DNA of 64,000 nt from Candidatus Zixiibacteriota bacterium (GTDB lineage Bacteria; Zixibacteria; MSB-5A5; DSPP01), in contig JAKEHY010000038.1 in the NCBI GenBank assembly GCA_022614805.1, positions 1 to 64,000 of the forward strand, read 5' to 3'. The notes below the pieces were generated by a model that saw nothing but the letters and a program-made list of their open reading frames with translations, did not search any database and was not told where the DNA came from. Positions 1-64,000 of the stretch are shown here, in pieces (within the stretch, counting starts at the first letter, position 1; each line of letters opens with the position of its first letter). The translations under genes were made by a program, and so were the position numbers.

Positions 1-690
1 CATGTTTATGTTTGGTACCGAGATGGCAAGGTGAGTTCGGGCACGAGCTCCGATCTTGATAAATACCGGGCACCCTACAACTATTCCTTGCCTCCGGGTA
101 AAGTACCTGCTGATATTGTGGGTACCGGCATAGCAGGTGACGACCACGTCTACGTATGGTATCGAGACAACATGGTTAGTTCAGGAACCACTTCCGATCT
201 TGATAAGTATCGGGCTCTCTACAGCTATACTGTGATTCCTGCAATCCCGCCTCGAACGCAGAAAACTCCCGCCGATATTGTAGGAATGGGCATAGCTTGC
301 TCTGATGACCACGTCTATACTTGGTACGGGGATGGCACCGTGAGCTCGGGGAGTAGTTCCGACCTTGATCTGCACAGAACACAATACGAATACTCCCTTC
401 CACCGGGCAGAACGCCCGCCGACATTGTTGGTATGGGCATAGCGGGTGACGACCATGTATATGTGTGGTATCGAGATGGGACGGTAAGTTCTGGGACCAG
501 CTTCGATCTCGATAAATATAGGACACCCTACCGCTACAGCTTGTCAGCGGGTAAAACACCTGCCGACATAGTGGGTATGGCTATTGCCTGTTCCAACGAC
601 CACGTTTATGTCTGGTATCAAGACGGCACGGTGAGTTCGGGAAGCAGCTCTGATTTTGACCTACACAGGCGTCCTTACCAGTATTCCCTA
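1..690 (+). repeat. In-frame coding tandem repeat, about 145-160 bp per unit
   Basis: Copies of the DHVYVWY core begin near 1, 148, 310, 454 and 601. Two subtypes are visible: type A (AGDDHVYVWYRDG, then DLDKYR) and type B (ACSxDHVY, then GSSSDxDLHR). From the window start the order is A-A-B-A-B. This suggests that a two-unit block of about 290-300 bp was the unit of duplication. Confidence 0.8.
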
Positions 691-1299
691 GGGCTTGTCC
701 CTCCCGAAACCCCAACAAACCTCGAAGTTACAGCGAAAACCGATGTTTCTCTGAAACTTCACTGGAAGGACAATTCCGACTGTGAGCAAGGGTTTAAAAT
801 TGAACAGCGTCAAGGGACCAATTGGCGGGAAGTGGGTTCCGAAGGACGTAATGAAGAATATCATACAGTCGGGTCTTTAAGTCCCGGAACCGAGTATTGC
901 TTTCGCATTAAGGCATGGAATGACGCTGGCCAATCCGAACCTTCCAATGAAGCATGTGGAAAAACCTTAGCTGCTCAGCCGGAAGGTTTCAAAGAAGTTG
1001 AAATCTTCAACTGTTATAGCGAGAGGCGAACGGTGTATGTATGGGTTCGGGACATCACGATTGGTGGATCGTGGAGACAGATGGGATCGGTACCCTCCCA
1101 CTGGCCGAGCAGCGGCCCGTGTCCTATGGGAACTCCTCTTGTAGTCCCTTTGATTGACGGGCACGTCTACCAGATTAGGGCGGTTGAACCGAATGATGTC
1201 GATTGCGGTTCGTGTCTAAAAATGGAGTGCGCCCCTATCAAGGCAGATGCTGCTGGCCCTGTTTACCGCGCAACTGTTGGTATTGGTTGTGGGCTTTAG
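1..1299 (+). CDS. Secreted-type tandem-repeat protein with one FN3 domain (5' end outside window)
   Basis: The reading frame is open from base 1, and the first available start (GTG at 31) lies inside a repeat, so the true start is upstream. The visible product has about five copies of a roughly 48-residue unit with the core DHVYVWYxDGTVSSG, then a fibronectin type III domain (from PPETPTNLEV to about NEACGKTL), then a Cys-containing C-terminal region of about 100 residues that I do not recognise. The unit size and alternating aromatic/Gly pattern suggest beta-propeller blades; that is inference. FN3 domains in bacteria are typical of extracellular or surface proteins. No catalytic motif is visible, so substrate and role are unknown. 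Confidence 0.75.
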   Translation, partial: HVYVWYRDGKVSSGTSSDLDKYRAPYNYSLPPGKVPADIVGTGIAGDDHVYVWYRDNMVSSGTTSDLDKYRALYSYTVIPAIPPRTQKTPADIVGMGIACSDDHVYTWYGDGTVSSGSSSDLDLHRTQYEYSLPPGRTPADIVGMGIAGDDHVYVWYRDGTVSSGTSFDLDKYRTPYRYSLSAGKTPADIVGMAIACSNDHVYVWYQDGTVSSGSSSDFDLHRRPYQYSLGLVPPETPTNLEVTAKTDVSLKLHWKDNSDCEQGFKIEQRQGTNWREVGSEGRNEEYHTVGSLSPGTEYCFRIKAWNDAGQSEPSNEACGKTLAAQPEGFKEVEIFNCYSERRTVYVWVRDITIGGSWRQMGSVPSHWPSSGPCPMGTPLVVPLIDGHVYQIRAVEPNDVDCGSCLKMECAPIKADAAGPVYRATVGIGCGL

Positions 1300-1460
1300 G
1301 GTTCGTGAATCTAATCTTAGATGTTGATACTCGCTTTTCTTCTAAATGTAGATTGAGTTGGAGTAGCTGGATTTAAGAGAGCATTTTTTTAAGGGTTACG
1401 TGGCAGGTTTTATCAGCGTAGTTGGTGTAGGTAGATGTAATGCACGCTAGAGATGAAGAC

Positions 1461-1497
1461 GGATAAAAAATAGGGACACAGAAAGCTGTGTCCCTAT
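1461..1497 (-). terminator. Rho-independent terminator of the 1517-2020 gene
   Basis: A perfect 12-bp inverted repeat (1470-1481 with 1486-1497) has a 4-nt loop. On the minus strand it is followed by a run of U residues, from the A tract at about 1465-1470. It lies about 20 bp beyond the stop codon of the minus-strand gene. This is the clearest intrinsic terminator in the window. Confidence 0.85.
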
Positions 1498-1516
1498 GTA
1501 GTTATTTCCTAACAAA

Positions 1517-2020
1517 TTAGAAGAAATAGCGCAGGCCGATGCCGCCGTTGGCGGAAACTTCCGTTTCCGGCGCCAAATCCATGATCGGGGCCACTTCTAC
1601 GAACACGTCCAAGGGCGTGTCCTTGACGAAGTGCACCAGACCCAAAGGCACCCGGGCGCCGACGCGGGAGTCGTTTTCGAAACGTACCCTGCCGCCCACG
1701 CCGATATAGAAGTTGGTGCGGCGGACGACCGGGTCGGCCGAACGGAGCGGCATGTGCCACAAGTAGTCGGCGTGGATGTGCAGCTCCTCCCCGCGGCCGG
1801 CAAACGACCAGGCAAAACCGGCGTCAAAGGCGGTCTTGCGCGAAAGCCAGTGCTTGAAGGAAACCCCGGTCGGTTCTCCGATAATCATACCGAGACCGGT
1901 CGGGCGGCTTAGTTGCGGCCCGGAATAGGGCTGGCGCTTTTGGGCGGTCGGCCTTCTTTGGGCTACCGCCAGAGTCGCAAAGGCCAGCACCAAGACGAGC
2001 AAGAGAGCTACTTTACGCAT
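1517..2020 (-). CDS. DUF3996 / BAPKO_0422-like outer-membrane beta-barrel protein
   Basis: This 167-aa protein has a clear Sec signal peptide (MRKVALLLVLVLAFATLAVAQ). The mature part carries the pattern GMIIGEPTGVSFKHWLS, AFDAGFAWSF and LHIHADYLWH and ends in an aromatic terminus (LRYFF). This matches what I know of the small DUF3996/BAPKO_0422 beta-barrel family, and a terminal Phe is usual for outer-membrane proteins. An AAAGGAG ribosome site lies 7 nt before the ATG, a sigma70-type promoter lies upstream and a terminator follows, so it is a single-gene unit. Its role in the outer membrane is unknown. Confidence 0.75.
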   Translation of the reverse strand: MRKVALLLVLVLAFATLAVAQRRPTAQKRQPYSGPQLSRPTGLGMIIGEPTGVSFKHWLSRKTAFDAGFAWSFAGRGEELHIHADYLWHMPLRSADPVVRRTNFYIGVGGRVRFENDSRVGARVPLGLVHFVKDTPLDVFVEVAPIMDLAPETEVSANGGIGLRYFF

Positions 2021-2061
2021 AAAGGACTCCTTTCTTTTGCGTTAATTGCCTCTGCAAAGTA

Positions 2062-2091
2062 ATTATACAACCGAACTAAAGTTTGGGTCAA
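2062..2091 (-). promoter_or_regulatory. Sigma70-type promoter for the beta-barrel gene
   Basis: On the minus strand, TTGACC (2086-2091) is separated by 18 nt from a perfect TATAAT (2062-2067). It lies about 40 bp upstream of the start codon at 2020. Predicted from sequence only. Confidence 0.75.
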
Positions 2092-2161
2092 GCAGATTTC
2101 TTCTTTGTGGGACAATAACTTACCCCCCCCGTTACGGGTATCGGCAAAAGAAACTGCGGAT

Positions 2162-3166
2162 TTAACCCGTTTTGAACTGGCAGAGCCGGGCGACCATCGT
2201 TTCCAGAACCAACTCTGGTTTTATCTTTTCAAAGCGGGTTTGGCGCTCGGCGGAAGCGAGTTCTTCGATGGCTTGCAAGACCTCGGCTTTGGGAAGGGAG
2301 CGGGCCTGGGCAATAACGGTTGGATGCAGAAAACCGTAAAGCTTCCACTCCTGCGCGGCGCGGGAAGAAAAATCGCCGGAGGTAACCATCGCCAAAAGCT
2401 TGGAATAATGCTCGGTCAGCAGGTAAAAGATGGTGCCGGGGGAGTTGCCCTCCTCGCGCAACGATTTCAAGACCAAAAGGGCCCGGGCGGCATCCTTTTT
2501 GGCCAGGGCATCGGCCAAATCCCAGGGGAAAAAGCGGCGCCGGGAGGAAATCAATTTTTCCAGTTGCTCCACTGGCGGCAGCTGGTCGTAGGCCAGGGCC
2601 AGCTTGTCAATTTCGGAAGCCAAAAGCGACAAGTCGGTGCCTAATTTTTCGACCAGCATCTGGGCCGCCTCCGGCGGAACCTTCAACCCCCGCTCGGAGG
2701 CATAACTAACCAGCCAGCCGGTTACGTGCTGTGGGCTGGAGAAGGGGGGAAACTGGAAAAGCAGGTTTTTTTCCATAAAAAACTTGGTGAAGCCAAGCCG
2801 GGCGTCGGCCTCCTCACCCCAGAAAAGCAAATAGTGTGGGCCGGAGTAGTTTGCGAGGGCGCGCGAGAGACTTTCCCGTACCGGTTGCCGCAATTTATCG
2901 GCTTCGAAAATCCAGAACAACTGGATTTCGCCAAAAAGGGATAAGCCGGAAAGGTGGTTGGCCAGCGTGCCCCAGTCGAGCTCCGTACCGAAGAGTTTTT
3001 TTACTTTCAGGTTTGGATGCCGGGCGCGGAGCAGCCCTTCCCAGTGGGCGGCCGCCCGGCGCATCCGGAATTCCTCCTCGCCGGTGAGATACAAAAACCA
3101 AAAGTCCGGTTTTTTCAGGCGTTTTTGCAAATCCTCCGGGCCGGGCAGTTTAGTTTTTGGCGGCAT
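2162..3166 (-). CDS. holA: DNA polymerase III subunit delta
   Basis: The protein is about 334 aa and fits HolA in length and layout. It has an N-terminal AAA+-like region (FLYLTGEEEFRMRRAAAHW), a middle part with the pattern LGTDLSLLASEIDKLALAY, and a C-terminal helical collar (ALLVLKSLREEGNSPGTIFYLLTEHYSKLL). Delta opens the beta clamp inside the clamp loader. It lacks a proper Walker A motif, as is usual for delta. An ATG at 3166 is preferred; a TTG at 3202 in the same frame would add a Pro/Ala/Phe stretch with no support. HolB, the delta' partner, lies 16 kb away at 19411. Confidence 0.85.
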   Translation of the reverse strand: MPPKTKLPGPEDLQKRLKKPDFWFLYLTGEEEFRMRRAAAHWEGLLRARHPNLKVKKLFGTELDWGTLANHLSGLSLFGEIQLFWIFEADKLRQPVRESLSRALANYSGPHYLLFWGEEADARLGFTKFFMEKNLLFQFPPFSSPQHVTGWLVSYASERGLKVPPEAAQMLVEKLGTDLSLLASEIDKLALAYDQLPPVEQLEKLISSRRRFFPWDLADALAKKDAARALLVLKSLREEGNSPGTIFYLLTEHYSKLLAMVTSGDFSSRAAQEWKLYGFLHPTVIAQARSLPKAEVLQAIEELASAERQTRFEKIKPELVLETMVARLCQFKTG

Positions 3167-3316
3167 CAATGGTAAGAAAAGCGGAAAAGCTGCGGCGGGC
3201 AAGTTGTTACGGACACTATTTATCCCCAGCGGGGGCTGGGGAACTGCCCGATTCGGTTGGTTTTTTAGAGAAAAAACAAGGGCGACCCGCTGTGTTAGCG
3301 CCGCCCTTTCAAATTT

Positions 3317-3356
3317 AGTCCCGCCTTTCCGGCGGGACTGGTCCGCCTATGGCGGA
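3317..3356. repeat. Two adjacent GC-rich hairpins
   Basis: AGTCCCGCC (3317-3325) pairs with GGCGGGACT (3331-3339) over a 5-nt loop. TCCGCC (3342-3347) pairs with GGCGGA (3351-3356) over TAT. They lie between two minus-strand genes just past the 3' end of the RNase H-like gene. There is no T tract, so they look like dispersed intergenic repeats rather than a classical terminator. Confidence 0.6.
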
Positions 3357-3390
3357 TTTCCCAATCGAGGAGGGGTTCGAATGGGAGCTT

Positions 3391-3765
3391 TTAGACCCGC
3401 TGCGTCTCCCCGTGCGCCGGGTTCTCATTTTGCGGTATCCAGGAAAGAGAGTAGTCGAATTTTCTTTTGTAGAGCAAGGCCATATTCCGGTAGGGCTCCA
3501 AAGCCCTTCCGCAAAGCATTTTCTGATTCACCTGATGCACCACGGTAAAAGAATCCCCATAGATTTCAACGGTGCGGTGTTTGAAAAGCTGGGGGTTGAT
3601 TTCGACGAATTCCAAAAGCGCCAGAAGGGCCGCATATTCGCACTCATCCTGATTCCCCTTGAAGCGGGCCCGGAAAACGATGCCGGCACCCGGGACGGTG
3701 AAGGTGGCAAGGCCGCACCCCTCTGGGCGGCCCTCGCCTGAAATTCCGTAGAAGTAGAGTTGCAT
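3391..3765 (-). CDS. RNase H-like (RVT_3-type) protein with degenerate active site
   Basis: This 124-aa protein shows an RNase H fold pattern: MQLYFYGIS, then GCGLATFTV, then ECEYAALLALLEF, then VEIYGDSFTVVHQV, and a C-terminal SWIPQNENPAH. In active family members four acidic residues bind two metal ions. Here the Glu (E43) and second Asp (D71) are present. The first Asp of the usual YxDG is Tyr6, and the last Asp of NxxAD is His118. The protein also stops just after that point. It may be a non-catalytic binding protein or a decaying gene. I see no strong ribosome site. Confidence 0.6.
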   Translation of the reverse strand: MQLYFYGISGEGRPEGCGLATFTVPGAGIVFRARFKGNQDECEYAALLALLEFVEINPQLFKHRTVEIYGDSFTVVHQVNQKMLCGRALEPYRNMALLYKRKFDYSLSWIPQNENPAHGETQRV

Positions 3766-4295
3766 CCTGCCTGTTGTCCTTTCCCTTCAACCTATCATTT
3801 AGCAATGGGTATGCCCTTTATGAGAGCGCTTGCGGCTTGTGAAATTTGTAGCAAATTGGAGATGGATGCTTCGGAGCGGCGCTTCCTGCAATGCCATACC
3901 TATCAAGCTGAAAAGCCCGCCGGTATGGGCGTTTTCCCATAGCTGGCTGGCCGACGATTGGCCGCTATTTTTCAGAGGGGAAGAAGGACGACTTTTGGCC
4001 GGTGCAAAACGCTTCACCCCTTCGGCAGGCTGGTTCGCACCGTTTTTGGGCAACCGTGGTCAAAATTCGTGCTGGATGTCGTGCGTTCACTCTAAGAAAA
4101 GGGGAGGCAAAAAGCACCTCACCCGTTATTCCCTCTCCCAAAAGACACCTCACCCCTGTGTCCCCTCTCCGCAAAGCAGAGAGGGGAGGGCCGCGATACG
4201 CCCCTACAAAAACAGGGATTGGGCGTCGATGAATTTCCTCTGGCATTTTGAGCCGAAAACCTCTAACTTTGGGCGGAAACGAAAGGAGTGTGCGA
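3766..4295. other. Non-coding region, 530 bp
   Basis: No convincing gene on either strand; open frames here lack recognisable domains or ribosome sites. The right half contains C-rich repeat text of the type CCTCACCCC, a hairpin at 4161-4187 and the tail GCCCCTACAAA, all of which recur elsewhere in the window. The last 20 bases hold the ribosome site of the cysteine dioxygenase gene. Confidence 0.6.
4161..4187. repeat. C-rich dispersed hairpin
   Basis: TCCCCTCT (4161-4168) pairs with AGAGGGGA (4180-4187). It resembles the hairpins at 12231 and 13000 in composition and in the CCTCACCCC-type flank. A GCCCCTACAAA tail follows at about 4200. Confidence 0.6.
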
Positions 4296-4880
4296 ATGGC
4301 GACACCGTGTACGATTTCGGACTTTGCGGAAGCGCTTAGAAAACTGGGAAAAGCCAATTTTACCCTGGACGGAGTGCATCAGTTCCTAAAAGACCATCCG
4401 ATTGAGCCGGATAGCTTAAAACCCTATCTTTTCTTCCGCACCTCCCACTACACCCGCAATCTGATTGACAAAACCGAGCTGTACGAGGTCATTGCCATCT
4501 GCTGGGAGGTGGGGCATAAAAGCCAGGTTCACAACCATAAAGGCCAGAACTGCTGGATGGCGGTGCCGATGGGGAAGCTTTTGGTGCAGAATTACCGGGT
4601 GGTGGCCGGCAACCCGGACGGGGGGCATTGCGAGCTAACCGAAAGCGACCGCTACTGGATGGACCCGGCCAACCCGGGGCGGGTGGAGCCGGAAGAGCCG
4701 ATTCATTATGTGGCCAACCCGCCGGAGCTGAAACAGCAGGCGGTTTCCATCCATATCTATTCCTATCCCTACGATTCCTGTATGATTTATTCGCTGGAGC
4801 AAAAGAAGGCCATCGAAATCCCCCTTCACTACACCTCCGAATACGGCGTTTTGGAGCCGGAAGAGATGGATGTGGGGTAA
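4296..4880 (+). CDS. cdo: Cysteine dioxygenase (type I family)
   Basis: This 194-aa cupin would oxidise cysteine to cysteine sulfinate with O2 and a mononuclear iron. The three iron-ligand histidines are visible as H79 and H81 (VHNHKGQNC) and H137 (EEPIHYV). C86 and Y155 (SIHIYSYPYDSC) align with the Cys93-Tyr157 pair that is cross-linked in mammalian enzymes. The start at 4296 is chosen because GAAAGGAGT lies just upstream and the domain begins there; an upstream in-frame ATG at 4248 has no ribosome site. A PLP enzyme of Cys/Met metabolism lies 1.5 kb downstream, separated by unrelated minus-strand genes. Confidence 0.85.
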   Translation: MATPCTISDFAEALRKLGKANFTLDGVHQFLKDHPIEPDSLKPYLFFRTSHYTRNLIDKTELYEVIAICWEVGHKSQVHNHKGQNCWMAVPMGKLLVQNYRVVAGNPDGGHCELTESDRYWMDPANPGRVEPEEPIHYVANPPELKQQAVSIHIYSYPYDSCMIYSLEQKKAIEIPLHYTSEYGVLEPEEMDVG

Positions 4881-4901
4881 GCAAAGTAAGTTTTCTGAAT
4901 C

Positions 4902-5852
4902 TTAAGGTTTGCTGCTGAGCTCAAAGTAACGCTCTATCAAAAATCTAATGTAACTGCCCGCCAAGTTTAAAGCAAACTGAGCATAACTTCTTTCGACTTC
5001 CTTGATTTGTGCCCCCATACCATGTCCAACGCTTGGTTGGTTGTTGCGGATAGTGGGTAAGCCCGATTCTAATATTTGTTGAATAGCATTAAAAGAGTTC
5101 CGCAGTTCGCTTGCAAAAAAGCTGTTTTTAAAAAGAACTTCAATTAACTGTTTGGATCGTGCTTTTGGGTCATATGTGTAAGGAATTTTGTCGCAAATAG
5201 CTTTCATAGCACTTTCAAATGCGTTGTGGGCTTTTTGAATGGCACCAGAAAAGTTGCCTTTGTTATACTCACGTATTGAATCCTTAAATTCGTGGTGAGG
5301 ACCCTCAAAACCAGGTTTATCTATTAAATCTAGGGTTTTCTCGATTGCTTCGTTTTGGAGATATTCAGAGTCGACCCTGATGATTCGATGGTTATGGATT
5401 TTATAACCAAGATTGTGCTCGATGAAAATTTGGTTTACCGATTCTTCAAATTTGTTAAGATTGTTTTGAGCCCGAGCTTTAAGTTCGGGTAATCGTAGAT
5501 TTGTTAGATATTGTTCAGGAGTCAAGTCCTGTGTTTTTTTCGGAACGCACTTTTCTATATGTGCATTTAGCTCACTAATTGATAGCTCTATAATGTCGAA
5601 TACCCGTTGACGGGGCCAAGTTGACAAAAACTCTTTTAACTTTGGCATCATTGGCCCATTCTTTTCGTTAGATAAGAATTCACCATATTCCTTTTGTAAT
5701 TTTCTTAAAATTCGCCCCGCTAAATCTTCGGCTTTGGGGTCTGTTAAATCTGAAATGAAGAGGAAAATCTTGTTTCGAAATTCGACAGGAACATTGTCGT
5801 ATTCAAAGGGAGCGGTTTTTTTATCGGTTTCTCGTTTAGAGTATATCGTCAC
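4902..5852 (-). CDS. Abi-like protein (STM4504/CBY_0614-type N-terminus, Abi_C/HEPN-like C-terminus)
   Basis: This 316-aa protein begins with YSKRETDKKTAPFEYDNVP, which resembles the start of the STM4504/CBY_0614 family. Its C-terminal half carries TIRNNQPSVGHGMG (R269, N270, H277), resembling the abortive-infection C-terminal (Abi_C) motif, a HEPN-like RNase signature. Such proteins are thought to act in phage defence by damaging host RNA; activity here is not shown. The spacing R-x7-H is slightly longer than the canonical HEPN motif. The gene is much more AT-rich than its neighbours, converges on the dioxygenase gene with a 21-bp gap, and looks horizontally acquired. Confidence 0.65.
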   Translation of the reverse strand: MTIYSKRETDKKTAPFEYDNVPVEFRNKIFLFISDLTDPKAEDLAGRILRKLQKEYGEFLSNEKNGPMMPKLKEFLSTWPRQRVFDIIELSISELNAHIEKCVPKKTQDLTPEQYLTNLRLPELKARAQNNLNKFEESVNQIFIEHNLGYKIHNHRIIRVDSEYLQNEAIEKTLDLIDKPGFEGPHHEFKDSIREYNKGNFSGAIQKAHNAFESAMKAICDKIPYTYDPKARSKQLIEVLFKNSFFASELRNSFNAIQQILESGLPTIRNNQPSVGHGMGAQIKEVERSYAQFALNLAGSYIRFLIERYFELSSKP

Positions 5853-5858
5853 AGAAAA

Positions 5859-6200
5859 TTAGGGAATAAATCTGATAATAACGGCTCTTGCTACCGGCTT
5901 CGTACCTAAGCTTCCTTCTGCCTCACCCCATCCCGACAGGATTATGGCGTCTCCACCCAGTTTGGATGCCTTTTCTTTCAGCCCATTTATGGGCGCACCT
6001 TTTCCCTGAAGAGCGGTACCCGAATAATCCACAAGGGCAATTTCAATGAAGGTTGTGTCTGGTTTTTCTACCAAGACCTGAACTTTATCGGGCGATGTCC
6101 GTTTAGGGTATGATTTTCCATCGCCCAGGGGTACTACTGTTACAGACGCACAGGCAACAAAAAATGCAAGAAAAAAACCACAAACGATATGTCTCCCCAT
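5859..6200 (-). CDS. Small lipoprotein, function unknown
   Basis: This 113-aa protein starts with a lipoprotein signal (FFLAFFVACAS; lipobox Cys17). The mature part contains KASKLGGDAIILSGW, a pattern seen in several small bacterial lipoproteins with a YbjQ-like or DUF4156-like fold; that resemblance is weak. It would be anchored in a membrane facing the periplasm. It lies 6 bp upstream of the Abi-like gene on the same strand, so the two may be cotranscribed. Its composition is closer to the AT-rich island than to the housekeeping genes. Confidence 0.6.
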   Translation of the reverse strand: MGRHIVCGFFLAFFVACASVTVVPLGDGKSYPKRTSPDKVQVLVEKPDTTFIEIALVDYSGTALQGKGAPINGLKEKASKLGGDAIILSGWGEAEGSLGTKPVARAVIIRFIP

Positions 6201-6306
6201 ACTTAGAATAAGATATACTCCTCTTCGTAATTCTCAAGGCAAATTTTATTACATTTCTTGGGTCTTTGGTGCTGTCTCAAATTTACTTATTGATGATCTA
6301 TAGACT

Positions 6307-6333
6307 AACCCCCCTTGCATTTTGGGGTTTTTA
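6307..6333 (+). terminator. Possible terminator-like hairpin upstream of the PLP enzyme gene
   Basis: AACCCC (6307-6312) pairs with GGGGTT (6324-6329) and is followed by a short T run. No plus-strand gene lies just upstream, so it could be a leader structure or incidental. No known riboswitch consensus was recognised here. Confidence 0.3.
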
Positions 6334-6399
6334 GGCCGATTATACCATCTGGAGATTTTATGACTTTCTCGATAAAAATATGAATCTAAAGGAGTTTGC

Positions 6400-7596
6400 A
6401 TGCTCAAGGAAAGATTGCAAGTAAAGATGGGTAGCGCGGAAAAGCCGAAGCCGAAAAAGCAGGGGTTTTCGACCCGGGCGATTCACGCCGGGCAAGAGCC
6501 CGACCCGACCACGGGGGCCATTTCCACGCCGATTTACCAGACCTCCACCTACGTGCAGGAAGGGGTCGCCAAGCACAAAGGATACGAATACGCCCGCACG
6601 CAGAACCCGACCCGCGGGGCCTTGGAGGCCTGTTTGGCTTCGCTGGAAGATGCCCAATACGGCATCTGCTTCTCCTCCGGGATGGGGGCGATTTCGGCTT
6701 TGATGAATTACTTCGAGAAGGGGGACCACGTCGTCGCCTCCGACGATCTCTATGGAGGCACTTATCGGATTTTTGAGAAGGTCTTCCGTTCCTACGGACT
6801 GGAGTTTACTTATGTCGATGCTTCCAACCTGTCCGACATCGAGCGGGCGATAAAGCCCAATACCAAGCTGATTTTTCTGGAGACCCCCACCAACCCGCTT
6901 TTGAAAATCGTCGATTTGGCGGAGGCGTCGAAATTGGCGCACAAACGGAACGCCATCGTGGCGGTGGATAACACTTTTGCCACCTCCTATTGGCAGAACC
7001 CTTTGAACTTCGGGGTGGACGTGGTCATCCACTCCACCAGCAAATATCTGGGCGGGCATTGCGACGTCGTCGGCGGCGCGATTCTGACCTCCAACGACAA
7101 AATCTATGAGCGGGTGAAGTTCTGCCAGAATGCGGTCGGCAGCGTGCCGGGGCCTTTGGATGCCTTTTTAGTTTTGCGCGGGGTGAAAACCTTGGCTTTG
7201 CGGATGGAGCGGCACGAAGCCAACGCCCGCCTGATAGCCCAGTTCTTGAAAAGCCACCCAAAAGTCAAAAAGGTGTATTACCCCGGATTGCCGGAGCATC
7301 CGGGGTATGAAGTGGCCAAAAAACAGATGCGGGGCTTCGGCGGGATGATAAGCTTTGAGGTTAAAGGGGGACTGGAGGAATCGAAAAGAGTTTGCGAAAG
7401 GACCGAAATATTCTCGCTGGCGGAAAGTCTGGGCGGGGTGGAGTCGCTCATCGAGCATCCGGCTTTGATGACCCACGCCTCCGTTCCCAGAGAGGTGCGG
7501 GAGGAAAAAGGGATTTCCGATTCGTTAATTCGGATTTCGGTCGGCATCGAGGATGGCGCGGACTTAGTCGCCGATTTGGAGCAGGCGCTCGGTTAA
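6400..7596 (+). CDS. Cys/Met-metabolism PLP enzyme (cystathionine gamma-synthase / gamma-lyase type)
   Basis: This 398-aa protein of the Cys/Met metabolism PLP family is full length. It has GFSTRAIHAGQEPDPTTGA at the N-terminus, YEYARTQNPTR in the substrate region, and the PLP lysine K215 in HSTSKYLGGH. EHPALMTHASV and RISVGIED near the C-terminus are typical of MetB/MetC/gamma-lyase. Sequence alone does not separate cystathionine gamma-synthase, beta-lyase and gamma-lyase. AAAGGAG lies 6 nt before the ATG. With the nearby dioxygenase it suggests active cysteine turnover. Confidence 0.85.
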   Translation: MLKERLQVKMGSAEKPKPKKQGFSTRAIHAGQEPDPTTGAISTPIYQTSTYVQEGVAKHKGYEYARTQNPTRGALEACLASLEDAQYGICFSSGMGAISALMNYFEKGDHVVASDDLYGGTYRIFEKVFRSYGLEFTYVDASNLSDIERAIKPNTKLIFLETPTNPLLKIVDLAEASKLAHKRNAIVAVDNTFATSYWQNPLNFGVDVVIHSTSKYLGGHCDVVGGAILTSNDKIYERVKFCQNAVGSVPGPLDAFLVLRGVKTLALRMERHEANARLIAQFLKSHPKVKKVYYPGLPEHPGYEVAKKQMRGFGGMISFEVKGGLEESKRVCERTEIFSLAESLGGVESLIEHPALMTHASVPREVREEKGISDSLIRISVGIEDGADLVADLEQALG

Positions 7597-7720
7597 AACT
7601 TGGCTTTAGGCCCGGCGTATAATAAGCTGGGAATGGACTTTTGGCGGCCGTCGCCAATGGAACCGGGCCGTCAAAAGCTGGATTTTAGGTTTAAACGTGG
7701 GAGTTCTTCTTTGAGATGAT

Positions 7721-9235
7721 ATGAATAGACGAAAATCCATAGCGTTAATCTTTCTGGTCGCTTTCTTGGGGGCGGTTTTTGGTTCTCTTTTTACGTTTGC
7801 CTTGTTGAAACCCGAAGGAGGCGGCCGGTATGACGCCTTGCCGTCTGCCGCCGGCAAGGCGCAACTTTTCCTGGCCAGCGACGAAGAGCCGTTCCAAAAG
7901 GATGTTCCGGAATCCCGCCGCAACGCCATCGTGCGGGCGGCCGAGAAGGTGGGGCCGGCGGTGGTTTCGATTGCCGTCACCCAAACCCGGCTGGTGCGTT
8001 CCTCCCCTTACTTCAACCCGTTCGGGGCGGATGATTTTGACGACATTTGGGGCTTCTTTTTCCGCCCGCGGGAGTTCAAGCAGAGAGTACATTCCATCGG
8101 CTCCGGGGTCATCACCGACCCGGACGGCTACATTTTGACCAACCAGCATGTGGTGGAAGGGGCGGAGGAAATCCGGATAACCCTGCCTTCCGGAGAAGAA
8201 TACATGGCCGGGGTGAGGGGGGAAGACCCGACTTCCGATTTGGCGGTTTTGAAAATAGGCGGGGAGAATTTGCCGACCGCCAAGTTAGGGAACTCGGACG
8301 AGCTGGTCATCGGGGAGTGGGCCATCGCCTTCGGCAACCCCTTCGGCTATCTTTTGGACGACCCCCATCCGACTGTGACCGCCGGGGTTATATCGGCTTT
8401 GGGACGGGATTTCAAGCGCCCCATTGGGCAGGGGAGCCGGGTTTACCGCAAGATGATTCAGACCGATGCCGCCATCAACCCGGGGAATTCGGGCGGGCCT
8501 TTAGTGAACGCCGACGGGGAGGTCATCGGCATTAACACCTTCATTTTCACCTCCAGCCGGGGTTCGGAAGGAGTTGGCTTTGCCATCCCGGTCAACCGGG
8601 CCCGCCGTGTGATGGAGGATTTAATCGCCTACGGGGAAACCGTCCCCCCCTGGGTCGGGCTTGACGTGCAGAGTTTGACCCCCCTTCTGGCGCAGAGCCT
8701 GAATATCGACCAAAAGGAGGGAGCTTTGGTGTCGGGCGTGGAGAAAAATTCGCCCGCGGCTCGGGCGGGGCTTATGCGGGGAGACGTTATCACGGAAGTG
8801 GAGGGGAAAAAAATCGCCAGCGCCGGCGACTGGGAGGATTTTTTGTGGGATGTGCGCAGCGGCCGAAGCTTCGGGGTCCTGTTTGCCCGCAAGAACGAGC
8901 TGCGCAAGGCGGTTTTGACCGCCCAGCTGGCGGCGGCCGGGCGCCGCGGGCCGGAGGGAAAGCTGGGGATTTACGTTGCCGACCTGATGCCGGAGGAGGC
9001 GGAGCGCTTGGGAATTGAGCCGGGGCGGGGGGTGGTGGTGTCCGAAGTGAAGCCCAACTCGACCGCGGGGCTCATCGGGGTGGAGCAGGGGGACGTGATT
9101 TTGGAGGTTAACAAAACGGAGGTTTCCTCGGCCTTGGAATATGAACGGGTGATGAAGCGGCTGAAAAAGGGGCAAAAAGTGGTCTTGTTGCTGGCGCGCC
9201 GAGGGGAATTGTTTTACGTGACGACGCAGGTTTGA
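7721..9235 (+). CDS. degP: HtrA/DegP-family periplasmic serine protease with two PDZ domains
   Basis: This 504-aa protein has an N-terminal membrane anchor or uncleaved signal (residues 7-30), a trypsin-like domain and two PDZ domains (about 310-400 and 410-504). The catalytic triad is H143 (LTNQHVVEG), D173 (DPTSDLAVL) and S257 (NPGNSGGP). HtrA proteases degrade or refold misfolded envelope proteins. The last codons overlap the TTG start of the copper ATPase gene, so the two are probably cotranscribed and translationally coupled. That would link envelope quality control to copper stress; this is inference. Confidence 0.92.
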   Translation: MNRRKSIALIFLVAFLGAVFGSLFTFALLKPEGGGRYDALPSAAGKAQLFLASDEEPFQKDVPESRRNAIVRAAEKVGPAVVSIAVTQTRLVRSSPYFNPFGADDFDDIWGFFFRPREFKQRVHSIGSGVITDPDGYILTNQHVVEGAEEIRITLPSGEEYMAGVRGEDPTSDLAVLKIGGENLPTAKLGNSDELVIGEWAIAFGNPFGYLLDDPHPTVTAGVISALGRDFKRPIGQGSRVYRKMIQTDAAINPGNSGGPLVNADGEVIGINTFIFTSSRGSEGVGFAIPVNRARRVMEDLIAYGETVPPWVGLDVQSLTPLLAQSLNIDQKEGALVSGVEKNSPAARAGLMRGDVITEVEGKKIASAGDWEDFLWDVRSGRSFGVLFARKNELRKAVLTAQLAAAGRRGPEGKLGIYVADLMPEEAERLGIEPGRGVVVSEVKPNSTAGLIGVEQGDVILEVNKTEVSSALEYERVMKRLKKGQKVVLLLARRGELFYVTTQV

Positions 9236-11649
9236 AGGTCTTAAAAAAGAGCATCCAAACTGCAAATAAAGTGGTTTTGACTGCGTCCCAATCTCTTGCC
9301 GAAAAGGAGCGGGTGGTTCTGCCGGTCCGGGGGATGACCTGCGCTTCCTGCGTCCGCTCCGTCGAACAGGGGCTTGCCAAAACCCCCGGCGTTTTGCGGG
9401 CCGAGGTGAGCCTGGTTTCCGAAACGGCGGCGGTGGAAATCGACAAGACTAAAACCAACCCGGCCGCCCTTTCCGAAGCGGTAAGAAATTCCGGCTACGA
9501 GGTGCCGGCCCGGCGGGGGGTTATCCGCTTCTCCAACGGGATTCCGCCGGATGCCGAAAAGAGAATCGTTTCTCTCTGGGGAGTTTTGGGGACCAAAATT
9601 CGGGATTCCCGCATCGAAGTTTCCTATTTGCCGGAGTTAGTCAGCCTGAATGAAGTTTCCTCCCTCCTGCAGTCCGCCGGGGCGACGGTTGTAGCAACGG
9701 AAGAAATCGAAGAGAAAATTTCCGATGCCGGCTACCGGAAAGAAAAACTGAAACTTGGAGCCGTTCTGGCGGCTTCGGCGGTGGTTTTCGTTTTTGGAAT
9801 GCTTCATTTCGACCCTGCACTTACTTTCTGGGTCAGCCTCCCCTTGGCCACCCTCATACAGTTCTGGGGTGGGGCGCAATTTTACCGCGGCGCCTGGGTG
9901 CAGCTTAAACACCGGCGCGGGGATATGAACACGCTGGTGGCTCTGGGAACAACGGTTGCCTACTTTTATTCGGTCTGGAACGGCGTTCGGTTCCTGCGCA
10001 CCGGGAGCGCACCGGAATTTTACTTCGAAACTGCCGCTGTCATCATCGCCCTGGTTCTGCTCGGCCGATTTCTGGAATCTTCGGCGCGGCATCGGGGGCG
10101 GGCGGCCACCAAAGAGCTTTTAAGTTTGGCTCCGCAAAAGGCAAGGGTTTTGACACCCGACGGGCAGGAAAAGGAAGTGCCGACCGGGGCGCTTTTTCCG
10201 GGAGATTTTGTTTTGGTGCGGCCGGGTGAAAAAATTCCGGCCGATGGGGAGGTGCTGGAAGGGAGCTCCAGCGTGGACGAGGCCTTGGTTACCGGCGAGT
10301 CGGTGCCGGTTTCCAAGGGGCCGGGGGACTGGGTCATCGGCGGGAGCATCAACCGGGAGGGGGCCATTCGCCTGGCCGTGCGCCGGGCCGGAAAGCAGAG
10401 CTATCTGGCTACGCTGGCCTCGCTGGTGGAAGAGGCTCAAAGCTCCAAGCCGCCGGTGCAAAGATTGGTAGATAAGATTGCGGCCGTTTTCGTTCCGGTT
10501 GTTCTAGCCATCGCCCTTTTGACCTTTGTCGTCTGGGCCATCTTTGGGCCAAACATCAGCTTCGCGCTCAAGATGACCACGGCGGTTTTAATCATCGCCT
10601 GTCCCTGCGCGATGGGACTGGCGACGCCCATGGCTTTAATCGCCGGCGCGGGCCGGGCGGCCAAGAAAGGGATTTTGATAAAAGATGCTTTGGCTTTGGA
10701 AAAAGCAAGTAAACTCCAAATACTTGTTCTGGACAAGACCGGCACTTTGACTTCCGGTCAGCCAAAAGTCGAAAAATGGAAATTCAAAGGAGATAAAAAG
10801 GAAATCCTTTCCCTTTTGCTTTCGGTCGAGAAACTTTCCGAGCATCCATTTGCACTGCCGCTGGTGGAGTTTGCCAAAAAAGAGGGGGGGGCTGAAATTC
10901 CAATCGCCGATTTTCGTTCCTTTCCGGGCAAGGGGGTTGCCGCTTATGCCGGTGAAAAAAGAATTATGATTGGCACGCGCTTCTTTCTGGAAGAGAATCA
11001 CGTCGCCGTGCAGACCGAATGGGACGAGGAGCACTCCCCCTTTTCGCAGGTGCATATGGCCGTCGGCAACCTGGAGGCAGCCCGCTTTTATGTGACCGAT
11101 TCCCTGCGGCCGGAAGCCGTCGCGACGGTGGCGGAACTGAAAAAAATCGGGGTGGAGCCGTTTATGCTCTCCGGGGACTGGCGGGAGGCGACCGAATACG
11201 CCGCAAATCAGTTGCAAATCGAGCGCTCCCGCGGAGAGGTTCGCGGCGACCAGAAGGGAAACTGGATTCGGGAGTTGAAAAAAGAAGGGAGGTCGGTCGG
11301 AATGGTCGGCGACGGGGTCAACGATGCCGTGGCACTTTCGGAGGCGGACGTGGGCATCGCCGTGCGAAGAGGAAGTGATTTGACCCTCGAATCGGCGGAT
11401 GTCGTTTTGTTGAACGAAAATTTGAAGTTGCTCCCCTACCTCATCCGGCTCTCGCGCCGGGTCCTCTCCACTATTCGCTGGAATTTAGTCTGGGCCTTCG
11501 GCTACAACATTCTGGGCATTCCCATTGCCGCCGGGGTTTTGTATCCGGCCTTTGGTTTGACCTTGAATCCGATGCTGGCGGCTTTAGCCATGGCCTTTTC
11601 CTCTCTTTTTGTGGTCACCAATTCGCTCCGGCTGCGGAAGTTTGAATAG
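9232..11649 (+). CDS. copA: Copper-translocating P1B-type ATPase
   Basis: This 805-aa pump has a canonical metal-binding domain with MTCASC (35-40) and a second, degenerate HMA-like domain without the CxxC. The transmembrane CPC motif (C457-P458-C459) specifies Cu(I)/Ag(I) transport. The phosphorylation site is D501 in DKTGTLTSG, and GDGVND lies at 693-698. It exports copper from the cytoplasm. The proposed start is TTG at 9232, overlapping the htrA stop by 4 bp; no other start precedes the metal-binding domain with a better context. No copper chaperone or regulator is visible next to it. Confidence 0.9.
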   Translation: MKVLKKSIQTANKVVLTASQSLAEKERVVLPVRGMTCASCVRSVEQGLAKTPGVLRAEVSLVSETAAVEIDKTKTNPAALSEAVRNSGYEVPARRGVIRFSNGIPPDAEKRIVSLWGVLGTKIRDSRIEVSYLPELVSLNEVSSLLQSAGATVVATEEIEEKISDAGYRKEKLKLGAVLAASAVVFVFGMLHFDPALTFWVSLPLATLIQFWGGAQFYRGAWVQLKHRRGDMNTLVALGTTVAYFYSVWNGVRFLRTGSAPEFYFETAAVIIALVLLGRFLESSARHRGRAATKELLSLAPQKARVLTPDGQEKEVPTGALFPGDFVLVRPGEKIPADGEVLEGSSSVDEALVTGESVPVSKGPGDWVIGGSINREGAIRLAVRRAGKQSYLATLASLVEEAQSSKPPVQRLVDKIAAVFVPVVLAIALLTFVVWAIFGPNISFALKMTTAVLIIACPCAMGLATPMALIAGAGRAAKKGILIKDALALEKASKLQILVLDKTGTLTSGQPKVEKWKFKGDKKEILSLLLSVEKLSEHPFALPLVEFAKKEGGAEIPIADFRSFPGKGVAAYAGEKRIMIGTRFFLEENHVAVQTEWDEEHSPFSQVHMAVGNLEAARFYVTDSLRPEAVATVAELKKIGVEPFMLSGDWREATEYAANQLQIERSRGEVRGDQKGNWIRELKKEGRSVGMVGDGVNDAVALSEADVGIAVRRGSDLTLESADVVLLNENLKLLPYLIRLSRRVLSTIRWNLVWAFGYNILGIPIAAGVLYPAFGLTLNPMLAALAMAFSSLFVVTNSLRLRKFE

Positions 11650-11684
11650 GTGTTTTTGAAAATTTCCCTTAAATTCTTTTTCCA

Positions 11685-12071
11685 ATGAAAAATCAGTTTA
11701 AAAAACATTTTTCACTGGAAGAAGCGGGCAAGCTTTTGCCCTCGCTGGCGAAAATATTTGAAGAGATTAACACCATTCAGGGGGAGCTGAATGCCCGCGG
11801 GGCGGAGGTGGCGGAGGTTCAGGATTCCGCCAAGACCAACGGCGGCGGTTCGAAGGCGGATTACCATTTCGCTCAAAACCTGAAAATTCAGAGGCTGCTG
11901 GGGCGGGTGGAAAAAATGGGGGTTTTGGTCAAGGATTTGGACCGGGGGCTGGTCGATTTTCCCCATCTGCGCGGGGGGCGGGAGGTTTTTTTGTGCTGGA
12001 TGGTGGGGGAAAAAAAAATCGATTTCTGGCACGATTTGGGAGCGGGATTTGCGGGAAGGGAGCCGCTGTAA
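11685..12071 (+). CDS. DUF2203-family protein
   Basis: This 128-aa protein starts with FSLEEAGKLLPSLAKIFEEI and contains LKDLDRGLVDFPHLRGGREVFLCWMVGEKKIDFWHDLGAGF, split here as LVDFPHLRGGREVFLCW and EKKIDFWHD. This is the pattern of DUF2203, a small family of unknown function. It is mostly helical in the first two thirds. It lies 35 bp after copA on the same strand and may be its last operon member. A 1-kb non-coding block follows. Confidence 0.75.
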   Translation: MKNQFKKHFSLEEAGKLLPSLAKIFEEINTIQGELNARGAEVAEVQDSAKTNGGGSKADYHFAQNLKIQRLLGRVEKMGVLVKDLDRGLVDFPHLRGGREVFLCWMVGEKKIDFWHDLGAGFAGREPL

Positions 12072-12230
12072 AGACAGGGATTAGTGATTAGCAAAAGCAA
12101 AGGCAAAGTTGGTGTGAATTTGGAAATTTGGGCGCAGGTAGAGCAGAATTTTTGAGGGGCTGCAAAATCAAAACAATTTTGCAGGTGTTTTTGTAGGCAG
12201 GGATGACCCCACCCTTGACCCCTCCCTTAA

Positions 12231-12252
12231 TCCCTCCCCTCAAGGGGAGGGA
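12231..12252. repeat. C-rich dispersed hairpin
   Basis: TCCCTCCCC (12231-12239) pairs perfectly with GGGGAGGGA (12244-12252) over the loop TCAA. The left flank CCTCCCTTAATCCC closely matches the flank of the hairpin at 13000, showing that both belong to one repeat family. Confidence 0.75.
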
Positions 12253-12906
12253 ATTAGAATAAATCAAGGAAAGGGAGGGGCAGGCCAGCGGCCTGTCCCT
12301 TGGCCTTTCCTTTTTGTTTCTTTTTCGTGCGACCCCTCGACTTCGCTCGGGGTAAACGGGTTTTAAAACAGCAGTGAAAGTGGGAGAACAGACCTATGAT
12401 GGCCTTCTCCGTACGGCCTGCCTGTTTTTTTGTTCTGCCTTGCACGCGGCAAGCCCCGCGCCGGCGTTACTGGTCTATTGGCGCTTATCCCTTTCAAAGA
12501 GAAGCGCAGTCCGGATAAAAGGAAATCTGCTGTTCTTTCCCCCAGACCAATGGAGGAAATCAACCCCGGAAGGGGGGATCCGTATTCCTGGTCTTACCGG
12601 CTCCCTTGTCCTTTTGGGGTTCGGCTGTGGCACGCCAGCGGCGCCCAAACCGACCCGTTGCACAAATGCAGGGATCAGGGATTGGGGATTAGGGATTAGT
12701 GAAAATCCCAAAACCCTTCACACACGTCCCTCTACTAATAAAGGGACCTTTGGACAACTCGCTCAAAATCACTACCATTTTTGCAAAGCGGTTGGGGGAA
12801 AAGGGGTTGGAAGAGCGAAAATTCAGAAAATCGGAAAAATGGCTGATTTGGGCGGGAAAATAATTTTTGGGAATTTTGTAACGTGTTGGGAGTCAATAAA
12901 AAAAAC

Positions 12907-12953
12907 GGGCAGGCACCCTCACGACTACGCTCAGGGCAAGCGGAGGCCTGCCC
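12907..12953. repeat. Dispersed palindromic element with CCCTACAAA tail
   Basis: GGGCAGGC (12907-12914) pairs with GCCTGCCC (12946-12953). The enclosed sequence holds an inner CCCT/AGGG pairing. The tail CCCCTACAAAGAC matches the tail near 4200, and the reverse of this tail (GTAGGGGCG) begins the element at 62893. Confidence 0.65.
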
Positions 12954-12999
12954 CTACAAAGACAAACATCACAGGCACGAAGCGTTTAACCTCCCCTTA

Positions 13000-13024
13000 A
13001 TCCCCTCCTTCGTAAGGAGGGGAT
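13000..13024. repeat. C-rich dispersed hairpin
   Basis: ATCCCCTCCTT (13000-13010) pairs perfectly with AAGGAGGGGAT (13014-13024) over CGT. Left flank CCTCCCCTTA matches the flank of the 12231 hairpin. It lies downstream of the minus-strand FG-GAP gene but has no T tract. Confidence 0.75.
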
Positions 13025-13064
13025 AGAAGATACGGGCGGGCAATTTTTGGGTAGTGCAAAAACG

Positions 13065-14567
13065 CTACGAACAAGGTAAAGGTGTTTGCGAAAATATCCG
13101 GTTAAGAAGCAGAACTATATCGGCGGCGGAAAATGAACCGTCGCAATTCAGGTCGGCGGTGCAGGGGGAAAGGGCCAGCGAATTATCGATGAAGGCCACA
13201 TTAAGCAGGTTGGCCACATCGGCGATGGTTAAGGTGGAGTCGAAATTCAAATCGCCTTTGGGGACGGTCTTGGAGGCGAAAACATAAACAGAGCCGGGGT
13301 GCGTTCCTCGTATTCCGGGGGAATCCTCCGGAGCGCCAATTAGAATATCGGCCTTGCCGTTTCCGTCCAAGTCGCCCAGATCCGCTATTGAAGTGCCAAA
13401 AGAATCCCATTCACGAAGAGGGGTTTCTGTCTTATAGATAAGCGAACCGTCTGAACCGGAATAAACAAAAATGGCACCAACGGAGCCCAACCCCAAAATA
13501 AGATCGAATCCACCAGGGGCACCAACCATGAAGTCACGCAAACCGTCTCCATCTACATCTGATAATTCCTTTACAGACCATCCAAAATTGCTCATCGGGG
13601 CACTGCTTTTTGTTAGCAAGAGTTCTTCCGAAATGCTTGAATATGTCTTGGTGTAAGACGGCCTTGCAGGTATTCCAGACCATCCCAGAAAAGGGCCGCC
13701 TCCTATGAAATCGCTTTTACCGTCTTTGTCAAAATCCCCAACTTTGGATGCAGACCAACCGAGATAATCCTTTTGGCTGGTTCCATCTACCCGGCCGAGG
13801 GGTGTGCCATCGATTCCAGAGTAAACATAGACGGCGCCAAAGTCGCTTAGGTACGAACCAGACGATGCGTCGAAAAACGGAGCACCAAAAACGAAGTCCG
13901 CGTTTCCATCATCATTCACATCGCCTATTCCGGCCACCGATTTACCGAAATAATCGGAACTATTACCATTTATTTGATAGAGAATAGAATCATCGGCGAC
14001 CGAGTATACAAAAACAGCGCCGGCTACCGGTACACCGATAACAAGATCTGGTCTTCCATCCCCATTCAGGTCGCCGATTTCTGCGATGGAGGTCAAATCA
14101 AAATTGGCGACGGGCAAATACACTTCGTAGAGAGGAGCTCCATCTGGGCCGGAGTAAAAGGAGATTCGGGGAGGCAGAAAACCCCCAGCTATTAGGTCGG
14201 AATTTCCATCCCCGTTCACATCGCTGACCCCGGCGATTGCCTGTCCAATGTAATCTCCGCTTATATTTCCGTTAATTTGGTAAAGAAAACTGCCCGTGCC
14301 TCCAGAATAAACGTAAACCGAACCGCGCGGGCCATCTTGATAAGGGCTGGCTCGCGGACAACCCACGGCAAAATCCATTTTTCCATCACCGTCAATGTCC
14401 CCTATTGCGGCAACATTTTCTCCAAAAGAAATATTGAGGGGAATATTGAGGGTTGTGCCTTGAACCCAGTAAAATTGCACCGGAGCGGTGCAGTCGGAGG
14501 CGAAGGCGGGAATAACAGCAAAGCAAAAAACAAAAATGGCCAAGAGCAATAGTCGAAACCTGGGCAT
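13065..14567 (-). CDS. Secreted FG-GAP (integrin alpha-like) repeat protein with C-terminal dockerin-type domain
   Basis: This 500-aa protein has a signal peptide (LLLLAIFVFCFAVIPAFAS) and about seven FG-GAP repeats with calcium-binding loops such as DIDGDGKMDFAVG, DVNGDGNSDLIAG and DLDGNGKADILIG. The repeats should form a beta-propeller. The C-terminus carries two dockerin type I half-motifs (GDLNFDSTLTIADVANLLN and ADLNCDGSFSAADIVLLLN). It is exported and probably surface-attached or cohesin-like-partnered; the partner is unknown. An AGGAGG site lies just before the ATG. Such FG-GAP/dockerin proteins are common in Zixibacteria-like genomes (general knowledge). Confidence 0.88.
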   Translation of the reverse strand: MPRFRLLLLAIFVFCFAVIPAFASDCTAPVQFYWVQGTTLNIPLNISFGENVAAIGDIDGDGKMDFAVGCPRASPYQDGPRGSVYVYSGGTGSFLYQINGNISGDYIGQAIAGVSDVNGDGNSDLIAGGFLPPRISFYSGPDGAPLYEVYLPVANFDLTSIAEIGDLNGDGRPDLVIGVPVAGAVFVYSVADDSILYQINGNSSDYFGKSVAGIGDVNDDGNADFVFGAPFFDASSGSYLSDFGAVYVYSGIDGTPLGRVDGTSQKDYLGWSASKVGDFDKDGKSDFIGGGPFLGWSGIPARPSYTKTYSSISEELLLTKSSAPMSNFGWSVKELSDVDGDGLRDFMVGAPGGFDLILGLGSVGAIFVYSGSDGSLIYKTETPLREWDSFGTSIADLGDLDGNGKADILIGAPEDSPGIRGTHPGSVYVFASKTVPKGDLNFDSTLTIADVANLLNVAFIDNSLALSPCTADLNCDGSFSAADIVLLLNRIFSQTPLPCS

Positions 14568-14684
14568 TTATCCTCCTCTTTATTTATTATCGGATTTATT
14601 TTTCGTAAAATCAAGGAGTTAATGTTTTTGCTTGACTTTTTGACGGTTTTTGGGATTTTTGGCGGGTCGGAGGTGTCCGTATAA

Positions 14685-15629
14685 GTGCCGATTCGGGATT
14701 TCAAAGCCGGCGAAGAGGTTAGCGGTTTTTTCGCCGTGCGGAAAAAGGAACTGAAAGAATACGACAGCCGGTTTTTTTTGAAGCTGGAATTAGGCGACGC
14801 CTCCGGCCGGCTGGATGCCGTTATGTGGGAGGATGCCGCCATCACCAACAATCAGATAGAAGTGGGTTCGGTGGTCAAAGTCAAGGGGACGGTAACCATC
14901 TACCGGGACGATTTGCAAATAAACGTCCGGAACATCCGAGCCGCCAAGCCGGAGGAGTTTTCGTTGGACGAGATTCTGCCCCGCTCCAAGTTTTCCAAAG
15001 AGGAACTGGAGAAACGATTTGTCGAGGAAGTCGGGCGCATCAAAAACCTTCATTTGAAGAAGCTTCTCGAATTGTTTATGACCGACCGGAAAATCTTTGA
15101 CGCTTACCTTGTCGCACCGGCGGGGAAGCTGTGGCACCACAATTATATAGGGGGGTTGGCGGAGCATTCGTTGCAGATGGCGGAGATTGCCCGGAAAGTG
15201 GCGCCGTTTTATTCCCTCGTTGACGTCGAACTTTTAGTCACCGGGGCGCTTTTGCACGATTGCGGCAAGGTGTGGCAATATCAGGCCGTCGGGTTTTTTG
15301 ACTACACCACCGAAGGGCGGCTGGTCGGCCACATCAACTCCGGCGACCATTACGTTGCCTCGCTGACGGAGAAAATCGAGAACTTCCCGACCGAACTGGC
15401 CGTGCGGCTCCGGCACCTGATTTTATCCCATCAGGGGACCGCCGAGCAGGGGTCCCCCATCGTGCCGCAGACGCCGGAGGGGTTCGTCCTCTATTCCATC
15501 GACGAACTGGACTCCAAAATGGGGGCTTTGGCCCGGATTTGGGAGAAAGAAAAAAAGGCCGGATGGAGTGAGTATATTAACCTAATCGGCCGATATATTT
15601 ATTGGGGTGAAAACCGCATACAAACATAG
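14685..15629 (+). CDS. YhaM-like 3'-5' exoribonuclease (OB-fold plus HD domain)
   Basis: This 314-aa protein has an N-terminal OB-fold nucleic-acid-binding region ([21 protein letters not shown] to about INVRNIRAA) followed by an HD phosphohydrolase domain. The HD motif is LLHDCGKVW, preceded by the conserved histidines of [14 protein letters not shown]. This domain order and length match YhaM, which trims RNA and single-stranded DNA from the 3' end. The start is GTG at 14685; a GGAGG lies about 11 nt upstream. It precedes mreB by about 25 bp and may share its transcript. Confidence 0.85.
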
Positions 15630-15654
15630 TCCCTATGGGACAGGAGAGAGCGGA

Positions 15655-16683
15655 ATGGGATTTTTCGATTTAATATCGAACGACATCGGGATTGACCTCG
15701 GAACCGCCAACACGCTGGTATTCGTGCGCGGAGTCGGCATCGTTTTGAACGAGCCCTCGGTGGTGGCGGTGGACACCTCCAACAAGAAAGTTTTGGCCAT
15801 CGGGGCCTCGGCCAAGGAGATGGTGGGGCGCACGCCGGGGGAGATTTCCGCCATCCGGCCGTTGAAGGACGGCGTCATCGCCGATTTCGAAATCACCGAG
15901 CGGCTGTTGTCCGATTTCATCAAACGGGTGGTGCGGCACAAGTATTTGATGAAGCCGCGCATCGTCATCTCGGTCCCTTCCGGCATCACCGAAGTGGAAA
16001 AGCGGGCCGTGCGGGATTCGGCCGAAAACGCCGGGGCGCGGGAAGTCTATTTAATCCAGGAGCCGATGGCGGCCGCCATCGGGGTCGGGCTGCCGGTCGA
16101 CCGTCCGACCGGCTCGATGATTATCGACATCGGCGGCGGGACTTCCGAAATCGCTGTCATCGCCTTAAACGGCATCGTCAACAACACCTCCATCCGCATC
16201 GCCGGGGACGAACTGGACGAGGCCATCGTATTGTATTTGAAGAAAAATTACAACCTGCTCATCGGCGCGCTGACGGCGGAGGAGATTAAAATCAAAATCG
16301 GCTCGGCCTTCCCGCTCGAAAAGGAAGAATCGATGGAAATCAAGGGGCGTGACCTGGTGGCCGGAGTCCCCAAAACCCTGAAAATCTCCTCCGTTCAAAT
16401 CCGGGAAGCGCTTTCCGAGCCGATAAACGCCATCATTGAGGCGGTCCGGCAGGCGCTCGAACGCACCCCGCCGGAGCTGGCCGCTGACATTTTGGACCGG
16501 GGCATCATTTTGACCGGCGGCGGAGCGCTTTTGCGCGGACTGGACAAGCGCCTGCGGCAGGAAACCAACCTGCCGGTGAACGTGGCGGAAGACCCCCTGA
16601 CCTGCGTGGTGCGGGGAACCGGCAAGGTTTTGGAAAATATGGCCCAATACTCCAAGGTATTGATAAAAAGCCGGCGCGATTAG
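15655..16683 (+). CDS. mreB: Rod-shape-determining actin homologue MreB
   Basis: This 342-aa protein shows the actin-family phosphate loops ([34 protein letters not shown]) and the hallmark [11 protein letters not shown] and [13 protein letters not shown]. MreB filaments guide lateral wall synthesis under the inner membrane, so the cell is probably rod-shaped. The start at 15655 follows AGGAGAG; an in-frame ATG at 15607 would add 16 non-conserved residues. The usual mreC and mreD are not beside it; ftsE, ftsX and an envC-like gene follow instead. Confidence 0.95.
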
Positions 16684-16708
16684 TTTTTTGTTTGTATCAT
16701 CATAGGAC

Positions 16709-17389
16709 GTGGCGCCGCTTCTATTAATCAAGAATCTAAAAAAAAGCTACCCTCCCCTACGCACGGTTTTTGAGAAGGCCGCCCTTTCGGTGGAGCCGGG
16801 GGAGCTGGTCGTGGTTTGCGGCCCTTCCGGGGCCGGCAAAACCACGCTCTTGGACCTCATTTATTTGTCCGAACGGCCGGAAGGGGGGGAGCTGTTTTTG
16901 GAAGGAAAGCCGGCCCCCTGGAACCAGCCGAGGGCCTTTCGTCACTGGCGGCGGAAAATCGGCTACATCTTTCAGGACCAGAAGCTTTTTTTCGACCGGA
17001 CGGTGTTCGAAAACGTGGCCCTCCCCTTTTTTTTCGATTCCCATCAGCCCCCCCAATTGAAGCAGGAGGTTGAAAAGTGGCTTTCTGCGGTCGGTCTTTT
17101 CGGGCAGAAGGAAAAAAGTCCCGGGGAGCTTTCGCTGGGGGAACGGACCCTGGTTGCCTTTTGCCGCGCCCTGATTACCGCTCCGCCTCTTCTTTTGGCG
17201 GATGACCCCCTTTCCAATTTGGACCCCGTCCGGGCTGAAGTGGCCCTGCAGCTTTTGGTAAAGGAAGCGGAGGGGGGCCGGAGCATCGTTTTGACCTCGG
17301 CCACCGGGAGCGTGAACGCCGCGCGGGCGAAATTTTATTTCATCGACCGGGGGCAACTCGTGGCCGAGCCGCAAAAGGGGGGAACGTAG
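16709..17389 (+). CDS. ftsE: FtsE-like ABC ATPase with degenerate catalytic motifs
   Basis: This 226-aa protein has a normal Walker A (GPSGAGKT, 38-45) and Q-loop Q89. The signature is LSLGE (141-145) instead of LSGGQ/E, the Walker B catalytic Glu is Asp166 (LLLADDPLSNLD), and the switch His is Thr199 (VLTSATG). FtsEX regulates peptidoglycan hydrolysis at the septum through ATP hydrolysis, so these changes suggest weak or absent turnover. Identity rests on the following ftsX gene, 1 bp downstream, and the EnvC-like gene after it. The start is GTG at 16709. Confidence 0.8.
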   Translation: MAPLLLIKNLKKSYPPLRTVFEKAALSVEPGELVVVCGPSGAGKTTLLDLIYLSERPEGGELFLEGKPAPWNQPRAFRHWRRKIGYIFQDQKLFFDRTVFENVALPFFFDSHQPPQLKQEVEKWLSAVGLFGQKEKSPGELSLGERTLVAFCRALITAPPLLLADDPLSNLDPVRAEVALQLLVKEAEGGRSIVLTSATGSVNAARAKFYFIDRGQLVAEPQKGGT

Positions 17390-17390
17390 G

Positions 17391-18245
17391 ATGCGGTCCG
17401 GTTTTTTCTTCAAGGAATCGCTGCGGGGAATAAAACGGGAAAAGGGAAACACCCTTTTGTCCCTGCTTTCCCTTTTGATGGCCTTCCTGCTTCTGGATTT
17501 GTACTTCGTGGGGGCCTACAATTTGAGTTTTTTTTCGGAACGGCTGCAAAAGGGGCTGGTTTTGCAGGCTTTTCTGGAGGAGGGGCTAACCGATTCCGAC
17601 CGGGACGTTTTGCAGATACGCATCGGCTCCTTGGCCGGTGTGGCCGCTGTGGAATACCAATCGGCCGATTCGGCCCTGGCGGAGCTGGAGCGGGATTTGG
17701 GGGAATCGATTGCCGGGGAGCTTTCCGCCAACCCCCTGCCGGCTTCCTTTACCGTCGAACCGATGGGGGAGAGGAAAAACCCGGAAGGGCTGGCGGAACT
17801 GGCGGAGGTATTGAAGGCCTTGCCGGGGGTCGAGGAGGTTTTATACCCGGAAAGCTGGGCGGCCGATTTGGAAAACGCCTTTGCCAAAACGGAACGATTG
17901 GGGATGTGGCTTTTTTTCGCCTTGAGCGCCGGAGTGGTGCTTTTGACCGCCAACACCATCCGGCTCGTATTGAAATCGCGGGCCCAAGCCGTGGCCCTTT
18001 TTGCCCTCTTGGGGGCTTCCAAAGCTTTCCTGACCATACCCTACTACCTGGAGGGGATATTTTTGGCCCTTGTTTCCGCCCTTTTTGCCTGGCTGGGGGT
18101 GGCCTGGCTGATTTTAGGCGTAATCCGTTCCACCCTGCCCCTTTCCCTCTTTCCCTTCACGGTCGGGCTTTTGATTCTGGGATTCGCGCTTATTCTTGGG
18201 CTGGCCGGCAGCTTTCTGGGTATCAAAAAGGAGTTGAAGGTATGA
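17391..18245 (+). CDS. ftsX: Cell-division ABC permease FtsX
   Basis: This 284-aa protein has the FtsX topology: one N-terminal membrane segment (about 21-43), a periplasmic domain (about 45-165) and three C-terminal membrane segments ending near residue 280. The periplasmic part includes PLPASFTVEP and LPGVEEVLYPESW, typical of FtsX. FtsX relays a cytoplasmic signal to periplasmic wall-hydrolase activators. It starts 1 bp after ftsE and overlaps the next gene by 4 bp (ATGA), so translational coupling is likely. Confidence 0.9.
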   Translation: MRSGFFFKESLRGIKREKGNTLLSLLSLLMAFLLLDLYFVGAYNLSFFSERLQKGLVLQAFLEEGLTDSDRDVLQIRIGSLAGVAAVEYQSADSALAELERDLGESIAGELSANPLPASFTVEPMGERKNPEGLAELAEVLKALPGVEEVLYPESWAADLENAFAKTERLGMWLFFALSAGVVLLTANTIRLVLKSRAQAVALFALLGASKAFLTIPYYLEGIFLALVSALFAWLGVAWLILGVIRSTLPLSLFPFTVGLLILGFALILGLAGSFLGIKKELKV

Positions 18246-19423
18246 AACGGGGGTGGTCGATGGCCGTCGCGCTGACACTGCTGTTTTGTGCCCCTCTGCG
18301 GGCGCAAGAGAGCGATTTCGATTCAGCGCGGGCGCCAATGGATGCCGCCGATGCGTCGGAGGACTTGAAGAAAATCCGCCAGGAACTGGATGCCGAACGA
18401 AAGAAGCTGGCGGAGGTGGAGCGGCAGGAGAAGTCGGTTTCCCGTCAGCTCGAGAACCTGGGGGCCAACATCGCCTTGACCGAAAAATACCTGAAGCGGC
18501 TGGCCCGAAAGAAGCGGGAGGTCGAGAAAAGGCACGAGCTGACCGCGGCCACCCTCGATATGTCGGAAGTGGTCTACGAAAAGAAAAAGGAACGGCTGGG
18601 GGTACGGCTGAAGTACTTTTACGTCGCCAACCAGAAGGCGAAATCGGAAATTTTGCTGGCGGCCGCCCTTCCGCAGGTGATGCTGGAGCGGTTTTTCGAC
18701 TTCCGGAGAATTCTTTCACAGGAGAAAAAAGAGTTGGCGCTGGTCCAGAATCAGAAGGAGTATCTGGCGGCGCAGAAGGAAAAATTGGAAAAGCAGGCGG
18801 CCACCCTGCGGGCCATCGAACGGGAGAGAAAAAAAGAGGAGAGCCGTCTTCTGGCCGCGAAGGAGCGGCGGCAGGAGCTTTTGTCCGGGCTGCGAGTTCA
18901 GAAGCAGGGGCATCTGGCCTCCATCGAGCGCTTGAAACAGTCGGCGGCGGAGCTGGCACGGATTATCGCCGAGCTGGAAAAGAAGCGGAAAACCCGCCCC
19001 ACCACCATACCGGCGGGGGGGAATTTTGCCGATTTTAGAGGGGAGCTCTCCTGGCCCGTTTCGGGCCGGGTGATTTCCCGTTTCGGCACCCATAAAGACC
19101 CGGTAACCAAGGTGAATTCATTTCAACCAGGGGTGGATATCGATGCTTCCGCCGGGGAGCAGGTGCGGGCGGTGGCGGCCGGCTCGGTGGCCTATTCCGG
19201 TTTTCTGCGCGGCTACGGGAAGTTTTTGATTCTGTCCCACGGCGGCGGGTATTATACTCTCTATGCCCGGCTGGAAGACGTTTTCGTCGATACCGGCAGT
19301 CCCGTGGGGGCCGGAGACGTTTTGGGCACCGTTTCGGCGGAAGCCTCCGCTTTGGGAAGCGGGTTTCATTTCGAGGTGCGCAAGGGGAAAACCCAGGAAG
19401 ACCCGGAAGGGTGGCTGCGATAA
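18242..19423 (+). CDS. EnvC-like murein hydrolase activator (coiled coil plus inactive LytM/M23 domain)
   Basis: This 393-aa protein has a signal peptide (AVALTLLFCAPLRAQ), a long coiled coil (about 40-250) and a C-terminal LytM fold (about 270-393). The zinc ligands are degraded: the HxxxD His is Gln295 (D299 kept), the HxH motif has Gly374 in place of its first His (H376 kept), and YxHL is YARL with Arg343. This parallels E. coli EnvC, a non-enzymatic LytM factor that activates amidases when driven by FtsEX. The gene order ftsE-ftsX-envC supports this. It overlaps ftsX by 4 bp. Confidence 0.85.
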   Translation: MKRGWSMAVALTLLFCAPLRAQESDFDSARAPMDAADASEDLKKIRQELDAERKKLAEVERQEKSVSRQLENLGANIALTEKYLKRLARKKREVEKRHELTAATLDMSEVVYEKKKERLGVRLKYFYVANQKAKSEILLAAALPQVMLERFFDFRRILSQEKKELALVQNQKEYLAAQKEKLEKQAATLRAIERERKKEESRLLAAKERRQELLSGLRVQKQGHLASIERLKQSAAELARIIAELEKKRKTRPTTIPAGGNFADFRGELSWPVSGRVISRFGTHKDPVTKVNSFQPGVDIDASAGEQVRAVAAGSVAYSGFLRGYGKFLILSHGGGYYTLYARLEDVFVDTGSPVGAGDVLGTVSAEASALGSGFHFEVRKGKTQEDPEGWLR

Positions 19424-20562
19424 CATTTTTTGCTGACGTTTTAGGCCAGGAAGCGGTAAAGGCCGGTCTCGAACGGGCCTTGGAGGCCGGGCGGCTGCCG
19501 CACGGGGTTTTGTTTTACGGCCCCAAAGGGACCGGCAAATTTGCCGCCGCCCACTCGCTGGCCAAGGTTATTTTATGCGAAAAGAAAAGCGGCTGCGGGG
19601 ATTGCGCCGGCTGCAAGAAGACGGCGGCAATGTCTCATCCCGACCTTTTAATCACCATCCCTCTACCTTCGGCGGGGTCTCCCCCGGAAAAGAAGAAAGA
19701 GGAGGCACGTCAGGCGGTTTACACCGATTTTCTGGAGAAAAAAAGGAAAAATCCGTACAATCCGGTCTGGAAGGAGAACGCCGATTTTATCACGGTTTCC
19801 GACCTGCAGAATTTGCAGGAACGGCTTTCACGGAAGCCGATGGAAGCGGACTGGCGGGTGGCCATTCTTGTAGAAGCCGACCGGCTGCAGCTGCCGCAGG
19901 GAGCCAACAAGCTTTTGAAAACCTTGGAAGAGCCGCATAAAAATACTTTGATTATCCTTATCGCCGAGCGGCCTAAAAATCTTTTGCCGACCATCCTTTC
20001 CCGAACGCAGAAGTTTTTCTTTCCGCCATTGTCCAGTGAGCGGGCGGCCGGTTTTGCCGCAAAGGAGTTCGGGCTTTCGAAAAAAGCGGCCGGGGAGTTG
20101 GCGGCGATGGCATCGGGCAGTATAGCCAAGCTCTATTTTTTGCAGAAAGAGGAGGAACTGGAACGGCGCCAACAGGCCTGGGAGGTCTTGAAACTGACTT
20201 TATCGGGGCAGGAAGCGCCCCTGTTTTTGGCGCTCAAGATGGCCGCCGATACCCGCAAAAAAGAGGAGGTGCTCTCCTTTTTAAGCTGGCTGGAGGTTTT
20301 TTTGTGGGAGTTTTTCTGCCTGTCCGAACTGAAACAGCCGGAACGGGTGGCCAGCGCGGATTTGAGGCCGGAATTTGAAAAAGCCGCATTGGCCTCAAAA
20401 ACCTCCTTCCCTTATCTTGCCGCCCTGCACGAGGTCGGCAAGACCCGCGTGGATTTGGAGCGGAACGTCAATTTCCGACTGGCGCTGTTCTGGCTTTTTG
20501 CGCGGATTTTGCGGGCGAAACCCAGCCAACTTCTAAAGCCGCCAATTACGCAGGTTAGATAA
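19411..20562 (+). CDS. holB: DNA polymerase III subunit delta' (clamp loader)
   Basis: This 383-aa protein has the delta' layout: a P-loop region GPKGTGKF (37-44, last residue Phe rather than Thr/Ser), four zinc-binding cysteines (C56, C62, C65, C68), LQLPQGANKLLKTLEEP, and ILSRTQKFFF at the sensor/SRC position. Delta' usually does not hydrolyse ATP, which agrees with the altered P-loop. The GTG start overlaps the EnvC-like gene by 13 bp. The last codons (ITQVR) lie inside a dispersed hairpin repeat, so the C-terminus was probably altered by repeat insertion. Confidence 0.88.
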   Translation: MAAITFFADVLGQEAVKAGLERALEAGRLPHGVLFYGPKGTGKFAAAHSLAKVILCEKKSGCGDCAGCKKTAAMSHPDLLITIPLPSAGSPPEKKKEEARQAVYTDFLEKKRKNPYNPVWKENADFITVSDLQNLQERLSRKPMEADWRVAILVEADRLQLPQGANKLLKTLEEPHKNTLIILIAERPKNLLPTILSRTQKFFFPPLSSERAAGFAAKEFGLSKKAAGELAAMASGSIAKLYFLQKEEELERRQQAWEVLKLTLSGQEAPLFLALKMAADTRKKEEVLSFLSWLEVFLWEFFCLSELKQPERVASADLRPEFEKAALASKTSFPYLAALHEVGKTRVDLERNVNFRLALFWLFARILRAKPSQLLKPPITQVR

Positions 20563-20575
20563 AACTTAACCTGCG
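20549..20575. repeat. CGCAGGTT hairpin repeat, copy 1
   Basis: CGCAGGTTA (20549-20557) pairs with TAACCTGCG (20567-20575) over the loop GATAAAACT. The loop is identical to the copy at 55397, and the top base pair differs in a compensatory way (A-T here, G-C there). The left arm lies inside the last codons of holB. Confidence 0.85.
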
Positions 20576-20619
20576 CCACCGGCTTTCGGTAATAAGCGTT
20601 TATTTGGGTCTTCTACTTT

Positions 20620-20648
20620 TTGACTTTTCCCCTTGGGGCGGTCATATT
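20620..20648 (+). promoter_or_regulatory. Candidate sigma70-type promoter for the ricT-metG unit
   Basis: TTGACT (20620-20625), a 17-nt spacer and CATATT (20643-20648) lie about 35 bp before the ricT start. The match to consensus is moderate. The position just after the repeat at the end of holB suggests a separate transcription start. Confidence 0.45.
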
Positions 20649-20682
20649 TAAGCCGAAGGGAGAATTTTAACCGGTTTTCGGT

Positions 20683-21525
20683 ATGAGCGAGTATTGGGTC
20701 TTGGAGTTCAGGGGGGCGCGCTACGACAAGTTTTTCAACCCCCAGCGGGTTCCCCTCCGCCCCTCCGAGTTCGCCGTCGTTCAGGCGGAAAAAGGGGAGG
20801 ATATGGGTCGGCTTTTGCGGGTGATTTACTCCGACCGGGAATACGAGAAGGAGGAGGACGTTTTTAACATCCTTCGACCAGCCGCGCCGGAGGATTTGAA
20901 CCAGTACAAACAGAACCGGGAAAAAGAAAAGCAGGCGCTCTCGGAATGCCGCAAGCTGGTGGAAACGCGCGGGCTGCCAATGCGGATGGTGGATGCGGAG
21001 GTGCAGTTTGACGGCAGCAAGACCATATTTTTCTTCAGCGCGGAAAAACGGGTCGATTTCCGGGAACTGGTGCGGGAGTTGGCCGGTTTGTATAAAAGCC
21101 GAATCGAGATGCGCCAGATTGGGGCGCGGGAGGAGGCGCGTCGGCTGGGGGGTTACGGCCGCTGCGGACTGAAGCAGTGCTGCACCACTTTTATCAAGGA
21201 CTTCCGGCCGATTTCCACCCAGTTCGCCCGGGACCAGGGGCTGGCCTTAAACCCGCAGAAAATCACCGGCAACTGCGGGCGGCTTTTGTGCTGTTTGTTG
21301 TACGAGCAGGAAGACTACGCCCGGGCCATCGCCCAGTTTCCCAAAGTCGGCAGCCGCTTTGCCACGGTGCGGGGGGAAGGGGAAGTGGTAAAGCTGAACG
21401 TGGTGAAGGAGTTTATGTCCGTTAAGCATTCGGACGGGTTTGAGGAAAAAGTGAGCCTGCACGAGTTTCGCAAAACCAAACGCTGCGGGGATTGCGACTG
21501 CGGGCGGAAGAAGGAAGTGTCCTGA
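20683..21525 (+). CDS. ricT: PSP1-domain protein RicT (YaaT family)
   Basis: This 280-aa protein carries the PSP1 domain and the conserved cysteine-rich signature GRCGLKQCCTTF and GNCGRLLCCLLYEQEDY, with another cluster near the C-terminus (RCGDCDCG). In Bacillus, RicT (YaaT) works with YmcA and YlbF in a complex with Fe-S clusters that stimulates RNase Y-dependent mRNA processing; partners are not visible here. The position between holB and metG matches the Bacillus neighbourhood. The stop overlaps the metG start by 1 bp. Confidence 0.9.
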   Translation: MSEYWVLEFRGARYDKFFNPQRVPLRPSEFAVVQAEKGEDMGRLLRVIYSDREYEKEEDVFNILRPAAPEDLNQYKQNREKEKQALSECRKLVETRGLPMRMVDAEVQFDGSKTIFFFSAEKRVDFRELVRELAGLYKSRIEMRQIGAREEARRLGGYGRCGLKQCCTTFIKDFRPISTQFARDQGLALNPQKITGNCGRLLCCLLYEQEDYARAIAQFPKVGSRFATVRGEGEVVKLNVVKEFMSVKHSDGFEEKVSLHEFRKTKRCGDCDCGRKKEVS

Positions 21526-23447
21526 TGCAGAAACCGCTGTTTGTCACCACCCCGATATATTACGTCAACGACCGGCCGCACGTGGGGCACGCCTATACCT
21601 CCCTGGCGGCGGACGTTTTGACCCGTTTCTGGCGGCAGCGGGAGCGGAAGGTCTTTTTCCTCACCGGCACGGACGAGCACGGCACCAAAATTGCCCAGAG
21701 CGCCAAGGCGGCGGGCCAAACGCCCCAGGCTTTTGTGGACGAAGTTTCGGCGGAGTTCAGAAAAGTCTGGGATGGGATGAAAGTCGAGTACGATTATTTC
21801 ATCCGCACCACGGAAGAGCGGCACGTCAATACCGTCAAGAATTTTTTATCCCGGTTAAAAAAAGCCAGGACGCCGGACGGGAAGGAAGCGATTTACTCCG
21901 GGGTTTATAAGGGGTTGTACTGCACCGGCTGCGAAAAGTTCGTCACCGAGAAGGATTTGGAGAACGGGCTTTGCATCTACCACCGCATCCCGCCGGAAAC
22001 CGTTGAAGAGAAAAACTACTTTTTCCGGCTCACCTCCTACCTGCCCCAGGTGGAGAGATTGATTTACGAGGATAAAATCAAAATCGAGCCCTTGGAGCGG
22101 AAGAAGGAAACTTTGGGCCTTTTTAAAGTCGGGCTGGAGGACTTTTCCATTTCCCGCGAACGGGAAAGCTGGGGGGTGCCCCTTCCCTTTGACCCGGAGC
22201 AGACCACTTACGTGTGGGTGGATGCTTTAATCAACTACGTTACCGCCTCCGGTTTTAGCACGGACGCCAACAATTTCGATTTCTGGTGGGGGAAAGGGGA
22301 GATTTTGCATCTGATGGCGAAGGATATTTTGAAGTTTCACTGCATTTTCTGGCCGGCGCTGCTTCTGGCTGCCGGTGTCAAACCGCCGGATAGGATTTTC
22401 GTCCATGGCTTTTTCTCCGTCAACGGGCAGAAGATGTCCAAATCGCTGGGGAACGTCGTTGACCCGCTTTATTTAGCCTCCGAATACGGCGTGGATGCCG
22501 CGCGGTATTTACTGCTCACCCCTTTCGGCTTCGGCCAGGACGGCGATTTGCGGGTGGACCGGTTTGCCGCCCGCTACAATGCCGATTTGGCCAACGATTT
22601 GGGGAATCTGGCCAGCCGGGCTATCAAGATGGTGGAAGTGAACTTCGGTGGGAGTGTCCCCGCCGCCAAAAGTCCGGATGAAGCGGCTTTGGAAATGGCC
22701 AATGAAGTGGAAAAAGCCGAAAAAAAAACAGCCGAGCTTTTCGAGCGGGTCGCTTTAACCGAGGCGGCGGATGAAATCGGACAGTTGGTGAAAAAAGCAA
22801 ACCGGTTTTTCGACGCGCAGGCCCCTTGGAATCTGGCCAAGGAGAAAAAGACCGAACAGTTGGGGACGGTTTTGTTTTACACATTGGAGACCCTGCGGCA
22901 CCTGGCGTTGCTTTATTATCCCTTTATGCCCGAAAAGTCGCAAAAACTTTTGGCCTATCTGGGAGAGAATGTGGAAAAAGACCCGGAGGCCCTGGGGCGT
23001 TTTCAATGGGGACGCTTGAAGCCCGGAAGCAAGGTTTCCCATCCGGAGCCGCTTTTTCCGCGTTTGGAAAAGGATAAAACTTCATCGGAAGCGCCGGAGG
23101 CTGGTGTTGCCTTGCAAGAGGACGGCCTCGTCACCATTCAGGACTTCGCCCGCTTGAAACTTCGGGTGGCCGTCGTGGAGCAGGCGGAGCGGGTGGAAAA
23201 ATCGGACAAACTTTTGCGTTTGCAGGTAAATTTGGGAGGGGAAAGCCGCCAAATCGTGGCCGGGATTGCCCAGCATTACCAGCCGGAGAGTCTCGTCGGA
23301 AAGAAAATCGTGATGGTGGCCAATTTGAAGCCGGCCACAATCTTTGGCGTGGAGTCGCGTGGGATGCTTTTGGCCGCGAAAAAAGAGGGAAAACTGGTAA
23401 TCGTCACCCCCGACGGGGATATTTCCGCGGGGGCGGAGATTTCATAA
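21525..23447 (+). CDS. metG: Methionyl-tRNA synthetase with C-terminal tRNA-binding domain
   Basis: This 640-aa class I synthetase has the HIGH motif as HVGH (19-22) and the KMSKS motif at 303-307. A CxxC-type zinc knuckle is present (YCTGCEKFV and LCIYH). The C-terminal 105 residues (from about 535, DFARLKLRVAVVEQAE) form an EMAP-II/Arc1p-like tRNA-binding domain used for dimerisation. The ATG at 21525 overlaps the ricT stop (TGATG) and directly precedes the conserved PLFVTTPIYYVN. It charges tRNA-Met for initiation and elongation. Confidence 0.95.
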   Translation: MQKPLFVTTPIYYVNDRPHVGHAYTSLAADVLTRFWRQRERKVFFLTGTDEHGTKIAQSAKAAGQTPQAFVDEVSAEFRKVWDGMKVEYDYFIRTTEERHVNTVKNFLSRLKKARTPDGKEAIYSGVYKGLYCTGCEKFVTEKDLENGLCIYHRIPPETVEEKNYFFRLTSYLPQVERLIYEDKIKIEPLERKKETLGLFKVGLEDFSISRERESWGVPLPFDPEQTTYVWVDALINYVTASGFSTDANNFDFWWGKGEILHLMAKDILKFHCIFWPALLLAAGVKPPDRIFVHGFFSVNGQKMSKSLGNVVDPLYLASEYGVDAARYLLLTPFGFGQDGDLRVDRFAARYNADLANDLGNLASRAIKMVEVNFGGSVPAAKSPDEAALEMANEVEKAEKKTAELFERVALTEAADEIGQLVKKANRFFDAQAPWNLAKEKKTEQLGTVLFYTLETLRHLALLYYPFMPEKSQKLLAYLGENVEKDPEALGRFQWGRLKPGSKVSHPEPLFPRLEKDKTSSEAPEAGVALQEDGLVTIQDFARLKLRVAVVEQAERVEKSDKLLRLQVNLGGESRQIVAGIAQHYQPESLVGKKIVMVANLKPATIFGVESRGMLLAAKKEGKLVIVTPDGDISAGAEIS

Positions 23448-23457
23448 AGGAGAGAAA

Positions 23458-24030
23458 ATGACTTTTGTCGATGCCATTCCGGCTGGAAGATTAAAGGCTC
23501 ATTCGCGATTGTATGATTCGTTTTTGATTTTGGGCGGGAGTTTTTTGATGGCGCTTTCGGCGCAAATTGCCATTCCTCTCCCCTTTTCCCCGGTACCGAT
23601 TACCGGACAAACCTTCGCCGTTCTGGTGGTCGGGATGCTTTTGGGGCGCTGGCGCGGGACGGCGGCGGTGCTCGCTTATCTGACAGAAGGTATTTTAGGA
23701 TTGCCGGTTTTTGCAGGGGGAGTGGCGGGTATTGCGAAAATTTTGGGGCCGACGGGCGGTTACCTCGTCAGTTTTCTCCCGGCCGCTTATTTAGCCGGTT
23801 ATCTGGCGGAAAAGGGCTGGGATAGAAAAATTTCGACTACTTTTCTGGCAATGACACTGGGAAACGTCATCATTTTCGGATTTGGCGCACTCTGGCTGGC
23901 GCGGTTTGTCGGACTCGACCAAGCCTTAAGTTTGGGGGTTCTACCCTTTCTTGCGGGCGACGCGGTCAAAATCGGACTGGCGACCCTTGTTTTGCCGGGG
24001 GCTTGGAAACTTTTAGGCGATAAGAAATAA
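23458..24030 (+). CDS. bioY: Biotin transporter substrate-binding component BioY
   Basis: This 190-aa membrane protein is a typical BioY, with about six membrane segments. The motifs IPLPFSPVPITGQTFAVLVVGMLLG and GPTGGYLVSF, quoted here in parts (PLPFSPVPITGQTFAVL; GPTGGYL), are diagnostic. BioY captures biotin, alone or with the ECF energising module, which is not in this window. AAAGGAG lies upstream of the ATG, 10 bp after metG. No biotin synthesis genes or BirA are nearby. Its position interrupts the otherwise Bacillus-like metG-tatD order. Confidence 0.93.
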   Translation: MTFVDAIPAGRLKAHSRLYDSFLILGGSFLMALSAQIAIPLPFSPVPITGQTFAVLVVGMLLGRWRGTAAVLAYLTEGILGLPVFAGGVAGIAKILGPTGGYLVSFLPAAYLAGYLAEKGWDRKISTTFLAMTLGNVIIFGFGALWLARFVGLDQALSLGVLPFLAGDAVKIGLATLVLPGAWKLLGDKK

Positions 24031-24048
24031 TTGTCAGCTTTCTCCGAT

Positions 24049-24102
24049 GGTAGCCGACACTTTAGTTGGGTGAATGGACCCTCGACTAAAGTCGAGGCTA
24101 CC
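24049..24102. repeat. Long imperfect intergenic hairpin
   Basis: GGTAGCC (24049-24055) pairs with GGCTACC (24096-24102), and inside it ACTTTAGT (24059-24066) pairs with ACTAAAGT (24085-24092). It fills most of the gap between bioY and tatD. It may end the bioY transcript or be a mobile palindromic repeat; there is no T tract. Confidence 0.7.
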
Positions 24103-24119
24103 GAGTGTCCATAATTGCA

Positions 24120-24878
24120 ATGGTTGATACTCACGCTCATCTGACCTTTCCTGATTTTCAGGCCGACCTTTCGGAAACTATCGCCCGGGCAAAAGCGGCG
24201 GGGGTGGATAAAATCATCAACATCGGCACGGATAGCGAGCATAACGCCAAGGCCATCGAACTAACGAAAAAATATGACGGGCTTTTTGCCGCGGCCGGGC
24301 TGCACCCTCACGAAGCCCAACATTTTTCGGATGAACTGCTTCAAAAAATGGAAGAATTTGCTCGACACCCGAAAGTGGTTGCCATCGGGGAAACCGGACT
24401 GGATTTCTATCGCAACTATGCTCCAGCAGAATCGCAGTATCGGGCGTTCGAGGCGCAGGTGGAGCTGGCTCGAAAGACGGGAAAAACGCTGGTTATGCAT
24501 ATTCGGGCGGCCTTCAAAGAGAGCTGGGGGGTTTTGGAAAAAGCGGATTTGGGAGAGGAAAAAGTCGTTCTGCATTGCTTTGGCGAAGGGATTGAGGAGG
24601 CAAAGAAGGCCATCGAGAAACGCTACTTTCTTTCCTTCAACGGTACGCTCACTTTTCCGAAATCGACTTTGCCGGAGGTGGTAAAAATTCTGCCTCTCGA
24701 TTTGATTTTGACGGAGACGGATTGCCCCTACCTTGCACCGGTGCCGCACCGGGGTAAGAGGAACGAGCCAGCCTATATCCCCGTGGTGGTTGAAAAACTG
24801 GCGGCAGTATTGGGCCGTTCCAAAGAAGAGCTGGCGGAGGTCACGGCCACCAACGCCGCCCGCGCTTTTGGCATCTGA
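24120..24878 (+). CDS. tatD: TatD-family metal-dependent hydrolase/DNase
   Basis: This about 252-aa TIM-barrel amidohydrolase begins with the metal site MVDTHAHL. It also has ETGLDFYR, LVMHIRAAF, VLHCFGEG and LTETDCPYLAP, all TatD hallmarks. Family members have 3'-5' DNase or D-amino-acyl-tRNA deacylase activity. The ATG at 24120 is chosen because the domain begins there; a GTG at 24105 would add five residues and borders the hairpin. Neither start has a clear ribosome site. The stop directly abuts the next gene. Confidence 0.9.
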   Translation: MVDTHAHLTFPDFQADLSETIARAKAAGVDKIINIGTDSEHNAKAIELTKKYDGLFAAAGLHPHEAQHFSDELLQKMEEFARHPKVVAIGETGLDFYRNYAPAESQYRAFEAQVELARKTGKTLVMHIRAAFKESWGVLEKADLGEEKVVLHCFGEGIEEAKKAIEKRYFLSFNGTLTFPKSTLPEVVKILPLDLILTETDCPYLAPVPHRGKRNEPAYIPVVVEKLAAVLGRSKEELAEVTATNAARAFGI

Positions 24879-25670
24879 ATGCCAAAAAAATCGTTAGGGC
24901 AGAATTTTTTAATCAATAAGACCATACAGAAAAAGATTGTCTCCTTTTTAGACCTGTCGCCGTCCGATTTTGTTTTGGAAATCGGCGCCGGAAGGGGGGC
25001 TTTGACCGTTTTTCTGGCCGAAAGCGGGGCGCGCCTCTGGGCGGTGGAGGTTGACAGAAAGATTCTGCTGGAGCTGGAGTCAAAACTGGCCGGTTTTCCC
25101 AACGCTCAAATTCTTTCCCAAGAAATTCAGACCGTTTGGCTGAAGAGTTTGGAAGCTTCGGGAAAATTTAAGATTGTCGGGAACATCCCCTATCATTTGA
25201 CCAGCCCGATTCTGGACTGGCTGGCGGTGCAAAAAGAAAGAGTCGAACGGGCCGCGATTATGGTTCAGCGGGAAGTGGCCCGTCGCTTTCTGGCCGGGCC
25301 GAAGACGGCCGAGTACTCGCCCCTTACGCTTTTCGTTCGCTTTCATTTTGAAGTGGAAAAGCTTCTGGATGTGGGGCCGGGGAATTTTTATCCGAGGCCA
25401 AAGGTGAACTCGACGGTAGTCAAGCTTACTCCCCATCTGCAAACTCCGTGGGGCGTGGAGGATTCCGAAAAATTCTTTGAGGTCGTCAAAAAAGCCTTTT
25501 TACACCGGCGGAAGACGCTTGTAAACTCTTTGGTCTTGGAAAAAGTTGAATCAGCGGAAAAACTGGAAGGGATTTTTAAGGAGCTGCGAATCCTGGCTAA
25601 GGCCCGGCCGGAGGATTTGGGTTTTGAGGATTTTGCCCGACTGGCGAACCGGCTTTTGATTTCCCGCTGA
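24879..25670 (+). CDS. rsmA: 16S rRNA dimethyladenosine transferase RsmA/KsgA
   Basis: This 263-aa methyltransferase has KKSLGQNFLINKTI at the N-terminus, the SAM motif VLEIGAGRGALT, and the catalytic NIPYHLTSPI (NxPY-type motif IV). It dimethylates two adjacent adenosines near the 3' end of 16S rRNA during 30S maturation. The ATG follows the tatD stop with no gap. The last 74 bp overlap the end of the convergent VanZ-like gene. Confidence 0.95.
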   Translation: MPKKSLGQNFLINKTIQKKIVSFLDLSPSDFVLEIGAGRGALTVFLAESGARLWAVEVDRKILLELESKLAGFPNAQILSQEIQTVWLKSLEASGKFKIVGNIPYHLTSPILDWLAVQKERVERAAIMVQREVARRFLAGPKTAEYSPLTLFVRFHFEVEKLLDVGPGNFYPRPKVNSTVVKLTPHLQTPWGVEDSEKFFEVVKKAFLHRRKTLVNSLVLEKVESAEKLEGIFKELRILAKARPEDLGFEDFARLANRLLISR

Positions 25671-26022
25671 ATTTTTTCACCCACAGCCGGCAGGCTTGAC
25701 TGCCCAAAAAGCCCCCCAACGTGTCGGCTATCCAGTCATAGACCTCCATTGTCCGTCCCGGAACGTAGAACTGATGGATTTCGTCCGTGGCGCCGTAAAA
25801 GCTGGCGAAAAGAACGGCCCAGAGATACGGGTTATTCCAGCCCAGTTGAACAAAAAGACGCGCGAATAGAAACCCGAAAAGGCCGTATTCCCCCAAATGA
25901 ATCAGTTTATCGCCGAGCGCGAACCGCAGAGACGGCAGGGAAGCGCTTTCTATGGAGGAAAGAACGAAAATCAGAAGTGCGTAGCCAATGGGGGGGAACC
26001 AAAACGAAAGCTGTTTTTTCAC
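25597..26022 (-). CDS. VanZ-like membrane protein
   Basis: This 141-aa protein has the VanZ-family pattern: an N-terminal membrane segment (YALLIFVLSSIESASLP), GDKLIHLGEYGLFGFLFARL, and SFYGATDEIHQFYVPGRTMEVYDWIADTLGG (in parts TDEIHQFYVPGR and DWIADTLGG). Its role in most bacteria is unknown; in Enterococcus VanZ gives low-level teicoplanin resistance. The start is GTG at 26022. The C-terminus overlaps rsmA tail-to-tail by 74 bp, so transcription of one gene may interfere with the other. Confidence 0.8.
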   Translation of the reverse strand: MKKQLSFWFPPIGYALLIFVLSSIESASLPSLRFALGDKLIHLGEYGLFGFLFARLFVQLGWNNPYLWAVLFASFYGATDEIHQFYVPGRTMEVYDWIADTLGGFLGSQACRLWVKKFSGKSKAGSPVGQNPQNPNPPAGP

Positions 26023-26116
26023 CGGCGAGAATATAAGGGGAATCAGTGGGAAAATTTCAAAAAACGGGCACTATTATATATAGCGCCCGTACCTTTCCTC
26101 TGCATAATTTTGGCGC

Positions 26117-26144
26117 TTGACAGGCGGGCGGGGCGGGGTAATAT
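26117..26144 (+). promoter_or_regulatory. Candidate promoter giving a leaderless exporter mRNA
   Basis: TTGACA (26117-26122), a 16-nt G-rich spacer and TAATAT (26139-26144) end only 7 nt before the ATG at 26152. A transcript starting at the usual distance would begin at or next to the start codon. No ribosome site fits between. Confidence 0.5.
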
Positions 26145-26151
26145 CCATAAG

Positions 26152-27033
26152 ATGTTAAAGAAAGTTATACCGATACTGATTTTGGCTTTTGGGCTCCTTT
26201 TTGTTTTGATATACGTCCAGAGCACAAAAAACTCGAACAATAAAGGGATTTTGAGTGGGTCGGGGACCATCGAGGCGACCGAGGTGGAAATTTCCTCCAA
26301 GCTGGCGGGGCGGATTGAGGTAATCACCAAAGAGGAAGGGGATTCGGTGGAAAAAGGGGAGCTTTTGGCGGAGCTGGAGCATAAGGAGCTGGCGGCCCAG
26401 TTGAAGGTGGCCGAAGCGACCATAAAAGTGACCGAGGCGCAGATTGCGCAGGCGAAAACCAACCTGAAAAACCTGGAAGACAACTTGAAGCGTGTTGAGG
26501 CGCTTTTCAAATCCGGCTCGGCCACCCAGCAGCAGCTGGAAGACATCCAGACCAAGACCGAAGCCGGGCGGGAGCAATTGCGCAGCCTGGAGTTTTCCCG
26601 CCAGCAGGCAGCGGCCCAGAAAAACTACATCCAGGCCCAGGTGGACAACGCCCGGATTTTTGCGCCGATGGCCGGGAGAATCATCAAGAAAACAGCTGAA
26701 GCGGGAGAGACGGTTTTCCCCGGCTCGCCGATTTTGACTCTGGCAGACCTGTCGCAAGTGACTCTGAAAATTTACTTAAAAGAGACTGAAGTGGGGCGGG
26801 TGCAGCTGGGACAGCCAGCCCGGGTGCGTGTGGATGCTTATCCGGATACGGCTTTCGACGGGCGGGTATCTTTTATTTCCCCGATGGCAGAATTTACCCC
26901 TAAGAACATCCAGACCAAAGATGAACGGGTGAAGCTGGTTTTTGGGGTCAAGATTACCATTCCCAACCGGGAGGAAAGCCTCAAGCCGGGGCAGCCGGCG
27001 GATGGGGAGATTTTGATTGCCCCGACGAATTAA
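26152..27033 (+). CDS. HlyD-family membrane-fusion protein of an ABC-2 exporter (YbhG-like)
   Basis: This 293-aa protein has one N-terminal membrane anchor, a lipoyl-like half (GTIEATEVEISSKLAGRI), a coiled coil (about 85-160) with alternating Ala/Gln/Leu, the second lipoyl half (RIFAPMAGRIIKKTAEAGE) and a beta-barrel domain. It would bridge the inner membrane transporter to the periplasm or an outer-membrane channel. The stop overlaps the ATPase start (TAATG). The start at 26152 fits the first membrane segment; an earlier in-frame ATG would add 85 non-conserved residues across the promoter. Organisation equals E. coli ybhG-F-S-R. Confidence 0.85.
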   Translation: MLKKVIPILILAFGLLFVLIYVQSTKNSNNKGILSGSGTIEATEVEISSKLAGRIEVITKEEGDSVEKGELLAELEHKELAAQLKVAEATIKVTEAQIAQAKTNLKNLEDNLKRVEALFKSGSATQQQLEDIQTKTEAGREQLRSLEFSRQQAAAQKNYIQAQVDNARIFAPMAGRIIKKTAEAGETVFPGSPILTLADLSQVTLKIYLKETEVGRVQLGQPARVRVDAYPDTAFDGRVSFISPMAEFTPKNIQTKDERVKLVFGVKITIPNREESLKPGQPADGEILIAPTN

Positions 27034-27965
27034 TGCCTTCCGCAATTGTTCTTAAAGGGTTAGTCAAAGAGTTTTCCGGAATCAGGGCCGTTGACGGCCT
27101 TTCTTTTTCCGTTGAGCGGGGGGAGATTTTCGGGCTGGTCGGGCCGGACGGAGCGGGAAAAACTACGACTATAAGAATGTTGGTCGGCGTTCTGTTGCCC
27201 ACCTCCGGCACGGCGGAGGTGGCCGGATTCGACGTCGTCCGTCAGCCGGAGGAGATAAAAAAACGGATCGGCTATATGTCCCAGAAGTTTTCCCTGTACG
27301 GGGAGCTTTCCGTGCAGGAGAATTTGGATTTTTTTGCCGACATTTATCTCGTTTCCGGCCGGGAAAAAGAGGCGCGGCAGAAGCGGCTTTTGCACTTCTC
27401 CAAGCTGGGGCCCTTCGTCGGCCGCCAGGCGCGCCACCTTTCGGGCGGGATGAAGCAGAAACTGGGGCTTTCCTGCGCTTTGATTCACACCCCGGAGATT
27501 TTGTTTCTGGACGAGCCGACCACCGGCGTGGACCCGGTTTCCCGGCGGGAACTGTGGGAAATCGTGTACGATTTGCTGGAGGAAAACGTCACCATTTTCG
27601 TTTCCACCCCCTATATGGACGAGGCCGAGCGCTGCTCGCGGGTGGCTTTCATCCACAAGGGGAAAATTCTGGCCTTAGATGACCCCAAGCAGCTGAAGAC
27701 GACCAGCGGGCGGGAGGTTTTCGAGGTAAAAGTTAAAAACCCCCGGCAGTGGCGGGAAAGCCTGGAGGGCTTGCCCGGGCTTCTCGAAGTGGAGATTTTC
27801 GGGGACAAGCTGCACCTGTCGTTTCCAAAAGGAGGAATGGAGGAAACTGCGCTGAAAGAGCTCTTGGCCCGGCCGGGAGGGGCGGTGGAATCGATTCGAA
27901 AAATTGTCCCCTCGCTGGAGGACTTGTTTATTTCCCTGGTTAAAGGCCAGCCCTCGGGCGGCTGA
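27033..27965 (+). CDS. ABC-2 exporter ATPase 1 (matches YbhF N-half)
   Basis: This 310-aa ATPase has Walker A GPDGAGKT (37-44), signature LSGGMKQKLGLSCAL and Walker B ILFLDEPTTGVDPVSRREL. The catalytic motifs look intact. It would energise export through the two permeases downstream. Compared with E. coli YbhF, which fuses two ATPase domains in one chain, this gene corresponds to the first half. It overlaps the membrane-fusion gene by 1 bp. A 173-bp structured gap separates it from the second ATPase. Confidence 0.9.
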   Translation: MPSAIVLKGLVKEFSGIRAVDGLSFSVERGEIFGLVGPDGAGKTTTIRMLVGVLLPTSGTAEVAGFDVVRQPEEIKKRIGYMSQKFSLYGELSVQENLDFFADIYLVSGREKEARQKRLLHFSKLGPFVGRQARHLSGGMKQKLGLSCALIHTPEILFLDEPTTGVDPVSRRELWEIVYDLLEENVTIFVSTPYMDEAERCSRVAFIHKGKILALDDPKQLKTTSGREVFEVKVKNPRQWRESLEGLPGLLEVEIFGDKLHLSFPKGGMEETALKELLARPGGAVESIRKIVPSLEDLFISLVKGQPSGG

Positions 27966-28032
27966 AATTGGTCGTTTTTGGGGTGAAAAAACAAAAATTG
28001 GTTGAGCGCCTGGAGATATAAATGACCGAGCT

Positions 28033-28084
28033 CCCCAATCTATTGATAAACAAACGGTTGTACGACCCGTTTGATTGCTTGGGG
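28033..28084. other. Nested palindrome in the gap between the two ATPase genes
   Basis: CCCCAA (28033-28038) pairs with TTGGGG (28079-28084), and inside it CAAACGG (28051-28057) pairs with CCGTTTG (28067-28073) around a 9-nt loop containing GTAC. It is the only sizeable gap in an otherwise overlapping exporter operon. It could be a partial terminator, processing site or operator; the sequence does not decide. Confidence 0.5.
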
Positions 28085-28138
28085 TGGCACACCCTTTGAT
28101 TATGGTTTCAGCGGACCGGAGAAAATCTTAGCCATTTT

Positions 28139-29074
28139 ATGGGGATAACGATTGAAGCCCGGAATTTAGTGCGTCGGTTTGGGGTTTTTACCGCCGTGGA
28201 CGGGGTCTCTTTTGCCGTTCAGGAGGGGGAAATATTTGGCTTTTTGGGGCCGAACGGAGCGGGGAAATCGACCACCATAAAGATGCTCTGCGGGATTCTG
28301 GCCCCCACCTCCGGGGAGCTTTGGGTGGGGGGCGTGGACGTCCGAACCTATCCCGAAGAAGCCAAGCACCGGATTGGATATATGTCCCAGAAATTTTCGC
28401 TTTACGAGGATTTGACGGTCTGGGAGAACATCGAGTTTTACGCCGGGATTTACCGGTTGCCCAAAGAATCAAAAGGGGGGTGGATGGAGAAGATGCTCGC
28501 GCTCTCCGGGCTTGAGGAGGAGAAACATCGATTAGCGGGAGATTTGCCGGGGGGGTACAAGCAGCGGCTGGCTCTGGGGTGCGCCCTTTTGCACGACCCA
28601 CCCATCATCTTTCTGGACGAGCCGACCGCCGGGGTGGACCCGATTTCCCGCCGGAACTTCTGGGAGCTTATCGCCCAAATGGCCGGGAAGGGAAAAACGA
28701 TTTTCGTCACCACCCATTATATGGACGAAGCCGAGCATTGCGACCGGCTGGCCTTGATTAACAACGGGAAAATCGTCGCCGCCGGCACGCCCACGCAGTT
28801 GAAAGAGCGGCAAACCGGCGTTTTGCTGGAGGTGGCCACGCTCCAACCGATTCGCGCATTTGCCCTGGTGCGCCGGGAGCTGCCAGAGACCAATCCGGCC
28901 CTCTTCGGCTCCCTTTTGCACGTTTCCCTTTCCGACCGGGCGGCGATGGAAGAAAGGCTTCTCGAGCTTTTCAAAAATGAAAATATCACCGTTGACTCAA
29001 TGTCAGCCATCTCCTTTTCGCTCGAAGATGTTTTTTGTCAGGTCATGGGGCCGGGCGGGACGGTCGGCGTATGA
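28139..29074 (+). CDS. ABC-2 exporter ATPase 2 (matches YbhF C-half)
   Basis: This 311-aa ATPase has Walker A GPNGAGKS, Walker B IIFLDEPTAGVDPISRRNFW and the H-loop FVTTHYMDEAEHC. The signature is LPGGYKQRLALGCAL, with LPGG in place of LSGG; a similar change occurs in the second ATPase domain of YbhF as I recall it. It probably pairs with ATPase 1 as a heterodimer. Its end overlaps the permease start by 4 bp (ATGA). Confidence 0.9.
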   Translation: MGITIEARNLVRRFGVFTAVDGVSFAVQEGEIFGFLGPNGAGKSTTIKMLCGILAPTSGELWVGGVDVRTYPEEAKHRIGYMSQKFSLYEDLTVWENIEFYAGIYRLPKESKGGWMEKMLALSGLEEEKHRLAGDLPGGYKQRLALGCALLHDPPIIFLDEPTAGVDPISRRNFWELIAQMAGKGKTIFVTTHYMDEAEHCDRLALINNGKIVAAGTPTQLKERQTGVLLEVATLQPIRAFALVRRELPETNPALFGSLLHVSLSDRAAMEERLLELFKNENITVDSMSAISFSLEDVFCQVMGPGGTVGV

Positions 29075-30210
29075 GGCGGCAAAGGATTTTGGCGCTCGTC
29101 AAAAAGGAATTTATCACCGTCCGGCGGGATTTTTCGTTTGCCTTGAACATTTTTATTTTGCCTTTGATTATGCTGGTCATTTACGGCTACGGGATCCGCT
29201 TCGACATCCAATACCTGCCGACCGTGGTGTGGGATTTGAGCCAGACCCCCCAGAGCCGGGACCTCGTGGAAAAATTTTTCGCTTCGGGCTATTTCCGCGC
29301 GGCCGGGATGGTCGACGGGTACGGCCAAATCGAAGAGAGGTTCGACAAAGGAAAAGCCAAGCTGGCCCTGGTCTTTCCTACGGAGTTCGGTTCGAGGCTG
29401 GCGCGCGGGGAAAAGACGGCGGTGCAGATTCTGGTGGACGGCTCGGATAACAACACGGCCACCCTGGCGGTCGGATATGCTTCCGGCATCGTGCGCGGCT
29501 ACCAGGCCGACCTGGTGGTCGGGAAGCTGGTCCAAAAAGGGATTCGCCTCCCCTTCGAAACGCCGGTTCTCACCGAGGAGAGCCGGATGTGGTACAACCC
29601 GGAACTGAAGTCGGTGAATTTCATCGTTCCGGGAATCATCGTAGTCATTATGAGCATGATGGGAACGGTGATGACCGCGATGGCCATCGTGGGAGAAAAG
29701 GAGCGGGGAACTTTTGAGCAGGTGGCGGCCTCCCCCTTGTCGGGAATGGAGTTTTTAGTCGGCAAAATTGCTCCTTACATCCTTTTGGCTTTGGTGGATA
29801 TGATTTTAATTGTAGCCGCGGGCTATCTGTTGTTCCAGGTCCCCATCAAGGGCTCGTTTGCCCTGTTATTTTTATTTGCCCTGCTTTTCGTTTCCGTTAC
29901 GACCGGGCTCGGGCTTTGGGTTTCGTCGGTCTCCGACTCCCTGCAAGGGGCCATGACCTTGGCTTTTCTGGTCACCCTGCTTCCTTCCATTCTGCTTTCC
30001 GGGTTTATTTTTCCGATTGAGAATTTTCCGGCCGCTTTGAAGGCCCTCACCTACCTGAACCCCGGGCGGTATTTCATCGAAGCGCTGCGGGGGATTTACC
30101 TGAAGGGGGTCGGAATTTCAGTGCTCTGGCCTCAAGCGGCGTTTTTGAGTCTTTTGGGAGCTTCCCTTCTCGGTCTCACCCTCCTTCGATTCAAAAAGAG
30201 GCTGGCGTAA
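29071..30210 (+). CDS. ABC-2 exporter permease 1 (YbhS-like)
   Basis: This 379-aa permease has an N-terminal membrane segment (about 20-40), a large extracytoplasmic domain and five membrane segments in the C-terminal half. The conserved MWYNPELKSVNFIVPGI and EKERGTFEQVAASPLSGMEFLVGK (shown as EKERGTFEQVAASP) are typical of the ABC-2 YbhS/YbhR group. The start at 29071 overlaps the ATPase stop by 4 bp; an in-frame start at 29035 is less likely. The substrate is unknown; relatives export drugs, lipids or lipid-linked compounds. Confidence 0.87.
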   Translation: MRRQRILALVKKEFITVRRDFSFALNIFILPLIMLVIYGYGIRFDIQYLPTVVWDLSQTPQSRDLVEKFFASGYFRAAGMVDGYGQIEERFDKGKAKLALVFPTEFGSRLARGEKTAVQILVDGSDNNTATLAVGYASGIVRGYQADLVVGKLVQKGIRLPFETPVLTEESRMWYNPELKSVNFIVPGIIVVIMSMMGTVMTAMAIVGEKERGTFEQVAASPLSGMEFLVGKIAPYILLALVDMILIVAAGYLLFQVPIKGSFALLFLFALLFVSVTTGLGLWVSSVSDSLQGAMTLAFLVTLLPSILLSGFIFPIENFPAALKALTYLNPGRYFIEALRGIYLKGVGISVLWPQAAFLSLLGASLLGLTLLRFKKRLA

Positions 30211-31361
30211 TGGAATCCTTTTGGGCGGAAGCCGCCGGACGGGTTGGACAGGTGGTCAAAAAGGAAGTGATTCAAATCCTGCGGGACCGAAAATTTTTGG
30301 TTTTAGTTTTGGTCACGCCGGTTCTGCAGACCATCATTTTCGGCTACGTGGCCAACGTGGACGTGACCGATATCCCCACCGTTGTCTGTGACCAGGACCG
30401 CTCCCGGGCCTCCCGGGAGCTGGCCGACCGTTTTTTGCAGTCGGGCTTTTTCTCGCGGGCCGGCACCATTGACGACCCCCGGGAGGCGGACGGGTGGTTG
30501 GACGGGGGAAAAGCGAAGGTGGTTTTGGTAATTCCCTTCGGTTATTCCAAGGAGGTGGCCGGGAAAAAGACTTCCGAAGTTCAGGTGCTGGTGGATGCCA
30601 CCAACTCCAATGTGGCAGGAATTGCCGCAAGCTATGCCTCCGCCATCGTGGCGGAGACCAACGTGGATATGCTTTTAACCCGTTTGCAGCGCATCGGCAT
30701 CCGTGCCCAGGAAACCGTTCTGGTGGAGCCGGAGACGCGGGTCTGGTATAACCCGGAATTAAAAAGCGTCAATTTCATGGTTCCGGGAATGCTCTGCGTG
30801 ATTTTGCTGACCTCGACGATGAACTTGACCGGCATTTCGATGGTGCGGGAAAAAGAGCGGGGGACGGCCGAGCAGCTGGCGGTCACCCCGGTGCGCTCCT
30901 GGGAGGTGGTTTTGGCCAAGGTGCTGCCGTTTATCGGCATCGGTTTCATCAATATCGTGTTCATTCTCTTTTTGGGGATTTTCTGGTTCGGGGTGCCTTT
31001 GGCCGGTTCGCTCGGGCTTTTGTTCGCGCTCTCCGGGATTTTCATTTTCACCAGCCTCGGTCTGGGGGTTTTGATTTCCACCGTGGCGGCCACCCAGCAG
31101 CAGGCGATGATGATGGCCCAGTTTTTTATGGTGCCGAACATGCTTCTATCCGGGTTTATGTTCCCCATCGCCAATATGCCCGCCGCTGTCCAGTATGTTA
31201 CCTATCTGGTGCCCCTGCGCTACTACGTGGAAATCGTCCGGCGGATATTTATGAAAGGGGCGGGTCTGCCGGAATTGTGGAACCAGCTGGTGCCGCTGGC
31301 GGTTTTTGGGATTGTGGCCGTCGGGGTCGCCTCCCTGCGGTTCCGGAAGGTGCAGAAGTGA
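30210..31361 (+). CDS. ABC-2 exporter permease 2 (YbhR-like)
   Basis: This 383-aa permease is a paralogue of the preceding gene with the same layout and motif (VWYNPELKSVNFMVPGM, EKERGTAEQLAVTPVRSWE). The two probably form a heterodimeric channel. It starts on the overlapping TAATG of permease 1. It ends in a 4-bp GTGA overlap with a small membrane protein gene, so the operon probably continues. Confidence 0.87.
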   Translation: MESFWAEAAGRVGQVVKKEVIQILRDRKFLVLVLVTPVLQTIIFGYVANVDVTDIPTVVCDQDRSRASRELADRFLQSGFFSRAGTIDDPREADGWLDGGKAKVVLVIPFGYSKEVAGKKTSEVQVLVDATNSNVAGIAASYASAIVAETNVDMLLTRLQRIGIRAQETVLVEPETRVWYNPELKSVNFMVPGMLCVILLTSTMNLTGISMVREKERGTAEQLAVTPVRSWEVVLAKVLPFIGIGFINIVFILFLGIFWFGVPLAGSLGLLFALSGIFIFTSLGLGVLISTVAATQQQAMMMAQFFMVPNMLLSGFMFPIANMPAAVQYVTYLVPLRYYVEIVRRIFMKGAGLPELWNQLVPLAVFGIVAVGVASLRFRKVQK

Positions 31362-31567
31362 GGCGGTTTTGGGAGGTATTGCCGCTTATCCTGATTCTTT
31401 TTTTTGTGGCCTTGGCCGCTTACTTCCTGTTTTCACCGGGGCCCTGGCGGGTTTCCTATCCCGTTCGGCTTCTGGTGGGGGGCGTTTTGCTTGTCTATGC
31501 CGTGGTGCGGGGGCTTTTCTGGTACCGACGGTGGCAAAAAAGACAGATGAGGGGTATAACCAAATAG
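31358..31567 (+). CDS. Small two-segment membrane protein at the end of the exporter operon
   Basis: This predicted 69-aa protein starts at GTG 31358, overlapping permease 2 by 4 bp. It has two membrane segments (VLPLILILFFVALAAYFLF and LLVGGVLLVYAVVRGLFWY) and a basic C-terminus (RRWQKRQMRGITK). I do not recognise a family. The translational coupling argues that it is real and functionally tied to the exporter, perhaps as an accessory subunit. Confidence 0.6.
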   Translation: MRRFWEVLPLILILFFVALAAYFLFSPGPWRVSYPVRLLVGGVLLVYAVVRGLFWYRRWQKRQMRGITK

Positions 31568-31580
31568 AGCAACTTGAGGG

Positions 31581-31609
31581 TTGACACTAAGCGAAGGAAG
31601 GTGTAAATT
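31581..31609 (+). promoter_or_regulatory. Candidate promoter for the TPR/Ton operon
   Basis: TTGACA (31581-31586), a 17-nt spacer and TAAATT (31604-31609) lie upstream of a GAAGGGAAG ribosome site and the ATG at 31638. The position rules out the longest open frame from 31581 as the translated product. Confidence 0.55.
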
Positions 31610-31637
31610 GCCGGTTTTGAATTTTTTCGAAGGGAAG

Positions 31638-33419
31638 ATGGAAAAAATAATGCGATTCGGAAACACCGCCGGATGGGGACTGTTTTTTGTTCTTTTTATG
31701 TCCGTTTTTGCTTGGGCGGCCCAGCCGGAGCCGGCCGCGCAAGCCGCCTACGAGAAGAAGGATTATAAGACCTCCGTTCAGCTTCTTGAAGAACAGCTGA
31801 AGAAGAATCCCAACGACGTCGACGCGATGGTGCTCTTGGGAAGCGCCTACCGCCAGTTGGGGGAGTTGGCCAAGTCCGAGGAGTTATTGAAAAAAGCCGT
31901 CGGCCAGAAAGGGAAAGACCCGCAGGCGCTTCTGGAATACGGCCAGACTCTGCTCGCGCTGAAGAAATTCAAAGAAGCCGAAGAGGTCTTTCAGAAGGGG
32001 ATTTCCACCAACAAGCGGACGGACGAATTTTACAACGGGCTGGGTCTGGTCCAGTTCGGCCAGGGGTTGGGGAATAAAGCCGAGCTTTCCTTCCGGCAGG
32101 CGATTCAGAAAAACCCGAACGTGGCCGCCTACCATAAAAATCTGGGGGACGTCAATATGGCCAGCCAGATTTACACCATAGCGGCCAACTCCTACAAGGC
32201 TGCCTTAAAGCTGGACAGCAGCAACGTGGAGGTGCGCCACCTTTTGGCGCGCGCTTATATTTTGAACAAAAGTTATAATGAGGCGGTCACCGAACTTCAG
32301 AGGGTTTTGAAGCTGGATCCCGGATACGCCAAGGCCTACCAGGATTTGGGGAAACTCTACATCTTTTCGGCCAAAAACGCCGGGGATTCCTCCCAGTATC
32401 AAAAAGCCGTCGAGGCCCTGTCCAAATACACCCAGTTGGACCCCAAAAACGCCGAGGCGTTTTTGGACTTGGCCCGGGCCCAAATTGCCGTGAAAAACGC
32501 CGAAGGGGCCCGCGCGGCGGCCCGTCAGGCCCTGGCCATCGATTCCACCCTGTGCGACGCCTACTTCATCGCCGGGCAGGCCCTGCAGGATACCCAAAAG
32601 GATTCGGCCAGCCTGCTCGCCGTTTTGGAGGATTACAACCGCTACGCGGCCTGTTTGTCGCGCAATCCGGAGTTCAAATGGAGCCCTAAGGATTACGAAT
32701 TTTTTATCCGTCGGGGGCGGGCTCACCGCGCGCTTTCCGATTCGGCCCATTATGCCTTGGCGCTGGCGGATTTCAACAAGGTTTTGGAGCTTTTGCCCAA
32801 TAACACGGCCATTTTGCTTGATATTGGTTTGACACACTACTACTTAAAAAACTATCCTGCCGCTGATTCTGCGTTTAGCAAGAGGTTGGCGGCCGATTCC
32901 ACTTCCGCAGCAGCCGTGAACGTATACTTTTATCACGGTTTTGTGCTTTCTCAATTGGGACGCTTTCCGGAAGCGGCTCACGCCTTTGAGCGGGTTACCG
33001 TATTGAAGCCGGATTTTCTGGGGGGCTGGATTCAGTTGGGAGAAGCGTGCATTCGACTAAAGGATTACCCGAAGGCCATGGGGGCCTATAACCAGGTATT
33101 AGCCAAGGATTCCAACCACGTGGACGCTTTGAAGTTTGTCGGGTTTATATACTTGAACGAGCAGAAGCATAGCCAGGCCCTTCCCTATCTGGAACGGGCC
33201 TGGAAACAGGTGACGGGCAAGGGGCTTAAGGTGTGCGAGCAGGTTGACCTGTTGACCTATTTGGCCCAGACCCATATGGCTTCGAAATCGAATTCCAGGG
33301 CCAAGGAATATTTCCAGCGGTGCCTGGATTGCGAGCCGAACAATAAAACCTGCAGGGAAGGGTTGGATTATTTGAAAGGATTAAAAGGTGAGCTCTCCTC
33401 CGACGGTGATGGCGGATAA
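31638..33419 (+). CDS. Periplasmic TPR-repeat protein upstream of the Ton system
   Basis: This 593-aa protein has a signal peptide (GWGLFFVLFMSVFAWAA) and at least ten tetratricopeptide repeats, for example VDAMVLLGSAYRQLGELAKSEELL (begins VDAMVLLGSAYRQLG) and AKAYQDLGKLYIF. It ends with a Cys-containing segment (QRCLDCEPNNKTC). TPR arrays mediate protein-protein contacts, and TPR genes next to exbB/exbD are frequent, as scaffolds for the Ton or a gliding-like motor (inference). The start at 31638 has a ribosome site; ATG 31650 is an alternative. Confidence 0.85.
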   Translation: MEKIMRFGNTAGWGLFFVLFMSVFAWAAQPEPAAQAAYEKKDYKTSVQLLEEQLKKNPNDVDAMVLLGSAYRQLGELAKSEELLKKAVGQKGKDPQALLEYGQTLLALKKFKEAEEVFQKGISTNKRTDEFYNGLGLVQFGQGLGNKAELSFRQAIQKNPNVAAYHKNLGDVNMASQIYTIAANSYKAALKLDSSNVEVRHLLARAYILNKSYNEAVTELQRVLKLDPGYAKAYQDLGKLYIFSAKNAGDSSQYQKAVEALSKYTQLDPKNAEAFLDLARAQIAVKNAEGARAAARQALAIDSTLCDAYFIAGQALQDTQKDSASLLAVLEDYNRYAACLSRNPEFKWSPKDYEFFIRRGRAHRALSDSAHYALALADFNKVLELLPNNTAILLDIGLTHYYLKNYPAADSAFSKRLAADSTSAAAVNVYFYHGFVLSQLGRFPEAAHAFERVTVLKPDFLGGWIQLGEACIRLKDYPKAMGAYNQVLAKDSNHVDALKFVGFIYLNEQKHSQALPYLERAWKQVTGKGLKVCEQVDLLTYLAQTHMASKSNSRAKEYFQRCLDCEPNNKTCREGLDYLKGLKGELSSDGDGG

Positions 33420-34107
33420 AAAAGAACCAAAAGAAGAACAGGCCGACCCGAACCTCCGATACCGCTACATCGGCTTCGAAGTTTTTCCCGAGGAGAAAAA
33501 GCCCTTTTTTGCTTCCGAAGAAGAAAGAAAACGGCATTTAAGCCGTCTGGTGGAGCGAAAGAAGTCGGACGAGCGGGAATTTTCGCTTCTGTTTGTCTCC
33601 AGCTTCAATCGGGTGGAGCGAGTTGTGCTTTTTATAGCCGCCGCCGCTTTGGCGGCCTCCCCCGCTCTCCCTTGGTTTTTTCTTCCCACCCTGCAGGGGA
33701 ATGAGATGTTTTTCGGATTCAACCTGGCCGCAGCGTTGGCCTCCCAGGTGGGAACGATTTTTGAAACGAGTTGGGTGGCCGGGACGGGGGCGGTTTTGGT
33801 TCTCTTCAATCTGCTGTTGGCCCCATTGGGGGGCCTTTTGCTTTTTGTTGCTCTTTTCAAGAAGAGTTCCGACCCGGCCAATCCGTATGTGAGAACGAAA
33901 AAGCTTTTGAGCCTGCATTTTATTCCGTTTTTCGGGTATCTTTTGATTTTCGGTTTGAGCATCCCCGGCTTTACTTCCCCCGGCAGTCCCCTGCCGGTTT
34001 TTCGGGAGGGATTTGATATATTTGACGTTTTTTCCTGTGCGGGGTGGGGGTTTTGGACCGTTTTCGTGGCGCATTTGTTGCCGACGGTAAAGTCGGCGGA
34101 CTTGTGA
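33388..34107 (+). CDS. Polytopic membrane protein, unknown
   Basis: This about 239-aa protein has a charged cytoplasmic N-terminus (about 1-65) followed by four membrane segments (about 70-95, 105-125, 130-155 and 170-190) and a fifth hydrophobic stretch near the C-terminus. I do not recognise the family. The GTG at 33388 overlaps the TPR gene by 32 bp; an ATG at 33409 would shorten the overlap to 11 bp, and neither has a strong ribosome site. Its place between the TPR gene and exbB suggests a role with the Ton complex. Confidence 0.65.
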   Translation: MSSPPTVMADKKEPKEEQADPNLRYRYIGFEVFPEEKKPFFASEEERKRHLSRLVERKKSDEREFSLLFVSSFNRVERVVLFIAAAALAASPALPWFFLPTLQGNEMFFGFNLAAALASQVGTIFETSWVAGTGAVLVLFNLLLAPLGGLLLFVALFKKSSDPANPYVRTKKLLSLHFIPFFGYLLIFGLSIPGFTSPGSPLPVFREGFDIFDVFSCAGWGFWTVFVAHLLPTVKSADL

Positions 34108-34149
34108 TTGGCTATAAGCAAAAACAAACCAACTGATTAGGAGGAGCTT

Positions 34150-34872
34150 GTGAAACAGTCGCTTTTTGTAACCCTGCTTTTGGTGGTATCGCTGGGAGTC
34201 GGCTTTGGCATCTGGCTGCAGCTGCCGGAGTACCTGCAAAAAGGCGGGCCCCTGGTGGCGATTTTAATCGCCCTTTCGATTATGCTCATCACCTTCATCG
34301 TGGAGCGCTGGATTACGTTGCGCAAAGCCAAGGGAACCGGCTCCGTGCAGGCCTTTTTCCATTACGTAGTGGAGGCCCTGCAGAAAGGGGATTTGAACGC
34401 CGCTTTGGCCGCCTGCGACAAGCAGCGGGGTTCCTGCGCCAACGTGTTGCGTTCCGGCATCGAGCGCTACCAGCAGCTGGAGGGAAATTCCACCCCGGAC
34501 AAACGGCTGGCCGAAACCCAGCGGGCCATCGAGGAGGCCAACGCGCTGGAAGTGCCGCTTTTGGAGCGGAACTTGATTGCGATGTCCACCATCGCCTCGA
34601 TTGCCACCATGGTGGGACTTCTGGGGACCACCATCGGAATGATTCGGGCCTTCCACGCCACGGCCGGAACGGGGGGGGTCATCAACGCCACCTCGCTGGC
34701 CCAGGGGATTTCGGAGGCGCTGGTGAACACGGCGGGGGGACTTTTCGACGCCATCATCGGCATCGTGGCCTACAACTTTTTCGTGAACAAGGTGGACAGT
34801 TTCAACTACACCATCGACGAGGCCTCCTACGAGGTCTTGCAGCTCTTGAAGGAAAAGGAAGCCGGCAAGTAA
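34150..34872 (+). CDS. exbB: ExbB/TolQ/MotA-family proton-channel subunit
   Basis: This 240-aa protein has three membrane segments (about 7-25, 130-150, 170-195) with the MotA/TolQ/ExbB core STIASIATMVGLLGTTIGMIRAF (STIASIATMVGLLGTT) and GISEALVNTAGGLFDAI. ExbB forms the pentameric proton channel that energises TonB. The GTG start follows AGGAGGAGC closely. The next gene, exbD, begins 1 bp after the stop. It could also be called TolQ, but the tonB gene at the operon end favours ExbB. Confidence 0.92.
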   Translation: MKQSLFVTLLLVVSLGVGFGIWLQLPEYLQKGGPLVAILIALSIMLITFIVERWITLRKAKGTGSVQAFFHYVVEALQKGDLNAALAACDKQRGSCANVLRSGIERYQQLEGNSTPDKRLAETQRAIEEANALEVPLLERNLIAMSTIASIATMVGLLGTTIGMIRAFHATAGTGGVINATSLAQGISEALVNTAGGLFDAIIGIVAYNFFVNKVDSFNYTIDEASYEVLQLLKEKEAGK

Positions 34873-34873
34873 G

Positions 34874-35347
34874 ATGCTGAAAAAAATGAAGCGGCGGGTG
34901 GGGGTCCGCATCGATATGACCCCGATGGTGGACGTCGCCTTTCTGCTTTTGATTTTCTACATGTCCACCACCGTCTTCAAGCCGCCCGAGAAAAAAAGCG
35001 TGACCTTGCCGGCCTCGCACGCCAAGCTCCCTCTGCCGGACAAAAACATCATCAACATCACGGTTACGAAAGAGGATTCCATTTTCATCGAGTTCATCGA
35101 CGAAGTGGAGGAGGGGGGGAAGAAAATTCCGACCCGGCGGGTGATGGAAACCGGCCCGGACGATTTGATCGTCAATTTGAACATCGCCCGGGGAGTTTTC
35201 TGGGAGCGGGGGCAGAACCCGATTCCGGTCATCAAAGGGGACCGGGAAGCCAAGTACGGTTTAATCGAGCAGATTATGAACAATATGAAGGAAAACAACC
35301 TGAACGTTTTTCAACTGGTGACGGAATTCAAGGCCGAGGAGCGCTGA
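34874..35347 (+). CDS. exbD: ExbD/TolR-family protein, copy 1
   Basis: This 157-aa protein has a short basic cytoplasmic tail (KKMKRRVGVRIDMTPMVDVAF), given here as RIDMTPMVDVAF, one membrane segment whose Asp in MVDVAF is the conserved proton-relay residue, and a periplasmic domain. ExbD sits inside the ExbB pore. It differs from the second ExbD in an extra periplasmic stretch (VEEGGKKIPTRRVMETGP). It lies 1 bp after exbB. Confidence 0.9.
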   Translation: MLKKMKRRVGVRIDMTPMVDVAFLLLIFYMSTTVFKPPEKKSVTLPASHAKLPLPDKNIINITVTKEDSIFIEFIDEVEEGGKKIPTRRVMETGPDDLIVNLNIARGVFWERGQNPIPVIKGDREAKYGLIEQIMNNMKENNLNVFQLVTEFKAEER

Positions 35348-35391
35348 AATAAACGGGCGCTCCATGCGTATCACTGTATGAAAGGTAGGAT

Positions 35392-35937
35392 ATGGCCGGG
35401 TTAGACGCAGGCGGCGAAAGCAGAGCCCGAAAAAAGGGAAGCGGACTCCGGCGGCCCAAAAAGCGGCTGGGAATCCGCATCGATATGACCCCGATGGTGG
35501 ACATCGCCTTTTTGCTTTTGATTTTCTATATGGTCACCACCATTTTCACCACCCCCCAGGCGATGGAAGTGAATTTGCCCAAGGACGACAAGCAGGAAAT
35601 CAAAATCGCCGAGTCCAACCTGCTCACCATCCGCATTTACAAGGATGGCAAATTTTATGAAAACATCGGGACCAAAAAGCCGAAGGAAGTCGATGCCAAG
35701 CAACTGCGCAACTTTTTAATCGAGAAAAACAAAGCCAACCCGCAAAAGCTGGTGACCCTTATCCGCATTCACAAGGAAGCGCCTTACTTTAAGATGGTTT
35801 TTTTAATCGATGAAATCCAAGTAGCTGAGCAGCTCATCAAGGAGACCATTCCTATCTACAGCTCCCGTTTTGCTTTCGACACCTGGACGGAGGCGGACGA
35901 CAAGGAGGTCGAGAAGGTTTTAGGCGGGGGTGAGTAA
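35392..35937 (+). CDS. exbD: ExbD/TolR-family protein, copy 2
   Basis: This 181-aa paralogue has the same RIDMTPMVDIAFLLLIFYMVTT membrane core (RIDMTPMVDIAF) and conserved Asp, with a longer basic N-terminus and a different periplasmic part. Two ExbD proteins suggest a heterodimer in the ExbB pore, as known for some Bacteroidota-type Ton systems. The start lies 45 bp after copy 1; the stop is 3 bp before tonB. Similar DNA in the first 90 bp of both genes points to duplication. Confidence 0.9.
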   Translation: MAGLDAGGESRARKKGSGLRRPKKRLGIRIDMTPMVDIAFLLLIFYMVTTIFTTPQAMEVNLPKDDKQEIKIAESNLLTIRIYKDGKFYENIGTKKPKEVDAKQLRNFLIEKNKANPQKLVTLIRIHKEAPYFKMVFLIDEIQVAEQLIKETIPIYSSRFAFDTWTEADDKEVEKVLGGGE

Positions 35938-35940
35938 GCG

Positions 35941-36636
35941 ATGAACGACTTTGCCTTGAACTACGGGGCTTTTGAGCTTAAGAGAAGCTATCAGAAAAAC
36001 CTGGCGAAGGCTTTGCTTTTCGCGGCCGGATTGCATGCCGCCATCATAGGGGGGTTTTTGCTCTACAACTACATCAAGTCGCTTTCCGAGCGGGACAAAA
36101 ACGTAATCGTCATCCGCGACATCAAATCCCTGCCGCCGCCCTCACTTCAAAACAAACCCCCGACGCTTAAAGTCGAGCCGCCCAAAGTCAGGCCGCCGGC
36201 CGTGGGGATTCCCAAGGCCATTCCGGACGAGGAGGTGGTGGAAGAGATAACCATCGCCTCCCAAAAAGAGCTGGCAGAAATTGCCGCGCCTGTGGAGGGG
36301 ATGGGGGATGCGGTGATTGACATCGACCCGAGCGAATACACGCCCGGATTTGGCGAATTCGTGGAAGTGGACGAGGAGCCGGCCATCATCAAGCAGGTCA
36401 AGCCCCAATATCCTCCCATCGCCTACGCCAACAAGATTGAGGGGCAGGTGGTGGTGGCTATTTTGGTGGACACAGACGGCAAGGTTTTGGACACCAAGGT
36501 GGTGAAAAGCTCCAACGAGATTTTCAACGAAGAGGCGGAGGCGGCCGTCAAGCAGTGGAACTTCAAGCCGGCTATTCTGAACAAAAAGCCGGTCAAATTC
36601 TGGTACAACGCCCCCATTGTTTTTAAGATAGAATAA
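35941..36636 (+). CDS. tonB: TonB energy transducer
   Basis: This 231-aa protein has a membrane anchor (about 22-43), a Pro-rich linker (KSLPPPSLQNKPPTLKVEPP) and the TonB C-terminal domain (QYPPIAYANKIEGQVVVAIL, then VVKSSNEIFNEEAEAAVKQW). It carries the proton-motive energy from ExbBD to outer-membrane receptors. It ends the operon. No TonB-dependent receptor is in the window, so the cargo is unknown. Inverted repeats in the gap to the convergent gene (36637-36744) may end transcription but lack a T tract. Confidence 0.93.
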   Translation: MNDFALNYGAFELKRSYQKNLAKALLFAAGLHAAIIGGFLLYNYIKSLSERDKNVIVIRDIKSLPPPSLQNKPPTLKVEPPKVRPPAVGIPKAIPDEEVVEEITIASQKELAEIAAPVEGMGDAVIDIDPSEYTPGFGEFVEVDEEPAIIKQVKPQYPPIAYANKIEGQVVVAILVDTDGKVLDTKVVKSSNEIFNEEAEAAVKQWNFKPAILNKKPVKFWYNAPIVFKIE

Positions 36637-36744
36637 GTTCCCGCGTAAGGCGCTGAAAAAGGAGGATTACCACCGTGCGGCTGATAGGCCCACAGAAGGA
36701 GAGTCCTTGCCCACTTATGGCGCTTGGGAACTGAAAGCCGGCTA

Positions 36745-38136
36745 TCAGTTGAGTTTGTTCTCTGATGATAGGTCGAGCACCGCTAAAAAGGCGAAAAACG
36801 GCACCACCGGATGGTGGTAGCGGTCGGTCCCGACGAAGAAAAAGTGTATGGCCGCCCAGTAGAGCAAGGTCCCGAGTGGTAACAGGCTTCCGGCGGCCCT
36901 CCTTTTGCGTGCGCTGAACAGAATGGCAACTGCTTTTACCATCCCCCAAAAAAGCAAAATCCACCATATCGTTTGTCCCAGAATGGCCCAGATTAGTTGC
37001 CCGTAGGGCGGTTTTTCAGTCAAGCCGGAAAGGATGTAGCTGTAATCGAATCCAAAAACGACGGCCTCCTTGATCAACCCCAACCGCAGGTACTCCAAAG
37101 GATGGTTTTTTACATATTCCCAGCCCAGTTTCCAAGCCGTGCGCTCCATTTCGCCCTGATTGTTGAAATCGAACGGCAGGGAGTCGGGCAGGTGATATTG
37201 GCCGGTGGCTTGGGGGTTGGCTCCCATCCAGAAATTGAGGCCGGAGTGGGTGGAAAGGGCCCACACGCCGAATTTTTGATGGTTGCGGTAAAACCAGGGG
37301 CCAGTAACCAGAGCGGTGGCCAAAAGAAAAAGGGCAAAACGCATCCAGCGCCGCCGGAACGCTTCGGTAATGGCCGGAACTACCGTCCAGGCCAGAACGA
37401 CGGGACGGACCAAGGCGGCCAAGCCGAAACTTAGGCCTGCAAAAAAAACGGGAAGATGTTTTTCTCGATTTTTATCCCAAAGATAGATGCTCAAAACCCA
37501 GAGGAAAACAAAAAGTTGCTCGGAAAGGAGGTATTGGGTCGAATAGATTTCCGGCAAATAGAATACGAAGATAGTGCCGGCGGCCAACGCCGTTTTCTCA
37601 TCCTTCCAACGAGAAAAGGGCAACCAAAGCAAAAGGAGGGTTGCTCCGTCCAAAATTACGTTCAACAACTGTGGCAAAAAGAGGGGATGTCCGGAGATTT
37701 TGTAAAGGGCGGCCAGAAAAGCGACGTAGCCGATGGGGCGGTAAGCGGTGATAACCCCGCCGTCCTGAAAGGTTCCGGTCTGGGCCAAGGCCACGGCCAT
37801 CTGGTCATAATCCCGGGCATCGGACACTTGGGGGGCATTTGAAAAGAGTATTACCGCCAATCGAAACAGCAGGCCGGCTGCAAGAACCAGGAGAAACTTT
37901 TTCTTCAGAACTCCGGCGGAAAACCAACTCCAATCCGATTTCCAAGCCCAAAGGCCGAAATAGACGGCCCAAACAAAGGATAGTGTCCAGAAAGTCAGGT
38001 GATGGATGCGGGTGGTTTTGATGGTAGCCCAGCCCGGGCCGAAATTTTGGATTAGTTTCGAGGCGGGGTCGAAAAGAAATGGGGAAAGCAGAACGCCGGC
38101 GCTTCCGAGGAGAAACAAAACATGCTTTTTGGGCAC
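36745..38136 (-). CDS. ArnT/PMT-type (GT-C fold) membrane glycosyltransferase
   Basis: This 463-aa protein has about ten to twelve membrane segments and a first extracytoplasmic loop with DARDYDQMAVALAQTG, where acidic residues serve as catalytic and metal ligands in GT39/GT83 enzymes. Such enzymes move a sugar from a polyprenyl phosphate donor to lipid or protein in the periplasm. FRLAVILFSNAPQVSDARDY is the region preceding this loop. The acceptor is unknown. It stands alone on the minus strand, converging on tonB. Confidence 0.8.
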   Translation of the reverse strand: MPKKHVLFLLGSAGVLLSPFLFDPASKLIQNFGPGWATIKTTRIHHLTFWTLSFVWAVYFGLWAWKSDWSWFSAGVLKKKFLLVLAAGLLFRLAVILFSNAPQVSDARDYDQMAVALAQTGTFQDGGVITAYRPIGYVAFLAALYKISGHPLFLPQLLNVILDGATLLLLWLPFSRWKDEKTALAAGTIFVFYLPEIYSTQYLLSEQLFVFLWVLSIYLWDKNREKHLPVFFAGLSFGLAALVRPVVLAWTVVPAITEAFRRRWMRFALFLLATALVTGPWFYRNHQKFGVWALSTHSGLNFWMGANPQATGQYHLPDSLPFDFNNQGEMERTAWKLGWEYVKNHPLEYLRLGLIKEAVVFGFDYSYILSGLTEKPPYGQLIWAILGQTIWWILLFWGMVKAVAILFSARKRRAAGSLLPLGTLLYWAAIHFFFVGTDRYHHPVVPFFAFLAVLDLSSENKLN

Positions 38137-38190
38137 ATCCCCAAATATAGGCGCAAAGATTTTATTTGGAAGGGCGTAAATTGGGCTCGT

Positions 38191-38511
38191 TTAAGATTTA
38201 ATTAGAAGCAAAACCCCGAAGAGGGCCGTTGAAATCGGGAAAACGAAAAGAAAAGAAAGCGGGGTGACCAGGACCAGCAGTCCGGAAACGGCGGCGGAGG
38301 GGAGCAAGACATAGCGGAATAAATCGAAAACGAAACGCAGGATGCGGATGACGACAGCCAGGAAAGCGAGCGTCAAAAAAACGGTCAGGGCCGTGCCGCC
38401 TGCAGGGCCGAATTCTTGGAAAGCGAACTTATGAAAAGCCGTTACGGCGTTCCAGGTGGAATTGAAGATGGGGGATATAACTTTTAGCGTTTCATTTATT
38501 TCGACCGGCAC
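38191..38511 (-). CDS. Small membrane protein, unknown
   Basis: This 106-aa protein has three hydrophobic segments (about 38-62, 64-84 and 86-104) and a soluble N-terminus (MPVEINETLKVISPIFNSTW). No family is recognised. Its start lies 20 bp inside the end of the preceding 86-aa gene on the same strand, which argues for coupled translation and for both being real. Confidence 0.55.
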   Translation of the reverse strand: MPVEINETLKVISPIFNSTWNAVTAFHKFAFQEFGPAGGTALTVFLTLAFLAVVIRILRFVFDLFRYVLLPSAAVSGLLVLVTPLSFLFVFPISTALFGVLLLIKS

Positions 38512-38752
38512 TCTTCTTTCCCTTGGACTGGTTGTCGGTTTTCTCCAAAGGCTCGATGGTGAGACTCGATTCCCCCACCCGCGAAAGCCCGTTCATCCTA
38601 TTTATAAGAAAATTCTGGGTGGAAATCCAGCTTTGCGACAGGGATAAAACCTCCTCCTCCTGCATCTCTTCTTCCCAGTCCAACACCACCTGGTCGTAGT
38701 GCCGGCCGGAGACAATCAGGTCGTCCATTGAAAGAGTGAATTTGACTTTCAT
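38492..38752 (-). CDS. Small acidic protein, unknown
   Basis: This 86-aa protein starts at the ATG at 38752, which has a strong GGAGG site 5 nt upstream. The middle is acidic (DWEEEMQEEEVLSLSQSW) and the C-terminus basic (KKSAGRNK). A longer in-frame extension to 39121 exists but crosses unlikely sequence. No family is recognised. It overlaps the membrane-protein gene at 38511 by 20 bp, suggesting a two-gene operon. Confidence 0.6.
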   Translation of the reverse strand: MKVKFTLSMDDLIVSGRHYDQVVLDWEEEMQEEEVLSLSQSWISTQNFLINRMNGLSRVGESSLTIEPLEKTDNQSKGKKSAGRNK

Positions 38753-39077
38753 TTTTCCTCCGTGAGGAAGCATCGCAACGGAGGTGCCAAAAAGGAGTTG
38801 GCAAAGCCACTTTTTCACCCCGCCATCCCGTTGAAGGGCAAGAGGTTGAGGAAAAATGGGAGAAGTCCAATAGTGGGCGGGTTTCCATACTCTTTTTGTC
38901 CTATTGCTTTTACCCCTCTTGTTCGGGAGGGGTTCCAATAGACCGGGCAGTTTTACGGGTTTTAGTTTTGCCAATTTGTCTTGACGCCGGAGCGGTTTTC
39001 GGCCTGTTGATGGACTTCGCAATGCGGTATGCGTGATTGTTTGACTAAGTTTTGGCTTTTTCGTATCATCTTTTATT
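38753..39077. other. Divergent intergenic region, 325 bp
   Basis: It separates the minus-strand small-gene pair from plus-strand gcvT. It contains the ribosome site of the 86-aa gene, a C-rich hairpin ACCCCTC (38912-38918) with GAGGGGT (38927-38933), and the gcvT promoter. I see no gene in it. Confidence 0.6.
39041..39069 (+). promoter_or_regulatory. Sigma70-type promoter giving a probable leaderless gcvT mRNA
   Basis: TTGACT (39041-39046), a 17-nt spacer and TATCAT (39064-39069) end 8 nt before the ATG at 39078. Transcription at the usual distance would start 1-2 nt before or at the start codon. No ribosome site is visible. Confidence 0.6.
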
Positions 39078-40187
39078 ATGCCGCAAATTGAAGAAGGGGT
39101 GAAAAAAACTCCTCTTTCCACCGTTCACGAAGAGGCTGGGGGAAAAATGGTGCCGTTCGCCGGTTTTTATATGCCGGTGGCCTACCGCGGCATCACCGAA
39201 GAACACCGCAAGGTCCGTAGTTCGGTCGGAGTATTCGACCTTTCGCATATGGGGGAGTTCCGCATAACTGGTTCCCGCGCCTTGGATTTCCTGCAAAAAA
39301 TGACCACCAACGATGTGGCCAAACTGGCCGTTGGGGATGTGCAATATTCTTTGATGTGCCATCCGGAGGGTGGCATCGTGGACGACTTACTGGTCTATCG
39401 CCTCCCCGGTGAATATTTATTGGTGGTCAATGCCGCCAACATTGAAAAAGATTTTGACTGGTTGTCATCGCATAAGCCGGAGGGAGTTGCTTTGACCGAT
39501 GAAAGCGACCAGACGGCCCTCATTGCCATTCAGGGGCCGCGTTCGGAGGCGGTTGTCGCCAAGCTGACTGACTTTGACCTGTCCAAGTTGGGCTATTATA
39601 AGGCGGTGCGCGCCAAAGTCTCCGGCCAGGAAATTCTCTTTTCCCGCACCGGCTACACGGGCGAGGATGGGTTCGAGCTGTATATGCCGCCCGAAAAAGC
39701 GGAATTTTTCTGGCGCAAAATAATGGAAGCAGGGAGGCAATTCGACATTGAACCGATCGGCTTGGGGGCGCGGGATACCCTGCGGCTGGAAATGAAGTAT
39801 ATGCTCTACGGCAACGACATCGACGCCGCCACCAATCCGATTGAGGCCGGGCTGGGCTGGGTCGTCAAACTGAACAAGGGGAATTTTATTGGCCGGGGGC
39901 CGATCGAAAAAATGAAAACCGAAGGGCCGAAGCGAAAGCTGGCCGCCTTCGAGATGCTGGAGAAATCGATACCCCGCAAAGGGTGCTTGATTTACACCGC
40001 CACCCAGAAGGCGGGAGAGGTAACTTCCGGAACCTTTTCCCCTTCGCTGGAAAAGGGGGTCGGCTTGGGATACGTTCCTTCCATCCTTTCGGCTGTCGGA
40101 ACCAAATTGGAAATCGACATCCGGGGGAAAAAGTCGCCAGCGGCGGTCGTGCCAGCGCCCTTTTATCAAAAAGGGTCGCATAAGTAA
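39078..40187 (+). CDS. gcvT: Aminomethyltransferase (glycine cleavage T protein)
   Basis: This 369-aa protein is full length. It has GGKMVPFAGFYMPVAYRGITEEH (KMVPFAGFYMPV), DLSHMGEFRITG, the folate-site region FSRTGYTGEDGFELY and LGARDTLRLEMKYMLYGNDID (LGARDTLRLEM). T protein transfers the methylene group from H-protein to tetrahydrofolate. Genes for the P, H and L proteins are not in the window. Promoter spacing suggests a leaderless mRNA. Confidence 0.93.
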   Translation: MPQIEEGVKKTPLSTVHEEAGGKMVPFAGFYMPVAYRGITEEHRKVRSSVGVFDLSHMGEFRITGSRALDFLQKMTTNDVAKLAVGDVQYSLMCHPEGGIVDDLLVYRLPGEYLLVVNAANIEKDFDWLSSHKPEGVALTDESDQTALIAIQGPRSEAVVAKLTDFDLSKLGYYKAVRAKVSGQEILFSRTGYTGEDGFELYMPPEKAEFFWRKIMEAGRQFDIEPIGLGARDTLRLEMKYMLYGNDIDAATNPIEAGLGWVVKLNKGNFIGRGPIEKMKTEGPKRKLAAFEMLEKSIPRKGCLIYTATQKAGEVTSGTFSPSLEKGVGLGYVPSILSAVGTKLEIDIRGKKSPAAVVPAPFYQKGSHK

Positions 40188-40239
40188 GAGGCATTCTTAA
40201 ACTGCCGTTAACCGGCTAAATAAAAGAGATGGAAGATAG

Positions 40240-40989
40240 ATGAACAAAATCGACTTGTACTTTATACCGTCCGAAATACAGGACTCCGACTTGGCCGACC
40301 GGCTGGTCATTGTGGTGGATGTTCTGCGCGCCTCCACCACCGCCGCAGTGGCTTTGGCCAATGGGGCCAGGGAAATCATTCCGGTCGCCTCCATCGACGC
40401 CGCCGGGGAACTCAAGCAGAAGCTGGGGAAAGAACACGTTTTGCTCTGCGGCGAGCGGGAGGGAGTGAAAATCGAAGGGTTCGATTTGGGAAACTCTCCG
40501 GCGGAATACGAGCCGAAGGTCGTCAAGGATAAGGCCTTAATCTTTTGCTCCACCAACGGCTCCAAGGCGATGCTGAAAGGAGGCCAAGGGGCGCTCTGCT
40601 TTATCGGCGGTTTGGTTAACCTCTCGGAAATTTTGCGCTTTGTTTTGCGCGAGAAAAAGGATGTCGCCATCGTCTGTTCCGGCTCGGCCGGAAAATTTTC
40701 GTTTGAAGATGCCGTGGTTGGCGGAAAATACCTCGCCGACCTGGAGAAGAAATTGGGACGGGAGCTGGATAAAAACGACGGAGCGCGTGCCGCCCTTCAC
40801 CTGTACCGCCGGGAGGAAGGGGATTTGTATTCCGCCCTGCGCAACTCCTTCCATGGCAAGTATTTGGTCACGCTCGGTTTTGAAGCGGACATCCGCGAGG
40901 CAGCCCGTCTGGATTCCGTCCCGGTCGCTCCGATTTTCTCCGGCGGGCGCATCGTACGCTACCAGCCGGAAAACGTAGCCTCCCAGTAA
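40240..40989 (+). CDS. comB: 2-phosphosulfolactate phosphatase (ComB)
   Basis: This 249-aa protein has the ComB pattern: VVDVLRASTTAAVALANGA, LCGEREGVKIEGFDLGNSP (in parts CGEREGVKIEGF), LIFCSTNGSKAM and CSGSAGKFSFEDAVVGG. ComB dephosphorylates 2-phosphosulfolactate to sulfolactate, a step of methanogen coenzyme M synthesis, and many bacteria also carry ComB. ComA and ComC are not seen here, so the bacterial role is open. It lies 1 bp before the YchF-like gene, suggesting an operon. Confidence 0.88.
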   Translation: MNKIDLYFIPSEIQDSDLADRLVIVVDVLRASTTAAVALANGAREIIPVASIDAAGELKQKLGKEHVLLCGEREGVKIEGFDLGNSPAEYEPKVVKDKALIFCSTNGSKAMLKGGQGALCFIGGLVNLSEILRFVLREKKDVAIVCSGSAGKFSFEDAVVGGKYLADLEKKLGRELDKNDGARAALHLYRREEGDLYSALRNSFHGKYLVTLGFEADIREAARLDSVPVAPIFSGGRIVRYQPENVASQ

Positions 40990-40990
40990 A

Positions 40991-42052
40991 ATGCAAGTCG
41001 GTATTCTGGGGTATCCCCGCTCGGGGAAGTCCACCCTTTTTCGGGCCTTGCTCGGCCACAAAGGGCATCACGCCGGTTCTCGCAAGGAAGGCTACGAGAA
41101 AGGAGTGGTGAAAGTTCCCGACTCCCGCATTGATTTTCTGGCCGGGCTGTACCAGCCGAAAAAAGTTACCCACGCCGAGATTGAGTTCTGGGATTCCCAG
41201 GCCTTGGATGAACCGAAAGCGGAGCCGCACGAGCTTCCCGCCTATCTGCGCCAAGCGGATTCGCTGGTGGCGGTTATCGCGGCCTTCAACAATCCGAACG
41301 TGGCCCATCCGAAAAAGTCGGTCAATCCGCAGCGGGACATCGATGATTTGAACGCCGAGCTGGTCTTTTCCGATTTGATTTCGGTGGAAAAGCGGCTTGG
41401 CAAACTTGCCAACGATTTAAAGCGGGGGCATAAGGAGGTTGCGGATGAAATAAAGTTCTTGGAGCGGCTGAAAACCGCGCTGGAGGCCAACCAACCGCTG
41501 CGCTCGCTGGATTTGACGCCGGATGAACGCAAGGCCGTTCGGGGTTTCGAATTTCTTTCGCTCAAACCGGTTCTGTGGGTCATCAACATCGGCGAGGGCG
41601 ACCTTCCCCGCCGAGAGGAAATTGAAAAAAGTTTCACCCCCACACCGCATTCCGAGTTCTATGCCGTTTCCGCCGAAATAGAAGCTGAAATTGCCGAGTT
41701 GCCGGAGGCCGAACGACCGGCTTTTTTGGCTGATTTGGGAATTGCCGAACCGGCCCTATTCGGAATGATTCGTCATATTTACCATCTTTCCGGCCTCATC
41801 TCCTTTTTCACCTGCGGCGACCCGGAGGTGCGGGCATGGACCGTTCCCAGAGGGAGCAAGGCGCCGCAGGCGGCGGGGGTGATTCATTCCGATTTCGAAA
41901 AGGGGTTCATCCGGGCCGAGGTGGTGCATTTCGACCGGCTGAAAGAATTCGGAAACATCCACAAGGCCAAGGAAAAAGGGCAGTTGCGGCTGGAGGGGAA
42001 AGAATATGTGGTACAGGATGGCGATGTGGTTTTGTTTAGGTTTAATGTGTGA
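40991..42052 (+). CDS. ychF: YchF/OLA1-like GTPase with altered G motifs
   Basis: This 353-aa protein has the P-loop GYPRSGKST (7-15), the YchF hallmark NPQRDIDDLNAELVFSDL (113-130) and a TGS-type C-terminus (VRAWTVPRGSKAPQAAGVIH, then EYVVQDGDVVLFRFNV). YchF proteins usually bind ATP through a NMxE motif; here the region reads VLWVINIGEGD. The G3 DxAGL motif is replaced by EFWDSQAL, so the switch region is atypical. It may therefore hydrolyse nucleotide poorly. It follows comB by 1 bp. Confidence 0.85.
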   Translation: MQVGILGYPRSGKSTLFRALLGHKGHHAGSRKEGYEKGVVKVPDSRIDFLAGLYQPKKVTHAEIEFWDSQALDEPKAEPHELPAYLRQADSLVAVIAAFNNPNVAHPKKSVNPQRDIDDLNAELVFSDLISVEKRLGKLANDLKRGHKEVADEIKFLERLKTALEANQPLRSLDLTPDERKAVRGFEFLSLKPVLWVINIGEGDLPRREEIEKSFTPTPHSEFYAVSAEIEAEIAELPEAERPAFLADLGIAEPALFGMIRHIYHLSGLISFFTCGDPEVRAWTVPRGSKAPQAAGVIHSDFEKGFIRAEVVHFDRLKEFGNIHKAKEKGQLRLEGKEYVVQDGDVVLFRFNV

Positions 42053-42204
42053 ATTGAAGGATTCACAATTTTTGGCAGGAAAAGTATCGTTTTTTGACGT
42101 CTAAAGGGGCATTATTTTTTTCTGTTCAATACTCAAATTTGCTGCTTTCAAACCTTGTTATTACCTTTATTTTTTGCTATTTTATTGTCAAACAATGAGG
42201 TGGG

Positions 42205-44706
42205 ATGATGCCATTTGAACGCCAGAAAGTCTTAAGCGTCTTTATTGAGGAGGAGATGAAATCCTCCTACATCGACTATTCTATGTCGGTCATCACCGCC
42301 CGGGCCCTGCCGGATGTGCGGGACGGGCTGAAACCCTCCAACCGGCGGGTTTTAGTGGCGATGAACGACTTGAACCTGGCCCCCGGAAAGCCCTTCCGCA
42401 AGTGCGCCAAAATCGCCGGCGACACCTCCGGCAACTACCACCCCCACGGCGAACAGGTGGTCTATCCCACTTTGGTTCGAATGGCGCAGGATTTCAATAT
42501 GCGTTACCCCTTGGTCGAAGGGCAGGGAAATTTCGGCTCCATCGACGGGGACGAGCCGGCGGCGATGCGTTATACGGAAGCCCGTCTGACTGCTTTGGCG
42601 ATGGAAATGCTGGCGGATTTGGAAAAGGACACCGTCGATTTCACCCCGAACTACGACGGCACCTTGCAGGAGCCGAAAGTTTTGCCGGGGAAATTCCCGA
42701 ATCTGGTCTGCAACGGCAGTTCCGGCATCGCCGTGGGAATGGCGACCAACATCCCGCCCCACAATCTGAAAGAAACAGTCGATGCATTAGTCGCCCTCAT
42801 TGGTGAGCCGAACTTGGAATCGGAAGATATGCTCAAATACGTGCAGGGGCCGGATTTTCCGACCGGCGGCATTATCAACGGCCGTATCGGTATAAACGAT
42901 TACTTCAAGACCGGCAAGGGGCGGCTCACCCTGCGGGCGAAGGTTTTCACCGAAAACGAAAAATCGGGGAAGCAGCGCATCATCGTCAATGAAATCCCCT
43001 ACCAGATTAACAAATCGAACCTCTTGGAGCGGATTGCCGAGCTGGTGAACGCCAAGACCATCGAGGGGATTTCCGATTTGCGGGACGAGTCCGACCGGGA
43101 CGGGATGCGGATTGTCATCGAGCTGAAAAAGGATGCCTTTGCCGAAGTGGTTTTGAACCAGTTGTTCAAGCATACCCAGATGCAGGCGACCTTCGGGGTC
43201 ATCAACCTCGCCTTGGTGGACGGCCAGCCGAGGATTTTGAATTTCAAGGAGATGCTGGAGGAGTTTCTCAAGCATCGCCACGAAGTGGTAACCCGCCGGA
43301 CGCAGTTTGAGTTAAAAAAAGCCGAAGAGCGTGCGCATATCCTTGAAGGTCTGAAGATTGCCCTGGACCACCTGGATGAAGTCATCACCCTCATCCGTAA
43401 ATCCAAAACGCCAGAGGATGCCAAACAGGGGTTGATAAAAAGGTTCGAGCTTTCCGAAGTACAGGCCCAGGCGATTTTAGATATGCGCCTGCAGCGTTTG
43501 ACCGGACTGGAGCGGCAAAAAATCGAGGATGAGTACGTCGAATTGATTAAAACCATCGCTTCGTTGAAAGAAATTCTGGCCTCCAAGGCGAAGCGGATGG
43601 CCATCATTAAAGATGAGCTTTTATTCTTGAAAACCACGTACGGCGACGAACGGCGCACGGAAATCAAGGAGGAGGAAGAATCGGAGTTCTCCATCGAGGA
43701 TTTGATTGCCGAAGAAGATATGGTGATAACCATCACCCATTCCGGCTACTGCAAAAGGCTGCCGGTGACCAGTTATCGCCGCCAGCAGCGAGGCGGGCGG
43801 GGGTTAATCGGCATCGAGACCAAAGAAGAGGACTTCGTTGAGCATCTGTTCGTCGCCTCCACCCACGAGTACATTCTGTTTTTCACCTCCGCCGGCAAGT
43901 GCTACTGGCTGAAAGTGCACGAAATTCCGCAGGGGGGACGGTTGGCCAAAGGGAAACCGATTGTCAATTTGTTGGCCCTTTCCGAGGGAGAAAAGGTAGC
44001 CGCGATGTTGCCGGTAAGGAAGTTTGATGACCAGCATTACATCATCCTCTGCACCCGGCAGGGAACCATCAAAAAGACGGTGCTTTCGGCTTTTTCCAAT
44101 CCCCGCAAGGGAGGGATTATTGCCATCGGCATCGATAAAGGGGATCAGTTAATCGACGCCGCTTTGACCGACGGCCAGTCGGAAATCGTTCTGGCCACCC
44201 GGAAGGGGATGGCGATTCGTTTCCACGAAGAAAAAGTGCGGGATATGGGCCGGGGGGCCTACGGCGTGCGCGGGATTACTCTCGAAGACAAGGATTACCT
44301 CATCGGAATGGTGGTCGTCCGCCGCGAGGCGACTTTGCTGGTTGTCACCGAAAAGGGGTACGGCAAAAGGACCGATATTTCCGACTACCGGGTCACCAAC
44401 CGGGGGGGCAAGGGGGTCATCAACCTGAAGGTTACCGACAAGGTGGGGGAAGTGGTTGCTATTAAGGAGGCGCTCGATTCGGACGAGCTGATGATTATCA
44501 CCCAGAAGGGGATTATCATCCGGCAGCCGATTGGAAAAATCAAGGTCATCGGCCGCAACACCCAGGGTGTCCGCCTGATTAATTTGGATTCAGGGGACCG
44601 GGTGGTGGACGTCGCCCGCGTCGTGCCGGAAGAAGAGGAAGTGGACGGCGCGGGCGGGGAATCGACCCAGAAAATAAAAGTCGAGAAAGAAGGAGAAATA
44701 GAATAA
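42205..44706 (+). CDS. gyrA: DNA gyrase subunit A
   Basis: This 833-aa protein has the catalytic tyrosine Y123 (AMRYTEARL) and a GyrA-box-type motif QQRGGRG (527-533) that marks gyrase rather than topoisomerase IV. The C-terminal beta-pinwheel has repeated blades (FFTSAGKCYWLKVHEIP, LCTRQGTIKKT). The quinolone-binding segment reads HPHGEQVVYPT, so positions equal to E. coli Ser83 and Asp87 are Gln84 and Pro88. The tail is acidic. The ATG at 42205 follows GAGGTGGG; ATG 42208 is also possible. gyrB is not adjacent. Confidence 0.95.
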   Translation: MMPFERQKVLSVFIEEEMKSSYIDYSMSVITARALPDVRDGLKPSNRRVLVAMNDLNLAPGKPFRKCAKIAGDTSGNYHPHGEQVVYPTLVRMAQDFNMRYPLVEGQGNFGSIDGDEPAAMRYTEARLTALAMEMLADLEKDTVDFTPNYDGTLQEPKVLPGKFPNLVCNGSSGIAVGMATNIPPHNLKETVDALVALIGEPNLESEDMLKYVQGPDFPTGGIINGRIGINDYFKTGKGRLTLRAKVFTENEKSGKQRIIVNEIPYQINKSNLLERIAELVNAKTIEGISDLRDESDRDGMRIVIELKKDAFAEVVLNQLFKHTQMQATFGVINLALVDGQPRILNFKEMLEEFLKHRHEVVTRRTQFELKKAEERAHILEGLKIALDHLDEVITLIRKSKTPEDAKQGLIKRFELSEVQAQAILDMRLQRLTGLERQKIEDEYVELIKTIASLKEILASKAKRMAIIKDELLFLKTTYGDERRTEIKEEEESEFSIEDLIAEEDMVITITHSGYCKRLPVTSYRRQQRGGRGLIGIETKEEDFVEHLFVASTHEYILFFTSAGKCYWLKVHEIPQGGRLAKGKPIVNLLALSEGEKVAAMLPVRKFDDQHYIILCTRQGTIKKTVLSAFSNPRKGGIIAIGIDKGDQLIDAALTDGQSEIVLATRKGMAIRFHEEKVRDMGRGAYGVRGITLEDKDYLIGMVVVRREATLLVVTEKGYGKRTDISDYRVTNRGGKGVINLKVTDKVGEVVAIKEALDSDELMIITQKGIIIRQPIGKIKVIGRNTQGVRLINLDSGDRVVDVARVVPEEEEVDGAGGESTQKIKVEKEGEIE

Positions 44707-44730
44707 GCCAATCATTGCTCAAAAACTATT

Positions 44731-45834
44731 ATGGAACGAACGGTTATTCTAAATAAGTCCAGAGTCCTCGAAATTCTTAACCGTCTTTCTGCATTTGAAG
44801 ATATAAAAAGCCTAAAGATTGAAATCAGGCGCTTAGAAGAAAATGTATCTTCCCCCAAAAAAGATTCGATGGGTATCTTAAATATCGACGAAAATGGGGA
44901 TACCGTTAAAGTTTCTCAAAGCTATCTTTCACATCAGTTACAGCAGATTGAAAAATCAAAAACCTTCGAGCGCTCCCACTACTATTTAAATCAGCTCAAA
45001 AAGGGGATAAAAGAAAAAAAAACAAACAAGATTAACGACATCAACCTGAACCGTTGGGGAGAGTATGACCACATACTAACCGATAGTCTTTGGGTGTTGG
45101 ATAAAAGGGATTCTTCTGGAGTGCATTCAGCTTGGTATTGGGGTAACTTTATACCCCAGATTCCCCGTCAGATGCTATTGCGATTCACAAAGGCCGGAGA
45201 ATGGGTGTTGGATCCTTTCGTAGGGAGCGGGACGACCTTAATCGAATGTCAGCGGCTAGGCCGAAACGGAATCGGAATTGAACTACAGCCAGAAATTGCT
45301 CGACGAGCGAAGGAGCTTCTGCAAAAGGATAAAAACGGAAACGAGCCGTTCGTGACAAGTGAAAAGCTGGATACCAGAACCCAAATCGAGGTGGGAGATA
45401 GTACCGAATTCGATTTTCGAGAACTTCTCAAAAAGAACGAGTTGAAGTCGGTTCAACTGCTCATTATGCACCCCCCTTATCACGACATCATAAAGTTTAG
45501 CCAGAACCCTAAAGACTTATGCAACGTTAAATCGATAGAGGAATTTGTAAAGCTGTTTGGCAAAGTCGTAGACAATACTTATCCGATACTGGATAAGGGG
45601 CGATACTTGGTATTAGTTATTGGAGATAAGTATTCTAGGGGGAACTGGGTCCCCCTTGGATTCATGCTGATGAATGAAGTATTAAAGCGAGGTTACAGCT
45701 TAAAAAGCACTATAGTAAAAAACTTCGAAGAAACCACCGGCAAAAGAAACCAGAAAGAACTTTGGCGATACCGGGCATTGGTCGGGGGTTTCTACATCTT
45801 TAAGCACGAATACATTTTCCTATTTAAAAAGTAA
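44731..45834 (+). CDS. Site-specific DNA methyltransferase (N4-cytosine/N6-adenine type)
   Basis: This 367-aa protein has SAM motif I DPFVGSGTT (161-169) and motif IV HPPY (247-250), where D/N/S-PP-Y/F is usual. Motif I precedes motif IV, so it is not beta-class. The N-terminal 100 residues are helical and charged (LEENVSSPKK, HQLQQIEKSK), possibly a recognition or dimerisation part. Together with the next gene it forms a type II-like restriction-modification pair. It is AT-rich and lies between gyrA and alaS, so it was probably acquired. The recognition site cannot be inferred. Confidence 0.8.
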   Translation: MERTVILNKSRVLEILNRLSAFEDIKSLKIEIRRLEENVSSPKKDSMGILNIDENGDTVKVSQSYLSHQLQQIEKSKTFERSHYYLNQLKKGIKEKKTNKINDINLNRWGEYDHILTDSLWVLDKRDSSGVHSAWYWGNFIPQIPRQMLLRFTKAGEWVLDPFVGSGTTLIECQRLGRNGIGIELQPEIARRAKELLQKDKNGNEPFVTSEKLDTRTQIEVGDSTEFDFRELLKKNELKSVQLLIMHPPYHDIIKFSQNPKDLCNVKSIEEFVKLFGKVVDNTYPILDKGRYLVLVIGDKYSRGNWVPLGFMLMNEVLKRGYSLKSTIVKNFEETTGKRNQKELWRYRALVGGFYIFKHEYIFLFKK

Positions 45835-45843
45835 AACTTCACC

Positions 45844-46512
45844 GTGACTATCAATCCCTTTACAAAGGGCACTAATTTTGAAAAAATTTTTACAACTCTA
45901 TCGGATTTAAGATGGCATTGCGGAAAACATGAACTGCCCGGTACTCAGCCAGCCAAAGCCATCCAAGTTATTCGGCAACATGGATTTGACATAGAAAAAA
46001 AGACAATTTACTGCCCTGTCTGCAAAGACAAAACCGTTCATAGACGATTGGTTTCGACCGTTCCAATAGCAACACCTTATACCCGCACGCAACTTCCGGT
46101 TAAATTACGAGAGCGGATATTGGAATATTACAAAAATACCGAGGCAATCACTTTGCGGGAAATGGTGCCTAACCAATTGGAGGTAGATCATCGTTTTCCG
46201 CAAGTTCGCTGGTCGAAAGTTGAAAAGTTTGATCCTGATATGCCGGACGAAGAGCTTCACAAAATGTTTCAACTTTTGACTCGCCAGCATAACTTATGGA
46301 AAAGTCGCTATTGTGAAAATTGCAAAAAGACGGGAGAAAGAGGTACCTTTATTGGCATAAATTATTTCTATGAAGGTAATGAGAAGTGGGACCCAAACAT
46401 TCCCGAGGATGACGAAAAAGGATGTATTGGATGCTTTTGGTATCATCCTGAAAATTGGCGGAAAAGTTTAAATGAAAAAATTGAAAGAAAAAATTCGAGG
46501 GCGAGTAAATAG
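45844..46512 (+). CDS. HNH-type restriction endonuclease (partner of the methyltransferase)
   Basis: This 222-aa protein has three CxxC pairs (C57/C60, C157/C160, C194/C197) and an HNH-like core: EVDHR (114-118) and RQHNLWKSR (147-155). WHCGKHELPGTQPAKAI near the N-terminus is a conserved-looking block. HNH nucleases cut DNA using one metal ion. The GTG start lies 9 bp after the methyltransferase stop, as in restriction-modification pairs. The AT-rich composition matches the methyltransferase and not the flanking genes. Specificity is unknown. Confidence 0.75.
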   Translation: MTINPFTKGTNFEKIFTTLSDLRWHCGKHELPGTQPAKAIQVIRQHGFDIEKKTIYCPVCKDKTVHRRLVSTVPIATPYTRTQLPVKLRERILEYYKNTEAITLREMVPNQLEVDHRFPQVRWSKVEKFDPDMPDEELHKMFQLLTRQHNLWKSRYCENCKKTGERGTFIGINYFYEGNEKWDPNIPEDDEKGCIGCFWYHPENWRKSLNEKIERKNSRASK

Positions 46513-46538
46513 AATGGACATAAAGCGATAGTTTTGCG

Positions 46539-46566
46539 GCGCAGGTTGAAAAAACCCAACCTGCGC
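46539..46566 (+). repeat. CGCAGGTT hairpin repeat, copy 2
   Basis: GCGCAGGTTG (46539-46548) pairs perfectly with CAACCTGCGC (46557-46566), and TTTT follows at 46567. It lies between the restriction gene and alaS, so it may end restriction-gene transcription or form a structure in the alaS leader. The loop (A-rich, ending CC) differs from copies 1 and 3. Confidence 0.8.
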
Positions 46567-46656
46567 TTTTCATTGGAAGGGGATAGCTGGCTTAAGCCTT
46601 TAAAAGGTTTTATATTGGCAATGGACGCCGAAAAACTGTCCAAACTTGAGTTCTTT

Positions 46657-49332
46657 ATGAAAAGCGCCGACATACGCGAAGGGTTTTTGAAATATTTTGG
46701 GGCCGCCGGGCATACCCGGGTCCCCTCGTCTTCGCTAATCCCCCAGGACGACCCCTCGCTTCTTTTCACCAATGCGGGAATGAACCAGTTCAAAAAAGTG
46801 TTTTTGGGGCTGGAGGTGCGGCCGTATAAAAGAGCGGTCTCCTCCCAGAAATGTATGCGCGCAGGCGGCAAGCATAACGATCTGGAAAACGTCGGCCTCA
46901 CTCCCCGGCACCACACCTTTTTCGAAATGCTGGGGAATTTTTCCTTTGGGGATTACTTCAAAAAGGAAGCCGTCACTTTTGCATGGGAATATCTGACCAA
47001 ACAATTGAACCTGCCTGCCGGTCGGCTCTGGCCCACGGTCTTTACGGAGGATGATGAGGCCGAAAAGCACTGGCTGGCCGTTGCGCCTGAAACGAAGAGC
47101 CGGCTACGCCGCTTTGGAGAAGCCGACAATTTCTGGTCGATGGGGGAAACCGGCCCCTGTGGCCCTTGCTCGGAAATCCACTACGATCGGGGAGAAAAAT
47201 ACGGCTGCGGAAAGCCGGATTGCGGCCCGAACTGCGAATGCGGGCGGTTTATGGAGCTCTGGAATCTGGTTTTTATGCAATATAACCGGGATGAATCAGG
47301 GAAAATGACCCCTCTGCCCAAGCCTTCGGTCGATACCGGCGCCGGGTTGGAGCGGCTGGCCTCCGTTTTGCAAGGGGTCGAATCAAACTATGACACTGAC
47401 CTGTTCGTCCCGATTATCCGTCAAATCGAATCCCTCACCGGCAAAAAATACTCGACCGGACCGGACGGGGTTTCGTTCCGGGTTATCGCCGACCATCTGC
47501 GGGCGCTCTCCTTTTGTTTTGCCGACGGCGCGCTACCTTCCAACGAAGGGCGTGGATATGTTTTGCGGCGGATTTTGCGCCGGGCCGCCCGCCATGCCCA
47601 TCTTTTAGGCAAAAAAGAGCCGTTCATTTACCGCTTGGTGGATACCCTTGCGGCTGAAATGGGGGGTGTTTATCCGGAACTGAAAGCAAAAAAAGAACAT
47701 ATTAAGTTAGTTATCGAAGAAGAAGAGAAAAACTTCGGCGTAACGCTCGAGAACGGATTGGAGTTGGCGGCAAAGGAGTTTCCCTCTTTAGCCAAAAAGG
47801 GGCAAAAAATCGTTCCCGGAGAATTGGTTTTCAAGTTTTACGACACCTATGGCTTTCCGGCCGATTTGACCGAATTGGTGGCGAGAGATTACGGTTTGAC
47901 AGTTGATTGGGATGGTTTTGAAAAAGAACTGGAAAAACAAAGAGAGCGCTCCCGAAAGGCATCAAAGTTTGTTTCAGCAGAAGCAACTATACCTATAGAA
48001 TTTCTTAGTACGATTCAAAAAGATGTTCAACTTCATTTTGAAGTTGTGAAGCAATTGCAGGAGAAGCATGCTCCATCCTCAAAATTTATTGGATATGACC
48101 ATAGAGAATCAAAAGGAAAGGTTCTCGATATAGCAAAGGATGAAATTGGACGGCCTATTGTCATATTTAATGTGACACCTTTCTATGCTGAAGCAGGTGG
48201 ACAGGTTGGAGACACTGGAAAAGTTATTAAAAACAATGAAGAACTAAAAGTTGTAGATACTCAAAAAAAGCAAGATTACATTCTTCTTTATTTGGGGTCT
48301 TTTCCGGAATATCTAAAAGAATTAAAAGGTGAGGAATTATCAGAGGAAATCGACTGGAAACGACGGCAGGAAATAATGCGCAACCACACCACCACCCATT
48401 TAGTGCATAAGGCCTTGCGAAACGTTCTGGGGGAACATGTGCATCAGGCCGGCTCGCTGGTGGCGCCTGATCGGCTGCGTTTCGATTTCACCCATTTCAA
48501 GCCGCTTTCGGCGGAGGAGTTGAAACGGATTGAAGAAGAGGTGAATGAGAAAATATTGGAAAGTATCTTGATTGAAACCCTCTGGGACGTGCCTTTGGAG
48601 GAAGCCAAAAAGATGGGGGCGATGATGCTTTTTGGTGAAAAATATGGCGACCGGGTGCGAGTTATAAAAATTGCCGACTATTCGCTGGAACTTTGCGGAG
48701 GAACGCACGTTGCAAGCACCGGCCAGATAGGGCTTTTCTCCATCCTTTCCGAAAGCGGCATTGCCTCCGGCGTGCGGCGGATAGAAGCCGTCACCGGCTC
48801 CGGTTTTTTACATTTGGCTAAAGGGGAACGGCAGCTTTTGTTTTCACTGGCCGAAAAGATGAAAGTCCCGGTTGAAATACTGGCGCATAAAGTAGAAGAG
48901 TTGCTTTCCAGCCAAAAACAATTGGAAAAGCGGCTGGAAGAGCTGAAGAAGGAACAATCGAAAGAGAAACTGATGCTGGCCTTGCAAAATGCGGCCCAGA
49001 TTAACGGCATCAAAGTCGTCGCCACCGAGCTGAACGTGGAGAACCGCCAGGCTTTGATGGATTCCGCCGATTTGATTGTGAACGCCAAAGAGAAAATCGC
49101 CGGCGTTTTGGCGGCGGTTTTGGATTCGGACGTGACGTTGGTGGCGGCCATTTCCAGGCCGGCCTTGGAAAGCATAAAAGCGCCCGATTTGGTCAAGGAA
49201 GTGGCCGTCCGGCTGGGCGGAACCGGCGGCGGAAGGCCGCATCTGGCTCAAGGCGGCGGCAAAAACAAGGAAAAACTTGCCGAAGTGCTGACCGACGTGC
49301 CCAAAATGGTCGAAAAACTGCTTTCGCGCTGA
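46657..49332 (+). CDS. alaS: Alanyl-tRNA synthetase, mosaic composition
   Basis: This 891-aa protein has the aminoacylation core (FTNAGMNQFKKVFLG, QKCMRAGGKHNDLENVG), a Cys-rich insertion (CGKPDCGPNCECGRF) and the editing zinc ligands H577/H581 (HTTTH) and C680/H684 (CGGTH). A C-Ala/DHHA1-type domain ends it. Residues of about 435-565 are coded by DNA with 35% GC (48001-48300), while 48421-48480 is 65% GC. This segment covers the linker and beta-barrel before editing. ATG 46657 fits the family start; ATG 46621 is an alternative. Confidence 0.93.
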   Translation: MKSADIREGFLKYFGAAGHTRVPSSSLIPQDDPSLLFTNAGMNQFKKVFLGLEVRPYKRAVSSQKCMRAGGKHNDLENVGLTPRHHTFFEMLGNFSFGDYFKKEAVTFAWEYLTKQLNLPAGRLWPTVFTEDDEAEKHWLAVAPETKSRLRRFGEADNFWSMGETGPCGPCSEIHYDRGEKYGCGKPDCGPNCECGRFMELWNLVFMQYNRDESGKMTPLPKPSVDTGAGLERLASVLQGVESNYDTDLFVPIIRQIESLTGKKYSTGPDGVSFRVIADHLRALSFCFADGALPSNEGRGYVLRRILRRAARHAHLLGKKEPFIYRLVDTLAAEMGGVYPELKAKKEHIKLVIEEEEKNFGVTLENGLELAAKEFPSLAKKGQKIVPGELVFKFYDTYGFPADLTELVARDYGLTVDWDGFEKELEKQRERSRKASKFVSAEATIPIEFLSTIQKDVQLHFEVVKQLQEKHAPSSKFIGYDHRESKGKVLDIAKDEIGRPIVIFNVTPFYAEAGGQVGDTGKVIKNNEELKVVDTQKKQDYILLYLGSFPEYLKELKGEELSEEIDWKRRQEIMRNHTTTHLVHKALRNVLGEHVHQAGSLVAPDRLRFDFTHFKPLSAEELKRIEEEVNEKILESILIETLWDVPLEEAKKMGAMMLFGEKYGDRVRVIKIADYSLELCGGTHVASTGQIGLFSILSESGIASGVRRIEAVTGSGFLHLAKGERQLLFSLAEKMKVPVEILAHKVEELLSSQKQLEKRLEELKKEQSKEKLMLALQNAAQINGIKVVATELNVENRQALMDSADLIVNAKEKIAGVLAAVLDSDVTLVAAISRPALESIKAPDLVKEVAVRLGGTGGGRPHLAQGGGKNKEKLAEVLTDVPKMVEKLLSR

Positions 49333-50075
49333 TGGGCGTATTTCAGAGGCTTACCGAGGAACTCAACAAAAAGCGGGGGCTTTTCTTTTTGCTTCTGGAC
49401 CCGGATCGCAAGCCTGTGGCGGAACTGGCTAAACAGGCCGAGGTCGCTCAAAAAGCTGGAGCGGATGCCGTCCTGGTCGGTTCCTCGATGCTGGTTAACT
49501 CCCAGTTTGACGAAGCCGTCGCCGCAATTAAACAAAGAATCTCCATTCCTCTCGTTCTTTTTCCCGGCAACTCCAACCAGATTGCGCCAAAAGCGGATGC
49601 CGTACTTTTTTTGTCCTTGCTTTCCGGCCGCAATCCCGATTTCCTAATAGGCGAGCAGGTTAAAGGAGCGCCGCTGGTCAAAAAGTATGGCTTGGAGCCG
49701 ATTTCGACCGGTTATTTACTCATCGAGTCGGGGAAAACCACCTCCGTTGAATACGTTTCCGACACCCGCCCCATCCCGCGGGACAAACCGGACATCGCCT
49801 GTTCCCACGCGCTGGCGGCCGAATACTTCGGGATGAAGCTGGTCTATCTCGAAGCCGGTTCCGGTTCGGCCACCTCCGTGCCGGATGAGTTGATTTCGGC
49901 CGTCGCTTCCTATATCACGCTGCCGCTTATCGCCGGCGGGGGCATCAGGACGCCAGAAGAGGCAGCCCGAAAGGTTCGCGTCGGCGCCAAAATCGTGGTG
50001 GCCGGGAATCAATTTGAAAAAGGGAATCCCGGTCGCCTTTTGACCGAATTTGCCTCCGCTTGTCACCAAGGATAG
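49332..50075 (+). CDS. Geranylgeranylglyceryl phosphate synthase family protein (group II-like)
   Basis: This 247-aa TIM-barrel protein has the GGGPS motifs LLLDPDR (20-26), VLVGSSM (48-54), LFPGNSNQ (76-83), STGYLLIESG (125-134), YLEAGSGS (172-179) and the phosphate site AGGGIRTPEEA. GGGPS joins a polyprenyl diphosphate to sn-glycerol-1-phosphate, the first step of archaeal ether lipids. Bacterial group II members occur in Bacteroidota and some FCB lineages; some PcrB relatives use heptaprenyl diphosphate. It starts on the overlapping TGATG of alaS and overlaps gmhA. Confidence 0.87.
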   Translation: MGVFQRLTEELNKKRGLFFLLLDPDRKPVAELAKQAEVAQKAGADAVLVGSSMLVNSQFDEAVAAIKQRISIPLVLFPGNSNQIAPKADAVLFLSLLSGRNPDFLIGEQVKGAPLVKKYGLEPISTGYLLIESGKTTSVEYVSDTRPIPRDKPDIACSHALAAEYFGMKLVYLEAGSGSATSVPDELISAVASYITLPLIAGGGIRTPEEAARKVRVGAKIVVAGNQFEKGNPGRLLTEFASACHQG

Positions 50076-50659
50076 TGAAAAACTCGCCGCAAGAAATCGC
50101 CCGCCGAATTCTGGCCCAATCCGTTGAGCTTCGACAGCAGTGTTTCGGTTGCATTTCGGAATGGACGGCCGCCTACCGGCTGCTAGCGTCGGCCTTGAAA
50201 TCGGGTAAAAAAATACTTTTATGCGGCAACGGCGGCTCGGCTGCCGACTGCCAGCATTTTGCGGCGGAGCTGGTCGTTCGGCTGCGGAAAGGAAAACCGA
50301 GAAAAGCCTGGCCGGCTCTCGCTTTGACCACCGACAGTTCTATTTTAACCGCGTCTGGCAATGACTTGGGTTTTGAAAAAGTTTTTGCCCGGCAGGTGGA
50401 GGCCTTGGGTGCGTCCGGCGACGTGCTTGTGGCTATTTCCACCTCGGGCACATCCGCCAACGTAGTTGAAGCAGCGCGAGAAGCTCGAAAAAAAAGACTG
50501 AAAATCGTTGCGCTGACTGGAAAAAAAGGCGGGAAATTGAGGAAGCTGGCGGACCTTTGGATAGCCGTTCCCTCCGACGACACCCAGCGGATTCAGGAAA
50601 TGCACATTACCATATTCCATTTCTGGGGGGAGGCGTTGGAAGCGGGATGGCCCCGATAG
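50075..50659 (+). CDS. gmhA: Sedoheptulose-7-phosphate isomerase GmhA
   Basis: This 194-aa SIS-domain protein has CGNGGSAADCQHFAAELVVR and LVAISTSGTSANVVEA, with zinc-site histidines in the first block and in MHITIFHFWGE. It converts sedoheptulose 7-phosphate to D-glycero-D-manno-heptose 7-phosphate, the first step toward the heptose of the LPS inner core. The GTG at 50075 overlaps the preceding stop (TAGTG); a TTG at 50060 is less likely. It is followed by an O-antigen-ligase-like gene without a gap, supporting an LPS role. Confidence 0.92.
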   Translation: MKNSPQEIARRILAQSVELRQQCFGCISEWTAAYRLLASALKSGKKILLCGNGGSAADCQHFAAELVVRLRKGKPRKAWPALALTTDSSILTASGNDLGFEKVFARQVEALGASGDVLVAISTSGTSANVVEAAREARKKRLKIVALTGKKGGKLRKLADLWIAVPSDDTQRIQEMHITIFHFWGEALEAGWPR

Positions 50660-51868
50660 ATGGGGGCCTTCCGCCAGCTTTTGTGGTGGGGCCAGCTGGC
50701 CGGGTGTTATTTATTTGCCTTTTTTTCCCCTTTTTCCATCGCCGGAGCCCAAATCGGCTTGGTGCTGGCCTTGGGATTCTGGCTTCTGGATTTTATTTTT
50801 GAATTCCCCCGCCCCTTTCCGGCCGGTTTTCTGGTTGGGTCGGTACTTTTTTACATAGCGGCCGCACTTTTGGCCGCTTTTTTCGGCGCAAACGCCAAAA
50901 ACTCCTTTTCCGCGCTGCTGGAACTGTGGCTTTTTCTCCCCCTTTTCTTCTTTTCCCGCCGCCTGCAAGATGGGGCTTTGCGCCGGCGGGTTTTTGACGT
51001 TTTGGTTTTTTCGGCCGGAATTATCGCGGTTTACGCCATCCTGCAGCATTTTACAGGTTGGAACCCGCACCGCTCGGAGCCGCTAAACCCGATTGGGAGC
51101 CGTTTTCGTGCGGTGGGGACTTTCTCCACGCCGTTGACCTTCGGGCTTTACTTCGCCCTCGCAACCACGGCCTGTTTTTGCCTCGGTTGGGGGGAACGCA
51201 GCCAAAGCCGGGGAAAATTCTACCTTTTTGTGTCGTTTCTTTCCTTTTTGGCCGTGCTTTATAACGTCGGCCGGGCCGCCCAGCTCTCCCTATTGGCCGG
51301 TTTTTTACTTGTTCTTTTCTTCTTGAAGGCCAAAGACCGCTGGCGGGTTTCGGCGTCCATTGTTGCGGTGACGCTGGCGGCCTATCTCGTCAGCCCGGTT
51401 ATTTTTACCCGGTTTCATCAGCTTGAACATTTTGAGTTTGACCCGGCGGCTCCCAACCGGCGGCTGGCCATCTGGGAAAGAAGTTATCGGATTTTTCAGG
51501 ACCATCCGGTCTTCGGCATCGGGTTCGGCAACTTTGAGTCGGAATACCAAAAGCAGCTGGGGAAATCCGGCGCAAAGGTGTTGGGGCATGCGCACAACGA
51601 TTTTTTGAACGTTTTGGTAGCCGCCGGGCTTTTTGGCCTGGCGGCCTTTCTTTTTTTCTGGAAAGTCCTCTTTTTCCGGCTTCGGGAAGGGCTCCAAAAA
51701 ATCCGGGCCGGGCCGGAGCGGAAATTTTTGATTATGGGCGTGACGAGCTTGGGGGAGTATCTGGTTTATGGCCAGTTTGAGGCCTCTTTTTTTGACCAGG
51801 AGGTCCAGATGCTCTTATTTTTCCTTTTGGCCGCCCCCCTTTCCGTGCTGGAAGAAAGAAAATTCTAA
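50660..51868 (+). CDS. O-antigen ligase-like (WaaL/Wzy family) membrane protein
   Basis: This 402-aa protein has about ten membrane segments and the large loop typical of the O-antigen ligase/polymerase family, with RRLAIWERSYRIFQDHPVFGIGFGNF (core HPVFGIGFGNF) followed by LGHAHNDFLNVLVAAGLFGL. These are the conserved Arg/His loop elements of WaaL-type enzymes. It would attach or polymerise a polyprenyl-linked polysaccharide at the periplasmic face. It starts directly after the gmhA stop. Whether it is a ligase or polymerase cannot be decided. Confidence 0.8.
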   Translation: MGAFRQLLWWGQLAGCYLFAFFSPFSIAGAQIGLVLALGFWLLDFIFEFPRPFPAGFLVGSVLFYIAAALLAAFFGANAKNSFSALLELWLFLPLFFFSRRLQDGALRRRVFDVLVFSAGIIAVYAILQHFTGWNPHRSEPLNPIGSRFRAVGTFSTPLTFGLYFALATTACFCLGWGERSQSRGKFYLFVSFLSFLAVLYNVGRAAQLSLLAGFLLVLFFLKAKDRWRVSASIVAVTLAAYLVSPVIFTRFHQLEHFEFDPAAPNRRLAIWERSYRIFQDHPVFGIGFGNFESEYQKQLGKSGAKVLGHAHNDFLNVLVAAGLFGLAAFLFFWKVLFFRLREGLQKIRAGPERKFLIMGVTSLGEYLVYGQFEASFFDQEVQMLLFFLLAAPLSVLEERKF

Positions 51869-51966
51869 AACTTCATCGGCTGGGCGCAAAAAATTTATTG
51901 CATTTGGCCCCGCTTACATATATTTTTCGCCGCATTGAGGAAAAATGAGTCGAAAGGGAGGCGCAA

Positions 51967-52518
51967 GTGGTAATCTTACCGAAAAAAATTTTTCTGACCA
52001 AAGGGGTGGGCAAGCACAAAGAGCAGCTTTCCTCCTTTGAGTTGGCGCTCCGCTCGGCCGGCATCGCCCGCTTCAATCTGGTTTCGGTTTCCTCCATTTT
52101 TCCTCCCAAGTGCAAAATCATCAGCAAGCAGGAGGGGTTGACCTATTTGTACGACGGGCAGGTCGTTTTTTGCGTGATGGCGCGGGCGGCCACCAATGAG
52201 CCGAACCGGCTGATTTCCTCGTCCGTCGGACTGGCCGTTCCGCAGGACCGGCGGCAGTTCGGCTACCTGTCCGAGCATCACGATTACGGAATGACCGAAA
52301 AGAAAGCCAGCGATTACGTCGAGGATTTGGCGGCGGAGATGCTGGCCACCACCTTGGGTCTGGAGTTTGACCCAAACAAAGGCTACGACGAAAAACGCGA
52401 AATCTGGAAAATCTCCGGCAAAATAGTGCGCACCCGCTCCATCACCCAGTCAGCCGAAGGGGACAAAAACGGGCTTTGGACCACTGTCGTGGCGGCCGGC
52501 ATTTTCATAACCGAATGA
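51967..52518 (+). CDS. Pyruvoyl-dependent arginine decarboxylase
   Basis: This 183-aa protein has the self-cleavage region [11 protein letters not shown]; cleavage between S42 and S43 would create the pyruvoyl group. It also has [10 protein letters not shown] and [19 protein letters not shown], typical of the archaeal/chlamydial PvlArgDC family. It converts arginine to agmatine without PLP. The GTG start follows AAAGGGAGG. The agmatinase gene follows, so the two form an arginine-to-putrescine route. Confidence 0.9.
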
Positions 52519-52602
52519 GGCAAGTCCATCCCCGACGCCTAACCAAAAAGCTTTTCTCCCATCCCATCATCTCGTTTGAGGTCGCCCTTTAGGAGAACGA
52601 CT

Positions 52603-53493
52603 TTGGCTGAAGGGCTCCATTTTCATCACAACAACTTCTTAGGCATTCCGCCGGAGAATTCGTCGCCGAAGTCCCCTTTCGTCATCTTTCCGGTCGGGTA
52701 CGATTCCACGACGTCTTACAAGGCCGGCACGCGGGAAGGCCCGGCGGCTATTCTTGCTGCCTCCCGCCAGGTGGAAACCTATGATGATGAACTCGGCTTT
52801 GAGCCGTATGAAGCCGGCATTTACACCCATCCTTCTTTGGAAATCACCACTAAAGGGCCGAAGGAGATGGTCGAGCAGGTTTATCGCGCCGTTTTGCCGA
52901 TGGCGCGCAAAAAGAAGAAAGTAATAATGCTGGGAGGAGAACATTCCCTCACCTTCGGCGTCGTCAAGGCCTACAGACAGGTTTATAAAAATCTTTCCGT
53001 TTTGCAAATCGACGCCCACGCCGATTTGCGCGATTCCTTTGAGGATTCCCCTTACAATCATGCCTGCGTAATGCGCCGAATTTCGGAAATCTGCCCCACG
53101 GTCGGGGTTGGCATTCGCAACTACTCGATAGATGAGGCGAAGTTCATCAAAACGAAGAAAGTTCCGGTTGTTTCCGCTTACAGTTTTATCTCCGGTGAAA
53201 CCTCGATAGACGAAATTTTAGACCGGTTGACGGACACCGTCTATTTGACCTTCGATTTGGACGGGTTTGACCCTTCCTTTATGCCCGCCGTCGGCACGCC
53301 GGAGCCGGGAGGATTGGGATGGTATGAAACTTTGAAGCTTTTGCGCTTTTTGGCCGAGCGCAAGCAGGTGGTCGGCCTTGACGTAATGGAGCTTTGCCCT
53401 CTCCCCGGCCAGATTTCCTCGGACTTCATCGCCGCCAAACTGATTTATAAGATTATTGGGTATTTGGTGGCGCAAATCCGGAAAACAAATTGA
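52603..53493 (+). CDS. speB: Agmatinase (ureohydrolase family)
   Basis: This 296-aa arginase-fold protein has the manganese ligands in GGEHSLT, DAHADLR and DLDGFDP. It would hydrolyse agmatine to putrescine and urea; arginase cannot be excluded by sequence alone, but the adjacent pyruvoyl arginine decarboxylase makes agmatine the likely substrate. The TTG at 52603 is chosen because AGGAGA lies 6 nt upstream; the earlier in-frame TTG at 52576 lacks a site. The stop codon overlaps the promoter of the next gene. Confidence 0.9.
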   Translation: MAEGLHFHHNNFLGIPPENSSPKSPFVIFPVGYDSTTSYKAGTREGPAAILAASRQVETYDDELGFEPYEAGIYTHPSLEITTKGPKEMVEQVYRAVLPMARKKKKVIMLGGEHSLTFGVVKAYRQVYKNLSVLQIDAHADLRDSFEDSPYNHACVMRRISEICPTVGVGIRNYSIDEAKFIKTKKVPVVSAYSFISGETSIDEILDRLTDTVYLTFDLDGFDPSFMPAVGTPEPGGLGWYETLKLLRFLAERKQVVGLDVMELCPLPGQISSDFIAAKLIYKIIGYLVAQIRKTN

Positions 53494-53518
53494 CACCACA
53501 AAACTATTAGTGGATATT
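53490..53518 (+). promoter_or_regulatory. Promoter for the HARE-HTH nuclease-like gene
   Basis: A perfect TTGACA (53490-53495), a 17-nt spacer and GATATT (53513-53518) lie about 40 bp before the start at 53558. The TGA of speB lies inside the -35 box, so the acquired gene has its own promoter joined directly to the operon end. Confidence 0.55.
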
Positions 53519-53557
53519 AAAATATGAAGCCAAATAACAAAGGATAGAGTTGATAAC

Positions 53558-54490
53558 ATGGAGCAGTTAACGTTCTTAGAACTTACAAAGAAAATTCTGA
53601 AAGAAGAAAGAAAACCTCTCACACATGAGGAAATCTGGGAACTGGCAAAAATTAAAGGATACGATAAATACGTTGGTTCCAAAGGAAAAACTCCTTGGAT
53701 AACCATAAGTGCCCAACTGTATGTTAATATTCGAGATAAAAAAGATAAAAGCCCATTTGTTAAAATAGGTTCAAGACCAAGAAGATTCTACCTTCGAGAA
53801 TTAATGAAAGAGGGAGATGAATCGAGAATAATCGAAGAACAACCTGTTGAGGTTCTTCCACCAAAAAAACTCGGATATTTAGAGAAAGACTTACACCCAT
53901 TCTTGGCATACTATGGCAATTACTTTTTAAATTCTTTTTTAAAAACCATTCAGCATACGAGGTCTGACCGGGGAGAATTTCGTGAATGGCTTCACCCCGA
54001 TATGGTTGGTTGTTATTTTTCCATGGATGAGTGGAAACCGGAAGTTTTCGAATTGAGTTCGACAACAGGCAACAACCCGATAAAAATTTACTCTTTTGAG
54101 ATAAAAAGGGAGCTAAACTTCTCAAATTTAAGGGAATCGTTTTTTCAAACGGTCTCAAATTCATCTTGGGCTAATGAGGGGTACTTGGCTGCTTCAGAAA
54201 TTTCAAACGATGAGGAATTTCAGAAAGAGCTGGAAAGATTGTCTTCATCATTTGGAATAGGTGTTATAAAAATAGATATAGAAGATCCTGATTCTACTAA
54301 AATATTGTTTCCAGCGAAACCTCGGGAGTATTTAGATTGGGACACGGTTAACAAACTTACAGTAAATGCAGATTTTAGAGAGTTTTTAATCAGAGTAAAA
54401 ACTGATCTGACGAGTAAAGAGGTAAGGAAAGAAAAATATGACAAGATTCTGTCACGAGAAGAATTACAGAGAATAATTTTGAAGAATTAG
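53558..54490 (+). CDS. HARE-HTH protein with PD-(D/E)XK-like C-terminus (COG2958/HrgA-like)
   Basis: This 310-aa protein has an N-terminal winged-helix HARE-HTH domain (3-80; TFLELTKKILKEERKPLTHEE) and a C-terminal part with HPDMVG (D148), SFEIKREL (E181, K183) and FFQTVSNSSWANEGYL (Q197), which reads like a PD-(D/E)XK nuclease core. Similar proteins include HrgA-type genes that replace restriction genes in Helicobacter. A restriction-like role against modified or foreign DNA is inference. It is AT-rich, has its own promoter and lies alone between housekeeping genes. Confidence 0.7.
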   Translation: MEQLTFLELTKKILKEERKPLTHEEIWELAKIKGYDKYVGSKGKTPWITISAQLYVNIRDKKDKSPFVKIGSRPRRFYLRELMKEGDESRIIEEQPVEVLPPKKLGYLEKDLHPFLAYYGNYFLNSFLKTIQHTRSDRGEFREWLHPDMVGCYFSMDEWKPEVFELSSTTGNNPIKIYSFEIKRELNFSNLRESFFQTVSNSSWANEGYLAASEISNDEEFQKELERLSSSFGIGVIKIDIEDPDSTKILFPAKPREYLDWDTVNKLTVNADFREFLIRVKTDLTSKEVRKEKYDKILSREELQRIILKN

Positions 54491-54496
54491 GTCATT

Positions 54497-55312
54497 TCAC
54501 CGCTTCACCGCAATAATCTCCAAAACCGCCGGTGTTATCATCAGCGTGCCGGGTTTGGCTTCGCGGGCGGCAAAATCCTCCGCAATGCCCCGGGCGCGGT
54601 CGGCCGTTAAATAGCCCAAATCGACCATCCGGCGGATGCCGACATCTATAAAGGTCTTCGGCCACTGCCACCAGTAGCTCGTTTTCGGGAAAATTTCAAT
54701 TATCGGATTGAGTGTTTTTAGCTCGAAACCCATCTCTTGGAGCCAACCGGGCAAGGAAAGCCCGATGTCCGGCTCGCCGCCGGTAGCGCGCCAGCTTTCC
54801 ATTACCAGCCGCACAAATTCCTCGTGCTCCGGCGAGCGAGGGGCGAACTGCCAGGCGCCGTAGTCGAAATACTCGTGGACAGCCAAAATTCCGCCCGGTT
54901 TCAGCACATTGCCGATTCGTTTGAGCAGTTCGCGTGGGCGTTTTACAAAGGCAAAAACCCAGCGGCACCAGGCACCATCGGCTTGGATGGCCGGTAATTC
55001 TGCTTCGTCCAAATCCAGTTCAAAAGTTGAAATGTTCTCCAGCCCGCGCTGTTTACGTACGGCTTCCAGCCGGTCGAGAAACCGCCGCGAGCGGTCAACA
55101 GCGAAAATCTTTCCGGAGGGGCCGACGATTTCGGCCAAATCAAGCGAAGCGTAGCCCGGGCCGCAGCCGACGTCCAAAATCTTCTGGCCGATGGTAAATC
55201 CAGCCCGCTTCCAGGCGTCCAGCACCTTTGGCCGCCAGACCCGGTGCTGCAGGCCCAGGCGTTCGATTTCCTCGTCGTGCGTGCCGAGGATGTAATCTTT
55301 TTCACGATTCAT
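54497..55312 (-). CDS. Class I SAM-dependent methyltransferase
   Basis: This 271-aa protein has SAM motif I KILDVGCGPGYASLDLA, an acidic end of strand 2 (IFAVDRS), and a post-I motif with GAWCRWVFAFVKRP. The LKPGGILAVHEYFDYG segment is typical of small-molecule methyltransferases. The substrate is unknown. It stands alone on the minus strand, converging on the HARE-HTH gene with a 6-bp gap, and its upstream region holds two hairpin repeats. Confidence 0.8.
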   Translation of the reverse strand: MNREKDYILGTHDEEIERLGLQHRVWRPKVLDAWKRAGFTIGQKILDVGCGPGYASLDLAEIVGPSGKIFAVDRSRRFLDRLEAVRKQRGLENISTFELDLDEAELPAIQADGAWCRWVFAFVKRPRELLKRIGNVLKPGGILAVHEYFDYGAWQFAPRSPEHEEFVRLVMESWRATGGEPDIGLSLPGWLQEMGFELKTLNPIIEIFPKTSYWWQWPKTFIDVGIRRMVDLGYLTADRARGIAEDFAAREAKPGTLMITPAVLEIIAVKR

Positions 55313-55327
55313 CGAAAACAGTCGTGG

Positions 55328-55365
55328 CGCAGGATAAAGTCCGCCAGAGGCGGGCGTATCCTGCG
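55328..55365. repeat. Nested hairpin repeat
   Basis: CGCAGGATA (55328-55336) pairs with TATCCTGCG (55357-55365) and encloses CCGCC/GGCGG (55341-55353). The inner part resembles the TCCGCC/GGCGGA hairpin at 3342, and the outer arm resembles the CGCAGGTT family. It lies just upstream of the methyltransferase start. Confidence 0.7.
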
Positions 55366-55396
55366 GGATTTATTATTACTGTGCATAATCCAGGAA

Positions 55397-55423
55397 CGCA
55401 GGTTGGATAAAACTCAACCTGCG
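55397..55423. repeat. CGCAGGTT hairpin repeat, copy 3
   Basis: CGCAGGTTG (55397-55405) pairs with CAACCTGCG (55415-55423) over GATAAAACT, the same loop as copy 1 at 20549. The G-C pair at the stem top replaces the A-T pair of copy 1. The 3' flank CCAC is also shared. Confidence 0.85.
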
Positions 55424-55439
55424 CCACAGTTCTTTCATT

Positions 55440-55892
55440 TCAGCCCTGACTTAGCTTTTTAAAGTATGCCTCGGCCCGCTTTTTCATTTCCTTGGGGGAT
55501 ACGTTTTCCTTGTGCGTGGCAATCCACCACTCGTTGCCAAAGAGGTCTTTCACCCCGGCGTTGCGGTCCCCCCAGAACATATCCTGCGGCTCCATTGTCG
55601 AAGCGGCGCCGGCGGCCAGCGCCCGTTTGTAGAAGGCGTCCGTATTCTTGACGTACAAATAGAGGTTGGTCGGCCGCGCCGGGTGTCCTCCCATAGCATC
55701 CCCCATCATCACAATGGAATCGCCGATTTTCACCTCGGCATGGCCGATAGTGCCGTCCGGCCGGGTCATCCGCTCCTTTTCTTTGGCGTCAAAGGCCTTT
55801 TTCAAAAACTCAATTAGCTTGGCCGTTCCTTCAACAGTCAGATACGGAGTGACCGTATGATATCCCTTTGGAATCGGATTGACTTTCTTCAT
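55440..55892 (-). CDS. VOC-superfamily (PhnB/glyoxalase-like) protein
   Basis: This 150-aa protein shows the PhnB-type pattern VTPYLTVEGTAKLIEFLKKAFDA, then RMTRPDGTIGHAEVKIGDSIVMMGDA (core GTIGHAEVKIGDS) and KDLFGNEWWIATHKE. VOC proteins bind a metal and act on small molecules; the visible metal-ligand candidates are H in TIGHAE and E/H near the C-terminus. The function is not defined. The AGGAGG site directly precedes the ATG. It lies 56 bp after the purB stop on the same strand. Confidence 0.85.
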   Translation of the reverse strand: MKKVNPIPKGYHTVTPYLTVEGTAKLIEFLKKAFDAKEKERMTRPDGTIGHAEVKIGDSIVMMGDAMGGHPARPTNLYLYVKNTDAFYKRALAAGAASTMEPQDMFWGDRNAGVKDLFGNEWWIATHKENVSPKEMKKRAEAYFKKLSQG

Positions 55893-55948
55893 TTTTTCCT
55901 CCTGTTTTCATGTTGCAGGATTTATTGTTTCTGTGGAGCCTGGGATGC

Positions 55949-57436
55949 CTACCTCCGCTTTCCCAGCGTCGCTTTTAACGCCTCAATTTCCGCCGAAAAA
56001 TCCTTTTTGGGGGCGGGTTTTTTCAGTTCGGCTTTCAGTTGGGTGAGCCGCTTGGCGACGGCGGCGGCAATTTCGACGGCCCGGGCGGGCGCGGCTCCGG
56101 TGTAGGTGCTCGGGTCATCCAAAATCTTTTTGGCCAGGTCCGAAATTTTATTCCAGTACTCCGGCAGCTCTTTTTTGACGATGGTGACCGGATTTTCACC
56201 TTTATTCCGAACACGGTTCGCCAATTCCTTTGCCTTCTCATACGGAGATGAATGCCCGGCCAGGGCCAGCGCAATATAAATCGGCTCCGCCACGATAAGG
56301 GGTTTGCTGGCTTCGAGGTTTTTTTTCAAATTCTCCCGGTTCGGCTCGAGGCGGGAAAGGGCCTTGTTCATCCGCAAGACCGCCTGCTCAAAGGCGACGA
56401 AAAGCTCTACGGCAAAACGGTTGGAGGCGGAGTTGGTCAAATCCCTCTGGTGTTCGGAAATCTGGTCGGAAAGCAAAGTCACCATCCGCGGGGCATACGC
56501 CTTCCAGAGTGATTTGACGTTCTCGAAATCCTTGGGGTTGATTTTGTGCGGCATTGTGGAGGAGCCGACTCTCTTTTCGGCGCCGCGTTCATAAACTTCG
56601 CCAATCTCGGAGCGGTATAGATGGCGTATATCGTCGGCCAGATTGGCCAAAACGGAGAAAGCTGAAAGAACAGCGTATCCCAAGTCGGCCAGCGGCTCCG
56701 GCTGCACGATTTGAGTCGATACCTGCCGCTCGTCCACCTCCAGTCCGAGCCGATTTAGAATCAATTTCTCAAAAAGAGGAGCTTTATCGCCAAAGGCCAA
56801 AGCCAGTGAATTGTAAGCTCCAACCGGCCCGGCGAACTTGCCGACCAGTTTGTTGTTCGCCTCGCAAATTTTCTCAATGCGCCCCAAAAGACGGCTGGCA
56901 TAATAGGCCAGATAAAATCCGAAGGTCACCGGCTCGGCAAATTGGCCGTGCGTACGCCCGATTTGGGCCGTCTTGGCCTCTTTTTTGGCCATTTGGATAA
57001 TCAACTCGGTCAGGGAAATGAGGTCCGGCAGAATCACCCCTTGCACCATCGCCTTGATGCGCACCGCTTGAGCGGTGTCGGTGATGTCCATCGAAGTGGC
57101 AAAAAGATGGACGTAGGGAGCCGCTTCCGGCGGCAGCGCTTTTTGAATCAGGTTTACCAGCGCCCGGACGTTATGCTCGGTCTTTTTTTCCTCTTCGTAA
57201 ACTTCCCGTGCCGTGATTTGAGCTTTGCCGGCTTTGGCGTACGCTCCCTTGGGAGCCAATCCGAGTTCTTCCAAAGCCCACAAAAGCTCCAATTCCACTT
57301 TCAACTGGGCCTGCACGTAAGCCTCTTCCGAAGCGTGGTTTTTCAGGCGTTCAAAAACGGCCGAATCGGAGGCGTAATAGCGGAAATCGAGCGGAGAGGC
57401 AAGGTCAAAAATGGAGATTTTGTCGTTTTCCCTCAT
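55949..57436 (-). CDS. purB: Adenylosuccinate lyase
   Basis: This 495-aa fumarase-superfamily protein has the signature GSSTMPHKINPKDFENVKSL and AQIGRTHGQFAEPVTFG. It catalyses two steps of purine synthesis, releasing fumarate from SAICAR and adenylosuccinate. At 495 aa it is somewhat longer than many family members, with extra length near the C-terminus (PARAVEIAAAVAKRL). The start at 57436 directly precedes the conserved domain; the longer frame to 57616 runs through a dispersed repeat and is rejected. Confidence 0.92.
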   Translation of the reverse strand: MRENDKISIFDLASPLDFRYYASDSAVFERLKNHASEEAYVQAQLKVELELLWALEELGLAPKGAYAKAGKAQITAREVYEEEKKTEHNVRALVNLIQKALPPEAAPYVHLFATSMDITDTAQAVRIKAMVQGVILPDLISLTELIIQMAKKEAKTAQIGRTHGQFAEPVTFGFYLAYYASRLLGRIEKICEANNKLVGKFAGPVGAYNSLALAFGDKAPLFEKLILNRLGLEVDERQVSTQIVQPEPLADLGYAVLSAFSVLANLADDIRHLYRSEIGEVYERGAEKRVGSSTMPHKINPKDFENVKSLWKAYAPRMVTLLSDQISEHQRDLTNSASNRFAVELFVAFEQAVLRMNKALSRLEPNRENLKKNLEASKPLIVAEPIYIALALAGHSSPYEKAKELANRVRNKGENPVTIVKKELPEYWNKISDLAKKILDDPSTYTGAAPARAVEIAAAVAKRLTQLKAELKKPAPKKDFSAEIEALKATLGKRR

Positions 57437-57498
57437 CTTTTTTGGAATATATGTATCTGTATCAGAAATCCAATGGGGGCTTGGTGGGGCCGCTAAAT

Positions 57499-57530
57499 TG
57501 TCATTCTGGGCGTAAGCGAAGAATCCGGGG
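57499..57530. repeat. Dispersed short repeat of the ATTCT...AGAAT type
   Basis: The core TCATTCTGGGCGTAAGCGAA followed by GAATCCGGGG resembles short repeats seen between genes in many metagenomic bacterial genomes. ATTC and GAAT form a short stem. It lies in the 127-bp gap between the nuclease gene and purB. Confidence 0.55.
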
Positions 57531-57563
57531 AGATAGGGGTGGGGCGGTTTTTGCTGAAGAGGT

Positions 57564-58787
57564 CTATTCCTCTTCCTCGATAGTAACGTCCTTGCGGCGG
57601 ATGACGCTAACCGCAAACTGCTTTTCCATCGGGGCCAAAGCCCGCAGTTTTTGCTTCAAATCTTCGGGAAGATTTCGGTCCTTTAAAATTCTGTCCAGCT
57701 TGAACCGGTTGACCTCGGCGGCCTTTTCCCAAAGACCCCGCTCTCTCAAAAGTTTTTCCAAGGCTTCGCGGGCCTCGGGATTCAGCTTCCGGTCCGGCAG
57801 CCGGGGCCATTCGGAATCCCGAATCTGGGCAATCTGTCCGGTGCCGAACAGGGCGGAAAGGCCGTTCTGGCGGGCGAATTCCAGGATGATTTCCCGCACC
57901 TGGTCGATGCGGGCTTCCAATTCGGCTTTGTCCGCTTTCAGCCGGGCCAGTTCGTCCACCATCTGTTTCCCCTGGTCGGCGTCGGCGATTTTTTCTTTTT
58001 CCTCCTCCAGCCAGAAAAGGTGCTTCCAGGCCGGGCAGATGTGCTTGTAGTCGCACCAGTTGCAAAAGTCGGATACTCTGGTTGGGAAATGGCCGGAGGC
58101 GCGGCCGGCTTCCACTTCATCAATGCGCTGCATCACCTTCTCTCTGGCTTCTTCCACCTGCCCCGGCGTGCGAACCGTTTCCAGCATTTCGTCAAAGCGC
58201 AAAAAATGCCAGATGGAACGGACTTTTTCGACCTGCGGCCAGAGCTGCCGCACCAAAAGGTTGTAAAGCGTCAACTGCTGGTCGGACTCCAAATCCGCCT
58301 GGGTGGGGAGGTTTTTGCCGGTCTTGAAGTCGTGAATTTCGTAGGTTTCGTCCGACATTTTGGCCAGCCGGTCTATGAGTCCGGTCATTTTGTATCGCCC
58401 GGCTTCGTCCAAGGAAACGGTGGCGCGGTAATCCAGTCCCAAGGTTCGGCTCTGGTTAAAGGGGTGGTGATGGTTGTAAAAATCCCGCAGGCACTTCAAC
58501 CCGATGCGTTTGTAATCGTCCGCATCATAGTCGCCGGACATACGCAGGCCGGAGTGCCATTCCTTCCGCCAGAAATCGTCAAAGTTTTTTTCCACCTCCG
58601 GCAGGGCCGGGATTTTTCCCATCTGAACATCCTGAAAAAGCCGCGCCAGGGTTTTATGGACGGTAGAGCCCAGGATGGTCTCGGCCGTCGCCACCTCCGG
58701 CACTTCCGGTTTGAGGATGTAACGGAACTCGTACTTCTTTGGGCAGATGCGGAACGTTTCAAGCTGGGTATGGGAATAGACCGGCAT
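57564..58787 (-). CDS. RecB/Cas4-type PD-(D/E)XK nuclease with Fe-S cluster cysteines
   Basis: This 407-aa protein has H44 (STVHKTL), D139 (GLIDRL), D153-x-K155 (HDFKTGK) and Q171/Y175 (QQLTLYNLL), the RecB-family nuclease motifs. Four cysteines (C15, C242, C245, C251) match the AddB/Cas4 4Fe-4S arrangement. The C-terminal 150 residues add a coiled coil and a non-catalytic region. No helicase or cas gene is nearby. The ATG at 58787 lies 10 bp after the acyl-CoA dehydrogenase stop; TTG at 58793 is an alternative. Confidence 0.85.
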   Translation of the reverse strand: MPVYSHTQLETFRICPKKYEFRYILKPEVPEVATAETILGSTVHKTLARLFQDVQMGKIPALPEVEKNFDDFWRKEWHSGLRMSGDYDADDYKRIGLKCLRDFYNHHHPFNQSRTLGLDYRATVSLDEAGRYKMTGLIDRLAKMSDETYEIHDFKTGKNLPTQADLESDQQLTLYNLLVRQLWPQVEKVRSIWHFLRFDEMLETVRTPGQVEEAREKVMQRIDEVEAGRASGHFPTRVSDFCNWCDYKHICPAWKHLFWLEEEKEKIADADQGKQMVDELARLKADKAELEARIDQVREIILEFARQNGLSALFGTGQIAQIRDSEWPRLPDRKLNPEAREALEKLLRERGLWEKAAEVNRFKLDRILKDRNLPEDLKQKLRALAPMEKQFAVSVIRRKDVTIEEEE

Positions 58788-58797
58788 TGCCAAAAAC

Positions 58798-60003
58798 TTA
58801 ATCGAAGGGATAGGGCGGGAGCTTCACCCGCACCGGCTTGTCGGTGCGATAGCCCAAAACGTAATCGGCCTGCATCAGGGTGTGAATTTCGCGCGTCCCT
58901 TCGTAAATGGAGGAACCCTTGGAGTTGCGGTAAAAACGCTCCACCGGGTATTCGTCTGAATAGCCGTAACTGCCGTGCACCTGGACGGCATCCGCTGCGG
59001 CCTTCTCCGCTTCCAAGCAGGCGACCCATTTGGCCAGGGAGGTTTCACGGGTGTTGCGCAACCCCTTGTTTTTCAGCCAGGCGGCTTTGAGCCACAAAAG
59101 GCGGGAGGTTTCATACCCCTTCACCATATTGGCAATCATTTCCTTCACCAACTGATGCTCTCCGATTGCGCGGGTGAAGGTTTTCCGGGTTTTCGAGTAG
59201 GCCACGCTGGCATCCAGGCAGGCCCGGACGAGACCGGTGGCGCCGGAGGCGACGGTGAAACGCCCCTGTTCCAGGCAGAACATCGCAATCTTGAACCCCT
59301 CCCCTTCCTGTCCCAAAAGGTTTTCCTTCGGAACCGGCACGTCGGTCAAAACGATATAACCCGTGTTGCCGGCCCGCACCCCCAGCTTGCCGTGAATGGT
59401 GCCGGTTTTGACCCCGGGGAAGGAACGCTCCACGATGAAGGCGGAGAGTCCGGTATGGTCCCGCTTTCTCTTTTTCTCCTGGTCCGTCCAGGCAAAAACC
59501 AAAAAATTATCGGCCACGTCCGCCAGCGAAATCCATATTTTTTCGCCGTTCAAAATATAGCGGCTGCCGTCCTTTTTGGCGGTGGTTTGAATTCCGACCG
59601 CATCCGAACCGGCATTCGGCTCGGTCAGGCCAAAAGTAGCCACCTTCTCCCCTTTGGCTTGCGGGACCAGATATTTTTGTTTCTGTTCCTCCGTCCCCCA
59701 GGAAAGCAAAGTGAGGGAATTCAATCCCAAATGCACCGACATTATCACCCGGGCGGAAGTATCGGCGTATTCCAACTCTTCGCAGGCCAGGCCGAAGGAG
59801 ATGTAGTCGTATCCCGCCCCGCCGTAACGCTGGGGGATGCAAATTCCCAGGATGTCGGCCTGCCCCATTTTTTTCAAAAGGTTTGGGTCGAAGCGCTGCT
59901 CCCGGTCCCGCTCGCGGATGCCGGGCAGCACTTCCCGCGCCGCAAAATCCCTCACCAGCTTTTCGATGCTTTTATGGTCTTCGTTCAACTCAAAATCAAG
60001 CAT
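58798..60003 (-). CDS. Acyl-CoA dehydrogenase
   Basis: This 401-aa FAD enzyme has the family signature AEPNAGSDAVGIQTTA-like block (TEPNAGSDAVG), GEKIWISLADVADNFLVFA (EKIWISLADVAD) and the C-terminal YPVERFYRNSKGSSIYEGTREIH (YRNSKGSSIYEGTREIH), where E in YEGTREI is the usual catalytic base position for short/medium-chain enzymes. It would oxidise acyl-CoA to enoyl-CoA. It sits between RidA and the nuclease gene in one minus-strand operon; no other beta-oxidation gene except a thioesterase-like gene is near. Confidence 0.92.
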   Translation of the reverse strand: MLDFELNEDHKSIEKLVRDFAAREVLPGIRERDREQRFDPNLLKKMGQADILGICIPQRYGGAGYDYISFGLACEELEYADTSARVIMSVHLGLNSLTLLSWGTEEQKQKYLVPQAKGEKVATFGLTEPNAGSDAVGIQTTAKKDGSRYILNGEKIWISLADVADNFLVFAWTDQEKKRKRDHTGLSAFIVERSFPGVKTGTIHGKLGVRAGNTGYIVLTDVPVPKENLLGQEGEGFKIAMFCLEQGRFTVASGATGLVRACLDASVAYSKTRKTFTRAIGEHQLVKEMIANMVKGYETSRLLWLKAAWLKNKGLRNTRETSLAKWVACLEAEKAAADAVQVHGSYGYSDEYPVERFYRNSKGSSIYEGTREIHTLMQADYVLGYRTDKPVRVKLPPYPFD

Positions 60004-60030
60004 GCTTTTACGTTTTCTCCGAAGTGCCGC

Positions 60031-60423
60031 TTACTTTTTTTGGAGGACCGCAACGGCTTCGATTTCCACTTTCGCGCCCCGGGGAAGCCGGCCCACCTCC
60101 ACGGTTGAGCGGGCCGGCGGGTTGGCCGGAAAGTAGCGGGCGTAGGTCTCGTTCATCAGGGTAAAGTCGTCCAGCGACGGCAAGAAAACGGTGGTTTTGA
60201 CCACATCCTCCATCTTCGCACCGGAAACCGTCAGAATGGCTTTGATGTTTTCCAAAACCTGTTTGGTCTGCTCTACGATGCCGCCGTTTACCAGTTCGCC
60301 CGATTTGGGGTTGATGGCAATCTGCCCGGCAATGAAGATGATTTTCCCGCAGGGGGCGGCAATTCCCTGGCTGTACGGCCCGATGGCGGCAGGTGCCTCC
60401 GCAGTTTTAATGACCTCCTTCAC
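60031..60423 (-). CDS. ridA: RidA-family enamine/imine deaminase
   Basis: This 130-aa protein has the RidA pattern AIGPYSQGIAAPCGKIIFIAGQI (AIGPYSQGI), EQTKQVLENIKAIL, and PPARSTVEVGRLPRGAKVEIEA (PARSTVEVGRLPRG). RidA removes reactive enamine intermediates made by PLP enzymes. The arginine in PARSTVEV and the glycine-rich N-terminal loop are conserved. It overlaps the S9 peptidase gene by 4 bp, so they are coupled. Confidence 0.95.
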   Translation of the reverse strand: MKEVIKTAEAPAAIGPYSQGIAAPCGKIIFIAGQIAINPKSGELVNGGIVEQTKQVLENIKAILTVSGAKMEDVVKTTVFLPSLDDFTLMNETYARYFPANPPARSTVEVGRLPRGAKVEIEAVAVLQKK

Positions 60424-62339
60424 TTGTCGGTCCCGTTCCCCCCGCCGGCTGCGGCGGCCGAAGAACGGTTCTTAACATATTTATCCAGAAAGTTAGCCAT
60501 CGCCTCGTAGGCCTTAATCTGATTGGGGATTTTGGCCAGCCCGTGCCCCTCGTCGGGGAAAAGCAGATATTCCACCGCTCCCCCCTTAGCTTTTAATTTT
60601 TCCACAATCTGGTCCGCCTCTGTTTGCGGCACGCGCGGATCGTTGGCTCCCTGAATCACCATTAAAGGAGCGGTGATTTTGTCCGCTTTGTAAACGGGGG
60701 AGATTTCCTTCAAGAAGTCGAGGTCTTTATCCAAATATCCGTACTCCGATTCCCGCAGCTTGCGCCGCCAGGCGCCGGTGTTTTTCAAAAAGGTTTCAAA
60801 ATTGGCAATTCCTACAATGCTGACCCCACCCGCCCAAAGGTCAGGGTACATCGTCAGCATCGCCAAAGTCGAATACCCGCCGTAGCTGCCCCCTACGACG
60901 GCAATCTTTTTGGGGTCCACGTAGCCGGAGGATTTCAGATACTCCACCGCCCAGACCAGGTCTTTCAAGGCTTCCGGGCGCTTTTGGATGTTGTCCATGG
61001 CCATATAGGCTTTGCCGTAACCGGCCGAGCCACGCACGTTGGGGGCCAGGATGGCGTAGCCGCGAGAAAGAAAGTACTGAAAAATCTTATCAAACCAGGG
61101 ACGCTCCTGGCTTTCCGGTCCGCCGTGCACTTCCAGAACGGCCGGCAGGCTTCCGTCCTTTTTGGCCCCCGGTGGGAGATAGAAGAAGGCGGGAATTTCC
61201 ATTCCATCGTGGCTTTTGTATTTTACCAGCACCGGCTCCGTCATTGTGGATCGGTCGATGCCTCCCATCGGAGCGAAAGTGAGCGGCTCAACCGTTTTGG
61301 CGGCCTGGTCAAACAACCAAACGTTGTTGTTCCGGGAAGAAGAGGTAAAAGTGAAAGCCAATTTATCGCCGGTTTTGGTGAAAGAAATCCCGCCCACAAC
61401 ACCTTTTGGCATTTTGGGCAAGTTCATCATTTTCCCGGTCTGCATATCCTTCACAAACAGTTCGCCGTAGCCGTCGACGTTGGCCGTGTAGGCCATATAG
61501 CGGCCGTTATCCGAAAGAATCATTGCGGCGATTTCCCGCTTTTCGTTTTCCAAAAAACCAACCTTGCCGGTGGTCAAATCGATTTTGGCCAAGTTTTCGA
61601 AGTCCTTGTCCTGGTCGGAGGATAAATAGAGCGTTTTCGAATCCGGAGTAAAGTTGACGTTGGTATAGATGGCATCCCCTTGGTGCGGGGTAAGAAGGGT
61701 GGTTTTTCCGGTGGCCAAATCCAGGGCATATAAGTTGAAATTGGTGTTGGTGATAGCTTCTTCAATAATCAGAGTCTTTCCGTCCGGCGACCATTCTGCC
61801 ACGGAGAAATTGCCATCCCTCTGAAAGACCATCTTCTTTTCCCTACTGGCCAAATCCATCACGTAAATGTCGAAATACGCTTCGTTGCGCTCGTTGGAGG
61901 CAAAGGCGATTTTCTTTCCATCCGGCGACCATTCCCCGAAATCGTGGATCACCTTTGGGTTGTCGGTCAACTGGATAACCTTCTCGCCGGTGGGATTGGA
62001 CAAATAAAGCTGGGCACGTTCGCTGCCGCCGGCGGCCTTGCCAAACAAGATCCACTGACCGTCGGGCGACCAACTGCCGTAGTCCACGCGGTCTTCGTAG
62101 AAGGTTATCTGGTTCGGCCAGCCCCCCTTGGAGGAAATAACAAACAACTGGCCCACGCCGGGCATATTGGAAGTGAACAACACCTTGTCCCCGGCCGGCG
62201 AAATATCTCCTCCGCCGCAGGATTTGATGTTCATATACTGGGCGAACGGGTAGGGCTCGGCCCAAAGGTTACCGGCCAGAATCAACAGGAAAACGGCGGC
62301 CAGAACGCCCTTCTCCACCTTTTGCATAAAACCCGACAT
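60420..62339 (-). CDS. Secreted S9-family prolyl oligopeptidase/dipeptidyl-peptidase-like enzyme
   Basis: This 639-aa protein has a signal peptide (GVLAAVFLLILAGNLWAE), a TolB/WD40-like beta-propeller (repeats such as WSPDGKKIAFASNERNEAYFD, shown as WSPDGKKIAFASN) and a C-terminal alpha/beta-hydrolase domain. The nucleophile is S485 in GGSYGGYS; GANDPRVPQ and DEGHGL hold the Asp and His. It cleaves short peptides in the periplasm or outside. The start at 62339 follows AAGGAGG; the frame extends upstream without support. RidA follows with a 4-bp overlap. Confidence 0.92.
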   Translation of the reverse strand: MSGFMQKVEKGVLAAVFLLILAGNLWAEPYPFAQYMNIKSCGGGDISPAGDKVLFTSNMPGVGQLFVISSKGGWPNQITFYEDRVDYGSWSPDGQWILFGKAAGGSERAQLYLSNPTGEKVIQLTDNPKVIHDFGEWSPDGKKIAFASNERNEAYFDIYVMDLASREKKMVFQRDGNFSVAEWSPDGKTLIIEEAITNTNFNLYALDLATGKTTLLTPHQGDAIYTNVNFTPDSKTLYLSSDQDKDFENLAKIDLTTGKVGFLENEKREIAAMILSDNGRYMAYTANVDGYGELFVKDMQTGKMMNLPKMPKGVVGGISFTKTGDKLAFTFTSSSRNNNVWLFDQAAKTVEPLTFAPMGGIDRSTMTEPVLVKYKSHDGMEIPAFFYLPPGAKKDGSLPAVLEVHGGPESQERPWFDKIFQYFLSRGYAILAPNVRGSAGYGKAYMAMDNIQKRPEALKDLVWAVEYLKSSGYVDPKKIAVVGGSYGGYSTLAMLTMYPDLWAGGVSIVGIANFETFLKNTGAWRRKLRESEYGYLDKDLDFLKEISPVYKADKITAPLMVIQGANDPRVPQTEADQIVEKLKAKGGAVEYLLFPDEGHGLAKIPNQIKAYEAMANFLDKYVKNRSSAAAAGGGNGTDK

Positions 62340-62425
62340 ATTTCCTCCTTGCTTTCGGTTTCTTGCCCCCAATATTATCAAGCTTTGGACGCTTGGCAAC
62401 CGCTTTTTGGGCCAAAGGAGAGAGA

Positions 62426-62908
62426 ATGCGAGCAAAAAAACGGGCAGCCGAAACGATATTGACCGAACAGGTGATGCTCACCTATACCAACCACTACGGC
62501 ACTCTCTATGGGGGGAAGCTCTTAGAACTGATGGACAAAGCCGCTTTTATCGCCACTTCCCGCTTTGCCCATTCCGATACGGTTACTGCTTCCTCCGAAA
62601 GCGTCGATTTTCACCATCCCATCCGCTTCGGCGACATCATCGAGTTGGCCGCCAAGGTGATTTTCACCGGCCGCACTTCTATGGTCGTGCGCATTCACGC
62701 CTTCGGCGAAGGCCGCCGCGACCATAAAAAGTTCTTGGCCACCACCGGCTATTTCAATATGGTGGCGGTGGACGAGCAGGGTCGTCCCAAGGAGGTGCCG
62801 GAGCTTATCCTCGAAACCGAAGAGGAAAGACGGGAATGGGAGACCGGCAAACGGATTAAAGAGCTGTCCGAGGAAAGAACAGCCCGGAAAGGTAGGGGCG
62901 GTTCGTGA
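62426..62908 (+). CDS. Hotdog-fold acyl-CoA thioesterase
   Basis: This 160-aa protein has the pattern LTYTNHYGTLYGGKLLELMDKAAFIATSRFA (NHYGTLYGGKLLELMDKAA), SSESVDFHHPIRFGDIIEL and IFTGRTSMVVRIHAFGE, typical of YciA/acyl-CoA hydrolase hotdog proteins. It would hydrolyse acyl-CoA. The start at 62426 follows AAAGGAGAGAG; an in-frame ATG at 62363 lacks a site. The C-terminal residues (GRGGS) are coded by a dispersed repeat. The stop overlaps the pth start by 4 bp. Confidence 0.85.
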   Translation: MRAKKRAAETILTEQVMLTYTNHYGTLYGGKLLELMDKAAFIATSRFAHSDTVTASSESVDFHHPIRFGDIIELAAKVIFTGRTSMVVRIHAFGEGRRDHKKFLATTGYFNMVAVDEQGRPKEVPELILETEEERREWETGKRIKELSEERTARKGRGGS

Positions 62909-62915
62909 ACCGCCC
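62896..62915 (+). repeat. Dispersed palindrome holding the pth start codon
   Basis: GGGCGGTTC (62896-62904) pairs perfectly with GAACCGCCC (62907-62915) over a 2-nt loop. The GTG start codon of pth (62905-62907) is at the loop and first stem base. The left flank GTAGG matches the reverse of the CCCTAC tail seen at about 4200 and 12953. Confidence 0.8.
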
Positions 62916-63510
62916 GCTTTGCTTAATCGTCGGATTGGGTAACCCCGGCCGTCAATACGCGAAAACCCGTCACAATCTGGGCTGGCAGGTTTTAGACCGG
63001 CTTTGCGAAAAGCTCAAAATCGGCTTCAAGGCCGGCAAGGGGGAATATTACGTCGCGTTGCTGGAGAAAAATGATCGGGATGTTGTCTTTCTCAAGCTGA
63101 CGACTTATATGAACGGGAGCGGAATAGCAGTCAAAGAAGCGTTGCCTTTTTTCGGCAAGGTTCCCGCCGAGCTTTTGGTCATTTTGGACGATATGGCCCT
63201 GCCTTTGGGGAAGCTCCGATTACGCGCCGGCGGCTCTTCCGGGGGGCACAACGGTCTCGAATCTATCATATACCAACTTCAAACCGAAGATTTCTCCCGG
63301 TTGCGATTGGGCATCGGCACGCCGGAGGCCAAAGGCGCCGCCGTTGGCCACGTCCTCGGCGAATTTTCAAAAGAAGAGAAAAAAGCCGCTGAAGAGATGA
63401 TGGAAAAAGCCGCCATGCTGGTCGAAATTTGTTATCAAAAGGGATTTCAGGACGCACTGAACTATCTTTCACGGCAGACTTCGATTATTGGGGAGGCTAC
63501 GGAAGAATAA
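62905..63510 (+). CDS. pth: Peptidyl-tRNA hydrolase
   Basis: This 201-aa protein is complete. The catalytic residues seen in the family are present: N13 (GLGNPG), H23 (TRHNLGW), N70 (TYMNGSG), D96 (LDDMALP) and N116 (GGHNGLE). Pth releases tRNA from peptidyl-tRNA dropped from the ribosome. GTG 62905 is the only usable start because an in-frame stop lies at 62893. The start codon is at the tip of an inverted repeat, so the mRNA may fold and limit initiation. It is coupled to the thioesterase gene by a 4-bp overlap. Confidence 0.93.
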   Translation: MNRPLCLIVGLGNPGRQYAKTRHNLGWQVLDRLCEKLKIGFKAGKGEYYVALLEKNDRDVVFLKLTTYMNGSGIAVKEALPFFGKVPAELLVILDDMALPLGKLRLRAGGSSGGHNGLESIIYQLQTEDFSRLRLGIGTPEAKGAAVGHVLGEFSKEEKKAAEEMMEKAAMLVEICYQKGFQDALNYLSRQTSIIGEATEE

Positions 63511-63514
63511 AGAC

Positions 63515-63542
63515 CGGGGCTGCGCGCCAAAACCTTGCCCCG
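63515..63542. terminator. Possible hairpin between convergent genes
   Basis: CGGGGC (63515-63520) pairs with GCCCCG (63537-63542) across a 16-nt loop. It sits between pth and the convergent membrane-fusion gene. The stem is short and has no T tract, so function is uncertain. Confidence 0.3.
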
Positions 63543-63546
63543 CCTG

Positions 63547-64000
63547 TTACCACCAGTTCCAGAACTCGACTTTGAAGAAGCGCACCACCGAGCGGCCGAG
63601 AATTTTGAAAATGGATTTTTTGCCCGCTTGTATCTTCAGCTTGCCGCTCATCCCGGCTTTCAGCCGCCCGTCCGAGTTGGCCAAAACGCCGGCCACTTTG
63701 AAGAAGATCTGGGAACGCATCTCCTCCGCCTCGCTGCTCACCTGCTGGACGTTGCCGGTATAAGTCTTGTTCGGGAAGCTGCGCAGCCGCAGCTCTATGG
63801 GCGCCTCCGGTTTGACCAAGTCGAGGTCTGACTCCGAAACCTTGGTCAAAACCCGCACCGAGTCCAGCCGGATGATGCGCAGGAGCGCCTGCGGTGAATT
63901 GACCAAAGTCACCCGTCCCGGAAAGGGGGAAACAACCGTCTGCTTGGCCAACTGCTCTTTCAAATAGCGAATGGTTCCCTCCAGCTTGGCCATCTCCGCC
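63547..64000 (-). CDS. HlyD-like membrane-fusion protein, C-terminal part (5' end outside window)
   Basis: The frame is open to the right edge of the window, so the start is missing. The visible C-terminal 151 or so residues include a coiled-coil end (EGTIRYLKEQLAKQT), a lipoyl half-motif (VVSPFPGRVTLVNSP) and a beta-barrel region ending in RLKAGMSGKLKIQAGKKS. This is the typical HlyD/RND-type membrane-fusion end. It would connect an inner-membrane exporter to the periplasm. The ATG at 63993 is internal, since the motif before it (a coiled coil) needs upstream residues. Confidence 0.7.
   Translation of the reverse strand, partial: AEMAKLEGTIRYLKEQLAKQTVVSPFPGRVTLVNSPQALLRIIRLDSVRVLTKVSESDLDLVKPEAPIELRLRSFPNKTYTGNVQQVSSEAEEMRSQIFFKVAGVLANSDGRLKAGMSGKLKIQAGKKSIFKILGRSVVRFFKVEFWNWW

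Follow-up and report, generated by a model that had tools for sequence, protein, structure and literature searches.

A small REPIN family in a Zixibacteria genome, probably mobilised by a RAYT acting in trans or by a lost relative of it

We analysed a 64,000-nt stretch of Candidatus Zixiibacteriota DNA (the window) together with its genome, and found that a hairpin recurring in it is very likely one of the two REPs, the right-hand one, in a small family of REPINs that is probably mobilised in trans by a RAYT of the genome or by a lost relative. The preliminary description of the window had suggested that the hairpin is under selection or is copied as a palindrome, and had named a RAYT-type protein as a possible mobiliser; this is supported by about 14 dispersed copies, by covariation and by the RAYT genes of the genome. 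The copies display what characterises REPs and REPINs: a GTGG foot, two REPs in inverted orientation with GTGG outside and within about 100 bp of each other (10 complete copies), dispersed extragenic copies, and presence/absence variation relative to a congener (G001).

Within the window, the pattern CGCAGGTTN{3,25}AACCTGCG matched three times (20549-20575, 46540-46565 and 55397-55423), against 0.00 matches expected from dinucleotide shuffles of the window, none of which (0 of 100) reached three. The search and the shuffles thus bear out the earlier claim that three copies share the arms CGCAGGTT/AACCTGCG. Two of the positions given for them, 20549 and 55397, were correct, whereas the copy placed at 46539 truly starts one base later, at 46540. 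As described, copies 1 and 3 have an identical 9-nt loop (GATAAAACT) and the same 3′ flank (CGCCAC), and their top stem pair is A-T in copy 1 (20549) and G-C in copy 3 (55397), with pairing kept. In copy 2 (46540) the loop is a different one, AAAAAACC, enclosed by a 10-bp stem of GCGCAGGTTG, and the CCAC flank is missing. No Rfam family matched in a gathering-score search of the window. The features of the window that concern the family are:

19411..20562, plus strand: holB-like ORF (similar to DNA polymerase III delta-prime), with the name taken from its own sequence
20549..20575, minus strand: REP singlet consisting of hairpin B (CGCAGGTTA GATAAAACT TAACCTGCG), with the minus-strand reading GTGG-CGCAGGTTAAGTTTTATCTAACCTGCG
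20576..20579, minus strand: GTGG foot of this singlet (CCAC on the plus strand), from the sequence
46540..46565, plus strand: B-like hairpin, probably degenerate, with GCGG replacing GTGG (46536-46539) and a T-rich tail (20.9 bits, E 0.2)
55324..55327, plus strand: left GTGG foot of the complete element
55328..55365, plus strand: hairpin A of the complete element, with a 9-bp lower stem (CGCAGGATA/TATCCTGCG), an AA/G bulge, an upper stem and a small loop
55366..55396, no strand assigned: spacer of the complete element, 31 nt, little conserved among copies
55397..55423, plus strand: hairpin B of the complete element
55424..55427, minus strand: right foot of the complete element, reading CCAC on the plus strand and GTGG on the minus

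The one complete REPIN of the window thus spans 55324-55427. The singlet at 20549, whose DNA fold has a z of -5.2, overlaps the holB-like gene and supplies its final codons and its stop: TQVR and the stop fall within the left arm of the singlet or at its border, whereas the orthologue in G001 has the C-terminus RILRAKGRG*. The hairpin at 46540 sits between an ORF at 45844-46512 and an alaS-like ORF starting near 46624, and is probably a degenerate copy of the family. It scores as a terminator-like site, but shuffles give 1.3 such sites as expected. Elsewhere in the window, positions 1-700 contain five direct repeats of about 95 nt with a spacing of 144-165 nt, which are 69-77% identical to the first repeat and lie inside a long ORF (31-1299).

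Searching the whole genome (2.56 Mb in 38 contigs, 93% complete), we found 13 occurrences of the arms with a 10-11 nt interior and two matches of other shape, compared with 0 matches for a reversed control pattern (15 versus 0). A looser genome search showed that most B hairpins are adjoined by a second hairpin, A (CGCAGGATAAAG...CGTATCCTGCG). The complete unit, as aligned in one orientation (n = 10), measures 82-106 bp and reads GTGG, hairpin A, spacer, hairpin B, CCAC. In hairpin A, a lower stem of 9 bp is followed by an AA/G bulge and by an upper stem that varies between copies. Hairpin B, which mostly forms the right half of this larger element, consists of a 9-bp stem closed by a 9-nt loop. 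The outer GTGG...CCAC ends are nearly invariant, and almost every copy has GTGG or CCAC as its outer end. The spacer varies from 5 to 31 nt, with a mean pairwise score of 0.51, just a little above that of shuffled spacers (0.47; 0 of 100 shuffles as high), and the two halves score 0.78 and 0.87; conservation is thus confined to the ends. When folded as a single strand, the element pairs GTGG with CCAC around both hairpins (z -5.6).

A covariance model built from the ten copies recovered all of them at E 1.6e-14 or better, and further matched C26:10821, where the B stem is deleted, the B singlets C12:115033 and C1:20549, and, weakly, the 46540 hairpin. Based on pattern and covariance-model searches of the genome, the family has 10 complete members and 4 more that are halves or relics, about 14 in total, in agreement with the expectation of dispersed copies. 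They are spread over 8 contigs, and all complete ones lie between the main ORFs. Most lack the T run that would mark an intrinsic terminator.

The compensatory change noted in the stem proved to be part of a wider pattern: paired changes exceeded those of every one of the 500 shuffles in three of the five measures, and covariation was far above that of slid controls. Among the ten copies, 93.3% of the cells were paired (88.4% in shuffles), the covariation score was 0.174 (0.097 in shuffles), and 15 cells were changed on both sides (6.1 in shuffles), a type of count that kinship among the copies inflates; none of the 500 shuffles reached any of these values. The other two measures were unexceptional, with 6 pairs showing changes on both sides (as many in 35 of 500 shuffles) and 13 further pair types (143 of 500). 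Of these 6 pairs, five belong to hairpin A and the sixth, the A-T/G-C top pair, to hairpin B, where the rest of the stem is fixed by our choosing the B copies by their arms. The element at C1:196583 and its G001 orthologue both have hairpin A, with upper stems ACCGC/GCGGT and CCCCG/CGGGG, respectively; from sequence comparison, this orthologous pair argues independently for kept pairing. The paired base changes are real, but they are usual for REP/REPIN elements and need no new principle. In cutting single-stranded REPs, RAYTs rely on the foot and on the folded stem (PMC8266576), which is sufficient reason for pairing to be kept.

We next turn to the relatives, starting with G001, which is about 80% identical and in which orthologous regions were located by a joined query of the neighbouring genes. 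The element was absent from at least seven orthologous sites (L041, L042, L046, L047, L050, L051 and L052), one of which (L047) corresponds to the complete copy of the window. The cleanest empty site was that of L042 (compared with L098), where the intergenic region is 112 nt long versus 15 nt in G001; generally, the joins at empty sites are inexact, the intergenic DNA having diverged. The G001 site of L045 also lacks the element and is occupied by other DNA. For L043, L044 and L053, the G001 sites were rearranged or too diverged for comparison, which covered neither the 46540 site nor L049 (contig end, no match). No target-site duplication was recognisable at the copies. At L051, around 1495-1600, the copy is flanked by two similar terminator-like stretches, of which G001 has one; they may be a target duplication or an older structure. 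A covariance-model search of 57 relatives yielded one half copy, a hairpin A alone in G001. Exact searches for the A half gave no match in 131 other genomes of the phylum, nor in ∼85 000 named genomes, a collection that possibly does not include the genome itself. This absence from nearly all relatives searched suggests that the family is young or confined to one lineage, and its presence/absence at orthologous sites speaks for dispersal by copying rather than through host selection.

The proposed search for a RAYT-type protein was successful in part: there are four Y1 transposase genes in the genome, each of which passes the NCBIfam cut-off for REP-associated tyrosine transposases, and none is flanked by exactly this family (no copy within about 1.5 kb of any of them). 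Instead, each is flanked by its own distinct REPINs, made of GTAG- or GTGG-footed hairpins:

G000:C25:8746 (L031): RAYT gene, foot GTAG
G000:C4:10858 (L032): RAYT gene, foot GTAG
G000:C26:12897 (L033): RAYT gene, foot GTGG
G000:C27:6169 (L034): RAYT gene, foot GTAG

A REPtron, that is, a cognate RAYT flanked by the same REP, was thus not found in the 93%-complete genome. This excludes a complete REPtron and not REP membership, because REP families without a known RAYT have been published and part of the genome is missing from the assembly. Nor did we find a relative carrying a cis RAYT for the family among the named genomes, the 131 genomes of the phylum and the 57 relatives.

With our model, the two REPINs beside the C26 RAYT matched at E 2e-4 and E 4e-4, and a further copy located elsewhere at E 1e-4, whereas those beside the other three RAYTs gave no match (E 0.24 or worse). 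The C26-type REPINs, found at about 5 sites, agree with the family in their GTGG foot, in having CGCA at the base of the arm, in the hairpin B loop AAAAC and in the order of the halves; they differ in the middle of the stem (ACATT/AATGT versus AGGTT/AACCT in the family) and in hairpin A, which has another stem and is without the long upper stem. Two of the 14 family copies lie on C26, the 40-kb contig of this related RAYT (chance about 0.02, post hoc). In named genomes, relatives of the C26 RAYT reached no more than about 23-36% identity across long matches, and those for which feet were found had mostly GTAG hairpins of other sequence. At the orthologous place in G001 (C11:27535-27599), the RAYT and both flanking REPINs are missing; at least four REPs of the C26 kind lie elsewhere in G001. 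In a genome of the same order, another RAYT (L069, G002:C1:1359713) is flanked by a two-hairpin unit built on the same plan, which has a GTAG foot and GCGCAGGCTAAAGCCTGC as its arm.

We propose that a HUH/Y1-type RAYT would recognise the GTGG foot and the folded single strand, cut there, and then copy or move the doublet as single-stranded DNA, probably at replication. Since no copy flanks a RAYT, the enzyme is assigned by resemblance, and the likeliest actor would be the GTGG-type RAYT on C26, working in trans, or else a close relative that has been lost. Singlets such as that at 20549 would be decayed halves, the stems would stay paired because recognition and propagation are limited to folded copies, and some copies may later serve the host as transcription terminators. 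That one RAYT drives two diverged REPIN subfamilies, its own in cis and a larger one in trans, is possible but rather doubtful.

Other origins of the family have to be weighed. The hairpins could be regulatory structures selected by the host, such as terminators or mRNA stabilisers, that are alike through shared function rather than copying. This is what the terminator-like score at 46540 would fit, as would hairpin A at C1:196583, which is followed by TTTTTC in both genomes and whose pairing survives several both-side changes. However, a host function leaves unexplained why identical arms and GTGG/CCAC feet stand beside unrelated genes, and why seven orthologous G001 sites do without the element. 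The T run is also missing at most copies, and no Rfam family matches in the window; we consider this reading improbable. Chance recurrence of a short palindrome, for which only the weak 46540 copy speaks, has practically no probability left given the window shuffles and the reversed control: the genome-wide count and the shared second hairpin refute it.

A variant of our main explanation is much harder to set aside, namely that the family is an orphan relic whose own RAYT is extinct and which is no longer mobilised in trans. The missing cis RAYT, the small copy number and the single-half copies would all fit, a published model predicts decay once the RAYT is lost (PMC3686654), and G001, without the C26 RAYT at the orthologous place, yet retains REPs of its kind. 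Against this, the ten copies are almost identical at their outer ends and in their lower stems, and the congener lacks most of them, which together imply fairly recent spread; the two copies on the contig of the related RAYT also speak against a relic. We regard the relic as quite conceivable, and mobilisation by a RAYT in trans or by a lost relative as the better description of the family.

Our data add an unrecorded REPIN family, apparently limited to one lineage, and a genome with four RAYT/REPIN sets and one family without a cis RAYT is a convenient natural case for studying whether REPINs can persist or spread through a transposase acting in trans. If one RAYT did serve two subfamilies, a REPIN subfamily could outgrow the one tied to its transposase. 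If the bulged hairpin A and the perfect hairpin B were both substrates, the enzyme would combine recognition styles of separate RAYT groups.

Among known systems, the REP/BIME elements of E. coli (y and z units; TnpA-REP) have an AA-GC bulge that the mid-stem AA mismatch bulge of hairpin A resembles (PMC8266576); in contrast to them, the family has the foot GTGG rather than GTAG, and its hairpin B is without a bulge. GTGG is a recorded variant foot (PMC3686654, PMC3733652). Heterodimers are on record in the GTAG superfamily, and its head-to-head heterodimers are like our elements in having the tetranucleotide foot outside and different loops (PMC3733652). Most dimers have spacers of 20-100 bp, and head-to-head ones usually have conserved spacers, as a rule of thumb (PMC3733652), whereas the 5-31 nt spacers of the family are unconserved and differ almost fully. 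The REPINs of Pseudomonas fluorescens SBW25 are inverted REP doublets that form hairpins (Bertels and Rainey 2011, PMC3116915). Unlike them, the family has two clearly different hairpins per unit, no cis RAYT, and 14 copies compared with the hundreds of SBW25 and classical REPINs (PMC3116915). It shares with the SBW25 REPINs the inverted REP pair, the conserved ends with a weakly conserved spacer, frequent compensatory changes, the extragenic location, and singlets as remnants (PMC3116915).
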